Assembly (NCBI GenBank): GCA_938743325.2
Contig: OW568877.1
Location: 496,001 to 560,000 of the forward strand
Length of the DNA stretch: 64,000 nucleotides
Direction: 5' to 3'
From: Pycnococcus provasolii
Lineage: Eukaryota; Chlorophyta; Pseudoscourfieldiophyceae; Pseudoscourfieldiales; Pycnococcaceae
Shown here: positions 1 through 64,000 of the stretch, in pieces
Numbering within the stretch: the first letter of the stretch is position 1
Layout of the letters: every line of letters starts with the position of its first letter
Program-made: the position numbers and the translations under genes
The notes under the pieces: model-generated
Told to the model about the DNA's origin: nothing
What the model saw: only the letters and a program-made list of their open reading frames with translations
Databases searched by the model: none

Positions 1-3000
1 GAAGGTTCAGGGGGTTCACCTGGTGGTATACCCTCCTCTGTGGAGGATAGAGAGCGATCGATGCAGTCTCTCCTCGCCAGCCTGCCGTCCACCTCTGCCG
101 CATGCCGTCTCGCGCTCGACCAGGTCATACGAGACACAGACGCGGCCGATGTGGGGGACTCGGCTTCGAACACAACCGTGGGGGGAATCGGGGGAATCCC
201 AGTCGCTCTGCGAGCGCGCATACTCGCGCTCGGATACCTCGATCGACTCGACACGTACCTAGACATGACGCGAGGATCGTACGCGCCCGCGGCGTACGCG
301 TCGTTCCGCACCATGGACGCCGCCGACGCAGCGGCCGCTGCTGCCGCCACAGGACAGACGCACGTGCTCGCCGCCGTGCTGCGCGCGCACGGAAACGCAG
401 TGGGTGCGCAGGGGTACCTCGCAGCGCTCGCGAGGCTGCCGCTCACGCTTCCGCTGTCGGCGTACGAAAGTGTCGCGCCGCCCGCGCCTGCACCCGTACC
501 CGTCGCGCAGCAAAGACGCCAGCTGGACTGGTGCGAGAGCGAGGACGTTGCGCGCCGCCTTGCCGCCGAGGCAAAAGTGGGAGACGAGTCGGCGGTGCAG
601 CTCGCACGCTGGACAGAGGCGCTCGCGGCTCACGATGAAAGCCTCGTTAGGCCTTGCGACGTGTCCTCTCGCGACGCTGCGACGTGGTATCGCCTGCGCG
701 CCGAGGACGTCGAGGATGGAACGGCGGATGCCGACGCCGCAGCGGCCATCGTGCGCCTCGGCATCGAGCGACTCGGCGGGGGTGAGAGCTGTGCTGTCCT
801 TGATGTGCTTCTCAGCGAGCTCGACGAAGTTCGGGCGGCGGACAACCACGCCAGCCTCGCGGAAGTGAGAGCTCTCGATGCACCGAGCCGCATCCGACGC
901 TCGATTTTTGGAAATCGTGGCGTCGAAAATGGTTGGAAGATCGTGTCACACATCGCCGTGAACGACGTTGATAGCATGGCAGAGGCACTGCGCCGTGAGG
1001 TTAGCGACGGAAGCGCGTCAGCGGTGCGTCGGTTACACGATTTTGTCGACTGGGCACGGCGTGAGCATGGAGATGTTCGCACCGACGACATCGTTTCGGC
1101 AACCGTCGCAGCACTCTGTGAAGCACCGATCGAGGAGGAGGAGGCACTCGCAGAGCTTGTTGGCCTACTGCAAAACCTACCCGAGTCAATCTCAACCTCG
1201 TCCTCGTCCTCCTCCTCCATGTCATCTGCCAAATCTCTGCTCGATTGCGCACGCGACGCGCTTGCATTGGCACGCCTTGGTATTCCCACAGTTTCGATTT
1301 CACAGGCGCGCAAAGCGCGCGCGGACGAGGCGATCGCAAACCGTCTGCTTGGTGCAGCGCTGAGTGCCGTGGACGAGTCAACTCCCAGCGACGACGATCT
1401 TGCCGACGCGTGGTCCACGCTGCGATCTCTGACGAATGCGACTCACGCGCTCGCACCAATCTCACCACCTCGCATTCACCACGCAATCGCCGAGCGTCTG
1501 CTTTCAAATCGGCGATTCGAGTTGGCACGCGATGTACTCATGCCGAGCCTGAGTCCCGCGAGCGATTCTCATGCGAGCACACGGCTCACGACGTACGCGT
1601 CAGGACTTCCCGCCTCTGCGCGTGTCGACCGATCTGCCGCGGTCGGGCTCGTGCTTGCCACCGCACGTGCGATGCTCGCTTCTGCGAATACGTGGCGTGA
1701 TACTGCCGTCGACGATGCGCTCGACGTGCTGGGCGCCACCGCGGAGAGCGGCGCGCCGGAGCTCGTGGGGGAGGGAGAACTGCTTCGAAAATTGCGAAGC
1801 GCTTTGCCACGCCTAGGCATTGGTGGAGACGTCAGCCCATCGCTGTGCGCGTCTCATGCGACTGAACGCATCAAGCTGCTAAGCTGCGTGCTTGATGCCG
1901 TTACCGCGAAACCAATGGATGCAGCGATTGATGTTGACGAGCTGATGGGTTTTGTAGGTGCACTGCGCGTCGAGAGTCGTGCAGAGCACCTGCAGGCGCA
2001 GGCGATGGTAGCACGCGTCGCGCTGACGAGGGGGTACACGGAGGCACTCGCTCCGGTGGAGGCTCTCGTGGATGCTGGTCACAGCGATGCTTGGGAGCTT
2101 GCTGCTCACATCGCCGCCCCTGCCGCGGTGGGCGACGATGCCGCGGCGCCTCTAATTGGAGACGTGGCTCGGCGCAGAAGACTACTCGCATTCGCGCTGA
2201 TCCACTGCCCCGATGCGGAAATTGCCGAAAAACTGCAGAAGGTGCGCGATGCTGAGTTGGTAAAAAGCGCTCACACTGTCTCGCGTCGCGATGGTGCATG
2301 GGAAGGTGTTCTGTCGCTCGCACGTGCAGGATCTCGCATTGGTGTTGCTTCGCAGGTTGCGGCGATCGACCTGGAGAAGGATTCCGACGCATTCGCCAAG
2401 GCGATGAGCTTGCTTGACATTCCTGTGGAGGAGATTGGAACGACGAGCTGGCGCGTGCTTCGCGCGGGAATCGTTGCAGGCATGTGGCTCAAGCACAATG
2501 CCGCGGAAGAAGCTCACGCATGGCTCATGACAGGATGCTGCGGGCTGGACGTGGATGGAATGGCCGCTCAGATGAAGTCGGGGAAATTGGCGGAGTTGAC
2601 TGAGCGCGCGAGTCGCGAGCTGGCTGGCGACGATGCGCGTGACTGGCTCGCATCCGCGTGCATGTCCGCAGGCGCGGCACCAAGCACGGTAGGCGAGCTT
2701 GCGGAGGAGGACATGCTGCACACTCTTGCGCGCCTCGCTCTGTGGAAGAGTGAGAGTCTCGTTCCCAGGGCGCTTGAGATTGCGCGAAGCTACGGGAACG
2801 TTGCTGTCGTGGCATTCGAGGCGGTTGCGGCTGCCGCGCGTGCCTCTGGAGAAGCGGCAGACCCGGCTGCGCTTGCACAGCTTACTGACGCGCTCACAGA
2901 GGCGGCGGGAGCGACGCGCGAACCACTCGAGGCGCTGCTGGCGAGCTTGACGGATAGCACGGCGCGCGGCATCGTTGCGTCGGCACTAGCACGTGTCGCA

Positions 3001-3012
3001 TCGACTGAGCAT

Positions 3013-3043
<31 letters not shown>

Positions 3044-4068
3044 CTCATGAGGAGGAGCCTTCGGACGGATCTCCAAACAGCGACGGCGGCACCGCTCCGG
3101 CTGGATTGGCAACCACAACACCGACACTCGATGAGGAGACTGCGGCAGATCTGTACGCGCGCACGCTCGCCATATGGGGCAGCAGCTCATGGCGTCGTAC
3201 TGACGTTGGATCACTCGAGGCGGCAAGGAGCGCATTCGAGGCTGCGGTTGAGCAAGCGAAAGGCGACAAGGCGATGCTGGTAAAGCTTGGCCGAGTGTTT
3301 TGCCTGTGGCAGGGAGGCTACGTTTGGGTGAATGCAGACACGAGTGCAGACGCGTGCCCGTTGAGTGCGTGCTATGCCGCGATGTTTGACGCATGCTTGG
3401 GTGTGGGTGGACTCGGATTTGCGTTGAGCCAAAGCCTGCCTGGGACGCCACTTAGTGCGATTGACGACGGCAGCGAACTAGGCGCGGAGCATGCGGCACT
3501 GCTTTCGCCGCAGGCGACGCGGGCACGAGCCCAATCCCTCGCCGCAGATGGAGATGCCAGGGGCGCTGCCGCACTGCTTCGTCTCCATCCATCCGCTTCC
3601 ATAAGGGCCGAGGCTGCGGAGGCGGACGACGGCGGCGGCGACATGGGAATCGCGGACGTTGCGCTCGTCGTGGCGGCGGTCGCTTGTGGAGACGTCGCTG
3701 CTCTGAAAGCTCAGAGTCGGGCGTGCATTCGCCTTGCGCGCGCGCCGAGCGCCGGTTGTGCCAGCACAGGTGCGTGCGCGCTGGCGACTCTGGCAGCTGC
3801 CGGCGAGTGGGCACATGCGTGCGATCTTGCTTGCGCGCTCTTGGATAGCGCACCCTCGCTGAGGGGTGACGGGTGGGAGGTGTATGCGTTGTATTCCGCG
3901 TTGCGCGATGGCGGTCTTGCTTCCCGCTTGTGTGCATGCGTGGGCACGACACCTGCGAGCACTCCCGCGGACGCGCTTGGGTCGTGGTGTGCGTCGCGCA
4001 CGCTGGTTGAGCTGAGGCAAGTTGCTGTTGAGAAAGTGAAGGCATCGTTTCCGACACTGTTTTTGTAA
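1..4068 (+). CDS. NBAS/Sec39-like protein, C-terminal part (5' end outside window)
   Basis: The frame is open from base 1, so the protein may begin upstream; the first in-window ATG is at 61. The product is about 1,350 residues, helical and very Ala-rich. Around residues 115-160 the pattern of an Ala/Gly helix, then HG, then LARLPLTLP and a following Tyr resembles the Sec39 domain. The segment near residues 225-245 (WYRLRAEDVED, then AAAIVRLGIERLG) closely resembles the conserved WYKxRAxEIE...LIRLGME block of NBAS proteins. NBAS/Sec39 proteins belong to the Dsl1/NRZ tethering complex at the ER, which receives Golgi-derived COPI vesicles. A poly-Ala run is encoded by a GCG repeat near 3010-3040. 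No intron is evident. Alternative: another alpha-solenoid trafficking protein. The family call rests on recalled motifs, so confidence is moderate. Confidence 0.6.
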
Positions 4069-4262
4069 TAGATATTTACCTATCGTAGAGTTGTATACAC
4101 AAACAAATTCGTTTGGACTTTGGATATTGGTTGGGCACATGTATGTGGTGACACGACCGACGATTGAATAATCGGGTTTTGGCGGAATTTGCTTTCTCAG
4201 TTGTATTTCTCCCCCTTGGCAGCTTCGCCACGCTGGGATTCTTCGGATATTGCTCGCTCCCC

Positions 4263-4884
4263 ATGGCGGCTCACTCGGTCGACATCGCGACGACGCTCTG
4301 GGGCATGGAGTACTCCATCCACGGTACGCGTTGTAGGAGTGCTTGTTGTTTTGCTTGTTTGTTCACCAAGTACTTACTCACTCATCCCTTCAATATTGGT
4401 TTGGTTTGGTTTGGTTGGTTTTTCGCTCACAATAGAGTGTCCGAAGAAGCACGCGGAGAACCTTGTCTCGCTCTTCCCCGGTGTTGACGTCTCGAACATG
4501 CTTGTCATACCCACGTGCCAGAATAGCGACGTCGACCTCGTGAGGACGGGAGAGCCCATCGAGCAGGAGAAGGACAGGCTTCTGGAGAGGTTCATGAAGT
4601 GGGCGCAGTTCGTGTGCGACAAGCTCAACAAGGAGGGGCACTTTAGCGACTACATCGACCCGTGCTCCGGTCTTCCGATGGTGAATAAGAACAACCAGTG
4701 CGTGTACGGAGAGGTGGACGCTCTCAGCACGCTCCTCGGGTACAAGACAACAAATTCAGGATGCTGCAAGGTGATTCTTCACCCCAAGTGGGGAACGTCC
4801 GTTTACCCCGCAAGCATGTTCACGAAAGCGCCGAAGGATGTCTTCTTGGCAGCCGTGAAGAGCGCGGAGGATGCGCTCGCGTGA
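4263..4884 (+). CDS. MMADHC: MMADHC (CblD)-like cobalamin trafficking protein, two exons
   Basis: Exons are 4263-4323 and 4436-4884; the intron 4324-4435 is 112 nt and runs GTACG...AG. Splicing joins MEYSIH to ECPKKH, giving the typical start of the CblD domain. Conserved family features follow: LFPGVD, LLERFMKWAQ, the SDYIDPCSGLPM block and GCCKVILHPKWGT. MMADHC partners MMACHC and directs cob(II)alamin to cytosolic methionine synthase or mitochondrial methylmalonyl-CoA mutase. The ATG at 4263 lies in a CCATGG context; the same frame is open further upstream but without another ATG. A TGTAA signal sits at 4911-4915, 27 nt after the stop. The protein is about 168 aa, a little shorter than animal homologues, which have a longer N terminus. 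The gene converges on the next one. Confidence 0.85.
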
Positions 4885-4957
4885 CGAGGAAACGTGTGTG
4901 CTTGGCCCTGTGTAACGTTACGCGTTAATGTTTTGACCACGAATAATTATGTTTACT

Positions 4958-6073
4958 CTAACCAGCTGCTAGGATAGCGTCAAAGTCAAGCTCGGGAGGT
5001 TCCTTGGCGAATATGAGCTGCTCCTCAGCCGTGAAAGCGACGTCGTCACCACCGCGTGGCAGCTCCGCCCACAGTTCCGCACTCGGCGTTGCACGAGGTG
5101 CGCCACGCCACCGCGCGTAGTCCGGGTCGCCAGACTTTGGGTGCACATCTTTCGCGGTGCTGAAGTCCGCTGCCCACCCTCCGCGCGATTTCACCCAAGC
5201 CGCCTTTCCTCCGCCTTCGAGTCCACCTCCTTTGAGGGCGGAAGGTGGCGCACTGTTTTCACCGCCGGTATCTCCGTCGTCGTGTGGCAGGCCGCCGTAG
5301 TCGTCGACGAGTCCGCTCTTCAGGAGAGACGTCGCCACCTCGAGAGGCGTCGCGTCACGCGTCTTGCTGCTTTCGTTTGATTTCACGAGTGCCGTCCACT
5401 CTTGTGTTGGAATGTGCATGAGTAGACTTTTCGTTTCTGCGTGGTACTGCTTTGCCTCCTCGCGGCGCTGCAAGACGGACTTTCCTTTCGTGGTTGTCGG
5501 TTGCTGCTTCCTTCCTTTCGTCGCGTTTATCTGCTTTGGTTGTGCTGGCTTGCTGTACGCGAGCTTCGGCGGCGTCCTCCGTTTCCCCGAGTGCACGACG
5601 GGCGTTTGTTTTTCCTGCCACCACCAGTCTGGGTAGATGTTGACTTGCTTTTGTTTGATTTTTTGTACGGACAGGCGCGCTTGTTCGTCGAGACGAGAGG
5701 CTTGTTTTTCAAGAGCCTTGGGAAGGTACGCGAGGTCGTTCGCTACCATGAGGAGGTCCGGTATGGATAAGAAGGGAACTTCTGCGGGTGAAGGTGATGA
5801 CGAAGGAGAAGCAGAGCCTGAGTCGGGACCATTATCAGCAGCGGCACCAGCGGCAGAGCATATGTACTTGAGTCCGACAGCGGCCAAGAGCGATAAGACG
5901 GTGGACTGCTGCTCATCCTCCTCATCATTCCCCGAGTTGTTGTCCCCCGAGTCGGATGAGCCTCCAGAGCCTGTCGAGGCCGACTTATATCGACACAAAT
6001 ACGACGACAAGAATGAGTCGATTTGTTGAAGTTTCCAGTTGGACGAGGACGACATGGCTGACGACATGGACAT
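4958..6073 (-). CDS. hypothetical protein with low-complexity N terminus
   Basis: A 371-aa protein I do not recognise. The N terminus is Ser/Gly/Asp rich with an acidic run. A possible helical block follows at about residues 100-145 (SIPDLLMVANDLAYLPKAL, then a basic/Gln helix), then a conserved-looking YPDWWWQEKQTPVV segment near residue 150. Basic linkers and a C-terminal acidic tail ending PPELDFDAILAAG complete it. There is no signal peptide or membrane segment. The start is ATG at 6073; a second ATG two codons later is equally possible. CCCTAA-like bases occur directly upstream (6074-6100). The YPDWWW segment is the best handle for a homology search. Confidence 0.6.
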   Translation of the reverse strand: MSMSSAMSSSSNWKLQQIDSFLSSYLCRYKSASTGSGGSSDSGDNNSGNDEEDEQQSTVLSLLAAVGLKYICSAAGAAADNGPDSGSASPSSSPSPAEVPFLSIPDLLMVANDLAYLPKALEKQASRLDEQARLSVQKIKQKQVNIYPDWWWQEKQTPVVHSGKRRTPPKLAYSKPAQPKQINATKGRKQQPTTTKGKSVLQRREEAKQYHAETKSLLMHIPTQEWTALVKSNESSKTRDATPLEVATSLLKSGLVDDYGGLPHDDGDTGGENSAPPSALKGGGLEGGGKAAWVKSRGGWAADFSTAKDVHPKSGDPDYARWRGAPRATPSAELWAELPRGGDDVAFTAEEQLIFAKEPPELDFDAILAAG

Positions 6074-6833
6074 ATACTACCCTAACCCCCCAAACCCAGA
6101 CTAATGTGTATTACCTATTAAATTAAGGCCCTTAAGGCCCTTAAGGCTAAGGCTAAGGTATGCACACCTCAAAGGATACCTCAAAGGACAAAGGTTAAAA
6201 GTGATTGGGAGTGATTTGATTGGGAGTGATGGGAAACAGGGTGACACAACTTGCCTTGCACAACAGCTGAGAAAAACGAGCGGGAAAACGCACCCCCTGG
6301 ACCACCCTGGGAGGAAACCAGTGGCCCCTTAAGCCCGAAGTTATTAAGGGCCGGGCCACCTGGCGGAAAAACAGGAACGGGCCGACCAGAAGGGCCGACC
6401 AGAAGGGCCGACCAGAAGGGCAACGCCGAAAGGGCAAGGCCGAAAGGGCATGGCCGAAAGGGCAAGGCCGAAAGGGCCGACCAGAAAACGTGCACGAAAA
6501 AAACGAATCCTCTAACCCCTAATAAGAAACAAACGAAACCCCGAAACAAAGGAACGACAACCGTCCAATTATGTATCCCCGAAGCCTAAAAAGGCCATGC
6601 AACCAGACAGCACAGAGGACAACAGAGCCAAGGCCCAAGGGGTATCCCCTCCCTACCCGTAATGTGAGTTTGTGGTTCGCATTGAACTCGCGAGAAAGAG
6701 ATCTTATTGAGAAAGGGGCGCCCCCCCTTGTTGTTCCTCCCTCCCCCCAGTAGTCCCCAGTAGTCCCGTCGTCGTGGTTCTGTTGGGTCCAGACGCGTTT
6801 CCCGGCCTCTTTCATTACATTACGTCAGGGGCG
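6074..6833. other. divergent intergenic region with a minisatellite
   Basis: This is the 5' flank of the minus-strand unknown gene and of the plus-strand channel gene. It starts with CCCTAACCCC-like bases, then tandem AAGGCCCTT copies at about 6125-6157, and holds a 13/14-bp minisatellite at about 6380-6486. ACCCCTAATAAG-type bases occur near 6516. Open frames here (for example 6251-6589 on plus) are low-complexity translations of the repeat and are not credible genes. Confidence 0.6.
6380..6486 (+). repeat. 13/14-bp minisatellite (GGCCGACCAGAAG and GGCAAGGCCGAAAG units)
   Basis: Three copies of GGCCGACCAGAAG are followed by four of a diverged GGCAAGGCCGAAAG form and then one more copy of the first type. 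The two unit types share GGCCGA and appear to be descendants of one another. The array is in the channel gene's 5' flank. Confidence 0.8.
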
Positions 6834-7087
6834 ATGTCAACGGCGCACGCGTCATTTCAATTGAAGATGTTTGGATCTGTCCATGGACACCGATGGTGCC
6901 GCAGAAGAGAACCTGCTCGTGGTGGTCGTGCTCTTTTTAAGCGTGTGTCTCATCAGCACTGTCGCACTGTCAGGACTCCTGTGACGCTTGCGATGTTTCG
7001 ACCGCTCGAGCCACCGACACCGCCACCGCCTGGTTCCAAGCGACGACAACGGAACAACAACAACAACAACGGTAACAGTAATGGGAA

Positions 7088-7126
<39 letters not shown>

Positions 7127-8222
7127 GACGACGACGACGACGACGATGACAGAAAGAAGCAGAGGAATCAACTCGGAGTCGGCGTCGCTGTCCTCGCTTG
7201 ACGACCTCGAGCGCGTCGACACCTCCGTGAAATACCAGGTGACGCGCGTTCTCGGAACGCTCGACGAAAACGGACTGTGGACCGTGCTGAGCTGCTTGTC
7301 AGTGTACGGCATATTCCTTCTCGAGACGTTCAACTACGAAAAGCTTGGAGGGTGGGACGTGCTGTACCGCGACGACATCGCGTGGTACAACCTCCTGTTT
7401 CCCATATCCGCCCTGCAGGGTGTCGAGAACGTGCTGAATACAGTCTTCATCTTTGAGCTCGTCGCTCGTGGGTACTCCGTCGGCTTCAACCGGTCATTCT
7501 TCTTGAGCCCGTACACTTGGGTGGACGCGCTCGTCTGCCTGCCTCCGCTCGTTTCCCCGGATATCGACGGCCTGCGTTTGCTCCGCGTGCTCCGCGTTCT
7601 GCGGCTTCTGCGCCTTTTAGACCGGCGCGCGGATTCCGTGCTGTTCGGGTTCATCCAGACGAAAGAAACGGAAGTGCAGCTCATTGGCATCCTTGCGGAA
7701 TTCGTGTGCATTTTCTGCATCACCGCGGGAGTCATCTACGATCTCGAGGTTCAGGTGAACACGGACGTGAACACGCTCGCTGACTGCCTGTACTGGTCGT
7801 TCTTGACGCTCACTGGCATTGGACAGCCCTTCGAGATCGTCACGCCCGGAGGGAAGGTCGCGACGGTCATTGCGGTCTGTGTCGCGCTTCTCGTGGTTCC
7901 TGGGCAGCTTGCGAAGCTTGCTGCCATCAGTGGGTCGCAGATGATCTCTGAAATGATGGAGGATGAGGAGGACGACTCCTACGACGAAGATGATGATCGT
8001 GCCGCCGTCGTGGCGAGCAAGCCGGTGACATACACGGGCGCCTTGCCAGGAACTATCGCAGGAGGCATGGGTAGCGCGGCTGCACAAATGGTGAAGAATA
8101 AAGTGAAGAAGCGCTACCGCCGCCGACTCGTAGACAAGCGAGTGTGCGGGACATGCGAGTTGAGGAGCCACGACGTCGACGCAACGTTTTGCCGCCGATG
8201 CGGCGCTGAGCTTGGCGACTAA
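6834..8222 (+). CDS. voltage-gated-like cation (K+) channel subunit with C-terminal zinc ribbon
   Basis: The N-terminal ~95 residues are basic and hydroxylated and could be an organelle presequence. They are followed by Asn, Ser and Thr homopolymers from AAC/AGC/ACG repeats (about 7055-7145). The membrane domain has S1-S3-like helices, then an S4-like segment with Arg every third residue (LRVLRVLRLLRLLDRR, residues ~245-260). Two more helices flank a pore loop with TLTGIGQPFE in the position of the usual TxGYG filter. So it looks like a six-TM voltage-gated channel with a non-canonical filter. The tail is acidic, then Gly-rich, then ends in CGTCELR...CRRCGAEL, a four-cysteine zinc-ribbon pattern. 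ATG 6834 was chosen because the frame upstream has only a GTG. TGTAA occurs at 8227-8231. Ion selectivity cannot be judged; location in plastid or plasma membrane is open. Confidence 0.7.
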
Positions 8223-8317
8223 GTTGTGTAACACGAATCCGAATAAGAGGAGACTTTAGCTAACCTTGAGTCTATGAGAGAGAGATGGAGGGGGAGAAAA
8301 ACATTTCCATTTTGTTT

Positions 8318-8719
8318 TTACGGCGGCGTCGTGGTTGTGTTTTCCTTCAGCCACTTTTTGCTGTATCTGACTTCGATGGCGTCAAGGTCGCTTGCGACGG
8401 CAAAGTCGAATACGCTAAGTTTTCCGATGTGGTGCGTGGTCAATATGACTTCCACGTCTCGGTAGTTGGTCAGGTGCAGGTCTGGGTGGTGTCCGTGTTT
8501 CTCCGCGACTTCCGCAGCCTTGTTGAAGAATTCGATAGCTGCCATGAAGTTGACAGCCGTGAATGATCGCGTGATGGAGATGGAGTCTGCGCCGAGTTTC
8601 CACATGGGGTGAGTTTTCAGGTTCGCGTCAATGTCCTCGCTGGTGAGAGGCGGCGTGGTTGACGAGCACCGTCCTGTGACGTTGCACGCCTGTTTTGGAG
8701 TTGTATTCTCCGTCGCCAT
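8318..8719 (-). CDS. pterin-4a-carbinolamine dehydratase (PCD/DCoH)
   Basis: The protein is 133 aa from ATG 8719, matching single-domain PCD enzymes. The active-site signature is visible: EKHGHHPDLHL, then NYRDVEVILTTHHIGKLS, then DFAVASDLD, corresponding to the E-x3-H-H-P ... Y ... H ... D motif. PCD dehydrates 4a-hydroxytetrahydrobiopterin during pterin recycling; in plants relatives are mitochondrial, or plastidial with a role in RuBisCO assembly. The frame remains open upstream to another ATG at 8881. That would add 54 residues beginning MATAFGGLLLIKG, rich in Ser, Arg and hydrophobics, like a transit peptide. The longer form is therefore a serious alternative start. The gene converges on the channel gene. 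Confidence 0.85.
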   Translation of the reverse strand: MATENTTPKQACNVTGRCSSTTPPLTSEDIDANLKTHPMWKLGADSISITRSFTAVNFMAAIEFFNKAAEVAEKHGHHPDLHLTNYRDVEVILTTHHIGKLSVFDFAVASDLDAIEVRYSKKWLKENTTTTPP

Positions 8720-9060
8720 GTCGCGTTTTGATGTTAAAAAAGGAGAGAGTGGCACTGCAAAGTGGCGCCTGCCCCTGCAAACGCCTAACGAAGCTATGAA
8801 GCTATGAAGACGCCCCAAAGAAGACGAAGAGCGAGAACAACAACCCTTTATTAAGAGTAAGCCGCCGAAGGCAGTGGCCATGCAACGCAAATCAACAAAC
8901 TCCTCGAGGATGAATGAAGGCGGGAGAAAAATGGAATGGGCGAAATGCCTAAGAGTATGGCGAAACCCCGAATAAACAAGAATCCCCAAACCCCGAATAA
9001 AGAATCCTCCCAACCCAACCCCCAAAGCAAAGTCTCGATGCTGTTCGTCCCCCTCAAATC

Positions 9061-9460
9061 GATGCAGGTCAGCCCCTTCCGGCCACCTTTAGGTAGGCCC
9101 TGATTCAGGCGAAAAACGTCTTTAGGTAGGCCCTAGGGCCTACCTAGAGTCTTTAGGTAGGGGGTCAGTTTGGTCGCAGATTTTGCGAAGGACGCGAGTT
9201 TGGGGGTTTGCCAATTGCCATGGGTGTGTGTTTCGGGGATAGCTCAACGCCAGCCTCGTCTTCGTCGCTCACTTACCAGCACCAAGCAAGTACCCACTGC
9301 CCGGCCGCATGCCTTGCATACCTCGCAACCACTTGCAAGGTGAGGACATGCCTCGGCCACTTGCAGGCCGCAAGCCAGCATGACGTCACACCTACCCAAA
9401 GACGTTTTTCGCCTGAATCAGGGCCTACCTGAAGGTGGCCGGAAGGGGCTGACCTGCATC
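9061..9460. mobile_element. 400-bp MITE (non-autonomous DNA transposon) with 60-bp TIRs and 8-bp TSD
   Basis: Bases 9061-9120 and the reverse complement of 9401-9460 match with one visible difference; similarity continues about ten bases further inward. The ends read GATGCAGGTCAG... and ...CTGACCTGCATC. The flanks carry an exact 8-bp duplication, CTCAAATC, at 9053-9060 and 9461-9468. There is no coding frame. A perfect 24-bp palindrome lies at 9123-9146. An 8-bp duplication suits hAT-like or other 8-bp TSD superfamilies, but the terminal bases do not let me assign one. The near-identical TIRs suggest a recent insertion. Confidence 0.88.
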
Positions 9461-9837
9461 CTCAAATCTTCGAGCACCCAGTGAAATCTCCACCTCTCGT
9501 TTCCCCCAAACACAATTCGGGGTTGATGTTTCATCACCGAGCAAGCACCGAGAGGAGATTTGCACCGCACAAACAAACCTCTTGTGTGCTTTTAGATTTG
9601 CATTTGTCCAAATTTGTACCAGAGATTAGGGCGGAGGGAGGGCGGGGGCTAGCCTGTCCTTTTCCCGTCGGCTATCGGGGAGTTGGGTGTGCTCGTCGTG
9701 CTCGTCCGCAACGTGGTCCCAGAGGTAGTTCTACATAGGTGACCAGTGCCAGTGTGTTGTACATACCAGTAGTATACACTCTCCCTCCTCATAGTCTATT
9801 CCTAGCAGTAGCGCGTTGGTTGGGCACTCCCCCGCTC

Positions 9838-9871
9838 TGTGTGTGTGTGTGTGTGCGTGTGTGTGTGTGTG
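9838..9871. repeat. (GT)n microsatellite
   Basis: An almost uninterrupted GT run of about 34 bases with one GC interruption lies about 110 bases before the branching-enzyme ATG. Confidence 0.9.
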
Positions 9872-9980
9872 CAAACTTTCGGCCATCATCGTCAATTGTT
9901 GCCAATCCACATCCTCGGGCCCCATCACTTCTCTTCCCCTCTCTAAGTAGCATTTCCCTTTTTTCTTGTACTGTACCATC

Positions 9981-12900
9981 ATGGTGGCGGCGGCGGCGGC
10001 GGCTCAGTCGGTGAGTCATGCGGCTTCACACGCGCGTCACTACCGTTTAGTAGGCGCTGCTGCTGCTGCCAAACGGAAGAATCACCGGAATCAGTCGGGA
10101 CGGCCTTCACTTCTCGGTCGATGCGCGCCGTCAGCGAACAACGTCAGTTCTGCCAACGCGTCTTCGACGACGACGACGACGACGACGACGACAACTTCGA
10201 CGTCGTACGAAGAAGAAGACCCTCTCCTGGCGGAAATTGCGGAACTCGAAGCGGCGGCGACGTCCGCCATCCAAGAACTCGAACAAGCCGCGGTGACGTC
10301 TCCCGAAAACATGGAAGAAGAAGATGACGAAGAAGACATCAGTGCTCTCGCGGAAGAGCTCGAGAACTTCAAGCTCGCGGACCTGAGGAACATTGCACGG
10401 TCGTATGGCATCAAGCTCACGGGAAATAAGAGCGAGCTGATTGAACGCATTGTTGCCTTCACGGAGCAGCAGGAGCAAGAAGACGACGAAGAAGGTCAAG
10501 ACGACGACGACGACGACGACGAAGTCGACGACGACCTTGTCGCGGCTGCGATAGCGGAGGCGGATGCCGCAGTCTTGGCGCAGGAACCTTCTCCTTCGCT
10601 TGAAAACACCACTCCGTTGTTCAAGTTCATGGGAGCATTCACCGGCGTTGATGTCGTCCCTGCACCACCACCGCCGCCACCACCATCTCAACCTCAACCT
10701 CAAGCAGGAAAGAAAGATGACGCGACTCCTTCGCCATCCACACACCTCCCTCCGCTGTTTAAGTTTATGGGAGCATTCACCGGCGTGGACAGCACCTCCG
10801 CCTCCGCCTCCGCCTCCGCCGCCTCCGCCTCCGCCTCACAACAGCCGACGCCGCAACCGCAGCACGAATTTCCGACATCCTCACCCTCGGCATCATCCTC
10901 ATCCGGGGTACGTTTCGAGCAGGTTCACGTCGACGCGTCCGTGCAAACATCGGGCGACGGCATCGCGCGTATGCAGATGGAGCTCGGTCCATACTCCGAC
11001 GCACTGAAGCACAGGCACCATCTGTACTGCAGTATGGCGCACACGCTGTCGACCGACGAGGGTGGACTGGACACCTTCTCCGCCTCTGGGTACGAGCGAT
11101 TTGGACTTCACCAAGTGGGCGAGGTGGTTCTTTACACGGAATGGGCACCGAGAGCGCAGCAGCTCAGCCTCGTGGGCGATTTCAACGACTGGGATGAGCA
11201 GGCTAATGTGGGAGAGGTGGACTCGTTCGGAGTTTGGACCGTTCGTGTACCAGCATCGCAGCTGAAGCATGGAATGCGAGTGCGCACTTGCATTGAGACG
11301 CAGGAGGGTGAGCGCTTCACGCGCATTCCGGCGTACGTGCGTGCCACCGCGCCCGAGGCGACGGGTAAGCCATACTTGGATGGAATCTTCTACAATCCAC
11401 CCGCGGAGGAGGAGTACGTTTGGCAGAACGAACGCCCAGCTCGCGATGGGAGAAGGCTCAAGATTTACGAGGCTCACATTGGCATGAGCGGAGAGGAGGC
11501 GAAGGTGTCCACATTCAAGGAGTTCAAGGAACAGGTCGTGCCTCAAGTTGCCAAATTAGGGTATACCGCGATTCAAATTATGGGAGTCGCGGAGCATGCC
11601 CTGTATGCCAGTTTCGGGTATCAGGTGACGTCGTTCTTCGCGCCGAGTCACAGGTTTGGCACGCCCGAGGATCTCAAGGAGCTCGTCGACAGCATTCATG
11701 GACACGGCATGGTTGCGATGCTTGACGTCGTGCACGCGCACGCGTCATCGAACACGCAGGATGGACTGAACATGTTCGACGGGTCGGATGCGCACTACTT
11801 CCACCCAGACCCGCAGAGAGGATATCACAGCGACTGGGGAACGCGCGTGTTCGACTACGGAAATCGAGAGACTCTGCGCTTTTTGCTGTCGAATCTTCGC
11901 TACTGGGTTCAGGAGTTTGGCTTCGACGGCTTTCGCTTCGACGGCGTCACGAGCATGCTGTATCACCACCACGGCATACGGTGGGCGTTTCTCGGAGGAA
12001 CGAGCGAGTACTTCGACAGCCACTGGGCAAACGAGGAGGCAATCGTGTACATGAAGCTGGCAAACACGCTTGTGCGCTCGCTGCTTCCTGACTCTTGGTC
12101 CGTTACCGTTTGCGAGGATGTGAGCGCGTTCCCAGGCTCCACGGCAGCGGTGGCGACTGGAGGGCTTGGGTTCGACTACCGCCTTGCCATGCACATCCCC
12201 GACGAGTTTATGAGCTTTGCCAAGGCTACGTACGAGATGGATGATGGGGCGCAGTTCCATCCTAGCCGCGTCGCGGGCACACTGCTGAATAGAAGGGCGC
12301 GGGATGCTACCGTCGCGTACGTCGAAAGCCACGACCAGGCGATGGTGGGAGGGCAGAGCTTCATGTTCGCGCTCGCCGACTTGCACATGTACGATGGCAT
12401 GAATATTGATTCGGAGAATCGATTCGTCTACCGCGGATGTGGACTGCACAAGACGATTCGATTTGCAACGCTGTGTTTAGGTGGCGACGCTTACATGACT
12501 TTCATGGGCAACGAATTTGGGCACCCTGAGTGGATTGACTTTCCCTCGGAAGCAAATGGGCAAAGTCACGAAAAGGCTAGGAGGCAGTGGTCGCTTCGCG
12601 ATCCCAGCGCCGGCCTGAAGTACGCCGGCCTCGAGGCGTGGGATGGTGCGATGCTCGACTTGGAGACTGAGTTCGCCCTACTTGGACGTTGCACCGTGAC
12701 GCGTGTTGACGACGAAACGGGCTTGCTTGTTTGGGAAGCTGGCAACGGAGAGCTTGTCTGTGTCGCGAATCTGAAGGGAGCGCACCTGTACGACGCACGC
12801 GTAGGCGTGCAGCGCTTCGGCGAATACAACATGCGATTGGACTCGGATGCGCCGGAATTTGCGGGCAGTCGTGAGGGCGAGTACGGCCGCGCATTCGCCA

Positions 12901-13109
12901 GCGTGCATTCCGATGCGCACATTCCATGGGATGGGCAGGACTGCAGTCTCACTGTTCATGACATCCCGCCGTGGTCAGTGCAAGTGTTCAAGCTCGATCC
13001 TGACACGGAGAGGTCATTCATTCCCGTGACGCACTACGAGCATCACGACGACTCGTGGGCCAGCGGGGGTGATTACGATTACATCGACGATAGTGAGTGC
13101 TATTTCTAG
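9981..13109 (+). CDS. glucan-branching-enzyme-like protein (SAP-like + CBM48 + GH13), probably plastidial
   Basis: A 1,042-aa protein from ATG 9981. The N terminus is Ala/Arg/Ser rich like a transit peptide. A SAP or Rho_N-like helix-loop-helix is at residues ~129-158 (FKLADLRNIARSYGIKL). The sequence LFKFMGAFTGVD occurs twice (~214 and ~260) in a Pro/Ser-rich linker. CBM48 is at ~380-460 (WAPRAQQLSLVGDFNDWD). The GH13 barrel includes LDVVHAHASSN, GFRFDGVTSML with the nucleophile Asp (~653), CEDVS with the general acid Glu (~711), and VESHDQAM with the third acid (~783). GNEFGHPEWIDFP is a strong branching-enzyme signature. The family cuts alpha-1,4 glucan and makes alpha-1,6 branches during starch synthesis. 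The CED, where GED is usual, and the added SAP-like domain suggest a divergent (class III-like) member; activity is likely, not shown. Confidence 0.85.
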   Translation: MVAAAAAAQSVSHAASHARHYRLVGAAAAAKRKNHRNQSGRPSLLGRCAPSANNVSSANASSTTTTTTTTTTSTSYEEEDPLLAEIAELEAAATSAIQELEQAAVTSPENMEEEDDEEDISALAEELENFKLADLRNIARSYGIKLTGNKSELIERIVAFTEQQEQEDDEEGQDDDDDDDEVDDDLVAAAIAEADAAVLAQEPSPSLENTTPLFKFMGAFTGVDVVPAPPPPPPPSQPQPQAGKKDDATPSPSTHLPPLFKFMGAFTGVDSTSASASASAASASASQQPTPQPQHEFPTSSPSASSSSGVRFEQVHVDASVQTSGDGIARMQMELGPYSDALKHRHHLYCSMAHTLSTDEGGLDTFSASGYERFGLHQVGEVVLYTEWAPRAQQLSLVGDFNDWDEQANVGEVDSFGVWTVRVPASQLKHGMRVRTCIETQEGERFTRIPAYVRATAPEATGKPYLDGIFYNPPAEEEYVWQNERPARDGRRLKIYEAHIGMSGEEAKVSTFKEFKEQVVPQVAKLGYTAIQIMGVAEHALYASFGYQVTSFFAPSHRFGTPEDLKELVDSIHGHGMVAMLDVVHAHASSNTQDGLNMFDGSDAHYFHPDPQRGYHSDWGTRVFDYGNRETLRFLLSNLRYWVQEFGFDGFRFDGVTSMLYHHHGIRWAFLGGTSEYFDSHWANEEAIVYMKLANTLVRSLLPDSWSVTVCEDVSAFPGSTAAVATGGLGFDYRLAMHIPDEFMSFAKATYEMDDGAQFHPSRVAGTLLNRRARDATVAYVESHDQAMVGGQSFMFALADLHMYDGMNIDSENRFVYRGCGLHKTIRFATLCLGGDAYMTFMGNEFGHPEWIDFPSEANGQSHEKARRQWSLRDPSAGLKYAGLEAWDGAMLDLETEFALLGRCTVTRVDDETGLLVWEAGNGELVCVANLKGAHLYDARVGVQRFGEYNMRLDSDAPEFAGSREGEYGRAFASVHSDAHIPWDGQDCSLTVHDIPPWSVQVFKLDPDTERSFIPVTHYEHHDDSWASGGDYDYIDDSECYF

Positions 13110-13249
13110 CGATTTTAATCAATCAACGTATCATTTTTTTAATGGTAGTATACTTTCTTTTAGTATTTACAACAATTTCACACACTTTATGTTAGTGTCT
13201 CTCTCTGTATATATATATGTATATATGCAACAGTAATGATTTTAATATT

Positions 13250-14666
13250 TCAATCGTCGTCATCGCCATAGCCGAATGACTCGCCTCGGCGGCGAATGGC
13301 TGCAAAGATCGCGTCGTTGCGACTAAGTGGCGTAGACGACGACGACGACGACGACGAAGGTGTGGCAAGTCCAGCGACACAATTCGCTGAGCGTGGACGG
13401 CTCTGCACCTTGCGACTCTGTTCCTTCTGCTCCTTCTGCACATCCTTGATCACCGCATCGTAATTCGTGAGGAACGAACCCACAATCTTAAGATTAGCGA
13501 GAGGATCGTCCGATGCTGATGGCGTGGAGCTCGCATTCGTGTCGCCAAAATAAAGCGCGAGCTCGCGAAGATTCGATAGCGTTGTCTCCGTAGCCTGCTT
13601 CAACTCGTGCACCTTTATCTGAGCATCGGTGCAGAATGTCGCCGTCGCTTCGTGGAAACGGTCGAGATCCACAGACGTCGCCGTCGGGGAGCCATCCTGT
13701 TCATGATTGGATATCTCACGCTCGACGCTTGCGTAGCCGTTCGTGAGAGACTCTACCTGGCCGGTAGCAATCTGAAGGTTCAAATTGAGCACCTTCTTTG
13801 TCGCCGCAAGTTCGGAGCTCAGCAGCGCGGCAGTCGCACTCCTCTTCAGAACCTGCCTCACGACAAAATGAAGCAGACTTACCTTCCTGTCCACGCCAGA
13901 CTTCACATCTCGCAGCTGTAGGAGCGTCTCGAGGTGAAAACCTGCGGCACCACCACGGTACGTTCCTGCATTCAGATGATTGCCAGACGCCAGCACCGTC
14001 TGAAGGAGAAGCTTGAAGTCCTTGCTTGCCATCACCGACTTGATTGCAGCATCAACGGTGCCTAGCGTTGCACGGATCGAGGCAATGCGTTCGTCGAGTG
14101 TTGCACGGAACAACATCACCTTGATTCTTTGTGCGAGACGTGGCACGTCCTTTATCACAAGGAAGAACTGCTCGACCGTTCCGAGCAGAGTTGGGTCGCC
14201 CTTGTGACCCTCAATCATCCGGACTTCCTCGCGTGATGGCATCGCCTCCTTCAGCGTCTCGAGAGCTTCGACGCTTAGGTCACAATCATCCATCCGCAGG
14301 AGCGCACTTCGAATGCCCTCGTGCTTCAGCTTTTTGATGGCTGCAAGCTTGATGCTCAAATTGTACGCGCGCTTCGTCTCGACGAGCTGCACCACCTCCT
14401 TCATTTTCTTCTCCCTGGGCGACGGCAACCTTGCGCTCTTTGGCTTTGGTTCCTCTTTCTGGAACAGCGTCTCAAGCTCCTTGAGATCCAGGTCGGGCTG
14501 CTCAGCATCAGTTTTCCAAACGCCAGTCCCATGCACAGCCTTACCGAGCGCCTTCCAGTGCACACTTTTGAATTGATTCGTTTTAGGCATCATCGCGGGT
14601 GTCAACCTCGATCCAGGCGGAGGCGGTGGCGGCGGCGGTCCCTTCCTGCCACCTGGAGGTGGAGGG

Positions 14667-14698
<32 letters not shown>

Positions 14699-17125
14699 AC
14701 CCGGCCTGCCGCCTGGTGGCGGTGGTGGCGGCGGCGGCGGTGGAGGAGCCTTTGTTCCACTTGCAGCTGGTGGCGATGGTGCTGACGGTGGCGTTGGCGG
14801 CCGAGGCGGTGCGATAGCTGCGGATGCACTTTGCAGAGTCGGTGGTGGCGATGCTTTCTTTTCACGTGAAGAAGGAGGGGCTGGCGGCGAAACGGGCTTC
14901 GTTGATTTGGATGCTGAAAATGGGTGTGAGGACGACGGCGATGTTGACGACGACGACGCAGGCGAAGACGACGATACCGGATCATTCTTATCTGTAGCAG
15001 CACTCTTAACAGCTGACGAGGGAACGAGCACAAAACCTTCCTTTGACTTTGACGGCATTTTTGCGGCAGAACCATACGTGCTTTTTGAAGAATCCGAGGG
15101 CACAAGCATCATACCCTGCGGGATTGACACCCTTGCAGATTTTACCTCAGCCTCCAATGCACGCAAAGCGCCGTGAGCATCCTCCGTCGCAAAGTGCAAG
15201 CTTGAATCAATTCGCGTACCTTCTTTGTTTGTTGTTCGCACCTGAACAAAGAATTCGGCAAGATGCCGTGGACGCATAAAGATTATGTCCATGTACGTCC
15301 GACGCGCACGTGCCACACCCCACTCGCGAACATGGCGCAGCGGTACTTGCAGAATTGCGTCGGCATCTATTTCATCGGCGTTGTCGTCGGTGAAGAGCGC
15401 ATTTGTATGGAGTGCCTTGGCAGGCTCCGTCTTACAGACGCGTATTCCAGCATTGGCAACTTGAAGAAAGGCATCGTCTCCCTGCGAGAGGCTTGGGCTG
15501 AGCAATCCAGTACTGTCAGCCATGAGTTTGACCCACTTGCCGTAGCGCGGAGTAATTATCGCAGGAAGAGGCGTGATAGGAGGTGTAATCGCGGGAACTC
15601 CGACGACGACCGTACGGCGATTGTAGCGCAGGCATCTTCGCACGAGCCATAGCAGAGTCAGAACGAGCGCGGCCATGATCACAAACCCCAGTGGCGATGC
15701 AAGCGACGGGTGAGCGAGAACCAAGACGTTCCCACACGGCGCCACGTCGCTGCCAAAGAGCCTCGTGACGAAATCTCCTCCCACGAAAGCAACCGAGGCT
15801 GTGCAAATCTTGGTAGAAGGTGGCAGGTGTAAGCGACCCGTATCATCTTCGATTCTTGGCTCTGCTGCGGAAGCGTCGGAAGGAGTGCCCGATGTGCAAT
15901 GTCGCGTACTTGTGTCCGTCACAGGTTTGGATTCTATGCCAGCAACGTGCTCCGCCAAGTCATCTGCGCCGACATGCCTGATAATGTCGGCGTTGGCGTC
16001 GGTGAATGTAGCATCCACGTCGCTTCGTACATCCGCGGCTTCTGTAGAACCATCACCAAAAGATACCTCAGAGGCACGCTGAATCGACGACGCCACGTTT
16101 CCCTTGACACTTACCGCGCGAGAAGCGACGTTGGACCCCTCATCGCTGCGTGACGCTTTTGTGCTTAGCTTACCCAATGCGTCGTCTGACATCGTCGTTC
16201 GATCGGTGGGTGCGGTGGTTATGAATGCCTCGGTGCGGGTGTCATCCGAGGAGTCATTTGCTGTGGTAGGTGAAGCGGTTGGTGGAGTTATAGGCGGCTC
16301 ATGGGAAGTCTTGCTTGTGATGTCGACTGTAGTGGTAGGTGGAGCGGTGGGTGCGATTATGGGCGGCGTCGTCGGCGGAGGCTCCGCGTGAGTGTCACCA
16401 GAGGCGTCGACGGAGGCAGCAGCAGTGGCCGGTGCGTCGGCTGGCGGCGGTGTCGTCGGCGAAGGCTCCGCGTGAGTGTCACCAGAGGCGTCGACGGAGG
16501 CAGCAGCAGTGGCCGGTGCGTCGGCTGGCGGAGGTGTCGTCGGCGAAGGCTCCGCGCGAGTGTCACCAGAGGCGTCGGCGGAGGCAGCAGCAGTGGCCGG
16601 TGCGTCGGCTGGCGGCGGTGTCGGCGGCGGAGGCTCCGCGCGAGTCGTCTTAGCACTGACATTGACAATACTCGGGTCAAGCAAACTCTGCGCAATCAAC
16701 CGCTGCGAGCTCGCTTGCGCCTCCGGCTCCGGCTCCGGTATTTTTTTCGCTTTCTCTTTCTCATACCTCCATCTGATTTCCCTAGCAAATCGGTCACGTT
16801 CAAACCTGTCCTGTTCCTGGCTTGCTCGCAGTGACTCTTCGCGCATGCGTCTTTGTTTTTCGCGTAGTTCTGGCGGTCTGTCCTTGTTGCTGTCTCTGTA
16901 CGTGAACGTCTTGCGCGGGTTATCCGCTGAGAACTTAAGTCTTCTCCTTTGCGGCCCCCTATTATTATTATTAACAGGCTCATCAACACCCAGGCCCAAC
17001 AAGTTCATGTCCAAAGTACCTAAGTCACCACCAAAGTCTCCCTCCACGTCCACGTCCACGTCCACGTCCACGTCCTCGTCCACGTCCGGAGACGGAGACG
17101 GAGACGGAGACGTCGGTGACGCCAT
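13250..17125 (-). CDS. formin (FH1-FH2) with transmembrane segment
   Basis: 1,291 aa from ATG 17125; an upstream TTG is only frame extension. The order is: acidic DVDV repeats at the N terminus; a basic Glu/Arg segment; three to four copies of a ~28-residue Thr/Pro/Ala/Asp repeat (bases ~16370-16640); a hydrophobic stretch at ~475-498 (LGFVIMAALVLTLLWLVRR) that looks membrane-spanning; a possible PH-like fold at ~520-680; an FH1 proline-run domain at ~770-850; and an FH2 domain from ~860 (FKSVHWKALGKAV...) to near the end, with the long coiled post region. Formins nucleate and elongate unbranched actin, using profilin-actin through FH1. A membrane-anchored layout recalls plant class I formins, but the FH2 is preceded by a PH-like region rather than a short linker. 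Convergent with the branching-enzyme gene. Confidence 0.85.
16370..16640 (-). repeat. in-frame tandem repeat within the formin gene
   Basis: Three near-identical ~84-bp units, with a diverged fourth, encode a repeat rich in Thr, Pro, Ala and Asp (DTHAEPSPTTPPPADAPA core). Frame is maintained, so the repeat length is a multiple of three. Copy number could vary between strains. Confidence 0.8.
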
Positions 17126-17637
17126 GGCAAGGACACGAACACACACAAATGAGGGGGGCAACGACCTGTGCCACGTGCAAGACCTTCACCGTCGAAGGGG
17201 GGGGGGGACAAGGCGCTCCCGAACCCTAACCCTAACCCTAACCCTAATCCCCTAATACCCTAATACCCTAATCCCCTAATCCCCTAATCCCTAATCCCCT
17301 AATCCCCTAACCCCTAATCCCCTAATCCCCTAATCCCCTAACCCCCTAATCCCCTAATCCCCTAACCCCTCTTAGCCCTAAAGTAGCCCTAATCCCCTAA
17401 TCCCCTAACCCTAATCCCCTAATCCCCTAATCCCCTAACCCTAATCCCCTAATACCTAACCCTAATACCCTAATCCCGTCGTCGTTTCCTATTACCGGGT
17501 AGGGTAGTACGGTATTAGGGTATTACGTAGGGCTACTTCCTAGGGTTAGGGTTAGGGCCGCCGCCTTGTTCATTCCGCCGCCATTCGTTCTCGTTCCCCC
17601 GCCTAATAGGCCTAATAAGAAAAAGGTAACACTTAAC
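17126..17637. repeat. telomere-like CCCTAA array in a divergent promoter region
   Basis: The interval between the formin and NOL12 starts is largely CCCTAA, CCCCTAAT and related units, from about 17222 to 17480, followed by TTAGGG copies in the other orientation at about 17541-17557. It is clearly degenerate rather than a clean telomere, and genes continue on both sides. Two explanations are possible: an interstitial telomeric sequence left by end repair, or an expanded telo-box-like promoter element. Confidence 0.85.
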
Positions 17638-18348
17638 ATGGTTGCTCCGAAGCACGACTCCTTTAAGCACTCCTCTCCTGCTCGAAGTCGTGGTGGTAAT
17701 GGTGGTCGTACGAGTGGTGGTGGTAGGAGTGGTGGTGGTAGGAGTGGTGGTGCTTCCACCAGTAAGAAGTTTAAAGGAAGGCCGCGCATCGGGGATGTCT
17801 CCCATGTCGCCGTCGGAGGCGTCGTGAAGTTCGACCCCGCGGCGCGCCGCGAGTACGTCACCGGGTTCGCCAAAAGAAAAGCGCAAAGACGCAAGGACGC
17901 AACCATCGCACTGGCGAAAAAGGCGCAGGCGGAGAAGCTACAGGCGCGCAAGAGTGTGCGCGAGGAGAGGGCGAGCAAACTGCGTGAGGTTGGATTCCAG
18001 TTTGAAGAACAGGACCAAGCGCGCGAGGAGGCGAGGGGGAGAATGGCTTCGACGCGTGAGCTACCCGGTGCATCCCAGGCGACGTATGGCGAAGTGGCGG
18101 TAGTAACCGAGCCCATGACACTAGCGGACGAGCCTGGTGCGACTGGTGGCTCCGCACCCAGACCAAAGTCGTTACGAGGAGATATGCCGGCGCCAACAAT
18201 TACTAAGCAGCCTCGGAGGAGCGAAAAGGCGCTTCTTAGAGCTGGGCAGAAGATCCTTGCAAAAGGAAAAAAGACAGGCCCTGCTCGTTCGAAAAAGTCG
18301 TCGGGCGCGTCCGGTGGCAAGACGAAACGGCGAAATCTAAAGCGATAA
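17638..18348 (+). CDS. NOL12/Rrp17 (Nop25) family ribosome-biogenesis protein
   Basis: 236 aa from ATG 17638. A Gly/Arg/Ser-rich N-terminal tract (residues ~15-45) is followed by the family core FDPAARREYVTGFAKRKAQR and a long basic/acidic helix containing ARKSVREERASKLRE. The C terminus is Lys/Arg rich with nuclear-localisation character. NOL12/Rrp17 proteins act in the nucleolus in pre-rRNA processing; yeast Rrp17 is a 5' to 3' exonuclease. The family core fixes the call, while activity is inferred. TGTAA lies at 18393-18397. The CCCTAA array directly upstream matches the known plant link between telo-boxes and ribosome-related genes. Confidence 0.8.
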   Translation: MVAPKHDSFKHSSPARSRGGNGGRTSGGGRSGGGRSGGASTSKKFKGRPRIGDVSHVAVGGVVKFDPAARREYVTGFAKRKAQRRKDATIALAKKAQAEKLQARKSVREERASKLREVGFQFEEQDQAREEARGRMASTRELPGASQATYGEVAVVTEPMTLADEPGATGGSAPRPKSLRGDMPAPTITKQPRRSEKALLRAGQKILAKGKKTGPARSKKSSGASGGKTKRRNLKR

Positions 18349-18519
18349 CGAGATGTGTGACCAGCACCTCAGTGAAATGTACACGATCCTCATGTAACCA
18401 TATTCAAGTCGTCATATGCACAAGTTCTTTTCAAATCGTCTACAAAATGAACATTCGTGTGTGTGGCACAACGGGGGGTGGCGGTGGCAAGAAGAAGAAG
18501 ATGCGCGCCTTCCTTCCAT

Positions 18520-21500
18520 TCACCGCAGTTTCGTCGCACCCATTTCGGCGAAGCGAGTCTGCAGCTTCTGCAGCGTCGGACTGTCTTCCATGAGAGTGCG
18601 GTGCTTCGGAAGCTCAGCCTCCTCCTTCTTGCGCCTCTCCTCTCCTCTCTCCTGCGTCTCTTCATCAGGTGTGAGGAACACGGGAGTGAAGGGAAGGCGT
18701 CCCTTGTATCCCTTGCGGTGTCGAACGCCGTACGGCGAGAAAAATTTTCTGTAATGGTCAACGTTCATCATCCAGAATTTCGGATCACTTGGGCCCACCT
18801 CGAAGCCACCCTTGTCCCAGCCAGAGTAGTGCTCTCCCATCTCGGTGGAGCCAGCGATATGGTGATTCCACTCGTCGAGGTTATTTCCCTGGAATATGGC
18901 GTAGCCCTCGTCGGAGATCTCAACCGTGCGAGGCATCCAGAGGGGCTCGCCCACGTGCACCTGGTTCGGATCAGCCGTCGGGTCGTGCGACCTCTCGAAT
19001 TTCCACGGATGCGGACCCTCGAGAGGAGCCAGGTTTGTTGCGTCCCACTTGGCGCCTTCTCCGTGTCGATTCACCTGCTCCTTTGCCAACTCGTGTGCCT
19101 TGCGGCCAACGCCCGCCGCATCCCACTCCTGTTCGCGCATAATCTGGCGGAACCAAGGCTCGGTCAAGACCGTACTCGTTCGGGCATGCTCGCCGTGGAT
19201 GATGCGCTCCAGGGGCGTGGAGTTGTACATCATGTTCGGGTACTGGATCGCGAATGTGCAGAAAGCAACCTTGGATCCAATGCGAGCCTCCTTCTCCCTT
19301 CGTCGGAAGTCCTCGCTCAGACGGTACATGTTTCCCTCCCTGGGCGGGCGCTCCTGCGCAAACACCACCGTGCCATTGCTCGCATTCGCATGCACAGATC
19401 GCACGCGACCTGCACGATCGATGCTCTCCTTGTGCTCCTCAAGCAGCTCGCGGATTCGATCACCCTCCACTCGCGCATTTTCGTTCGTCGCGAGCTCCTC
19501 GGCAATGATTTGGATCACGGGAAGTAGCTTTAGCACGCGCTCCTTTGCACCCTCGTAGGCAACAGCTTGCACCTGCAGAATGCCAATGTCGATCGACGTC
19601 AGAACGTGGTCGAGAAGGGCGTGCGTGGGATCAACCTTGTGCGTATCCTTTGGCCCGATTTTGCCCTGTGCCCATCGAACGGCGGATGTACGATCAGCCA
19701 CGAACTCGTCCGTGTTGAAGACACTTAGCGGATCCTCCCACGCGTTTTGCACCTCCGACATCTTGCGGTGCTTGCCGTCGTCGCTTGAGCGCAACGTGCG
19801 ATCCTTCGGCTTACCCCATCCTTTGCCGAGCAGCCCAGATCGCTCTTTGGGAGGCAGTCCTCCGCTTTCCATCACAATCCACCGCGCAAATTCCGCGCAC
19901 ACCCACGTTTCGTTTGCGGTAAATGGCGTGACGCCCGCCTTGCCGTATAGCACTTCCTCAATCGCGCGACCTGTGTAATTGAGCTCAATCTCGCGGAAGT
20001 AGTTTGGCAGCAGGTCCGTCATGCGAATGTCAATAGGCCCGGGCTTGTTTGGCTTGCCTTCCCTGTTCAGGTACAGATACGGCTCAATTTCAATACGCGC
20101 CGGAATCTGGTCAGTGGGATTCACGCTGACGTAGTTGACATCGTCGCCCTCGTACGCTCCACAGACGGCGCGCGCGGCATAGATGAGCGATACGTGACTG
20201 CGCACACGAGTGCCCACGGGCATGGGCATTCTGTTCAGGCCGATGGTGTACCTGTCGAATGCCTTCATGAAGTCTCGGTAATTAGCCTCTCTTCTCCCCT
20301 CGCGAACGGTGATGATCGCCGTCTCGTTCAGCAAGTTCACGAGCTCGGCGCCGCTAAATCCGGACGTTACCCTTGCCATGTCCTCGAACATCTGTTCGCG
20401 CACCTTGTCGTCCTTCGGGAGGCTTCCAAGATACCGCTTGCCGTGAACTTGGAGAATCTTCTTGCGATTCGACTCGTTCGGCTCCGTCACCGCAATGATC
20501 ATATCAAACCTGCCCGAACGAAGGAGAGCCTGGTCGAGAGATTCAGGTCGGTTTGTGGCAGCCATGAAGATGATGCCCTCGTTCGACGACTTGCCCGTGT
20601 CCGGGTCGACGCTGCCGTCAAGCTCGTAGAGCATGCGTATGAGCCCCATCTCTCGCTCACGCGAGCCGCTGTCGAGATCACCCTGTCCCAGCGGCCGTCG
20701 TGCCGCGCCAATCGTGTCAATCTCATCGATGAAAACAATGCTCGGTTTGGCAGCACGCGCTTGCTTGAACAGGTCAGCCATGCGGCTGGCTGCGATGCCC
20801 TCGTACATCTCCACGAACTCGCTTCCCGAGATGGAGAAGAAGGGAACTCCAGCCTCTCCGGCGATGGCGCGAGCCACCATCGTCTTCCCTGTTCCCGGCG
20901 GTCCGTAGAGAAGAATTCCCTTCGGTGGTTCGATATCCATCTCCTCGTAAAGAGGACTCGTCTTCATGAACGCGTTGATGGCATCCTTCAGAGGCTCCAG
21001 GACGTGGTCGATGCCCGCGACGTCGTCGAAAAGCACGCCTGTGGTGCCACGTCCTCCGATGCCAAAGTTAAGGTTTTCCTTGTCAAGGATCTGCTCTTGG
21101 AACAGCGGGTCGTCGACGTCGAGGTTGAAGATTTTCGCGCGCGCCTTGATGAAAGCCTCCTCCACCTCCTCCTGCTCCGGCTTGCCTGGCTCGGGGATGA
21201 GCGGCACGATAAAGTCGTACACGGCACGCACAGCCATGGCGAAGAGGATGGTCTTTGCCTGCGTGAATGCGATGGCGTAGTACGCGTGCGGTGCGTGTGG
21301 CACCATGGCAAGGTGGCACGTCGAGTGCTTGAAGAAGTTGGGAACGGCGCGTCCCTCGTGGTCAATCTGTGGCCACGTGTTTTTGATGAGCGACATGAAG
21401 TGCCCGTCGTCCCACACATCGGCGGGAAGGTAGCAGAGAAATCGCTCCTTCTCCACGCTCAGCTCAGGGTTCTCGCTGGAGGAGAGGTACTGCCTCATGG

Positions 21501-22332
21501 TGCTGAAGTTCGGCTCGAACGTCTGTCCCTCTCGGCTTGTTTCCCACCCCTGCGAGACAACCTCGACGATGGCCATGTCGCCGTCGCCATACATCCAGAT
21601 ACGCTTGACACGTCTTTTCGTGAGCAGCTGCAGCAGCTTGGCGTAGCTGATGATGGCGCTACCCGTCGGAGGCACGGAGTGGTGCAGGCCTTTGGCATCC
21701 TTGTAGAACCCAATTGCCTTGGTCTTGTAGTCGTCAAACTTCCACTCGAGCGAGCGCGTGTTGGTGCGTTTGTGGATTCTCGGCTTTTCCTCGAGTACGA
21801 ATTCGTCGTCGGCGAGAGTCTTCTGGAAGAGCGCGTTCTTTTTCTTTCCACTCATGATAGGCGCCTGCTGCTGCTGCTGCTGCTGTTGGGGAAGACTGAC
21901 TTGTGCTGCTGCCGCAGAGGTTGACGTGGTTGTGGGTGTGGTACGTTGAGGACTCGTCGTCACTGGAGCTTGCACGTTTTCTTCCTCTTCGTTATCGTCG
22001 TCTTCGTCTTCGTCGTCTTCATCTTCGTCGTCGTCGACATCCCGCGCACGAGCAAGTAAGACGACGCCCATGAGACGACCACTAGCACCAGCACGACGAC
22101 GACGACGACGGCAAGAGTTATTAAGAACATTAATACTAGAGGAGGCTGCCGCAGTCCCCGTACTACTACTACGAGAAGAAGAAGTGTGAGAATGAAAAAC
22201 ACGAAAACTGCTCCCATGTGAGGCACTACAACTCACATGAGCATGAGGACGACGACATGATGAAGGGAACACGCAGACGTGAGCCCTTAAACGCAACGAA
22301 GGACGCTTCAAGACGGTGTGTTGCGCCGCCAT
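18520..22332 (-). CDS. FtsHi-type plastid AAA-ATPase (protease-dead FtsH), FtsHi5-like
   Basis: 1,270 aa from ATG 22332. A Ser/Arg/His-rich presequence is followed by a strongly acidic DEDED run and a Gln run. The AAA+ module (~430-660) has Walker A GPPGTGKT (~477), Walker B IVFIDEID, the sensor [10 protein letters not shown] and arginine-finger region LLRSGRFD. In active FtsH a HEAGH zinc motif follows; here the aligned stretch (~714) reads [14 protein letters not shown], without HExxH. The ATPase looks intact but the protease site is missing, as in the plant FtsHi proteins that join Ycf2 in the plastid inner-envelope import motor. The length fits FtsHi5 best. I could not place clear membrane helices near the N terminus, so anchoring is open. 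Convergent with the NOL12 gene. Confidence 0.82.
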
Positions 22333-23267
22333 AGTTGCAACTGCAAATGCCGCCGAGAACAACGTTGCCCGAGGGTTATCCAAAACCTCCACCTGGGGGG
22401 GCAGGAAAAAAGGGGGCCTTTTTCGTCTACTTTTTAGCTAGGGTTTTCGACTTTTTTTCTACCGAGGCCCCCGGGGGACCTGGGAGGGGGGACCCCAGGG
22501 GGGGACAGACAGGGGAGGGGCGGACTCTGGGGCAGGGGATCCCTTTGGGGACCCACCCTTGGACCTTGTAAGATTTACGTTCCAAGGAGGATCCCCGAAA
22601 GGTTTCCGGTGCGACGGTTCGTCTCCCCCCCCCTCCGTCAATTATTTTGCTCCTGTTCAGTTCCCGAACGAGCTTGCGGGAGGGTCGGCGAACCGGCACT
22701 TTGATTCTCATGAGGCTTAAGGTGAAAGATGGAGGGCGATGAGGCTTAAGTGTCATATGCTCATATGGACGCTGCACACGTCTCTTTTTGTTTCCTTCGA
22801 TCCTTCTATGAGCAGGTGCTCAGAGGGAGGCTCACTCAAAGGTGACAGGGCGAGGCCCATAGATTGATATATGGTGCTTAGAGGCTCATACCTATAGATC
22901 GATATAGCGTGCACCGGTGGGTGACCTTACACGCACTGTACCTTATTCTGACATTGCACTACTGATTTTTAATTCCCGCCTTTACCATAGTCTAAAAATT
23001 AACCTCAGAGAGACGTTGAGATTTGGATGGGACACACTGCAGTATGTGGCTTTCTTACACTCCGTTCGCGAGGTTTTGCACCTTAAGCTGAGAGCTGAGA
23101 GCTGCCGCAAGCGCTTCGTTCAGGCTCTTGAGTGAGTTGCTCTGCTCTTCCTAATAAAGGTTATATTTCGAATTTTGAAAACCTCGAGGGTATTCAAAAC
23201 CTCAGTCACCTTCATTGAGGGTTCATTCTTTGCTCAGCAGCTTCATTCGCATTTATTATTTTGAAGT
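22333..23267. other. 935-bp divergent intergenic region
   Basis: Just upstream of the FtsHi start is a G/C homopolymer-rich stretch (about 22395-22530). A TAGGGTTTTC (telo-box-like on the minus strand) lies at about 22438. AGGCTTAAG-type short direct repeats occur near 22710-22750. Two similar TAGAT(T/C)GATATA copies are at about 22861 and 22897. No credible gene, RNA or mobile element was recognised. Confidence 0.5.
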
Positions 23268-25601
23268 ATGATGTTCTGTGTCTTCTTGCTCGCCATGGCG
23301 ATGAACGCTCACGCGAACGCGTTCGTTCTCGACATTCAAACGTACGTCACCACGCAAAACACGCAAAACAACCTACACGTTCGACTCGTCCTGGAAAGGC
23401 GACCGGACACGTACGACGTGCCGATAACGCTCGGACCAGACAAACTTGCGTACGACCAAAACGGGAAGCCGTGGACGCTAGAAACGCCGCTCCTGCTTAC
23501 AGCCAGAGCGGACCAACCACCGCGCACGCAGTTCCTCTTCCAGCACGTACGCGAGTACGCGCTCGCCTACGAACGCATCGAGCAGGTGGCGGAGTGCCTC
23601 AGTAACGCGCCCGAAGGGGGAGTCGAGTGCTGCTCGCGCGCAGACGGAGTTCTCAAGTACACGCTGACGCGGAACACGTCGAAAGTGTCCGTCTTCAACG
23701 TGATGCCGGGCACGCGCAAGCTATCGTTTCACGTTTCTGTCGCACAGGTGGGCGGGTCCGCTGCTCGTCAGGCTGTTGTCTCACTCGACAAAACCGTGCC
23801 ACTCATGGAGCAGCTCGGAGCACCAGGCGTGGGGAACGAGACGGCGACCGTCTCGCTCGTCGTCGTAAATGGCACGGGACACGAACACCTCACGCTCGAC
23901 CATCTTCCTTCGACGCCCTACTACGCGGTCGTTCGCGAAAACTCGTTCGTCCAGCCACCTTTCCTCGTTCCCACGAGCGAATTTGGCGAGTACCGGCGAC
24001 AGGTGGGCACGTCCAACGTGAGCTGGCATAACTGTTTTGATTGCACCAAGCCGCGAGGGAAGTGCACAAGCCTAAAGAGCAGCAGCAGTCGCGACGAGAC
24101 ATTTGGGGAGTACGATCCGAACGATCAGCTCTACCGATACCGAGACGAGGACGACCTGCGCATCGACATCGCCAGCGCGGCCAGCAGCGAAACTGCCGCA
24201 TGCCGCCAGTTCCATATGTTTGATCCAGTTCATATGCACCACATGCTGCCCAGCTACGAGAGCGTTTACTGCGAGACGGGTGGAACGATCGTCCTGACGA
24301 CGATGCTTGAAATCGGCACAGACGTGCAGATGAGGTTGCTGTCCCCCGCACGTCCTGTGGTGACACGCATTGACCTGCACATGCACCACGAAGAGAGCGA
24401 CGATGGGAGCGACGTCGGCAACGAGTCGCCGCGACTCTCCCTTGTCGTGGAAGTCACCAATGGCGGTGATCTTTCCGGGAACTTTATTGTGCAGGGACTA
24501 CCTTGCTGCTTTGCAAAAGGCTTGGATTCCAACGGCACTGCGTGCAGCACTTCTTGGGACATGATTGTTGGCCATGCAAAGCTGCCCTCCTCTGACTCCT
24601 CGACCATTGCTATGACGCGTGATCTTGCACGGAGCGAGAACGACACGGTTCAGTACGACGTCGAGTACTCTTTTGAGCACACTCCCGACGAGATGCGAGG
24701 AATCGGCATGATGATATGCGGCGTGCAAGTCTCTGTCGTTAAGGGTGAAGATGCGTCGTCAGAGCTTACGCCGCCGGACTCAAGCTCCATTGAGATGTGG
24801 GCAGCTATGGTATTTGACGCAGGTGTAAAGGAGCCGCCACCGCCGCCGCCGCCGCCGCCGTCTCCTCCTCCTCAGCCTCCTGCGATCTCTGAGAGCGTGA
24901 ACGCATCGCAGTCGCCACTTCCGACGACGACGACGACGATGACCACCACCGCAGCCGCCACCGCCGTCACGACAAGCACGATTCCCACAACTACTCCAGC
25001 TTCGGAACAAACCACTCCAGCGCCAGTGCCACCCTTGTCGCAAACAACGTCATCAACGACACAAATGGTGACAACGACAACACCAACGGAGGGGTCCTCT
25101 CACGCTTCCGATTGCTCGTCTTTATCCTCAGGCATGCCCGACTGTGGGACACACGGACGCAGGGTTGAATGCACATGCATGTGCGACGATGGATGGTCGA
25201 CAGACTACAGTCAGGATCTTGCATCGTTCCTCTGGTGCACTGTTCCATCGCATGTCAGCAAGCTATCCACGGACCGCGAGGTTCCCGTGAATAGCACACC
25301 TGGTGTGCACACCGACGAGCCTGGTCGCGGCAAGTTCGACGCATTTCACAGCTTTTGGCCTCCCAGTCGATGGCTTACCACTTTCGTTGTAGTGGCTACG
25401 ATTATGATGGTGTGCTGCATTCGCCGCGCGTGTCTTCGCAGCCGTGCAAGTGACCCTCTCGAAACGAAAGGCGGGGTGAACAGCGCTCCTCCTGAATACG
25501 AAGATGTTGACGACGACGAGCAGATTTTGTGCAGCGACGATGCGATCTTGCTCGACATGAACGACGTGCACATTGAGCATTCTGCGGCGACGGCAGCTTA
25601 A
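23268..25601 (+). CDS. type I membrane glycoprotein, possibly HAP2/GCS1-like gamete fusogen
   Basis: 777 aa. A signal peptide (MMFCVFLLAMAMNAHANA) leads into a ~500-residue Cys-containing ectodomain with several N-x-S/T sites. Then come a Pro run (~523), a mucin-like Thr/Pro/Ser stretch, a compact Cys cluster (~625-660) with an EGF-like CTCMCDDGW, one membrane helix (~701-722, FVVVATIMMVCCIRRACLR) and a short acidic tail. The ectodomain recalls HAP2/GCS1 in layout: an early membrane-distal beta-rich part, an FDC...C region, and a late EVTNGGDLSGNF...CC segment like the HAP2 domain-III entry. HAP2 is the class II fusogen of eukaryotic gametes. The similarity is by eye and partial, so a different surface glycoprotein is quite possible; the general topology is well supported. 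Confidence 0.5.
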   Translation: MMFCVFLLAMAMNAHANAFVLDIQTYVTTQNTQNNLHVRLVLERRPDTYDVPITLGPDKLAYDQNGKPWTLETPLLLTARADQPPRTQFLFQHVREYALAYERIEQVAECLSNAPEGGVECCSRADGVLKYTLTRNTSKVSVFNVMPGTRKLSFHVSVAQVGGSAARQAVVSLDKTVPLMEQLGAPGVGNETATVSLVVVNGTGHEHLTLDHLPSTPYYAVVRENSFVQPPFLVPTSEFGEYRRQVGTSNVSWHNCFDCTKPRGKCTSLKSSSSRDETFGEYDPNDQLYRYRDEDDLRIDIASAASSETAACRQFHMFDPVHMHHMLPSYESVYCETGGTIVLTTMLEIGTDVQMRLLSPARPVVTRIDLHMHHEESDDGSDVGNESPRLSLVVEVTNGGDLSGNFIVQGLPCCFAKGLDSNGTACSTSWDMIVGHAKLPSSDSSTIAMTRDLARSENDTVQYDVEYSFEHTPDEMRGIGMMICGVQVSVVKGEDASSELTPPDSSSIEMWAAMVFDAGVKEPPPPPPPPPSPPPQPPAISESVNASQSPLPTTTTTMTTTAAATAVTTSTIPTTTPASEQTTPAPVPPLSQTTSSTTQMVTTTTPTEGSSHASDCSSLSSGMPDCGTHGRRVECTCMCDDGWSTDYSQDLASFLWCTVPSHVSKLSTDREVPVNSTPGVHTDEPGRGKFDAFHSFWPPSRWLTTFVVVATIMMVCCIRRACLRSRASDPLETKGGVNSAPPEYEDVDDDEQILCSDDAILLDMNDVHIEHSAATAA

Positions 25602-25849
25602 ACCCTTGATTTTGGATGCAGACTTTGTTTTTGGGGGAAGGTGGGAGGTGGGCGAGTGCTTCGTGTTTAAGCGTGTCGATTGGCGTGCTTTAAACACAAA
25701 AAAAAGTGTTTTAAACAGATGATTTAATTTTTCATTCGTTGCAGTGAAGTTGGTATTGCCTTATACTCCCCCTTTCTCTCTTCCACCTTTCAAAAAAAAA
25801 ACCGCATCCAGATTCAGCTGGGCTGGCGATGCACGTATCCTGATTTTCT

Positions 25850-27220
25850 TCAATACCGACGGCGCATTGAAGCCACCTCTGCAGACTTTTTGCGAGCGGC
25901 TTCAGCTAGAGCATCCGCGCGCATCACCGCGCTCTCCAAATCGCGGTCTCGAATAACCTCGTCGAGCACGCCGCCCGCTGTTCTCCTCTGCCCTCTTCGT
26001 GCAGGGCTTGATCCAGGCTGCGACGTCGGCCATGCTTTTTGCGTCGTGTGCGGGAAAACGTCAATAGGTCCGGCAGTGTGCAGGTCGCCTGCATACACAG
26101 CACACTCTTCCTCCCGAGCAACGCGGCGAGGGCTCATCGCCGGCGGTGGAATTTGCGGCGGCGCTGCGCCAGCGGGAACCCATGCCGCATAGGTAGGTGG
26201 CGCGGCATCCACCTTCGGCTTGCGATTGCGCCACGGTGGAGCACCCTCCTTCCGCTTCGGCGCGAGCGCCGTTTCGAGGCGTTCCTGCATGAGTCCAACC
26301 TGGCTACGGAGCAGCGTCGACTCGCGTTCGTAGAGGCGCTGCACGTCCGCTGCCCGCCCGTCTGACCTCTCCTTCGCACCAGCAAGTTCCGTCTTCTCCT
26401 TCTCCACCTTGCGCAGCGCGAAGTTCTGATTCCTTGCCAAGCTCTGGCTGTTGCGCAGCCTGCTTCGTGTGTCGTTGAGTCTGTCCCTCAGGTCGCTCGC
26501 CCGCCTTGCAATCGTAACGCGCGCGCGCTCACGGCTGCGGCTCCACTTGTCCGCCAACGTCTGTAAGCTCGCGCACTCCGCGGTGGCCGCGGCGGCGGTT
26601 GCCTCTGCGAGCTCGAGCCCTTGCCTCAGCCCGGCGATCTCGTCCTGCGCCTGTATGTACGCCGCTTCGTATCCCGCGCACTTTTCCTCGGCGATTTGCG
26701 TTCGCTTCTTCAGCTCGTCGATTTCGACGAGCGCAAACTTGAGCGGCTCGGCGGATTCTGCGCGTATTGCGTTAAGCTCCGAGCGCAAGCCGTTTGCTCG
26801 CAGCGACTCCGCCTCGAGTTTCTTCCAGTAGCTACTGTCGACGGACATGACGAGTCGCATGACCCAGTCGGAGTTCTGCGCCTCTGCGATGTACCCCGGC
26901 GCGTGCTTTTGTATGAGCGCATATGCTCGTTCGCGCGACCTGCGCGTGTACTCCTTACGTGCCGCCGTTGCGGCCCCTGGAGGACCCCCTGGAGCCGGCG
27001 TTTTTTGTGAGGTCAAGGGCGTTCGCGGCACCCTAGCTGAAGAAGAGGGCGTTTTTTTCGCCGCCGTCGTCGCCGTCTGACGCCGCTGCTGCGTCGCCGG
27101 CGTGAGAGGAACCGTCGCGTGAACGGTATCTGTGGCGGCCGGCATGTCGAGTTGTCGACAAGTGCACCTGCAAGGCAAGGCGTGAGTGAAGTCTTGCGGC
27201 CCCCGACCCCCTTGACTCAT
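25850..27220 (-). CDS. coiled-coil protein, function unknown
   Basis: Up to 456 aa from ATG 27220; a second ATG at 27145 would remove 25 residues including a Cys-rich start. A Thr/Ala/Pro-rich disordered segment precedes a helical core at residues ~85-320 with heptad-like spacing (SLRANGLRSELNAIRAESAE, then EKCAGYEAAYIQAQDEIAGL). A Pro-rich linker and a short final helix follow. There is no membrane segment, signal peptide or catalytic motif. It could be a cytoskeletal, centriolar or SMC-like scaffold; I do not recognise a specific family. Convergent with the HAP2-like gene, with 250 bp between them. Confidence 0.6.
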   Translation of the reverse strand: MSQGGRGPQDFTHALPCRCTCRQLDMPAATDTVHATVPLTPATQQRRQTATTAAKKTPSSSARVPRTPLTSQKTPAPGGPPGAATAARKEYTRRSRERAYALIQKHAPGYIAEAQNSDWVMRLVMSVDSSYWKKLEAESLRANGLRSELNAIRAESAEPLKFALVEIDELKKRTQIAEEKCAGYEAAYIQAQDEIAGLRQGLELAEATAAAATAECASLQTLADKWSRSRERARVTIARRASDLRDRLNDTRSRLRNSQSLARNQNFALRKVEKEKTELAGAKERSDGRAADVQRLYERESTLLRSQVGLMQERLETALAPKRKEGAPPWRNRKPKVDAAPPTYAAWVPAGAAPPQIPPPAMSPRRVAREEECAVYAGDLHTAGPIDVFPHTTQKAWPTSQPGSSPARRGQRRTAGGVLDEVIRDRDLESAVMRADALAEAARKKSAEVASMRRRY

Positions 27221-27773
27221 ATTGGGGGACGGAACGACTCCCCGAATATTACCTTATTGACCGGGTAAGTACGGTTGGTTGACTGGAATCCTGTCGTTCG
27301 GTCGTTCCAAAGCAAACGGTCCGGTCGTTCCCCCAGGCAGCCAGGGGGATAATAGCCTCCGCTAAAATAGGACCTGTACGAGCCTCACCTCCGCAGGTGT
27401 CCGGACGCAGCTAACCTTAGCTGGTGGACGCTTGCCTTTGTTGTGACCGATTCATAGTCTAATTTCCTACTACGATAGACGCAGGCTGTGAGGCTATGTG
27501 TGAGTCCTCCTCGAGAGACCACATAAAAGCAGAAATGCGGAATTCCAACGTCTCTCCCGCCAGATGCCAGAGTGATGCCGGAGGGGTGGGTCCCAGTCTC
27601 CTCACCAGTCTCCCAGACGAACCCTATCGTAACCCCGAACACGAACCCCGAACCCGAACACGAACACGAACACGAACTCCTAACCCCTAACTCCTGACCT
27701 CCCTGTTTCTCTGTGCTTTCGTTGTGGGTTGGACCCGTCCGAAGGTTGAGAAGTTTGACCGCGGGTTCGTCTC
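27221..27773. other. divergent intergenic region with CCCGAA/CCCTAA tract
   Basis: The segment 27619-27696, about 80 bases before the next gene's ATG, consists of CCCGAAC/ACGAAC units ending in CTAACCCCTAAC. Short CGTTCGGTCGTTCC-type repeats lie near 27285-27335. No gene or RNA is recognised. Confidence 0.6.
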
Positions 27774-28146
27774 ATGGCCGCGTTGACGACGAAGTCTGCG
27801 CCTGCGCCTGTGCCGCGTTACATGCGACACACCGCATGCAGTTCCAGTTCCAGTAGTGAAGGCAATACCAAGTCTATGCAAGGCGGCCATGGGTCTGGCG
27901 AAGGTCGCACAATCGTCGAGTCCGCGAAAAGATTGGGCTTGCACCCCAACTTGGTGTGCCACGGTGTCGTCGACTGGAGAGGCCCCGGCCCGGCCCATGT
28001 GGTGAACACCACCGCCAGTCGCGTCGTCGACACGGTGGCGTTGCGCCAGATGTCCGCGGAAAGGCACGCCGCGAGAATGGCAGGCGCACGAAACGTGGGT
28101 CGCGGTGGAGAAGCAGCGCCTTCGTGGGGAAGGCCGACGAATGCAC

Positions 28147-28179
<33 letters not shown>

Positions 28180-29162
28180 ATGGTCAGAAGGACTTGGCAA
28201 CGCGAAGGCGGCTTGCGGACGAGGAGCAGGCGCTTGCACAACGCCGGACCGAGGCGCTGCGTCGCGCAAGATCGCCTTCGTGGGGAAGGCCGATGAGTGC
28301 ACCGTCACCGTCGTCGTCGTCGCATGGTCAGAAGGACTTGGCGACGCGAAGGCGGCTTGCGGACGAGGAGCAGGCGCTTGCACAACGCCGGACCGAGGCG
28401 CTGCGTCGCGCAAGAGAGGGCGAACTCACGTATCCAAACCTCCTAAGGAATGCGTGGACGAGCGACAAGCCAGTGCCGCTTTCCACCAAGCAGCACAATC
28501 GCGAGCTCGAGAAGGAAATGGCAGAAGCACGAACAGAAGTGCTCGAACGCGCACGAGCGCGTGCGGAGGCGGCTCGTGCGAAACGGGAGGGCCGCGTGCC
28601 GCGCGTCGAGCGCAGGCGAGGCGCGGGCGCGTCGTCGTCGTCGGCAAGGCCTCCGCCACCGGTTGAGCTGGAGGCGATCTCCTTCGACGAGTGGAACGAC
28701 GCGGTGGACTGTGACGCCGTGCTTGCTTCTCTGGTGGACGACGTCGTTGCGGATGCGGATGCAGAGGAGGACGTTGAGGGCGTGCTTGCTTCTCTGGTGA
28801 ACGACATTGTTGCGGAGGAGGAGGAGGAGGAGGAGGAGGAGGAGGATTATGACCTCACAGACGACTCAACGGAGCTCGCGGCGCTCTCGTACGTGGACGG
28901 CGTATCCACGCGCCTGTACTGCCCGACGTGGATGCGTCCGAGTCGCCTGTACGCATTCGATGCGACCGGTCGTCGCATTCCCCCTCGCCGTCTGAATGGA
29001 ATGCTTCACGAGCGCGCTCAGCGACTACGAGCTCGCAGCGTTCGTCGCGTCTGGCCGCACTCGTCGGTACTGAAGAGCACGCTCGCATCGTTAAGGCAGC
29101 GTCACGACTGGGTCGAGCCGGAGGAGGAGGAGGAGGAGGAGGAGGAGGAGGAGGAGGCGTGA
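27774..29162 (+). CDS. hypothetical protein with a duplicated ~50-aa segment
   Basis: 462 aa; I do not recognise it. Two near-identical segments beginning SWGRP and ending RRTEALRRAR are encoded at about 28116-28268 and 28275-28415, differing mainly in the length of a Ser run from TCG repeats. Each unit contains a charged helix (ATRRRLADEEQALAQRRTEA). A further basic helix, an acidic Glu run from GAG repeats (about 28815-28850) and a Cys/Trp-containing block (STRLYCPTWMRPSRLYAFD) follow, then a final Glu run. Coding is supported by phase-preserving repeats, a stop followed by TGTAA at 29183-29187, and a typical 5' tract. Confidence 0.6.
28116..28415 (+). repeat. tandem in-frame duplication (~150 bp) in a hypothetical gene
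   Basis: Two copies of a unit running from CCTTCGTGGGGAAGGCCGA to GCGTCGCGCAAGA; they are nearly identical apart from the number of TCG triplets. The high identity shows a recent duplication that preserved frame. Confidence 0.85.
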
Positions 29163-29443
29163 AGAAAAGTGCGCGTTGATTGTGTAACAAGGCTGTACTG
29201 TACCTGTTGTTATGTACTATTGTTGGTACCGTACCAAACGCGCAAACGTATTACCTATATAATTTTTTTTGACCTCTGCGGTTGTCCACGTCACACAACA
29301 CACTAGACTAGAGAGAACCGTGCCTGGCCCTCCCAACCCCTAATCAAGTTACGATAGAAGTTTGGTTTGGGGTTTGGGGGAACGCGTACTCGTAGATCCC
29401 CCGAAACTTTCTTTGTGGCCCACAACCCTCCACCTCACTCACG

Positions 29444-30267
29444 ATGTTTGCGCGAATGGGCCTCGCGCTCGTCGCGATGCTGGCGATGCTGCCGGCGTGC
29501 GTGGCTGGGTTCCAATCCACAGGAACGCAAAAGGCGGCTCAGGAAGCGTGCGGCCTACCCACAGACTACTACGCAACATCGCACTGTTTCGCAGACGCTA
29601 CGCACCACACATGTTGCATGCTCGTACGTCGACCTCTGAGCAGCCGTGCCGCCGCACATGCACCGTTCACTCACCTGACACACTCGCTATGAATAAAACA
29701 GGGACCAGAGGCACGCGCGTATGCCGATGCGTCAGGGAACCCAATTGGAACCGCGGCGGCTAGGGCATACAAGCACCTTCACGGACACGATCCTGACCCG
29801 AGTGAGCCTCTGCCTTGGTGCACGTACGTCGTTGCCTAGTTTTCGTTTTTTCTAGCTTGTTGGACTTGAACGAATTCACTCACTCGAAACGCCACAACAC
29901 AAACTACAGGTGCTTTGGTTCTCTCGTCTGCTCCGCGTATGCGTCAAAGTTCGCGGACACAGGAATTAAGTTCATTTTCGACCCTTCAGGTGTAGGCGCG
30001 AGCACGGGTGGCATGGCTGCTGTTGACGTTCCTCGCAATCCTTCTTGTGAGGCGAAGGCACGAACGTTCTTCGACGTGACAGCGCACGCGACTCCCGGCG
30101 TGGACGTTGAGACGAGTTTGTACACGGACGGGCGTTGTCCTCTTTGGGATCCTAAAATGCACATGGTTGACGTTGAGGATGCGCTTGACAAACATCCCGT
30201 GGACTTTAAGGTGACAGGTCGACAGAAGAGTGGAGGCGAGAGAGGGAGGCGTGTTGACGAGTATTGA
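29444..30267 (+). CDS. secreted cysteine-rich protein, three exons, unknown function
   Basis: Exons 29444-29623, 29702-29823 and 29910-30267, with introns of 78 and 86 nt, both starting GTACGTCG and ending CAG. Splicing keeps one frame: ...HTCCML joins GPEARAYADASGN..., and ...PLPWCT joins CFGSLVCSAYA.... The product is ~219 aa with a signal peptide (MFARMGLALVAMLAMLPACVAG). About ten Cys follow, in CC, C-x-C and spaced pairs, suggesting an oxidised extracellular or endomembrane protein. No family is recognised. The unspliced frames are short and would lose the Cys-rich domain, which supports the intron model. The nested transposon starts 67 bp after the stop codon. Confidence 0.7.
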
Positions 30268-30335
30268 ACAAAGAACATACAACTAATACAACAACCAAAA
30301 GTGTCACAAACCAAAACCAAAACCAAAGATATGTA

Positions 30336-30437
30336 GTATCCTGGAAAGAACTGCTCGCCCACCCGATAACTTCACCGTTTCGGGGTTGTTTTGGACGCCG
30401 TTTGTTCTCCACGGAACCTATGGTAGGCCTCATTTGG
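30336..30437 (+). repeat. left terminal inverted repeat of the mariner-type element
   Basis: 102 bp matching the reverse complement of 44091-44192 by eye without a mismatch; preceded by TA. Confidence 0.92.
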
Positions 30438-30645
30438 CCTGTGTAGCAGTATCCCTCGTTTTGAGAGACGGTTGCTCACAGTGGCGTGTTGATTGAATCG
30501 CACAGGAGCGCATCTCCATAGTGGGAAGGCCCACTGTTTCCCGGGGCCCCGACCTAGAATTTCCGACCATCCAGGATCCCCCGACCTGTACGACAGGAAC
30601 AAACTTTGGTCCAAACTCCCGCCATCTCTTTCTCCATTTCTCACA

Positions 30646-30657
30646 ATGGCATCAGCA

Positions 30658-30697
<40 letters not shown>

Positions 30698-32053
30698 GCG
30701 AAGAAAACAAGTTGCCAGGTCCTGCTCAGTCTTACTGGGACTTACGCCATGCGTGCGTCAAAGTCATGAACCGGCTATCGCGCGATCCTAAGCGAGCACC
30801 GCTTGAAAAAGTGGATGCAGGATCGCGCGTGAACGCGCCGACGCCATTGTGGATGGTAACAAAAGTTATTCAAGAAAGGAAGAGTAACCCAGAGTTAAAT
30901 CAACGAGAACTTTCAGATAAGGTTGGTCTTCCACGCACAACAGTTCGGGGCATTCTCCAACAAGAACAAGATGGTGGCGCCCTGCGCATCCGCACGTCCT
31001 TCGGTGAAGATGGCCGTGAGAGGATCCTGACGGTGGAGCAAGAGAAGTTGTTGTTGGAAGTTGCGGACGGTGCTCCGTACATTCCTGATGTTAAGCTTGT
31101 GCCTATGGCGCAAGCGAAGGACAACGCCTTTCCCGACTTGTCTAGGCGAACTCTGTACAACTATTTGTACGTGTACTGCACACCTCCGTTTGTGATCAAG
31201 CAGACGGACGGAACAACACTAGAAAAAAACCACGTTCGCGTGTTCGACATGCACCTCGGGTACGTCGAGGGTTTTGTGAAGTGGCGCAAGTCGAATGGCG
31301 ACGTCCTTATCTTCTACTTGGATGAGTTTCCTATCGCTGTTCCGTGGTGGCCGACGCACGGCAGGACGAGGAGAGGGACAACATTGCACGCAGACGCGGC
31401 GTACCGTACGACAAAGCATTCCGCGATCATGTGTGTGGGAGAGCAACACCGCATTCTTAAAGCTTTCCTTTACAAAACCGCCGTCAACGACGACAAGTAC
31501 GTGGACTTCATGTTGAAAAATCAGGCCACGGATGATGCCTGCCCGTCCTTTGGTGGCGAGGCACTCGTGACGAGGCTCAAGAAAATCGCCGATGAAACAA
31601 AACAACGCGTACTCCTGCTCGTGGACCGGCTAGGCACGTCCGGCACGAAGCACTACCCGGACAAGCAGCACTTCAACCGAAAGGTGAAGACGTCGTTTTC
31701 GCGGGATAATGGCCTCGGGTACGCGCACCTGCCAGTGAAAGGCTATCTGTTCGACCCCATCGAGCCGGCGAACGGCTTGATCCAGCGCTTCGTTGAGACG
31801 AAGTGGTTTTCAGAGACGCCACGAACGACGTCGTGGGGGCACGTCGTGCCAGGCCCGGCAGACTTTGCCGAAGCCGTTGCGGCTTTCAAAGCCGCAATCT
31901 GCGACACGAACGACCAGGGAAAAAAAAACCCGTTCCCTGGATTTTATCGGTGGCGTCAGTTCAGTTTGGCGGCAAAGAAGGTGTGGGAAAAGAACGCGCA
32001 CGCGCAAAAGGCAATCGCAGACCGCAAAAAAACACCAAAGGCACAGAGGTGGA
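30646..32053 (+). pseudogene. mariner-type transposase, 5' part (split by LTR-element insertion)
   Basis: From ATG 30646 a Gly run (GGC repeat) is followed by an N-terminal helix-turn-helix region (LNQRELSDKVGLPRTTVRGI) and the DDE/D catalytic core. The core reads LIFYLDEFPIAVPWWP for the first Asp, VLLLVDRLGTSGTKHYPD for the second, and DPIEPANGLIQRFVE for the third acid region. This order fits the IS630-Tc1-mariner superfamily, though the second motif (VDRLGT) is unlike the usual DNxxxH. The catalytic part is complete in this piece. The native frame ends at 32053, where the inserted element begins; the predicted frame reads on into the LTR to a stop at 32118. The remainder lies at 43635-44078. 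Confidence 0.85.
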
Positions 32054-32220
32054 TGTCGCGCGGCATGGCGGTGTGGTGGCGCAGTGGTGCGGTGGTGAGT
32101 GGTGTGTGTGTGGAATAAGTGCCTCCAACCTTCTAGAGTTGGTGAGGGTTTGGGCCCCCTCAAGATAAATATGGGTGAGTGTGGATGATTCGGGGATACG
32201 TTATCAGGATGACGTATCAG

Positions 32221-32252
32221 CAAGAAAATCCACATTAATGTGGATTTTCTTG
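32221..32252. repeat. perfect 32-bp palindrome in the LTR
   Basis: Centred on CATTAATG with arms CAAGAAAATCCA; the 3' LTR copy is at 43109-43140. It could form a hairpin in the transcript or bind a dimeric factor. Confidence 0.9.
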
Positions 32253-32265
32253 GTCCCCGTGAAGT

Positions 32266-32301
32266 GCGGACAAAAATGACATTAATGTCATTTTTGTCCG
32301 C
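32266..32301. repeat. perfect 36-bp palindrome in the LTR
   Basis: Arms GCGGACAAAAATGA around ATTAAT, again with a CATTAATG centre. The 3' LTR copy is at 43154-43189. Flanking GTCCCCGTGAA and TTCATGGGGAC extend the pairing outward with one mismatch. Confidence 0.9.
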
Positions 32302-32719
32302 TGTTCATGGGGACTTGCAAGGTCACGTGATGTGGACAGGTGAGGTGCCCCGAGTGGAGGTTGCCCGTTGCAAGGCGGCCCCGTGTGGAGGTTGCCTATT
32401 GCAAGGTGGCCCCACGGTTGTGTGTGGTGGGCTGTGGTTGTATGGGTTTCCCTGCTGCCATTGTCAACGCGTTTTTGTGTACGCACGAGTGGCGTACGCT
32501 TGTTGACCGGTGAAGAGAGAGAGAGAGAGAGAGTTTTAAGTGTAACTTGGCTCCGGCCTTGTGGAGTTAGGGTGGTAAAACAACTAGGGTTGTCCGTTGT
32601 CGCCTGGTCGAGCCTCGTGGGCTCGCCTGGGGTGGTGGTGGTGGCGCTGGTGGTGTGGAGGGAGATTGTGAGTAGTGTGTGACGTGAGTTAGTTACATTT
32701 CTTTTTACACAAAAACGTG

Positions 32720-32871
32720 GACAACGACCGCAGCAGCAGCAGGAGAGGAGGAGGATCCCAAAGGGACCGGACCACGACCGCAGCAGCAGCAGCAGGAGAG
32801 GAATCCCAAAGGGACAACGATCGCAGCAGCAGCAGCAGCAGCAGGAGAGGAATCCCAAAGGGACAACGATC

Positions 32872-32902
<31 letters not shown>

Positions 32903-32926
32903 GAGGATCCCAAAGGGACCACGATC

Positions 32927-32961
<35 letters not shown>

Positions 32962-33030
32962 GGAATCCCAAAGGGACAACGATCGCAGCAGCAGCAGCAG
33001 CAGGAGGAGGATCCCAAAGGGACAACGATC

Positions 33031-33061
<31 letters not shown>

Positions 33062-33085
33062 GAGGATCCCAAAGGGACCACGATC

Positions 33086-33117
<32 letters not shown>

Positions 33118-33140
33118 GGAATCCCAAAGGGACCACGATC

Positions 33141-33193
<53 letters not shown>

Positions 33194-33310
33194 GGAATCC
33201 CAAAGGGACCACGATCGCAGCAGCAGCAGCAGCAGCAGCAGGAGAGGAATCCCAAAGGGACAACGATCGCAGCAGCAGCAGCAGCAGCAGGAGAATCCCA
33301 CACGACCACA
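32720..33310. repeat. compound minisatellite: (CAG)n plus ~27-bp spacer, about 11 units
   Basis: Each unit is a CAG run of 4 to about 17 triplets followed by GAGAGGAATCCCAAAGGGAC and ACGATCG, with a GAGGAGGATCCC variant. The array occupies the leader between the 5' LTR and the Gag gene. Because no unit contains a stop in several frames, long spurious reading frames of Gln/Ser/Ala or Leu/Cys appear on both strands. Confidence 0.92.
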
Positions 33311-33342
33311 ACGACAGCAGTCAGCAGTTGGCGCGCACGCGC

Positions 33343-33449
33343 GTATAAATTAGTGTATAAATTAGTTGGGGTCCCTGAGGAAGTGGGCGAACCAACCTCG
33401 TTAAAAAACGGGCTCGGGGGCTTTTATCAAAGCCTCCTCCACTATAAAA
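33343..33449 (+). promoter_or_regulatory. TATA-like boxes in the retrotransposon leader
   Basis: TATAAAT occurs at 33344-33350 and 33356-33362 as a tandem GTATAAATTAGT pair, and TATAAAA at 33443-33449. They lie about 500-600 bases before Gag and outside the sequence shared by the LTRs, so they suggest, but do not prove, a start site downstream of the minisatellite. Confidence 0.4.
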
Positions 33450-33655
33450 CCCGAGAAGGCAACTCGTTAGAATAAATCCAAAACCCGAACTTGAAGACAC
33501 TTGTCTCGTTCCAAAACCCGAACTGAGAAAAGGGTGGAAAACCCTTTGTCGTTTGCTTGTAACGAGGGGATCCACAGTTGGTCCTGAGCATAAGACCTAC
33601 AGGGAAGGGGGTACACCTAAGACCTACACAAGGGGGACAAGGTCCCGACAACTGA

Positions 33656-33765
33656 GTAAGGTTCTGACCAGGGTTTCTGACTAGGGTTGCTACTAGGGTT
33701 ACCGTTAGGGTCTCTGATTAGGGTTTCTGTTAGGGTTACGAACGCAACCCTAACCCTAAACCTGA
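33656..33765. repeat. degenerate TTAGGG/CCCTAA tract in the leader
   Basis: Several CTAGGGTT/TTAGGGTT copies at about 33670-33740 are followed by AACCCTAACCCTAAACC in the opposite sense at about 33742-33762. It resembles the host's upstream tracts and might have been captured from a host promoter. Confidence 0.6.
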
Positions 33766-33951
33766 CAGGGAGCGGGCCGAGTTGGTTTCCAAAAAGGAAC
33801 TGACAGGTGGCCCCGGGATCCTCAGATCCACGTGTGAGATCACCAGTTGGGGAGGCAGAAAGTAGGTTCCCCACGGCCTAAGGCTGCGGCTTACGCATAG
33901 TAGGTCAGCGCCAGGCGAGGATCACGGCCCACACTCGGAGGATCCCAGTGC

Positions 33952-36462
33952 ATGCTCACGAGATCACAACGTCGTCAAAGACAGATCTCCAACGAGCAAG
34001 AGGGACGCGACGTCACTGACGAGGCACCAAGCGTAGACGGCGAGGGTACCGAAGAGCCGACAGCGATGAGCGACGGTGGAGATGCAAACGCGAGCGGTAG
34101 CAGGTCGTCGCACCTGAGTCCGCTCACGGGATCCGAGACATCGGAGGAGGCGGCGAGGTGGTTGGCCAACTTCCAACAGTTGTATCAACCGAAGTTGCAT
34201 AACGCCAATTACCAAACGGTGTTGACGTTCTTGGTGGCGAACACGGCTCAAGGCACGCCGGCGTGGACACTACTGCAGGACACGCAGCACGACGCCGATT
34301 GGCTCAAGAAAGCGCTTGCCGCCAGCAAGGATGCCGAGACGGGAAGCGAGAGACAGGCAGTGGCGAAAGCGGCGGCGGAGCTGTTCACTAAATGGGACGG
34401 CGCCGTACGTAAAGAATTTGTTACTAAGCGTAACAAGTTAGAGAGTTCCCAACTTCACACGATTAAGGTGAGTGGGAAGAAGGACCGCCCTGAACACATG
34501 GCCAAGTTGATGGAGCAGGAGGTCGAACGCGTCGCGCCGGAGTACAACATGGAGCAACTCCAGCGTGTCGTGGTAGACGCGTACACTAAGCATTCAGAGC
34601 TTCACCAGTACCTCCGGGAGTGGGTGAAGAGCTCCGAAGGGATGGAGGCCGTCTCGACACACGACGAGGCGCATTCAGACATGTCCGACGTAACACTCCA
34701 ACCAGAGGAGGTGCAGGACTTGCTCACAGAGAATGCGCGGCGAGTTAAGGCGGAAGGTGAACACCCTGAGCTGTTTGCCATGGCGACACGTACGCGCCGG
34801 CTCACAACGCGACAGGGCATAGCCATTGGGTTAATAAGGGCCATCTCCAAGCAGGCCCAGATCAAGTGGAACAGGCTCAACCGAAGTGAAGCTGCCGTAG
34901 GTGGCGCTCGTCGCGAGGAGGTGAACATCACGCCATACCAATTGGTGAAACAACTCCAGTCGCTCGTGAAACCAAAGTTTGGCGACACGGCGTGGGAAAA
35001 CGCAACGTGCGAACTACATCCAGAGGGCAAGCACACCAATGGTAATTGTTCCGTCCACAAGCAAGTGCACGCCATGTCACAGACTACGCGGCGGAACAGG
35101 GTAGCGGCGGTGGCAGAAATTGACACGGCAGCGGTGGCCGCGCCAGTCGGAGGTGGGAGGTGGAACCCGAACGCAGCCACGGGGCGCGTAGGGGGAGGTG
35201 CTCAGCCCACAGGTCAAGTGCCAAGACCAGGTGATTGGGAATGTGGAGTCATAGGGTGCCGAGCCAAAGGCAACCGAGCGAATTTCGCGTCAAAGACTCA
35301 ATGTTACATGTGTAACACTCCCAAGGACAAAGCTATGTCAGGAGGGCTCATGCTCGACACTGAGGGCAAGGTTGTCCCGGTCGGAAGCAAGCCTGGCATT
35401 GCCGCCACGGCGTCTGCGGAAGAGGGACGCAAGCAACGTATCGATGCGGCGGTGGCAGCCGCATTGGCTGAGAGGGACGAAGAAGCGGCGGTGGCGGCAG
35501 CCGTTGCCGCGGCGTTAGCTGACGCCGACTTGCAAGGTCACCAGGGTGGCACGCAAGGTAGGAAGACGGCTAGCGTGTGCGTGTCAGGTGGGCACGACGA
35601 GCCTATGATCAGCACGGCGGCCGCAGCGGACTCCCGAGTCAACGCGCAGCCGTTACCTGAATCATTCCTCACGCGAGGAGAGAAGCCAGCGCAGAGCCAA
35701 CCAATAGTGAAGGAATTGGCAGCGGTGCGTGCGCATGGCGTACGTGCAGTGGTGAGCTTACAACTCCACAGCGAGGTGGTGGGCGTAGATGAGGCGTCAG
35801 TGGGTGCACTCGCAACGAAAGAGTTACCCACAGAGACACCGGAGGCGCCGGAGACGAATGCCAAGGTAATGGCGGCTGCAGAATTGGTGCGCCAAATTGT
35901 CAAGGGCGAAATTAAGGTGCCTCCACACCGTCTCCCTGAGGGCACGGTTGAGTTCCGCCTAGGGAAGGCGGCGGTACGGGCGCGACGTCCGCTGTCCGAT
36001 ACCGGGTGTAACGTGTGGGTTATTACCGCAAGTTTGTGGAAGAAACTTGAAGGCGCGCTTCCACGGGGTGTACCCACTCTGTCCCACGATCTCACCACAG
36101 CGATGGGAGAGGGGAAGGGCGAAGAAGTACCACTCGAGGCGGGCATGACGTGTGCAGTGGCGCCCGGGACGGAGAACGAAACCTGGATGCCATGTTCAGT
36201 GGTGGTGGCGGAGGACAATGCGGTATTTGATTGCCTCATACCCACGTTGTTCCACTACGCCTATAATGCGTACGTGGTACCTGCGAAGGGGGTCATGTAT
36301 TGGAACCCTGACGGTTTGGGCACGACGAGGGTGGCGACGTTGCCGGTGCGAATCAGCAGCCACGCAACTTGCACGGCAGTCGACGAGCCGGAACACAACT
36401 CACAGGATGGCTCGGGAAACGAGGAGCTCGCGCGCCTACTGGTGGATGCGCTGCGAGCGTAA
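33952..36462 (+). CDS. retrotransposon Gag-protease polyprotein
   Basis: 836 aa from ATG 33952. A disordered N terminus is followed by a helical capsid-like region (~60-300). A zinc finger at ~424-455 has the pattern W-E-C-x4-C-x7-N-x6-C-x2-C, which fits the RanBP2 type rather than a CCHC knuckle. Ala-rich helices follow. A retropepsin-like domain sits near the C terminus, with LSDTGCN (~683) as the catalytic Asp motif and a later hydrophobic FDCLIPTLF strand. Such a polyprotein packages the RNA and is processed by its own protease. The frame looks whole. Confidence 0.82.
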   Translation: MLTRSQRRQRQISNEQEGRDVTDEAPSVDGEGTEEPTAMSDGGDANASGSRSSHLSPLTGSETSEEAARWLANFQQLYQPKLHNANYQTVLTFLVANTAQGTPAWTLLQDTQHDADWLKKALAASKDAETGSERQAVAKAAAELFTKWDGAVRKEFVTKRNKLESSQLHTIKVSGKKDRPEHMAKLMEQEVERVAPEYNMEQLQRVVVDAYTKHSELHQYLREWVKSSEGMEAVSTHDEAHSDMSDVTLQPEEVQDLLTENARRVKAEGEHPELFAMATRTRRLTTRQGIAIGLIRAISKQAQIKWNRLNRSEAAVGGARREEVNITPYQLVKQLQSLVKPKFGDTAWENATCELHPEGKHTNGNCSVHKQVHAMSQTTRRNRVAAVAEIDTAAVAAPVGGGRWNPNAATGRVGGGAQPTGQVPRPGDWECGVIGCRAKGNRANFASKTQCYMCNTPKDKAMSGGLMLDTEGKVVPVGSKPGIAATASAEEGRKQRIDAAVAAALAERDEEAAVAAAVAAALADADLQGHQGGTQGRKTASVCVSGGHDEPMISTAAAADSRVNAQPLPESFLTRGEKPAQSQPIVKELAAVRAHGVRAVVSLQLHSEVVGVDEASVGALATKELPTETPEAPETNAKVMAAAELVRQIVKGEIKVPPHRLPEGTVEFRLGKAAVRARRPLSDTGCNVWVITASLWKKLEGALPRGVPTLSHDLTTAMGEGKGEEVPLEAGMTCAVAPGTENETWMPCSVVVAEDNAVFDCLIPTLFHYAYNAYVVPAKGVMYWNPDGLGTTRVATLPVRISSHATCTAVDEPEHNSQDGSGNEELARLLVDALRA

Positions 36463-39400
36463 AGACCTCGCCATCGGCTGAGGGAAGTAGGGAAGGGGGG
36501 AAAACACGAAGGGTTTATGGTTTGAAGAGATGGATAATGTGGCTCGGAGTGCTGTGGGTACTGGCGGTGGCAATGTCCACACCCAGCACGGGCACGTCCG
36601 CAAGTAACGTCAACGAAGACGCGACCACGTGGGCCGAGAGTACAGGTGGAGGCACGTTCGAAGACGAGGCGAGAAGGAATGGCTGGACGCATCCACCGCG
36701 GCGCATCAAGTGGAACAAGTCCCAAGCCAGGAGGATGAAGAAAATGGTGGATACCAAGCACCCGGCACGGCGAGGGTGGATGGCGGGCGCGGTGCTAACC
36801 GTACTGCTCGCGTGGCTCGTGTTGTTTGAAGTCAAGATGTGGCTGGCAACCGTGGTAGCGCTGACGCTAGTTGGAGGAGCTCACGTCAAGCGCCAAGTGT
36901 GGGCAGTTTGCACGGTGACGAGCGAGACAAAAGTCGCGCCAAGGCGCCCAGCACGGCTCATAGACGCAATGACGCCATACGGTGACGTCGGGCTGGAAGA
37001 GAGCGTGGAGACACGAGACGGATGGATGGTTGCGTCACGATTGACTGAGGAGCAAAAGGTGGAATTGTTGGAACTGTTGAACAGGAATAAAGGAGCGTTT
37101 GCGTGGAGCAATGACGACATTCCGGGATACAGTGGGGTTGACGGACCGTTCAAGATAGATGTAACGGACAAGTCAGTTGAAACCCGCCAACGCCAGAGGA
37201 GGTTGAACAAGGCGGAACAAGAGAAGGTGGATGAATGGTACCAAGCGTTTCAGGACGCGGGGTACATTCGGGAATATAAGTTGGGAGAGCACCAGTACGG
37301 GCTCCACGCAATGAACACCACGGTCGCAGCTAAGAAAGATGCGAAGACCGGAGAGTGGACGGATTGTAGGGTGTGTGCGGACTCGAGGAGTGTGAACGCC
37401 ATTACCATACGGGACAGGCGGGGTATGCACCGTGCCGATGACCAGATCGCGCGCCTTTCAGCGGCGAAGTACATCACCGCGGTGGACCTGCGGAAGGGTT
37501 TCAACCAGGTTCCCATGGACCCCGGTAGCATACACCTTACCCAGTTTTGGTGGAAGGGCAAAATCTATGTATGGGAGCGGATGACGTTCGGTTACGTCAA
37601 CGCGGCTGCCAAGTTCCAAACGGTAATGGACCGAGAACTGGCGGTGGCGGGATTGGACAACGAAACCACCTGCTACATAGATGACCTGTGTGTACACCAC
37701 GATGAGTGGAATGACCATTTGAAGGCACTTGAGCGTATGTTCGCCATGTGTAACACCACAGGTTTGAGGTTACACCCAGACAAGAGTAAGTTCGGGTTGG
37801 CGACTGTGGAGTTCCTAGGACACAAGGTGGGTGGGAACGGCGTTACACCAGATGAGGCCAAGGTCAAGGCGATTATAGGTATGGGGAGGCCAGAGAGTGC
37901 CAGTGACTTAAGGTCACAGCTCGGCCTAATCTCCTACTACCGGTCTTTCATCCCTAATGCGTCAGCAATGATTGAAGGAATGAGACCATTGCTCAAGAAA
38001 GGTGCAGTATGGGTGAAGGGTGCGTGGACCGACGAGCACCAAGCCCAGTTGGATGAGTTGAAAGAGAAGTTGGCAACGCCCGGCGTAGGGTTGTTCCACT
38101 TCGACGATGAGCTGGAGACGCACGTCTATACCGACTTTAGTTCGTACGGCATAGCTGCCGTGCTAGCTCAAGTGGGACCAGACGGGAAGGAGAGGCTGTG
38201 CGCGTGTATCTCGCGTAGCCTAAACGTACATGAAGCTAAGTATCCATCGTATTATGGCGAATTGCTCGCTGTGACGTGGGCGTTACGTACGTTTCACCCC
38301 TACATCTGGGGAAGGCATATCAAGTTGATCACGGACCACCAACCTTTAGTTTGGTTGATGGACTCCTCTCAGAAGAAAAATGCACACCACACGAGGTGGG
38401 CATTAATGGTGGAACAATATGACTTGGTGGTCATTCACAGGGCTGGAGCGTCGCATGCTAATGCCGACGTGCCCTCGCGATTCCCCTTGGCAACGGAGGA
38501 AGATAACTCTGGAGCAAGGTTGGATGACGGGGAGGAACGCAACCTGGGCGGACAAGTGAGGCTTGCGACGCCTGAAGAGTATGCCGAGTGGTACACAGCA
38601 GTTGCTCGTAACCCAGGTAACAAGGCAACTCAAAGTGACCTCAATCTTGACGGAGTCCCCGTCACAATTCCCAATCCCAGTCCGGACATGGCGAGTACGG
38701 TAGGGAACGGAAAGGGTGAAGAGGTGGGGCGCGCAGTGGCAGGCGCGTTAATTAAGGGCGAACCTTATGGTGCAGTAGCACCGCTCAGGGTCACCATGCG
38801 CGCGAGCGTGTGCGTGAGCCCCGCTGACAAGGTTAGCCACGAAGTGTGTGCTATGGTCAATGACGCCGTAGAAGATGAGACGGTGGAAACGCCGCTGACG
38901 GAGTGGAGGCGCCGGCTGAAACATGTCGTGCGAGGCGAATTGTTGCCGTCAACGGATCATGTTGGCAACGCAATATGGAGTTCTCCTGTAGTGGTGGTTG
39001 AAGGACCGGGCGTGTGCGGACGAGGCGTTCACGCCGCGTGGCAGTCAGGACTACAAGTGAACATGTGCGTTTCTGTGGAGACGTACCAGCTGAGAGAGCA
39101 GATGCGTGACGAGTACGTGCGCGCAAGGCTTCCACCTGGATGGGTGGCGCAACGCACTGATTCGGGCGTCGAGCAACTGTGGTGCCAAGCGTGGCAAGAC
39201 AATAACGCCAACGTCACGGAACTCGTTGAGCGCACACGGGCGGTGGCCTGTGGCGCCGAAGTGGTGGTGGCTGGTTTGATGGCGGACGAGGCGGAGCTCG
39301 ACGCAGACACTCGGTGGTGGAAGCGAATAGCGAGCGCCAACGCCGCAGTGGTAATCGAGACGCATGCCCGACATGCGAGAGGGAATTGGTGGGATGGTTG

Positions 39401-42400
39401 GATTGAGAGCTGTAACCGGCGCCCTGTAATCACCAACGTTGAACGCATGGACCTCCTTGCGGCTGTCTTAGCCGACGAAGGTGACGCGACGACAAGCGTG
39501 GCAGAGCGAGGCACGTCCGCACACCAAGAAAACAAAGAACCCTCCATGAGGAAAGGTGACGCAACGGCCAGGCAGATGGCTGCGGTTGCGCGCAACGTGG
39601 CTGACGGGATTAGCATGCGAGACATGTTGCAGCTCGCCCGAGAAGTCAGCGAAGCGAGAGATGAATGGGAGAGGAGCACCGGCACCGAAGCACAGCAAGT
39701 GGGGTTGGCCGCAAAACTGTGGTCACGCAACGTCATGCCGTGGCAAGGCAATCGTCCCAATGGAGCGGCGGTGGCGTCTTTAGTCTGCAATTGGGATTGG
39801 TGTCTGAGGAACCCAATGCCTAGCGGCCAAGAAGGAGTTAAGGAGCGGCTGGACAAGAAGGGATTGGGCTACGTGGACGCCAACCCGGAGGTTTCCGCAG
39901 CTCGAAAGTGCATGGCTCGATGGGCGCGCTGTCGAGTGCAAGATGAGGAAGGCAAGGCTATTGCGGCCGTATGCCAGCACGAGAAGCGCAATTTGAGTCA
40001 ACAACCTGTAACCAAAACAAGGTTACCAGGTTGGCCCAAAGAGTTGAGGGATAGGTTCGTCCATGCCATAGATGGTGGCTCAGAACTCTTGGTGCAACAA
40101 TATGAGACGGGCACGGAGTACCGTGTCTTCGTGCCAAGGCGTGAAGAAAACAACGCTGAGGTTGCGGCGGCAATAGCAAGTGAAGTCACCTCCACGGCTG
40201 CAAGCGCAGACCCGTGGGAGGATGAGGAACTCATGCTAGCCATGCGTGAAGGTGGCGCTGGAGCGGTTACCGACGTCGCAAAGCGCAGCCGAGTGGCAAG
40301 GCGCATGAGGTCGTATGCCACTAAACAACGAGACGGCGAGATGGTGCTCTTGTTTGTGCCTGACGGCCGGAGACCAAGAGAAGTGCCTCCGCCAGGCAAG
40401 CGTGAAGAAGTCATTGACTTGTACCACCGTAAGACAGGCCACTTCGGAGTACGGCGTACGTACGAACTGGTCAAGCTACATTATTGGTGGCCCGGCATGT
40501 ATCGCCAAGTGGCTACAGTGGTTGGGAAGTGTGCGGCTTGCGATTTGGCGAAAGCACGGCCGAACCGCAAGGCAGGTGGAACGGAGTTACAATCCTTGCC
40601 AATTCAAGGATTGTTCTTCAGGTGGCATGTTGATTTTGCTGGCCCGTTCAATGAGACTGAACGCGGTAACAAATACATCTTAATCTTCATTGATGCATTC
40701 AGCAAAGAACTTGTCGCGGTCCCCACTCCCGACAGGACGTCCTCTAATGTTGCGTATGCGTTCTTGCAACATGTCTTGAGTCGATACGGTGCTCCAGCCG
40801 TAGTGACGTCGGACAACGGACAAGAGTTCGTGGGAGGAGAGTTTGCGGAATTGTTAAGGGAGGCGTGCATCGACCACCGGACAACGTCACGCAACCATCC
40901 TCAGGCCAATGGCCAAGTGGAGCGTGTGGTACAGACGGTTAAGGAGTCTTTGAAACGTCTTACTGTAGACGCGGAGGAACACCGCGACTGGGACGTCTTG
41001 TTGATGTGGGTGGTACTCGGGTACCGCTGCAGTAAGCAAGCGTCATCGGGTATGAGCCCGTTCGAAGTGGTGTACGGCACGGAGCCCCAGTTGGCCATTG
41101 GTCACGGCGGTGCCTTCGCCGACGAGTTGGTCTATGAAGGAGTGGAGGAAGATGATGCGAAACGAGCGACTGAGACGACGGCCGTCAGCTTGCTCAAACG
41201 TGCGGTGGCCATGAAGAAGATGGTGGCTACCATCGATTCGAATTTGAAGGTGGCGCAACACCGAGATTCGTTACGATACGCACAGCTACGCGACGGTACG
41301 TACTGGCGTAAGCTCAGGAAGTTTGAGGTGGGTGATTTCGTTTATGTGGCGCGAGCTCATGCGAAAGGTTTGGAAGCGAAGGTAATGAGGACGGTGCTCC
41401 GAGTCAAGGAGGCACGCAGTGAAGATGTGTTTGTGTTGGAGGGTCGCGATGGCGCAACCATCGTGGAGCAGGCGGTAAACATGGCGCCGTGCCATTTGCC
41501 TGACCTGGACGGGACCGTTGACGGCACGCTACTCAAGGCTGCGTGGCGGTGCCAAGGGTGCAATGGTGACCGAGAACACAGCAAGATGATTGTGTGTGAC
41601 GGGTGTGGGAAGGCGTGGCACATCTGGTGTGTAACGCCACCACTTAAGGTCGTACCACAGACCACGTGGGTGTGCGAGGCATGCTCAATGCTGGGGTATC
41701 AACCATCCCCAAGCACGTTTGGTGACGGGGCGTATCGTCCACCTCCAACTGTGACCGCGAGGTTGCGAGACGAACGAGGTTTGGCGCTGCATGGGCGACG
41801 CGTAATGAAGGAGTTTGACGTGGGACCTGGTGTGAAGGAGCAACATGAAGGCACGGTGCTCTTCGAGGCTACTGCGCACCCGCCGTACCGATTCCGGATC
41901 AGGTACGACGATGGCGATGAAGAAACGATGTACGAGGCAGAAGTACGCAAGTACTTGCTTCCATCGAGTGGTGAAGTGAACAAAGATAAAAGTGATAATG
42001 TGAAACAAGATACTCGTGTGACAAGACTCAGGTCCACGCGTGGTAGTCACGTGGCAGCTGCATTGGCGTGGAAGAACGAGACAATGTTGTGCAAGTCCAA
42101 AGAGGTCTTACCTTTGATGGACAATGTGGTGTTGGCGAAACTGATGCAAGAGCTCCAGCCCGGATGCTCAGCGCGCACGGTAAGCAATATGGCGAGGGCG
42201 GTGGCGCTTATGCAGACGCCACGAGCGTTGCCTTGCGTCACGACAGTGCCCGGTGCACTCGAACAGCTGTGGGAGCATGTGGCTCTTGATAAATTTGAGT
42301 GGGTGTTGGATCCGTTCGCGGGTACCAAAGCGGTGGCTTCATACCTCAGCGGGCAAGAAGTGCGCGTAGTTAGCAATGACCTGAACCCTGGGCATGGCGC

Positions 42401-42794
42401 AGAGTTGTGCATGAATGCGTGTCAGCCGGTATTTTGGCAACGCATGGCGAAACAAGGTGTCGAGGCAGTAGTATGTAGCCCTTGGTTCGACTGCTTAGAT
42501 TTGGTGGTGCCACTCATGGTGAAGGCAACTGCCAAGGTGGTGTGTGTGCACGTGTCGTACAGCTATTATGCTACGATGCCCCGTGCTCGAGCAAGTATGC
42601 TGAAACAATGGATGGACGAAGGCAGGGTTGCAGTGATTAGCAACTTGCCTAGAGTTGGCCGTCAGCGGCAATGTGCGTGGTTGTGTATATTTGCCTCCGT
42701 GGCTATACGCAAACAATTGGTGAGACGAGAGTCTAGTGAAGTGGGGTGGCTGTTCGTGGCCGACCCAGAAGCGCCAATGGCGTTAGTGATTTGA
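36369..42794 (+). CDS. retrotransposon Pol: RT-RNase H-integrase-PHD-Tudor-like-methyltransferase-like
   Basis: The open frame overlaps the Gag end in a different phase; the first ATG is at 36537. Counting from 36369: two hydrophobic stretches (~57-70 and ~137-175); reverse transcriptase ~250-560 with YIDD at ~435; RNase H ~583-705; a ~650-residue region with no clear family; an HHCC zinc motif ~1352-1400; integrase core ~1418-1560 (HVDFAGP, VTSDNGQEF, NGQVERV); a PHD finger ~1727-1775 (CQGCNGD...CDGCGKAWHIWC...CEAC); a Tudor-like domain ~1800-1865 (GRRVMKEFD...FRIRYDDGDEE), close in pattern to the PTM/DIR17 type; and a class-I methyltransferase-like domain ~1978-2117 (VLDPFAGTKAVASYL, VVSNDLNP, VVCSPWFD). 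The reader domains could steer integration and the last domain might modify DNA; both are inferences. Confidence 0.82.
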   Translation: MHGSRRAGTQLTGWLGKRGARAPTGGCAASVKTSPSAEGSREGGKTRRVYGLKRWIMWLGVLWVLAVAMSTPSTGTSASNVNEDATTWAESTGGGTFEDEARRNGWTHPPRRIKWNKSQARRMKKMVDTKHPARRGWMAGAVLTVLLAWLVLFEVKMWLATVVALTLVGGAHVKRQVWAVCTVTSETKVAPRRPARLIDAMTPYGDVGLEESVETRDGWMVASRLTEEQKVELLELLNRNKGAFAWSNDDIPGYSGVDGPFKIDVTDKSVETRQRQRRLNKAEQEKVDEWYQAFQDAGYIREYKLGEHQYGLHAMNTTVAAKKDAKTGEWTDCRVCADSRSVNAITIRDRRGMHRADDQIARLSAAKYITAVDLRKGFNQVPMDPGSIHLTQFWWKGKIYVWERMTFGYVNAAAKFQTVMDRELAVAGLDNETTCYIDDLCVHHDEWNDHLKALERMFAMCNTTGLRLHPDKSKFGLATVEFLGHKVGGNGVTPDEAKVKAIIGMGRPESASDLRSQLGLISYYRSFIPNASAMIEGMRPLLKKGAVWVKGAWTDEHQAQLDELKEKLATPGVGLFHFDDELETHVYTDFSSYGIAAVLAQVGPDGKERLCACISRSLNVHEAKYPSYYGELLAVTWALRTFHPYIWGRHIKLITDHQPLVWLMDSSQKKNAHHTRWALMVEQYDLVVIHRAGASHANADVPSRFPLATEEDNSGARLDDGEERNLGGQVRLATPEEYAEWYTAVARNPGNKATQSDLNLDGVPVTIPNPSPDMASTVGNGKGEEVGRAVAGALIKGEPYGAVAPLRVTMRASVCVSPADKVSHEVCAMVNDAVEDETVETPLTEWRRRLKHVVRGELLPSTDHVGNAIWSSPVVVVEGPGVCGRGVHAAWQSGLQVNMCVSVETYQLREQMRDEYVRARLPPGWVAQRTDSGVEQLWCQAWQDNNANVTELVERTRAVACGAEVVVAGLMADEAELDADTRWWKRIASANAAVVIETHARHARGNWWDGWIESCNRRPVITNVERMDLLAAVLADEGDATTSVAERGTSAHQENKEPSMRKGDATARQMAAVARNVADGISMRDMLQLAREVSEARDEWERSTGTEAQQVGLAAKLWSRNVMPWQGNRPNGAAVASLVCNWDWCLRNPMPSGQEGVKERLDKKGLGYVDANPEVSAARKCMARWARCRVQDEEGKAIAAVCQHEKRNLSQQPVTKTRLPGWPKELRDRFVHAIDGGSELLVQQYETGTEYRVFVPRREENNAEVAAAIASEVTSTAASADPWEDEELMLAMREGGAGAVTDVAKRSRVARRMRSYATKQRDGEMVLLFVPDGRRPREVPPPGKREEVIDLYHRKTGHFGVRRTYELVKLHYWWPGMYRQVATVVGKCAACDLAKARPNRKAGGTELQSLPIQGLFFRWHVDFAGPFNETERGNKYILIFIDAFSKELVAVPTPDRTSSNVAYAFLQHVLSRYGAPAVVTSDNGQEFVGGEFAELLREACIDHRTTSRNHPQANGQVERVVQTVKESLKRLTVDAEEHRDWDVLLMWVVLGYRCSKQASSGMSPFEVVYGTEPQLAIGHGGAFADELVYEGVEEDDAKRATETTAVSLLKRAVAMKKMVATIDSNLKVAQHRDSLRYAQLRDGTYWRKLRKFEVGDFVYVARAHAKGLEAKVMRTVLRVKEARSEDVFVLEGRDGATIVEQAVNMAPCHLPDLDGTVDGTLLKAAWRCQGCNGDREHSKMIVCDGCGKAWHIWCVTPPLKVVPQTTWVCEACSMLGYQPSPSTFGDGAYRPPPTVTARLRDERGLALHGRRVMKEFDVGPGVKEQHEGTVLFEATAHPPYRFRIRYDDGDEETMYEAEVRKYLLPSSGEVNKDKSDNVKQDTRVTRLRSTRGSHVAAALAWKNETMLCKSKEVLPLMDNVVLAKLMQELQPGCSARTVSNMARAVALMQTPRALPCVTTVPGALEQLWEHVALDKFEWVLDPFAGTKAVASYLSGQEVRVVSNDLNPGHGAELCMNACQPVFWQRMAKQGVEAVVCSPWFDCLDLVVPLMVKATAKVVCVHVSYSYYATMPRARASMLKQWMDEGRVAVISNLPRVGRQRQCAWLCIFASVAIRKQLVRRESSEVGWLFVADPEAPMALVI

Positions 42795-42941
42795 ACAAAT
42801 GTGTGTGGTGAATGCGTACCGTGGCCATACCCTGAGTTGGTTTCGGTTGTGCGCTGATACGGTGTGACATTTCCAGCGATATCACAACCGAGGCGGTGGG
42901 GTCGAAGGTGACGCTGTGACGCGGTAGTGCGTCGTGACAGC
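42795..42941. other. short non-coding tail between Pol and the 3' LTR
   Basis: 147 bp. GAGGCGGTGGGG at about 42890-42901 is the best polypurine-tract candidate. It is followed by the 40-bp copy of the LTR end and GC. No further gene. Confidence 0.5.
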
Positions 42942-43634
42942 TGTCGCGCGGCATGGCGGTGTGGTGGCGCAGTGGTGCGGTGGTGAGTGGTGTGTGTGTG
43001 GAATAAGTGCCTCCAACCTTCTAGAGTTGGTGAGGGTTTGGGCCCCCTCAAGATAAATATGGGTGAGTGTGGATGATTCGGGGATACGTTATCAGGATGA
43101 CGTATCAGCAAGAAAATCCACATTAATGTGGATTTTCTTGGTCCCCGTGAAGTGCGGACAAAAATGACATTAATGTCATTTTTGTCCGCTGTTCATGGGG
43201 ACTTGCAAGGTCACGTGATGTGGACAGGTGAGGTGCCCCGAGTGGAGGTTGCCCGTTGCAAGGCGGCCCCGTGTGGAGGTTGCCTATTGCAAGGTGGCCC
43301 CACGGTTGTGTGTGGTGGGCTGTGGTTGTATGGGTTTCCCTGCTGCCATTGTCAACGCGTTTTTGTGTACGCACGAGTGGCGTACGCTTGTTGACCGGTG
43401 AAGAGAGAGAGAGAGAGAGAGTTTTAAGTGTAACTTGGCTCCGGCCTTGTGGAGTTAGGGTGGTAAAACAACTAGGGTTGTCCGTTGTCGCCTGGTCGAG
43501 CCTCGTGGGCTCGCCTGGGGTGGTGGTGGTGGCGCTGGTGGTGTGGAGGGAGATTGTGAGTAGTGTGTGACGTGAGTTAGTTACATTTCTTTTTGGTCGA
43601 AGGTGACGCTGTGACGCGGTAGTGCGTCGTGACA
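42942..43634 (+). repeat. 3' LTR (693 bp)
   Basis: Starts TGTCGCGCGG and ends GTCGTGACA. The last 40 bp (43595-43634) also occur directly before this LTR (about 42901-42940), separated from it by GC. That junction, LTR end-GC-LTR start, resembles a head-to-tail LTR joint. Confidence 0.82.
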
Positions 43635-44078
43635 TGGACGTGGGATCCAGAACGTGCGTGGGAACACGACTTCCCCTCGCGGTGGGAGGGTCTTCGGGAC
43701 GACGTACCTGAGGAAAGCATGCCGCGCACTGTGCCACCACCGCCACCTCCAGCTGGCGATGTGCCTCCGCCACCACCGTTGCCATCTGAACAAGCTGTGC
43801 CACCGCCGCCACTGCCGCCACCTCCAGGTGTGCCACCGCCGCCGCCGCCACTGCCAGATTCGAAGGGGAAGCGGAAAGTCGAATGGGCGGAACTGCTGGA
43901 GTCTGAGACTGAGTCGGATCAGTCTGATGGGGACTCTGAAGGAAAGGGTCCCGGGCAGACAGGGAATCGGGCCGGTCCCTCTATTTTCACCCGATCAAGG
44001 GGGAGGTCTGATCTAGCCTCGCTCGCCCAGGCCGCCGAGGTTGCGTCTGGCGACGACGTAGTGTTGTACGGTGACTGA
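43635..44078 (+). pseudogene. mariner-type transposase, 3' part (proline-rich tail)
   Basis: Starts at the duplicated TGGA after the LTR element and is in the same reading phase as the 5' part. It encodes a short Trp/charged segment, then Pro-run repeats (PPPPPPAGDVPPPPPLP type), a basic KGKRKVEW motif that could be a nuclear signal, and an acidic Ser/Asp tail ending before the right TIR. A Pro-rich C-terminal tail of this size is unusual for mariner transposases. Confidence 0.75.
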
Positions 44079-44090
44079 TAATTGTTGTAA

Positions 44091-44192
44091 CCAAATGAGG
44101 CCTACCATAGGTTCCGTGGAGAACAAACGGCGTCCAAAACAACCCCGAAACGGTGAAGTTATCGGGTGGGCGAGCAGTTCTTTCCAGGATAC
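44091..44192 (-). repeat. right terminal inverted repeat of the mariner-type element
   Basis: 102 bp, inverted copy of 30336-30437, followed by TA at 44193-44194. Confidence 0.92.
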
Positions 44193-44194
44193 TA

Positions 44195-46577
<2,383 letters not shown>

Positions 46578-46870
46578 TTTTTAGAGTGAGAAGTGTTATA
46601 GCGGAGCCCCATCCATTTTTTTCCCCCGTTTCCTAACCCTTTAAAATGGTCCCCTAGGAAGTACAATTTTTAACGGTCCTTAACGGTCTTTAACGGTATT
46701 ATTATGAGATCAAACAAATGCTGTGATAAGATTTCGGTTAAGATTGACCTTATCCTTTCTTGTCGTCAACAGCGAAGCTGCTCTTCCTACGGTGCTCCCT
46801 CGTTCTACAGTCGATTCGCGCGTGCCTCGGCACGTGCCCCCCCAGTATTATACAACATAAGAAAAGCGTC

Positions 46871-47353
46871 ATGAAAATCAGCTGCCTGAAAACATCTGCC
46901 TCGACGGTCTCTGCCAGGTCTGCCGCGCCTCTGCCGCGCCATGTTCGCGTCACCGCCTCCTCTGGTGCCGGAGGCATGAAGAATCGCGTTCAAGATGCGG
47001 TGGGCGTTGCGGCATTGCTCGCCGCGGGAACCGTCTTCAGCCAGGTGCTCACCCCACCCGCGTCCATGGCGGGAGGTGACCTCGCGCTTGGCGCGCAGGT
47101 CTTCAACAACAACTGTGCCGCCTGTCATCTTGGTGGTGGCAACAGCGTCGTCCCCGCTCGCACTCTCGCCAAGGCTGATATCACCGAGGGGCTTGGTGGA
47201 TTTGATGAAGCCAAGATCATCTACCAGGTTCAGAATGGAAAGAACGCGATGCCAGCTTGGGCGGATCGCCTCGAGGAGGATGAAATTGAAGGGGTGGCGA
47301 GCTACGTCTTTGACTGCGCAAGCAACAATAAGTGGGGAAAGAGCTGCGGTTGA
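46871..47353 (+). CDS. petJ: plastid cytochrome c6
   Basis: 160 aa from ATG 46871. The basic Ser/Ala-rich stromal transit part is followed by a hydrophobic thylakoid signal (VGVAALLAAGTVFSQVL) and an ASMAGGD cleavage region. The mature ~88-residue protein starts GDLALGAQVFNNNCAACH: CAACH is the c-type heme site. The distal Met ligand is in NAMPAW, and the C terminus is VASYVFDCASNNKWGKSCG. Cytochrome c6 carries electrons from cytochrome b6f to photosystem I in algae, typically replacing plastocyanin when copper is low. A Cys pair near the C terminus (FDC, SCG) is not typical of the family and might form a disulfide. The frame is open again after the TGA stop; see findings. Confidence 0.92.
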   Translation: MKISCLKTSASTVSARSAAPLPRHVRVTASSGAGGMKNRVQDAVGVAALLAAGTVFSQVLTPPASMAGGDLALGAQVFNNNCAACHLGGGNSVVPARTLAKADITEGLGGFDEAKIIYQVQNGKNAMPAWADRLEEDEIEGVASYVFDCASNNKWGKSCG

Positions 47354-48636
47354 ACCGAGGCTTCTGTTGGTGCTGTTACGACGACGAATGTTGATGCCAG
47401 GAATGTGCGTGTAAAACCACCAACGAGACGATTCATCGCATTGGCGGTGAAGAAGAAGAAGGTGGAGGAGGACGATGGGGATGGTGGTGAGGAATACGTT
47501 GCAATCATCAAGAGTTCTGAGAAGGATCAAAACGACTTGCTCGTCTTGTCGATTTGATGAATGATGAGGTGGTCACGACTGAACGGAGTGTGCAACATAA
47601 TAATATTAATATATTATTAACCATGCACGTTATACAGGACTTCTACAAACATTACGATTCTCTGCTACTACTCACTGACTCCCTCGGTCACACTATCGTA
47701 CAGTCTTAGGGAGTGCGCGATTATTCTAGTCTTCACTCCAGCCTGGACCCGGCGAGCTAGGGGTTGGGGTGGCCGATTCCCAAGTCCCAAGGAGCTGCCT
47801 TTGCCCAATGCAAACGCGGTTGACAATGTGCTAAAGCACAAAGCACATTGTGCGCACAGGTTGTACGCACTGCTCGAAAAATGAAAAAACAAGGTTTGCG
47901 ACAGAACTCGTCGTCTGTAGTGAATTCCTCACCAGCCTGAATGAACGTCGTCCGGACACTTTATTCGTCGCATTTTTTGTGTGGGCGGAATGCACGGGCC
48001 CATTTCGAGTCATGCAAATATTTGCATTTTCCGCATAAGATTCGGACAATGGACGACGGGCAACGCACGACGAGCCTCGACAGGCCGCGCACGACGACCA
48101 ACCCTAACCCACCACGACAAGGCGGGATCCGACGCCTCTTGAAAAATGGAGGAAAAAGGCAAGGAAAAGGCGACAAATCCAGGAGGAAACCGCTGTTCTT
48201 GTCCCAACAGAAACGGGAGGGAAAACAACAGGGTCCCGAGGGGAGATACGGCGAGACGAAAACGCAACGAAACGCAACCGTCGCAGCGAAACGGCCTTGC
48301 ACTTGCAGCACATTGAATCGAGGGATTTTCTCCTTGACGCTTAAAGGTACGAGTCGACGACATCACACGAGCACCACGAATGAACGTGGGATCCAGTGGC
48401 CAGTGGGAATTTTCATCCACCACAACCGGCAACCACCTCGTATCAAATGCTGAATGCTGAGGGCCTTGAGGGGAGAGGTGGTTGGACCGAGATGCAGACA
48501 CCTCTGGGATGCATCTTGCGGTCCATATGAACTTTGGTCCCAACAAAATTGCCGCTCCCTCCAGCAACCTGGTGCCTGTGGTGTGGTGTTGAGTGACATC
48601 TTCCCACACACTTTACTCCACCTTACAGCTCTAGAT
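47354..48636. other. 1.28-kb intergenic region between cytochrome c6 and the F-box gene
   Basis: The first ~204 bases continue open in the cytochrome c6 frame after its stop (to TGA at about 47555). An AT-rich patch with an ATTAATAT palindrome is at 47597-47622. A TGCAAATATTTGCA palindrome is at about 48012-48025. CCAACCCTAACCC is at about 48099. The frames of 100-200 codons here (for example 47941-48453 plus) lack coding character or a family. Confidence 0.5.
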
Positions 48637-49968
48637 ATGCTCATGGCGCCCTCGTCTCCCTCGTCTCTCTCCGGGGGGACGTTTGACTTAAGCCAAGTTA
48701 ATAATAACAACTTGGCCTCTCCTGGGTTGGGTTGGCAAGGGTTGGCCGCCTCACCTTTCCCTTGTTCAGGAAGATTTCAATCCTCGCAATCTGCGATTGT
48801 GGATCCCTCCTACACAGGTGAGTCCCCTCAGCCTGAGAAGGAATCTGAGGTGTACGATTTCGCCTCTGGTGCCATGATGGATGCCTCTGGTGCGATGGAT
48901 GTCGATGGCGTGGATGTGGTGGTGCCGCAAAACAATGCTTCCTTCGGGATGCCTCGCACAACAACCAACCGCGTCGACAATGCCGCACATAAGTCATCGA
49001 CATCATGCAGCCAACAAACGTCGACGCACACTCCTGTCCTAGGAGCCATACCAAGAGACATCTTGAAGAACGTCTTCTGCTTCCTGCAGCTACGAGATCT
49101 CGCCACGGCCAGCAACGTGTGCCGAGAGTGGAGGGAAGTTATCGTCACGGAGAAAAACGTCGTGTTCGGCGTGTGCCCCGCCGAGGCGGTGGAGATGGGA
49201 ATCGGAACGCAGACGAACGCATCACTGCTGCCCCCAGGCGTACTGTACGTGCTGCGTGTCGCCGCGCTCGCGGGCGTCACGACTTGCAGCAGCATGCTAG
49301 GCGCGCAGGCGCTCAGCCTGGGGTACGTATCCAAAGCTCTCAAGTGGTGGCGACGCGCAGCCCGCGAGGGAGACCGCACCGCCGCGCTCCAGGCTGGTTT
49401 GCTGCTCATCCGCACAGCCGCAGCCAGGCACGCGAAACGATCCAAGTCGTACGCCAACCTCTGCGAGCTGGCACTCGCGGGATCCGCGGCTGCCGCCGAC
49501 GCCGCGCGCACACAACACAACCGCGACGACGAGGATAGCCGACAAACGGACGTGGATATGAAGCCGTGCGATGCCGACACTGCCACGGCGGATTATAAGG
49601 TGCCCGCTGGCCCGTTTGGAACGCCGTCGGCGGACGACGCGCTGCACCTCGACTCGTGGGCCGACATGCTCGGCGACACGGACACGGAAGTGATCGGCGT
49701 GATGACGCAGGCTTGGGTCAAGGCCGTCGCTGATGGCACCGCCGCCGCTGGCGATGCATCCCTTCTGTCCGAGGTGATCGCGCTGTTCGTGCAGGCTGCG
49801 CACCCTCTTTGCAAGGATCCCGCGGTGACGGCGGAGGCGGCGGTGATGCTCTCTCGCATCTACGGTGCACGTGGCGAGAAGGAGCATGCAAGGCAATGGC
49901 TCGTGCTCGGCGCCGCGAGGGGAAGCTTGGAGGCACGCCAGCTGCTTGCGGCGGCGAACAACGCGTAG
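48637..49968 (+). CDS. F-box protein with Sel1-like repeats
   Basis: 443 aa from ATG 48637. A disordered Ser/Pro/Asn N terminus (~1-135) is followed by an F-box (~140-180: AIPRDILKNVFCFLQLRDLA, then SNVCREWREVI). A helical region with Sel1-like repeats follows: ALSLGYVSKALKWWRRAARE (~225) and, near the end, EKEHARQWLVLGAARGSLEA. F-box proteins link SKP1-CUL1 ubiquitin ligases to their targets, and Sel1/TPR-like repeats commonly hold the partner. The combination F-box plus Sel1 is known in plants and algae. The target is unknown. Confidence 0.75.
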   Translation: MLMAPSSPSSLSGGTFDLSQVNNNNLASPGLGWQGLAASPFPCSGRFQSSQSAIVDPSYTGESPQPEKESEVYDFASGAMMDASGAMDVDGVDVVVPQNNASFGMPRTTTNRVDNAAHKSSTSCSQQTSTHTPVLGAIPRDILKNVFCFLQLRDLATASNVCREWREVIVTEKNVVFGVCPAEAVEMGIGTQTNASLLPPGVLYVLRVAALAGVTTCSSMLGAQALSLGYVSKALKWWRRAAREGDRTAALQAGLLLIRTAAARHAKRSKSYANLCELALAGSAAAADAARTQHNRDDEDSRQTDVDMKPCDADTATADYKVPAGPFGTPSADDALHLDSWADMLGDTDTEVIGVMTQAWVKAVADGTAAAGDASLLSEVIALFVQAAHPLCKDPAVTAEAAVMLSRIYGARGEKEHARQWLVLGAARGSLEARQLLAAANNA

Positions 49969-50192
49969 TCAGCTTGGGCCTCGTGCGAAGACAACGGAGC
50001 GCGAACAGGTCACATCATCGTCAGCACCATCCTCGTGGCGAAGATGACGAAAAGTTTTGTATGAGAAAAGAAATGATAGAGGGGATCAAGGCCCATCGAA
50101 CGTAAAATGAAAGAGTTGAAGAAGAAGGTAGCAAAAAAATATAACGTGTTAGAAATCTACTTGAGTACATAAGAAAAATAAAACCTGGTCAT

Positions 50193-51506
50193 TCAACTCG
50201 GCAACTTTCCCGCCGACGACGTGCGGCGCATGCCACCATTACGAGAATTCGCGTGAGACTCGTCGCGAATCAGGCCGTTGACGTACAAATTCCACATAGC
50301 CTGCTTGCACCTCGTTCCGAGCGTTTCGAGCACGGGATGTAGGCGAAGCAGCTGAGGAGCGCAGTGCAGCGTGGATGCGGTGAGCAAGCTGAGCATCAGC
50401 GGGATGGAGAGCGTCACCGCGAACGACGCCGACGTTGCGCGGTGCGACGACAGCGACGCTCGGTGCGGCCAGATGGGAGCGCCGAGTGTGATGCCGAGCC
50501 GCTGGTCGGACCAGTACTCCTTCAAGAACAGAAACTTGTGCAGACAAAGGTTCTTCAGTGCGATGTGCTCGTGGTTCAATGGCGAAGGCGATATGCTGTC
50601 CGCCCTTACTTCGTCCAAGCCTATGGGAGAAAGCACAAACCGCATGTGAGCCTCGTCGAGATGGTCGAGCGCCGTGCCGAAGCCGTCGCTCACCTGCTGG
50701 AGCTGCAAGGCGAGACGAAACAGAAGGACGTTCATAATCACGCACGACAGCGCGATGTGCGGGTTGCGCACCAAACTGCACGTGATCATGAGAAGGACGT
50801 GTGCAAGAAGCGCGGTGGACACGCTGCGATGACCAACCGCATCTCTGCCCGTCTCAAACTCGAGCTGGCTGTTGTTGGCGTCCACCTCGCCCACCGCACC
50901 TCCCGCCAGTTTCGAGAGCTCACTGCGAAGCCGCGTGAGCTCACTCTGCCACGCAACCAGGCTTCTGTCGGTGGCCACGACGCTCTCCGTCGTCGCGCCT
51001 GCAACTCGAATGTGGTGTGTCTCCACGAAATCGTAGAGCGAACTCTTGTAGAACTCGTGCAGTCTGTCCGTCACGGACAAGTATCCAGACCAAGCGGCTA
51101 CCATCAGCGGCGCGCATATACTCGTCACGAGCGCGACTCTCTTGAGCAGCCTCGTGACTGGGTGTCTCCTCGCTCTTGAGCTGTTGACCCAACGCTGCAA
51201 GCCTGCCCTTCTCTCAGCCATCAGCCGCAAGTTTCTCACGTTGCGGTGATTGCTATTTGGGGCTGTGTTATTGTGATCTGCAGATTCTCCGAGAGTCATC
51301 CGAGAGTCGTTTGCATCATCGTGCACGTCAACCAAAGCCGTAGGACCGTTCAAAGCAGGATGGCCGTTCCCCACTCCGTGCAAGTTGTCCGCAGGGTTAT
51401 TGCCGGCCGATAAGCCGAACGAAGATGCAGAGCTGCTGCTGTTATGCCTATGCCTGTGGGAGGCAAGGCCGTGGCCGTGGAGGTGGCCTGGGAACGACGA
51501 CGACAT
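50193..51506 (-). CDS. multi-pass membrane protein, unknown family
   Basis: 437 aa from ATG 51506. A long His/Ser/Asn-rich N terminus (~1-115) precedes a basic stretch and a first membrane helix (~130-150, VALVTSICAPLMVAAWSGYL). A helical lumenal or cytosolic segment, two helices around residues 233-270 (LLAHVLLMITCSLV; CVIMNVLLFRLALQL) and another near 375-395 (SFAVTLSIPLMLSLLTAS) follow. The C-terminal tail is basic. No catalytic or transporter signature is seen. Convergent with the F-box gene. A GTTAGGGTTT tract lies upstream at about 51653-51675. Confidence 0.6.
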   Translation of the reverse strand: MSSSFPGHLHGHGLASHRHRHNSSSSASSFGLSAGNNPADNLHGVGNGHPALNGPTALVDVHDDANDSRMTLGESADHNNTAPNSNHRNVRNLRLMAERRAGLQRWVNSSRARRHPVTRLLKRVALVTSICAPLMVAAWSGYLSVTDRLHEFYKSSLYDFVETHHIRVAGATTESVVATDRSLVAWQSELTRLRSELSKLAGGAVGEVDANNSQLEFETGRDAVGHRSVSTALLAHVLLMITCSLVRNPHIALSCVIMNVLLFRLALQLQQVSDGFGTALDHLDEAHMRFVLSPIGLDEVRADSISPSPLNHEHIALKNLCLHKFLFLKEYWSDQRLGITLGAPIWPHRASLSSHRATSASFAVTLSIPLMLSLLTASTLHCAPQLLRLHPVLETLGTRCKQAMWNLYVNGLIRDESHANSRNGGMRRTSSAGKLPS

Positions 51507-51687
51507 GGAGACTTACGAGCTGACAGGAAAAATCAATCTGCGAAAAAATAAAACGTCTTCGAAGTCAAACAACATAAGAAAATAGGTGGGGAAAATGATA
51601 AAAGGCGAAAAGAGCAAACTACACTCGGACCGCACAATTCCATCGCCCTGGTTAGGGTTTGGGATAGGGTTAGCGATCGCACAGATA

Positions 51688-52497
51688 TCAGTCGATTCGC
51701 GTCGCGCCTCGTGCTTCGATCGCGCCGACGAGCGTGTCGGCGTCTGCGTCGTCTTGCACCACAATCTGAAGTGCGAGCGCCGTCGTCGGGGACGCGCCGT
51801 CGTCGTGCCCCCGCCAACTCAGCGCCGCGCTCGCGGCGACGTCCACGGCGTCAGCGTACGGCGCCCCTCGCCCACCGCTTCCAAGCAGGGGACTGACTGC
51901 GAAGGTTGCGCCGCTCTCGTGCGCCTTTGACATGGCGCTGTGCCAAGTTGACGTGAGCCTTGTGCGCCACGCCGCGACGTCCACGCCTCGATCGAATCGC
52001 GGCGCCACTGCGTGAACAATCAAGCCAAAGTTTTGCACGAGGCCACCGTACGATCGCGACACCGCTGCTCGTCCAGGGCGGCATCGTATTCTTTCTCGTT
52101 CCTCTCCTTTGAGCACAGGATAGTCCGCTGCCAATGCGGCGGCGAGACGCGCTCCCGCGGCTTCGTGCACGAGACCGTCCACGCACTGCTCTGGGTAGAC
52201 GAGAGGGTATCTGAAAGCGTCACCACCAGCGAGCGGGGGTAGATATTTGTGCGCGTCTCCCGGGCTGAATTTCGCGCCTTCGAGCCGTTCGTTCGCCGGA
52301 TTGATGAGCGCCACGGCGGCGTGCGCGTGCGAGGAGTCGTTTGAACGCGGAGGGAATGGTGGGAAGGCGACGACGCACGGCGAGATGAACACCTCGAGTG
52401 ACTTCAAAGCCAGCGCCGGTGACTTCCCTTCACGTCCAGGAAAGGAAGTGAAAGCAGAGAGATGGTTGACGGCGTATCGAGCGACTACGGACGCCAT
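51688..52497 (-). CDS. macro-domain (ADP-ribose-binding) protein
   Basis: 269 aa from ATG 52497. The fold is indicated by ALINPANERLEG (residues ~66-77; the usual VNAAN strand-loop), QCVDGLVHEAAG (the usual GGVDxAIHxAAG helix), and SPLLGSGGRGAPYADAVDVA (the usual PAIGTGxxGxP loop). Macro domains bind ADP-ribose or its derivatives and often hydrolyse ADP-ribosyl bonds. The family-typical Asn in the NPAN segment is kept. A large insertion (~80-115) between the first strand and the next helix is atypical. There is no targeting sequence; a cytosolic or nuclear place is likely. Confidence 0.75.
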   Translation of the reverse strand: MASVVARYAVNHLSAFTSFPGREGKSPALALKSLEVFISPCVVAFPPFPPRSNDSSHAHAAVALINPANERLEGAKFSPGDAHKYLPPLAGGDAFRYPLVYPEQCVDGLVHEAAGARLAAALAADYPVLKGEERERIRCRPGRAAVSRSYGGLVQNFGLIVHAVAPRFDRGVDVAAWRTRLTSTWHSAMSKAHESGATFAVSPLLGSGGRGAPYADAVDVAASAALSWRGHDDGASPTTALALQIVVQDDADADTLVGAIEARGATRID

Positions 52498-52844
52498 ATT
52501 TATTAACACAACATAACTAACGTGTACAGTATTGTGTCTGTGACCAGTACACAGGTCAGTGTGTCCTATAGTGATTTCGATGATGGGAAGACATCATCAG
52601 GCCATGCCAACAAACGGAATGAATAGGAAGTAAGTACCACAAACCAAGAAACCAAGTTCTAAGATTAGTTATTAGGGGTTGGAAAAACCAAACCCAACCC
52701 CTAATTAACGGGTTCGGGTTAGGGGTTAGGGGTTCGGGTTAGGGGTTAGGGTTAGGGTTAGGGTTAGGGTTAGGCGTGGCGGCTCCTCTCCCCTCCCCGG
52801 AGCGCCTGGTCATTTCTCCCTCATAAACGTTAGTGTTGCTATCA
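52498..52844. repeat. divergent intergenic region with TTAGGG array
   Basis: Between the macro-domain and EMC6 starts. The first half shows nothing; the second half has ACCCAACCCCTAATTAA and then GGTTCGGGTTAGGGG/TTAGGG units at 52711-52774, ending 71 bases before the EMC6 ATG. Confidence 0.85.
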
Positions 52845-53207
52845 ATGGCGCCCCCCGCGAAGGCTTTGTTCAGTCGCAATAGCAATGGCAGTGACACGGA
52901 TGACAAGGAGTTTTTGATTCCTGAACATATGCAAAATAATGCCCGGGTCGTGCACTGGATACGACAGTACGTCTCGATCGTCGCCGGATGCGTCGCGGGT
53001 GTCCTCGGACTCACCAACGTCGTCGGGTTCCTCGTCTACCCGCTCTTCCAGCTTCTCGCTATTCTCATCATACTATCCAAAACGAATAGCAACGTTGACA
53101 AGTACTTCATGAGCACAGCGAACGCGGCGTTTGGAGGGTTCTTCGACGGCGCGATGACGTACTTGCTCTTCTGGACGTTCGTGTATGATATCGCGCACCT
53201 GTTTTAG
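52845..53207 (+). CDS. EMC6: EMC6, ER membrane protein complex subunit 6
   Basis: 120 aa, the family's usual size, from ATG 52845. A hydrophilic N terminus is followed by RVVHWIRQYVSIVAGCVAGV and LGLTNVVGFLVYPLFQLLAI, two helices in the pattern typical of EMC6. Then come NVDKYF, FGGFFDGAMTYLLFWTFVYD (the most conserved family stretch) and the IAHLF end. EMC6 is a core subunit of the ER insertase that inserts moderately hydrophobic and tail-anchored helices. Convergent with the GT29 gene, with about 100 bp between stops. Confidence 0.9.
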   Translation: MAPPAKALFSRNSNGSDTDDKEFLIPEHMQNNARVVHWIRQYVSIVAGCVAGVLGLTNVVGFLVYPLFQLLAILIILSKTNSNVDKYFMSTANAAFGGFFDGAMTYLLFWTFVYDIAHLF

Positions 53208-53313
53208 GTGCAAGGTCTAAGATCGCTCATTCAGTAATGGAATGTACTCTACTTCGTCCAACGTGGTCGCTCATGCGCACAAATAAAAACGTTGATGTAC
53301 ACGTTGTTCAGGA

Positions 53314-56300
53314 TTACACCACCGGTTCGCCACGGTATCCAAGCTCTTCACGCGCCTCCAAGAAAGGCTTGCCCAACGCCGTCGCCGTCGCCTCGAAGCT
53401 TGCTCGCTTCTCGCGGGCGTCTGGCTTCCTCGGGCCAATGAGGCGAGACTTGGCCAATTTCAAGTCGTCCGTCTTGTACACCTTCGCATCGTCAATGAAG
53501 TCGACATTCTCAGCCGCGCCACCGCCACGGCTCGCCTTTGTCGTGATCGCCGTCGTCGCCGCCTTCGGTTTGCCGCCACGAGTTCCACCCGCCAGCGCGG
53601 AGCCGGCGATGCGCGCCGTCTCCGTGTCCAGGTGCTTGGTCATCGATTCCTTTCTCAAACGAGGTCCGTCATCTTTGACATTGCCATCCTTGTCAATGGT
53701 CACGCCACTGCGCTTCAAGAGCGCTAGCGGATTGAGCTTGCCGTGGGCCAGGTTGTTTGTCACAACGTCGATCCTCGACATCTCCCTCCTCTTCAGAGCA
53801 GCCTCACGAGCAAGCGTTCGGTCGTACATGTCGCCCAGCACCCCTGCGCTGCGACCGCCTTTGGTCAGCACGGTGTCCTCCATGGTGACGCCATCCTCAT
53901 CACCACTTCCTCCTCCACTGCGCCTCTTTCCCTTCTTGTCCATGTTATCGCGACTGCGTAGCTCCTCCACAATCTGCTTCTGGCCCACGTGGTGCATTTC
54001 TGAAAAGCTGCGCACGTTGTACTTCGACCGCCTCGAGCCGTCCTTGCCCACAACGATCTTCTGCTCGAAGTACATAAGTCGAGGAGGAGGTGTGTCTGGC
54101 TCGCGGGCGGGGCGTACCGCGTATCGCCGTGACGCCGCCGCATCGCGCGCTGTCACGAATGTGGCACGCCAGCCATCCTGCTCGCGAAGCCTGTCCACGC
54201 GGCGCCATGAGCACAACCTCACGTCACCTGTTCGCGCGAGGGTGGAAAGAAACAGGCGTTCGACGTCAAAGGCGTGGGCGTCGCGGTCGACGCGCTGCGC
54301 GCCGTACATGTGCGCAAAGTAATGATACCAGATCTGACCTCCGCTCCCATGTAGCACTTCGTGCAGCCTGCGTCGCCGTCGGCTGGAATCTTCCGCAACT
54401 TCGTCATTCTGCTCATCAGGCTCATCCTCGACATCAGAATCCGTTCCCAAATCCTCGCCGTGTTCCGCATCGGCGTCCGCCTCACCGCCAATAACCTTCG
54501 ACACCTTCTTTTCGAGCCGCTTCCACGCGTGCTGCCTGTGCTGCTTCGACGTATCGTCGCCAACCGCGCTATCCGCTAGCTGTGCACCCTCATCCGCCGC
54601 CTCCTCTATTAGCTCATCAGCTACATCCTCGAAGATCGTCTTCTCGATGTCCGACTCGTTCTCCCCATCCGTCTGCGCAATCTCAGGCGTGGCAGAAGCG
54701 GCGTTCAAGCTGGCTAGCAGCGCCCCGCCTGATGCGCTTGGAGAAAGCCTCTTCGCCAGCCGCTGATTTGTGGCAAGCGCAGACTCAAGCACGCTCTCAC
54801 GCACCTTGCTCGACCTGACGGGGTCGCGACGGGCGAGCATCAAACCTTCCTGGTATAGTGCGGCGTCACGCGCGGATGTCAAGCCAAATCCATACAGGCT
54901 AACATTGGCGCACATATGCATTGCCAAGTACGCTGTTAATACTCCCGTACTTGGAACACGTCCACCAGCGCCGCCGAGATACAGGCCAGCCTCCTCGAGG
55001 CTCTTCCGAAACAGCAGCAGAACGCGGCTCAGTGCAGAAAATACTCTCCGACTTACGATACGCATCGACACGTCCGTGCGCTGCAACGCTAGAATGCGGT
55101 TCTGAAGCGCCGACACGAGCTTCGCGTCGTAGCGCGATACCACGATCGTCACGTTTCGCTCCAAAGGCAAGTCTTTCGAAGTTCCACCTCGCGCGTAGCG
55201 GTGAAGCCAGTGCGCGTTCAGCACACGCACCGTCGATCGCGCGCCGGCGTATAACGCGCAGTTGCCGCGCGTTGGCGCCTGATTGACGCGATAAACGGCA
55301 TCATGTGCATCAATCTCCTCGCCGAAGAGCGAGCGCGTCAGAATGCCGCTCGACCCCACCACCGCGCAGCTCCTATGTCGCAAGCCCCTGTTCGCGCTCT
55401 CAGCATCCGGGGGCAAGAACGGCCTGCTCGCCTTGAGTACGGAGGAACCAAACTCCGCGGCATTTTTGTGATGCACGTACACCGAGCCCGTGAAGTGGGA
55501 GGAAGTGCGCAGAGCCTCATTCTTGCGAGAATCGTGACTTGGCCCGACGTTCGCGGAGCCCGTCTCCTGCAGGCGGCGACGACGCCATTGCCGTCGCCTT
55601 CTTGTAATTTCGCCCTCTCGTTCGTCGTCGCCCGTCACTTTGGCACCTGGTTCAAATTCCTGGCTATTTTCGAACTCCTCGACTGTGGCCTGCGCATCCT
55701 CCGCCAGCTTCGCCTTCTCGCTCATCTTCTCTAGCGCGTATGTGTGATTGAAGCGCGCGAGAAGCGTTTCCTTGTCCGGCTTCCATCTTCGCTGACTCTC
55801 AGGGTTGCGGTGTGCGGCTGCCGCGAGATCTCGAATGAGTAGGCGATTTGGGAGTAGTCTGCGTATTGCGTCAGATACGAGCACATTCTCGGTTGCCGCC
55901 ACTGCGGCGACGTCGTCGGAACTCAGTTTGTCCTTGAGCGCCGTATCGGCGGATAGACAGAATCCACCGACGCGAAGCAGTGCGAGGTCCTCCGGTTCTG
56001 GACAGAGCGATATACGCTCGACGACGCGCGGGACGGTGGTGGTCATTTCTTCCTTGAACGGCGCTGCTTTGATGACGCCGTTTGTGCCATTATCCTCTTC
56101 GTCGGGTTCCTCCGTCGCGACCTCGTCGTCGTCTTTCCCAATTCTCAATGCCGCTTCATCATCTGCCAGAGCTTCGTCGGCCCCACCACCAAACGCCACC
56201 TCCTTCTCCATAGAGTCGTCAAGCAAGACGGGCGTATCGTCGTTGTTGGTTTCCTCTGTAATTGTGCTGGCACCACCAAACTGCTCCTCTATCATGTTGG

Positions 56301-56526
56301 TCCCCTCATCAAAAGGAGTCGACAAGGCCGACTTCCCTTGAGTTCCCCGCGTTCTCAAGGTGGTTAAAAATGCACCACGCAGGTTTAAAATGGCGGACAA
56401 GAATAAAACCAAAACGAACCACCCGAGCCAACCAATACGAGCCATGAGAGTCCATCTGGACGACGACGACGACGGGGCCGACAACGACGACGACCCCGAC
56501 ACACGTGAATTCCCATGACGAGCCAT
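53314..56526 (-). CDS. GT29 sialyltransferase-like glycosyltransferase, unusually large
   Basis: 1,070 aa from ATG 56526. Type II topology: Ser-rich cytosolic tail, a membrane helix at ~29-50 (IGWLGWFVLVLFLSAILNL), then an acidic stem. Sialylmotif L is near 384-430 (SCAVVGSSGILT, then EEIDAHDAVYRVN); motif S near 525 (PSTGVLTAYLA, then NVSLYGFG); a motif VS-like HAFDVERLF near 750. Between S and VS is a ~190-residue acidic insertion. After VS, ~300 basic residues extend the protein, about three times the usual GT29 length. Picoalgae carry such genes, yet sialic acid use in them is uncertain, so the donor may be another nonulosonic or Kdo-type sugar. It should act in the Golgi. Confidence 0.78.
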   Translation of the reverse strand: MARHGNSRVSGSSSLSAPSSSSSRWTLMARIGWLGWFVLVLFLSAILNLRGAFLTTLRTRGTQGKSALSTPFDEGTNMIEEQFGGASTITEETNNDDTPVLLDDSMEKEVAFGGGADEALADDEAALRIGKDDDEVATEEPDEEDNGTNGVIKAAPFKEEMTTTVPRVVERISLCPEPEDLALLRVGGFCLSADTALKDKLSSDDVAAVAATENVLVSDAIRRLLPNRLLIRDLAAAAHRNPESQRRWKPDKETLLARFNHTYALEKMSEKAKLAEDAQATVEEFENSQEFEPGAKVTGDDEREGEITRRRRQWRRRRLQETGSANVGPSHDSRKNEALRTSSHFTGSVYVHHKNAAEFGSSVLKASRPFLPPDAESANRGLRHRSCAVVGSSGILTRSLFGEEIDAHDAVYRVNQAPTRGNCALYAGARSTVRVLNAHWLHRYARGGTSKDLPLERNVTIVVSRYDAKLVSALQNRILALQRTDVSMRIVSRRVFSALSRVLLLFRKSLEEAGLYLGGAGGRVPSTGVLTAYLAMHMCANVSLYGFGLTSARDAALYQEGLMLARRDPVRSSKVRESVLESALATNQRLAKRLSPSASGGALLASLNAASATPEIAQTDGENESDIEKTIFEDVADELIEEAADEGAQLADSAVGDDTSKQHRQHAWKRLEKKVSKVIGGEADADAEHGEDLGTDSDVEDEPDEQNDEVAEDSSRRRRRLHEVLHGSGGQIWYHYFAHMYGAQRVDRDAHAFDVERLFLSTLARTGDVRLCSWRRVDRLREQDGWRATFVTARDAAASRRYAVRPAREPDTPPPRLMYFEQKIVVGKDGSRRSKYNVRSFSEMHHVGQKQIVEELRSRDNMDKKGKRRSGGGSGDEDGVTMEDTVLTKGGRSAGVLGDMYDRTLAREAALKRREMSRIDVVTNNLAHGKLNPLALLKRSGVTIDKDGNVKDDGPRLRKESMTKHLDTETARIAGSALAGGTRGGKPKAATTAITTKASRGGGAAENVDFIDDAKVYKTDDLKLAKSRLIGPRKPDAREKRASFEATATALGKPFLEAREELGYRGEPVV

Positions 56527-56875
56527 TGTATACAAGCGATCGCGATCTTTCAACAAGCGGCCGCTCCGCTTGAGAAAGATGTCGGCAAGGAACAAAACAA
56601 GCGCGCAGAAAGCTCCACCTAGGGGCAAGCAAGGGGGCAAGGGGGTCCTAAGTTAACCCTAGCCCGATGCGTTAGGGTTCGGGTTAGGGTTAGGGTTAAC
56701 CGGTTAGGGTTAACGGTCCCCTTCCGTTTCCGGCGAAACCTCGAACGTCTTCCTTTGGTTTCCCGAGGACCGTAGGTCGTTCCTGGGGGGGGGCCATCAC
56801 TCCAATCACTCCCTCATCACTCCCTCTTTTTTTAAGGCTCTTGTGGTGCACTTCATTGAAGAAGAAGAAAGAAGA
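56527..56875. repeat. divergent intergenic region with TTAGGG array
   Basis: Between the GT29 and the next gene's starts. GTTAGGGTTCGGGTTAGGG-type units occupy 56671-56714, about 150 bases from each start. The remainder holds short G runs and CACTCC repeats. Confidence 0.85.
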
Positions 56876-57496
56876 ATGGCGTCGGAGGATACCACTCGCC
56901 TTCTTGGTATAGGTGGTCCACGGGCGTGGCTTCCGAGCGGTAACGTGCACCCCCACCAGGCGCCGCCGTCGCTCGCCGCGGGAGAATCCATCGGAATGAC
57001 CGCGCCAACCAAAGGACCTACCACAACATCAGTCTCCTTCTTCAGCGAGTCGGGAGAACTGCACGCCGTGCCTTACTCACACAAGGCGACGGGATACAAG
57101 TCGAAGGCGGACCACTGCAACCGCTCGGACAAACACTACGGAGGAGATTACCGGAGCTATCACACGAGCTACCAGAAAACATACGCGCCAATTAGCAGTC
57201 GCGAGGTTACGTTCCGCGAAGACGGCATCCCCGTGAGCGCTGAAAGGAACAAGGGCGCCCCACTCATGAGCCCGAAACTGCCAAACCAAGCGGAACTGAC
57301 GGCCGGCGCGCGTTTCAAGCGTAAGTGCGACACGAGCCAGGTGATGTTCGGAAACCGCATAGGCAAGGACCCGCACCAGTATGACTCGGTCGCACACTTG
57401 TCTTACACAAAGTACTCAGGCGGAACGCCGAGTGCGAACCAAGGCATACGCGCCGCGGCGGCGCAGCGCCTGCACCGAAATATCAGGCTAAGCTAA
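56876..57496 (+). CDS. hypothetical protein, possibly axonemal or microtubule-associated
   Basis: 206 aa from ATG 56876. It is Tyr, His and Ser rich, with low hydrophobicity and no signal or membrane segment. Segments such as YGGDYRSYHTSYQKTYAPI and DPHQYDSVAHLSYTKYSGG recall small microtubule-inner or ciliary proteins in composition, but I cannot name a family. The stop is followed by TGTAA at 57509-57513. Convergent with the esterase gene. Confidence 0.6.
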   Translation: MASEDTTRLLGIGGPRAWLPSGNVHPHQAPPSLAAGESIGMTAPTKGPTTTSVSFFSESGELHAVPYSHKATGYKSKADHCNRSDKHYGGDYRSYHTSYQKTYAPISSREVTFREDGIPVSAERNKGAPLMSPKLPNQAELTAGARFKRKCDTSQVMFGNRIGKDPHQYDSVAHLSYTKYSGGTPSANQGIRAAAAQRLHRNIRLS

Positions 57497-57572
57497 AGGT
57501 CGTACAAGTGTAACAAGGTGCTGAAGTAATACAAAGCGCGGTCAGGGCGATCGTTTTCGCGCGACGGAGAAC

Positions 57573-58529
57573 TCACCTCCAGTCGACGGGATTGTGAGTG
57601 AGTTGTTCCTGCCACCAATTGAATGCCTGGCTGATTACGACAGGCTTGCAGCTCGTGTGGCTCTCGCCCGCTAGCACGCGCTCGTGCACCTGCGTAAGTC
57701 CTCGCTCGCGCAAAGTGCGAGCCCACGCTTGCGCGGAGGCATGCATACGCGCGTGCTCGAGCCCTCCAACCGTCAATAGCACCGCCTGCGCGCGCGCATA
57801 CCCGCCGTCGCTCGCCGCCGCTCTCTTCTCGATGGCGAACAGGTCTGTCTCCGTGACAGGAACGAGGTCCGGCCCCTCTGGATCAAGCGTTCGACTCGGG
57901 TGCCGCGAAGAATACGGGCTTGGACTTCCCGCAACAACGTATCCGAACACTTGCGGGTGGCAGAAGAGTGACTGCAACGCCGTGAGCGCTGTGAACGAAG
58001 CACCGAGAATGCACCGCTTCACGTGCGCAGTGTCGCTAGCTTGCACGCCTAGTCTTCTCTCGGCCTCGGGAACGATCACGTTGGCAATCGTATCGACGAC
58101 AGCCTTCTGCACCTTGTTTTCCTCCTCGTCCGCGTGCGGCGCGAACGCTTTTCTCCTTATGATTCGCAGCTTTTTGACGTCCCACCCGTTTTCGTTCAAG
58201 TCGAACATCTGCGGGTGGATACCAATCCCGACAACCGCGAGGTTTGCCGGTGCCTTTGCACGCGCCCACGAGCCATACCCAGGCATCGCCTGCGCGAATG
58301 CGTGTGCGGCTGCTATCGCGAAGAACGATGGCTCGGAGTCGAGCACGTACATGACGGCCCATGAGGAAGAAGAGTCAACATGGGGCGGAGATGCGACGGA
58401 TATGCGAAGTTTGAGAAGGTTCGAGGAGGCCGCCACGTTTTCCAAGTCTGCCAAGGCAGCCGAGCTCCCAGGGACGGCGACGTCGAACGACCCTTGCAAG
58501 CGCGACACGTGCAACGCAAACGCGTCCAT
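57573..58529 (-). CDS. alpha/beta-hydrolase esterase (esterase D / IroE-like family)
   Basis: 318 aa from ATG 58529. An N-terminal beta-rich part includes WAVMYVLDSEPSFF, the typical first strand of the esterase fold. LAVVGIGI and a segment with RRKAFAP follow. The nucleophile elbow is GASFTALTAL (~180; G-x-S-x-x with Ala in place of the last Gly). The following VFGYVVAGSPSPY fits the family's FGxxxxxSPS block. The catalytic His is likely in GESHTS (~290). These enzymes hydrolyse small esters, S-formylglutathione or trilactone siderophores; the substrate here is not predictable. No targeting sequence is clear. The 5' flank has ACCCGAACCCGAATACCCGAACC at 58613-58635. Confidence 0.75.
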   Translation of the reverse strand: MDAFALHVSRLQGSFDVAVPGSSAALADLENVAASSNLLKLRISVASPPHVDSSSSWAVMYVLDSEPSFFAIAAAHAFAQAMPGYGSWARAKAPANLAVVGIGIHPQMFDLNENGWDVKKLRIIRRKAFAPHADEEENKVQKAVVDTIANVIVPEAERRLGVQASDTAHVKRCILGASFTALTALQSLFCHPQVFGYVVAGSPSPYSSRHPSRTLDPEGPDLVPVTETDLFAIEKRAAASDGGYARAQAVLLTVGGLEHARMHASAQAWARTLRERGLTQVHERVLAGESHTSCKPVVISQAFNWWQEQLTHNPVDWR

Positions 58530-58719
58530 ACAGTACAGCAGACTATGATTTCTTCGAACAAGGCCTTAAGGAAGGAATGATTCGCAAGGGGATGATCCGA
58601 ACAGGTCCGCTCAACCCGAACCCGAATACCCGAACCATCCCAGCTCTCACGCAAGACTATGTTATGTTGGTTGGTATGATGCGACGATGCGGTCGATGTT
58701 TTACACATGTCATGTCATG

Positions 58720-60360
58720 TCACCGTGTGAAAATATCAAACAAACTCACGCAAATCTCTGCGCTGATGAGCACAATAATGATCCACTCCAGCGTGTCGCT
58801 CTTGCGGTTCTGCAGAACTTCCAGGAAGTACTTGACGTTGTCCTGAATCAAGCTCATCTTCGTGTTGAGCGCGTCAAAGCGGGCGTTGATCTCAAAGTCG
58901 TCGCGCATTCCGCTCCACACGCGCTCGTAGTTTGCGAATTTCCATGCCGTGTCACTTCGCTCGAGCACTCCCAGTCGCGTGATCACATCCGCGAGAACGG
59001 AGTTGACGGTGGCGACGATCTGGAATAGCCGCTCTCGGCGCATCGTGAAGCTTCCCGTGCGCTCCATCTCGTGGTTTAAAAACTTGAATTCCTCGAGCAT
59101 CCCGTCGACGCGGTTTGCGTAGTGGTCCAGCGCCACGCTCTGTGCGAGGACAGATGCAATGACAGACACGTTGTGCGCGTCGAGGCGCTGCAGTGTCAAC
59201 TCGCCGTACTCGCCAAATTCGCACCAATTTTCCATCGTGGGACTGACAACCACGCCGAAGGAATCAGAGCAAAGAGCACCCACATCGACAGCCGGAGCGC
59301 GCATACCCGAAAGCTGCGAACCAGCTGGTGGTGCGCCGGTCGTCGCCAGTGCCGCGGCACTTGCGACAGACTCACGCAAACCAGGGCGTCTTGCCAAATC
59401 GCGCGGGTTCACAGCGGCATGCTTTCTCGCGAGCGTGATGTGCTTCGCGTGGTCCTCAGGTGTGACGTTGAAGAGCACAAGTCCTCCAAAGTCGTACACG
59501 ACGGCGAATGCGGCAGTCGGTGGCATGTAATCCTCGGCGTGCAATCTGTCCTCGCCGTCCGCCGCGATCTCCTCGAATGGCTCGGCAGATGCCGTAGCAC
59601 TCGCGCCAAATGCAGCGCGCGTCTCCGTTGGCCCGGCGGCTGCGGCCGCCGCCGCCGCCGCCTTTGCCTTTGCCGCCGCGGCGAGTCGACCGTGCTGAGG
59701 CCTGGACGCCGTCCAGAACTCCTTCAAAGCCGCAAGTGCGGGTCCGCTCTTCGCCTTGCCTTGCACCTCTCCAACACCAAGGTGCACAATCAAGCTGTCT
59801 GCGTCAACTCTGTGCGGATACGCACCGTAGTCACGTGCGAGCGCGGAGAAGTCCACCTCACGACCGACGTAGTACGCCGAAATGGGTACGTGATAACGCA
59901 AGACAGGCTGTTGCGACACGGCGTCAGCGTCGTGGTTACGTGCTTGTTCTGACGACGATTCAACGTGGTTGCTGTGGTCGTCGTGACGCGTGCATGGCGT
60001 GCGTGAGACGAACGAGCGCGCGCCCAGCAGCGAGCGAGAGAAATCTCTGTACGCCGTCGATGGCAGCCCTTTGAATTCACCACCATACGCTACAGATTCC
60101 CGTGCAAGTGCAAGGGAGGAAAGCGCACCACGAGAATGAGCCAAATGATCACGAGAGTGAGCCATCAAGCCCAAAAACATCCGACCACCCATCACCATCC
60201 CTAATCCATCACCCGTGGACCGAGAGACAGCGGCGGACCGAGAAGTGGGCACCGCCGAAGTGGTGACGAGTGGACGAACGAGTGGACGAACGAGTGGCGT
60301 TAGGGTGACGCTGCTGCGCACGAACGCTCTGCAGAGCCCCGGCGCCACGGGCATCGGCAT
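58720..60360 (-). CDS. RMND1/Rmd1 (DUF155) family protein, probably mitochondrial
   Basis: 546 aa from ATG 60360; a second ATG two codons later is possible. The N-terminal ~150 residues are Arg/Ser/Ala rich and suit organelle import. Then come YHVPISAYYVGREVDFSAL, a poly-Ala run from GCC repeats (about 59640-59690), and VVYDFGGLVLFNVTPED, the conserved start of DUF155. The C-terminal helical part is strongly family-like: LAQSVALDHYANRVDGMLEE, ERLFQIVATVNSVLADVITR, FLEVLQNRKSDTLEWIIIVL and a final membrane helix. RMND1 proteins anchor in the inner mitochondrial membrane and support mitoribosome function. TTACA (TGTAA on minus) is at 58700-58704. Confidence 0.85.
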   Translation of the reverse strand: MPMPVAPGLCRAFVRSSVTLTPLVRPLVRPLVTTSAVPTSRSAAVSRSTGDGLGMVMGGRMFLGLMAHSRDHLAHSRGALSSLALARESVAYGGEFKGLPSTAYRDFSRSLLGARSFVSRTPCTRHDDHSNHVESSSEQARNHDADAVSQQPVLRYHVPISAYYVGREVDFSALARDYGAYPHRVDADSLIVHLGVGEVQGKAKSGPALAALKEFWTASRPQHGRLAAAAKAKAAAAAAAAAGPTETRAAFGASATASAEPFEEIAADGEDRLHAEDYMPPTAAFAVVYDFGGLVLFNVTPEDHAKHITLARKHAAVNPRDLARRPGLRESVASAAALATTGAPPAGSQLSGMRAPAVDVGALCSDSFGVVVSPTMENWCEFGEYGELTLQRLDAHNVSVIASVLAQSVALDHYANRVDGMLEEFKFLNHEMERTGSFTMRRERLFQIVATVNSVLADVITRLGVLERSDTAWKFANYERVWSGMRDDFEINARFDALNTKMSLIQDNVKYFLEVLQNRKSDTLEWIIIVLISAEICVSLFDIFTR

Positions 60361-60693
60361 CGGCGGAGGAGGATGACGACGATGAAGGGGGACAAGTTTC
60401 AATTTTTCTCCTCTCTTCTTCGCGGGGCGACTTGTTCCTGATGCACCGGAGGCCCCTGGGTGACAGGAAAAGCAAAAATCCAAACCCCGAAAACCATTCC
60501 GACGAAAGCTAATCCAAGTGATATCCAAGGAGTTGACTTGTAGTTTGTGCAAAAAAAGACAGCTCGAGCTTACTGTAAGCATTTTATTACTTGCGTTCAC
60601 TCCACCGTGGAGTGGACACCATTCTCTCACAAAATATCACACCCAAAATCATCATTTGCGATCATTCATCATCAGATGCAGATGCAGATCAGA
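60361..60693. other. 333-bp intergenic region
   Basis: 5' flank of the RMND1-like gene and 3' flank of the S1/EF-Ts gene. AACCCCGAAAACC occurs at about 60482. The frame upstream of the RMND1-like start remains open but has no convincing coding content. Confidence 0.5.
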
Positions 60694-61390
60694 TCAAGCC
60701 TGGCCCGTTGCCTCCGCAATCTCCTCCGCGAAGCTCTTCTTCTCAACCTTCTCAACCATCTCGCCAAGGTTGTACTTAACGAAACGGGTCACCGTGATCT
60801 TCTCGCCCAACTCAGCGGTCGCTGACTTGAGGTAATCGGCAACTGACACGTTCGTGTCCTTGATGAAAGGCTGCTCGAGAAGTGCGAGCGTCTTAGCAAT
60901 CTTGCCAATGCGACCGTCGACAATCTTTGCCTTGATCTCGTCCGGCTTGCCCTGCAGATCCTCCTTTTCCATCTCTATCTTACGCTCGCGGTCCAGCATC
61001 TCCGCGCTAACGTCGTCCATGCTGACCACCTCCACCGTCGGCGATGCCGCCACCTGCATGGCCATGTCATTCGCAACCTCCTCGAACTTCTCGCCGCGTG
61101 CGACGAAGTCCGTCTCGCAGTTCACCTCGCAGATGACGCCGAGCTTCGCGCCAAGGTGGATGTACGTCACCACCTTTCCCTCTGCGGCGACACGTCCCTG
61201 CTTCTTGTCCGCGCTCGCCATTCCCTTCTTCTTCAGATAGTCCTTCGCCTCCTCGATGTCACCGTTGCACTCCGTCAGGGCCTTCTTCGCATCCATCATC
61301 CCTGCGCCTGTTGCGTCGCGCAGTGCCTTGACATCCTTGGCCGAAATCTTAGCCGGTGCAGCAGCCTCAGCCTTAACAGGCTCGGGAGCA

Positions 61391-61425
<35 letters not shown>

Positions 61426-62709
61426 AGGTTCAACCGCCGCCTCCACAGGCGCCGGCTCCGGTTCTGGCTCGGGCTCAGCCGCCGCCTCCACAGGCTCAGG
61501 CTCCGGCTCCGGCTCAGGTTCGGGCTCAGCCGTCGCCTCAACAGGCTCCGGCTCGGGGGCAGTCGCCGTCTCACCCTCAGGCGGCGACTGCTTCTGAAAA
61601 TCCGACTCCTCCACGGCAGGTGTCACGACGGCGGCAGTGCTCCCGTCAAACTCGAAGAGAACCTTGTCGTCGTCGGCGACGCGGAAAAAGTCGCGCTTGA
61701 TGCCCGCCTGGCGGAGAACAATCTCGAAGAGCGACATGTCTTCAGTGACGTCCACCACCTGCAATTCGGAGGCGTCCACCTCCTCCTTGAATGAAAGGCT
61801 GATTTTCGCGCCGTCAATCTTGATGACGCGCGCCTCCACCTCCTGTCCCTCCTCGACAATTGCCATCGGGTTGGCGTTGAACGACTCGGACATCTCCGTG
61901 ACGTGAACGAGTCCCTCGACGCCGTCGGCCAGCTTGACGAAGCAGCCAAAGCCGGCAACCTTCGTCACCTTTCCCTTGATCATCTCGCCCTTCTTGATGC
62001 TGAAACCATCAGGAAGCTTGTTGTCGCTCTTTCCCTTTCGGGGGCGCTTCTGTCCACCGCCGCGCGTTGCCGCGCCGCGGCGAGGGGCGCGCGGGGCGCC
62101 ACCCTCTCCGTCGAAGCTGCCCTCGTTTCCGCCCCTCTCCCGCCTCGGTGGGCGCTGCTCACCGACGGGGATCATGCTGAGCCCAAGCTTGTTGTTGACG
62201 GCGTCAATTTCGTGCACACGGCACTCCACCTCCTGTCCCACCTCGAAGTGGTCCGCAACGTTCTCGACGAATCCGGACGACACCTGGCTGATGTGGACAA
62301 GTCCGTCCTTGCGCGCTCCGACGTCGACGAAAGCTCCGTACGTCTGGATGGAAACCACCTTCCCCGGAATCATCTGGTTAATCTCGAGGTCCTCGAGGTT
62401 GACGGTGACCGTCTTGCGCGGGCGCGACGGCCTCTTGCGCTGCTGTCGCCTCTCTCCCGTGGGCTTGCTGTCGTTGGACCCTGCCACACCCGCGACCTCC
62501 GCCGCCGCCGCGGCTGCCGCCGCCGCCGCCGCCGCCGCCGCTGCCGCGACTTCCGCCGTCTCCGCGGCGGTGGTTTCCGTCTCGGAGGATGCGAACACGA
62601 CCAAGTTGGCGGCACGGTGAACTCGAGAGGCCCCCACTGATTGCAGAGCCCCTGGGTTAGCAGAGCGCAAAGAGCGGAGAGGAGCTCGGCATCCTATCCG
62701 CGCAAGCAT
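60694..62709 (-). CDS. plastid S1-S1-EF-Ts polyprotein (PETs / PSRP-7-EF-Ts type)
   Basis: 671 aa from ATG 62709. A transit-like start is followed by a poly-Ala run and basic linker. S1 domain 1 is at ~108-178 ([20 protein letters not shown]) and S1 domain 2 at ~238-310 ([20 protein letters not shown]), separated by an Arg/Gly segment. A Glu/Pro/Ala-rich linker follows from CTCCGG-type repeats (bases ~61380-61570). The EF-Ts part has its UBA domain (~460-500, [19 protein letters not shown]) and the core ([14 protein letters not shown]). EF-Ts recycles GDP-bound EF-Tu; the S1 part is a plastid ribosomal component in green algae. Chlamydomonas has two EF-Ts modules after the S1 pair, whereas here I see one. 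Confidence 0.9.
61385..61570 (-). repeat. Glu-Pro coding microsatellite (CTCCGG-rich)
   Basis: Repeated GGCTCCGGCTCCGG units encode EPEPEP interspersed with VEAAAEP blocks in the linker between S1 and EF-Ts domains. Probably length-variable between strains. Confidence 0.85.
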
Positions 62710-63554
62710 ATTATCTCAAAAAGCAGCACGAAGCAAGTAAGCAGTAAGCAAGCAGGAAGAAACCCTCTAGAGCAAAGACAAAGCTAGTACTACTATTGCT
62801 ATTGCTATTCTGAGAAGTATTATTCACAGAATGAGATGAGAAAAGGAAGCGTGTATTGTATGCGTGTATGTATGCGTGTGCCGCCTCTGGGAAAGGGAAG
62901 GGAAGGGAAAAAAACAAAAGAACAGGGTCGGGAGGGAGGCTCCGGAGGGGAGGGCCTCAGGAGCCTGGGGCGGAGGCCTTCGATCCCATCCCGGTCTGTG
63001 GCTCTCATTTTGTGGCTGGCCAGTTTGCCCCGGAGGCATTTTATCCACTCACGCGCTAACCCTAAGGGTCGGGTTAGGGTTTTAATGTTTATTGTCCCCA
63101 TCGACCTACAGACTTTTTCTGACTTTTGCTTTTTTTTCTTGGTGTTTGGGGTTTTGGTTTCTTCCCAACCTGCCATCTGCGCCAGCCTGGGTCCGGACAC
63201 CTCTTCTTCTCTCTGTCTGCCTATGCCTGTGGGTGGTGGTTCCGTTCTCCAGGTTGGATACAGGTAAGCACCTACCGTATGGCGACATAGCCTATAGGCG
63301 TTGGGCTGGATGTACACTGTATGTATGGCCCATGGGACACATACACATAACCTTAAGTAGTTCATAGAACTTTGGTAGGGGGTTAGGGTAGACGACCTGT
63401 TTTTTGTAGTCTATGGAAAAACAATTTTTCCCCATCTTAAGGGACCTCTTCTGTTACACATAAATAAAATGCATGCTGAACACATTTTCAGTTTCATTTG
63501 AGCCACAACGGTCTCGGTCTCGTCTGTAGAAAGCACACAGCTAAGTGAACTTAA
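62710..63554. other. 845-bp intergenic region with telo-box-like sequence
   Basis: 5' flank of the S1/EF-Ts gene. CTAACCCTAAGGG and GGGTTAGGGTTTT lie at 63056-63083; short CTATTG repeats lie near 62790-62815. At the right end TTACACATAAATAAA at about 63454-63468 reads TGTAA on minus, the likely polyadenylation signal of the last gene. No gene recognised. Confidence 0.55.
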
Positions 63555-63998
63555 TTAATTGCCGTCCAGGTCGCTGTGGTCCACAACAATCGGAGGAATG
63601 AAGTGCAGGAAACTCATCTCGCCAGGGTCGCGCCATGCACCCTCTCGGATCAAAGCGTTGATGTTCGACGTGAGAGCGAGCGTGCCGCTCTGCGCGTACA
63701 CCAGCACGTCCTTGCGCCGGCGGTCGTCGAGCGAGTCGCAGTACCTCTTAATCAACAGATAGCGGTGCAGCTGCGGCGGGTTTGCGCCCATCTCCTCCGC
63801 CACCGCGGTGACGAGCTCGTCCGTGCCCATCTGCTTGTCGAGCACCCAACGCTCGAACATCTTGCGTCGAACGACGTCGGCGCGCTCGAACGCTCGTTTG
63901 GCGTACACCACCGGATCGATGTGAGGGCCGAGCTCCGCGGGAACGGGCTCGCCGGGATCCGGAGCAGCCTCCTCGGCAATCACCGCGAGAACGTCCAT
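63555..63998 (-). CDS. hypothetical protein, partial at window edge
   Basis: The last 147 codons are visible. An ATG lies at 63998, but the frame may continue beyond the window, so it could be internal. The visible part is soluble and helical: AKRAFERADVVRRKMFERWV, then LHRYLLIKRYCDSLDDRRRK and a C-terminal SFLHFIPPIVVDHSDLDGN. No motif that I can assign. The start is undecided. Confidence 0.55.
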   Translation of the reverse strand: MDVLAVIAEEAAPDPGEPVPAELGPHIDPVVYAKRAFERADVVRRKMFERWVLDKQMGTDELVTAVAEEMGANPPQLHRYLLIKRYCDSLDDRRRKDVLVYAQSGTLALTSNINALIREGAWRDPGEMSFLHFIPPIVVDHSDLDGN

Positions 63999-64000
63999 CA

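Follow-up and report, generated by a model that had tools for sequence, protein, structure and literature searches.

The window, by which we mean the whole 64,000-nt stretch of Pycnococcus provasolii DNA analysed here (assembly GCA_938743325.2, contig OW568877.1, positions 496,001 to 560,000, forward strand), contains a mobile element with two long open reading frames, bounded by repeats. Its features, in window coordinates, are as follows.

32050..32053, no strand: target-site duplication TGGA, left copy, matching 43635-43638
32054..32706, + strand: A1, left direct repeat of 653 bp, beginning TGTC, 100% identical to A2
32719..33327, + strand: internal minisatellite array close to the 5' end (repeat families, self-BLAST)
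33904..36462, + strand: ORF1, placed like gag; a retropepsin-like DTG motif lies at 35998
36312..42794, + strand: pol ORF, 2160 codons from stop to stop, first ATG at 36537
37410..38420, + strand: reverse transcriptase (YIDD at 37674-37685) and RNase H, Pfam match span (RVT_1 6.7e-22, RT_RNaseH 3e-30)
40386..40901, + strand: integrase, H2C2 zinc domain and rve core, Pfam span (Integrase_H2C2 9.2e-18, rve 1.4e-16)
41550..41684, + strand: PHD finger, C4HC3 (PF00628, E 2.7e-9)
about 41799..41954, + strand: Tudor-like barrel, with PPYRFRIRYDDGDEETM at 41880-41930
42216..42719, + strand: Rossmann methyltransferase domain (fold model, profile match, motifs)
42309-42326, + strand: motif I, DPFAGT
42375-42389, + strand: ND.NP motif, NDLNP
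42477-42488, + strand: motif IV, SPWF
42900..42939, + strand: B1, 40-bp repeat, ending GACA
42936..42945, no strand: palindromic junction GACA-GC-TGTC joining B1 and A2
42942..43594, + strand: A2, right copy of the 653-bp repeat
43595..43634, + strand: B2, second copy of the 40-bp repeat and right end of the element (GACA)
43635..43638, no strand: target-site duplication TGGA, right copy

Pol is read in a different frame from ORF1, with which it shares 151 nt. ORF1 matched no Pfam family above cut-off. The pol product has the reverse transcriptase, RNase H and integrase order of Ty3/Gypsy elements, with an rve core recognized both by Pfam and by its motifs: the D, D and E motifs start at 40626, 40809 and 40908, the last of them just past the Pfam span. 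Pfam matches at E values up to 1 included no chromodomain family behind the integrase; a PHD finger and a Tudor-like segment are found there instead, followed by the methyltransferase domain. The initial annotation had described these three domains but placed their end at 42720; the protein stops at 42794.

The PHD finger downstream of the integrase was borne out. It scores 37.3 bits against a Pfam cut-off of 24, all of its C4HC3 zinc ligands are in place, and its matches to solved PHDs reach 1.2e-11. The Tudor-like segment, which had been assigned to the PTM/DIR17 kind, is borderline by score: in the window copy the match to PF21743 (PTM_DIR17_Tudor; E 0.0018, 18.5 bits) lies under the cut-off of 27.2, whereas two relatives exceed it, C22 with 27.6 bits and C18 with 27.3, neighbours in frame counted in. 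The structure model of the PHD-Tudor region gave no Foldseek match at E 0.001 or better. Two small loci, L053 and L054, are left out of the PHD-Tudor alignment. Another Tudor match, near an integrase fragment (C43), falls in a distinct frame outside any element, which looks AP2-like on inspection, and was dropped.

The whole unit from integrase to methyltransferase is present in 18 copies with 99-100% identity. Changes among these copies comprise 10 nonsynonymous and 36 synonymous, against an expectation of 76% nonsynonymous; the PHD finger accounts for 0 and 10 of them, respectively, and the methyltransferase domain for 4 and 16. By these substitution counts, the unit is under strong purifying selection. 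An open frame as long as pol has a probability of about 1.6e-36 by a mononucleotide estimate. The long frame, the 18 near-identical copies and the excess of synonymous changes together mean that the domain unit did not arise by chance. Relatives too keep the PHD, Tudor-like and methyltransferase domains.

Structure prediction for the last domain gave a Rossmann methyltransferase fold, and its motif I and acidic motif II (DPFAGT, NDLNP) are those of class I amino-methyltransferases. Motif IV of that class usually reads [NDS]PP[YFW]; here all 12 aligned members, which reach down to 30% identity with the window copy, carry S[PC]W[FY]. Pfam MethyltransfD12 scores 16.2 bits in the window copy, under the cut-off of 22, and 25.4 bits in P0010, a relative from Pseudoscourfieldia. 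The altered motif IV and the window copy's low score would fit a catalytically dead SAM-fold module retained for nucleic-acid binding or structure, but we consider this unlikely, given that none of the 12 members departs from the G of motif I, from N-D-x-N-P or from the S and W of motif IV, and that purifying selection is strong.

The top structural matches of the model are mostly adenine-N6 enzymes, with METTL5, KsgA, Dim1 and Erm among the best; with Foldseek alone, TM-scores by query length were 0.30-0.49 among the 50 matches listed. Profile comparison linked the domain to small phage DNA methyltransferases such as Listeria phage LMSP-25 gp046 and Rhizobium phage 16-3 p096, with homology across motifs I to IV (probability 97.9, E 4.8e-13, 119 columns; control, 29.9 over 10 columns). 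SPWF aligns with NPPF in this match; the phage enzymes differ in carrying NPP[FY] in seven aligned members and in being stand-alone proteins. The structural matches would also suit an RNA (m6A) methyltransferase acting on element or host RNA, as METTL5 does on rRNA, although by fold alone RNA and DNA substrates are inseparable. We think an RNA substrate somewhat improbable: the best sequence-profile link found, in a comparison that had no RNA-methyltransferase family in it, is to phage proteins, many of them annotated as DNA methyltransferases, and the domain sits on Pol next to the integrase. We favour a predicted amino-methyltransferase, most likely acting on N6-adenine in DNA.

No C5-cytosine methyltransferase family matched the C-terminal 431 aa in Pfam at E values up to 1. 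As to the source of the domain, scans of viral contigs and genome contigs gave no confirmed relative. Among proteins, the profile search scored the 7999 best candidates, and the true distribution may be wider. The window domain found no match in phages by tblastn, and P0012 hit Listeria phages only weakly, in 8 records at E 5e-3. In NCBIfam, four of five proteins had no match and P0017 had two rows far below cut-off. The PHROG model phrog_799 is broad, with matches in 10/14 control genomes, and thus supports "methyltransferase" but no particular family.

The repeats flanking the genes do not form a simple LTR pair, and the label of plain LTR retrotransposon had to be revised. The initial interpretation is supported in part: the domains it named are genuine and proved to be conserved, and two outcomes that would have told against it did not occur, since the model has the Rossmann methyltransferase fold and relatives retain the domains; it missed the split repeats, which bear on the mechanism. 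The layout is A1-genes-B1-GC-A2-B2, with DIRS-like split direct repeats. The order B1-GC-A2-B2 is found in 18/18 copies, and the right-hand part recurs in relatives. In place of identical LTRs at both ends, the right end is A2 plus B2 (18/18) and the left end A1 (9 copies read). The ends are of the TG..CA type (TGTC..GACA). The left end could be read in 9 copies, and in 8 of these, perfect 4-bp duplications flank A1 and B2 externally. A tyrosine-recombinase element was considered and rejected: Pfam, run on ORF1 and on pol split into three, listed no such domain at E values up to 1, and an rve integrase is present instead.

Could the split repeats be an accident, in which a plain LTR element gained 40 bp at its right end by recombination and then spread? 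One such copy could be the ancestor of all 18 in the window family. The layout and GACA-GC-TGTC are, however, common to six families that differ in their A and B sequences, each with a repeated B, and B1 and B2 change together, deviating identically from the common sequence within a copy (L002, L008, L014, L015, L016). Because the 4-bp duplications lie outside B2, the integrase used the B2 end, which also counts against accident. We regard such an origin as very improbable. Nucleotides at the A2/B2 junction vary among copies, as they do in a sister family. The end layout of the element suggests insertion from a circle.

Insertion flanks lay in repeated DNA in 7/18 cases compared with 2/18 control pieces (Fisher p 0.12), no significant preference; the controls were pieces of one 64-kb window, and repeat scoring covered 40/83 and 40/79 candidates. 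Comparing the four bases at each of the 18 right-hand insertion points brought out no obvious common sequence. The lack of a significant preference would agree with PHD and Tudor domains that serve particle assembly, or silencing evasion by binding host silencing factors, rather than target choice. We hold this to be improbable, as both domains lie directly behind the integrase, where chromoviruses carry their chromodomain.

In the mechanism we propose, the PHD finger, similar in type to those that read an unmodified H3 tail, would together with the Tudor barrel form a chromatin tether keeping the pre-integration complex on one class of host nucleosomes. Judging from the ends, reverse transcription would yield a molecule with repeats reading B-GC-A, whose ends would be joined; the integrase would then open the palindrome GACA-GC-TGTC, and insertion would leave A1-genes-B1-GC-A2-B2 flanked by 4-bp duplications. 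The methyltransferase may act on the element's own, probably circular, cDNA or on the insertion site, the former being favoured; it would thereby mark or shield the new copy, if it is catalytically active. Taken as a whole, a recently active Gypsy-like retrotransposon of this marine prasinophyte, with a Pol ending in integrase, PHD, Tudor and methyltransferase and working as proposed, has in our judgement an even chance of being the right description. More tentatively, and with the balance against it, there may be an algal retrotransposon group whose rve integrases insert from a circle through the palindromic pre-joined end GACA-GC-TGTC, while its own chromatin readers and SPW-type adenine methyltransferase place and mark the DNA.

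In this mobile family a single polyprotein combines an integrase with reader and writer modules, and the complete identity of A1 and A2 in the window copy is a sign that the family is young. Here nature provides a test of chromatin choice by retroelements and of whether they mark their own DNA. A circle as integrase substrate is an idea usually rejected for retroviruses; the conserved palindromic junction is a possible case of a retroviral-type integrase using one.

We did not find the PHD-Tudor-methyltransferase combination in searches of an open-access library. Chromoviruses, the chromodomain Gypsy elements, are described with a chromatin-reader module on the polyprotein (PMC2864245, PMC3350952), but that module is a chromodomain rather than PHD, Tudor and methyltransferase. 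Ginger1 DNA transposons share a Gypsy-type integrase with C-terminal additions, including a PHD with Ulp1 in Ginger1-9_HM; they differ in being DNA transposons with inverted repeats, and passages describing them mention no Tudor or methyltransferase (PMC2836005). DIRS/PAT/Toc/Kangaroo and Ngaro elements are reported to have A1-ORFs-B1A2B2 split direct repeats like those seen here, and the DIRS group also has a methyltransferase (PMC4157794, PMC8547959), but they carry a tyrosine recombinase where our element has an rve DDE integrase and 4-bp target duplications. For a DIRS-like layout with an rve integrase, we found one precedent, KnitGypsy-Dnmt3 of Klebsormidium nitens, which combines Gypsy-type domains with a Pol methyltransferase and, per its figure legend, DIRS-like repeats (PMC5890265). 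Its description mentions neither "PHD" nor "chromodomain", and its enzyme is a C5-cytosine Dnmt3, whereas the P. provasolii element has no C5-methyltransferase family match. If the tentative reading of a circle-using algal group is correct, split repeats and a methyltransferase would have been combined on three occasions, in DIRS/PAT, in KnitGypsy-Dnmt3 and in the P. provasolii element group. This would suggest that the circular form is functionally linked to methylation.

The pol frame of the element, a Gypsy-like retrotransposon, continues past the integrase into a C-terminal unit of three further domains. The initial annotation had reported a PHD finger, a Tudor-like segment and a methyltransferase-like domain behind the integrase in one frame; we confirmed and extended this observation. 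All three share the integrase's frame and lie downstream of it. The reverse transcriptase (RT), RNase H, H2C2 and rve integrase domains matched Pfam with strong E-values, and the YIDD and DDE motifs are present at their places. The features, numbered within the window, are as follows.

32054-43634: whole element
Left end: A1, 653 bp, beginning TGTC
33904-36462: ORF1, gag-like by position, with a DTG motif
36312-42794: pol frame, with RT, RNase H, H2C2 and rve integrase, then the C-terminal unit
Right end: B1 (40 bp, with GACA at its end), GC, A2 (in the window copy, the same sequence as A1) and B2

Pfam matched nothing in the 626 aa of pol that separate RNase H from integrase (38502-40379); by eye, VVVVEGPGVCGRGVHAAWQSGL in this part is a possible second Rossmann-like unit.

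As reported in PMC11130579, the P. provasolii CCAP190/2 assembly ucPycProv1.2 comprises 44 chromosomes and two organelles; our own-genome searches covered 46 contigs and 32,333,900 bases. The C-terminal unit returned 57 matching rows: 18 whole-unit copies at 99-100% identity, 18 further matches extending into the methyltransferase part, and 21 confined to the PHD/Tudor parts. Among these 21, some rows pair up as halves of one relative, and others are probably PHD genes of the host. The open frame has 2160 codons in 13 of the 18 copies and 2157, 2127, 1599, 1598 and 1350 in the remaining five. Relatives also retain the domains. Those on contigs C22 and C24 each keep a single open frame across all three, including the integrase on C22; on C18, the PHD is degenerate and the frame stops within the methyltransferase. 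In Pseudoscourfieldia marina, protein P0010 has a PHD and a methyltransferase that both pass Pfam's cut-off; its match to Tudor is weak. The metagenome protein P0013 has a PHD and a methyltransferase (29% identity across 395 columns), and its middle part gave no clear alignment as Tudor. Three protein searches found 1, 6 and at least 17 proteins, and every match with a named source came from Pycnococcus or Pseudoscourfieldia. When the integrase part served as query, 16 rows besides the 18 copies were found; 12 of them have no adjacent C-terminal-unit row, and many are short pieces.

The unit is under purifying selection. Across 431 codons in the 18 copies (17 distinct sequences; nonsynonymous expectation 76%), we counted 10 nonsynonymous and 36 synonymous changes (p 1e-14), the binomial p-values here and below being approximate because the copies share ancestry. 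By domain, the counts were 0 and 10 in the PHD (p 2e-7), 4 and 16 in the methyltransferase (p 1.7e-7) and 2 and 3 in the Tudor, too small a number for a verdict (p 0.09). Between families (window versus L020), pN was 0.205 and pS 0.782. Four close pairs were less constrained (ratios 0.88, 0.50, 0.48 and 0.30, from few changes), which may reflect dead copies. The 15-codon linker from Tudor to methyltransferase had a ratio of 1.24.

The PHD scores above the Pfam cut-off, and its closest solved structures by sequence are the PHDs of JARID1D, KMT2D, MLL3, WSTF, ATXR5, AIRE and Lid, several of which bind the unmodified H3 tail. In H3K4me3 readers of the ING2/BPTF type, the cage is formed by a tryptophan at position -2 relative to the zinc histidine; the PHD of the element has no tryptophan there. 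The earlier interpretation, in which the readers would steer integration to marked chromatin and the methyltransferase would mark or shield the new copy, is plausible in part, judging from sequence.

The termini depart from a simple pair of direct repeats. The right-hand layout B1-GC-A2-B2 is present in 18/18 copies. The left end was readable in the fetched stretch for nine of the 18, and eight of these have perfect 4-bp duplications directly outside A1 and B2 (CAGG, AAAA, TGGA, TCAT, AAGG, GTTT, ACGC and ACAC). Copy L009 (also L038; contig C17 near 728,107) has no matching duplication (GGAA versus GCAA); it lies ~440 bp from the contig end and adjoins simple repeats. In L002, L008, L014, L015 and L016, B1 and B2 carry the same departures from the common B, so each cycle regenerates B2 from B1, or B1 and B2 from a single source; L018 has an altered start in both B copies, not quite identically. 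The nucleotides at the A2/B2 joint differ among copies. Eleven copies were readable at the A1 end as well, and in four of these (L007, L012, L014 and L018) the joint does not match the copy's own A1 end. Two perfect palindromes lie side by side in A2 (43109-43140, 32 bp; 43154-43189, 36 bp) and also in A1; their role is perhaps regulatory. Just inside A1 is a minisatellite array (32719-33327; spacings 46, 49 and 9 nt), reminiscent of TOC1 of Chlamydomonas, an element that carries a tandem array internally.

The right-hand layout recurs in other families. In a sister family whose A and B are unrelated to those of the window family, 3/3 copies have the same right end, with sequences diverging directly after B2 and a variation of 0-2 nt at the A/B joint. 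A script scanned 17 relative loci for GACA and TGTC, allowing close variants and any spacer, and in 10 of them it found the junction followed by a second B. Of these 10, L023 and L026 are one place and L021 is a window-family fragment; the spacer was GC in all counted junctions. No such junction was found in L019, L020 and L048-L052, stretches that may stop short of the right end. The B sequences define six families, namely that of the window, L022/L023/L025, L024, L027/L028, L029 and L030. This count leaves out an opposite-strand match in L022; a second match in L029 has the B of L027/L028.

We propose that reverse transcription would yield repeats of the form B-GC-A, whose ends would then be joined into a circle; a cut at the palindrome (GACA-GC-TGTC) of the downstream repeat would give exactly A1-genes-B1-GC-A2-B2. 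Joining of the ends would explain the variable A/B joint. The proposal does not account for the invariable use of just one of two equal palindromes (18/18 and 3/3 copies).

The window copy interrupts a frame, seen over 563 codons, that resumes across the empty site and is flanked by 104-bp perfect inverted repeats (30334-30437 and 44091-44194) with TA at start and end. This host sequence is a DNA transposon, Tc1/mariner-like by eye; it gave only weak helix-turn-helix Pfam matches, and its right part occurs at 11 further genomic places. Right flanks recurring elsewhere in the genome (at least 90% identity over at least 85 nt) were found for 7/18 copies (L001, L003, L005, L007, L010, L016 and L018, that of L016 within a nearby tandem array) versus 2/18 control pieces from one 64-kb window, of which one is a local tandem array; the difference is not significant (Fisher p 0.12). 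L001 is probably an element inserted inside another element.

The L001 host repeat is also present at C27:271251, within the locus of L027, a relative with the motif IV variant SCWF, and its translation looks similar by eye to text beside another such relative, L049. PTM/DIR17-type Tudor domains outside the elements and their relatives score above cut-off at 27 places in the host genome, one of them sharing a reading frame with segments that look AP2-like by eye.

Parts of this combination have precedents. In one Ginger1 family, a PHD is reported to follow a Gypsy-type integrase (PMC2836005); PHDs are also reported in LINE ORF1 (PMC4120745), and known accessory domains of LTR elements include chromodomains and an exonuclease (PMC6338049). 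Dam-like adenine methyltransferases in DIRS elements are noted by De Mendoza et al. 2018 (PMC5890265). We found no report of a PHD-Tudor-methyltransferase unit behind an integrase in the open-access literature, a search outside which most subscription journals and preprints fall. Split direct repeats are defined together with tyrosine recombinases (PMC4157794, PMC8547959), and a legend in De Mendoza et al. gives KnitGypsy-Dnmt3 DIRS-like repeats and Gypsy domains. The element combines a Gypsy-like pol, which bears accessory domains in a new set, with a split-repeat chassis for which one parallel is known.
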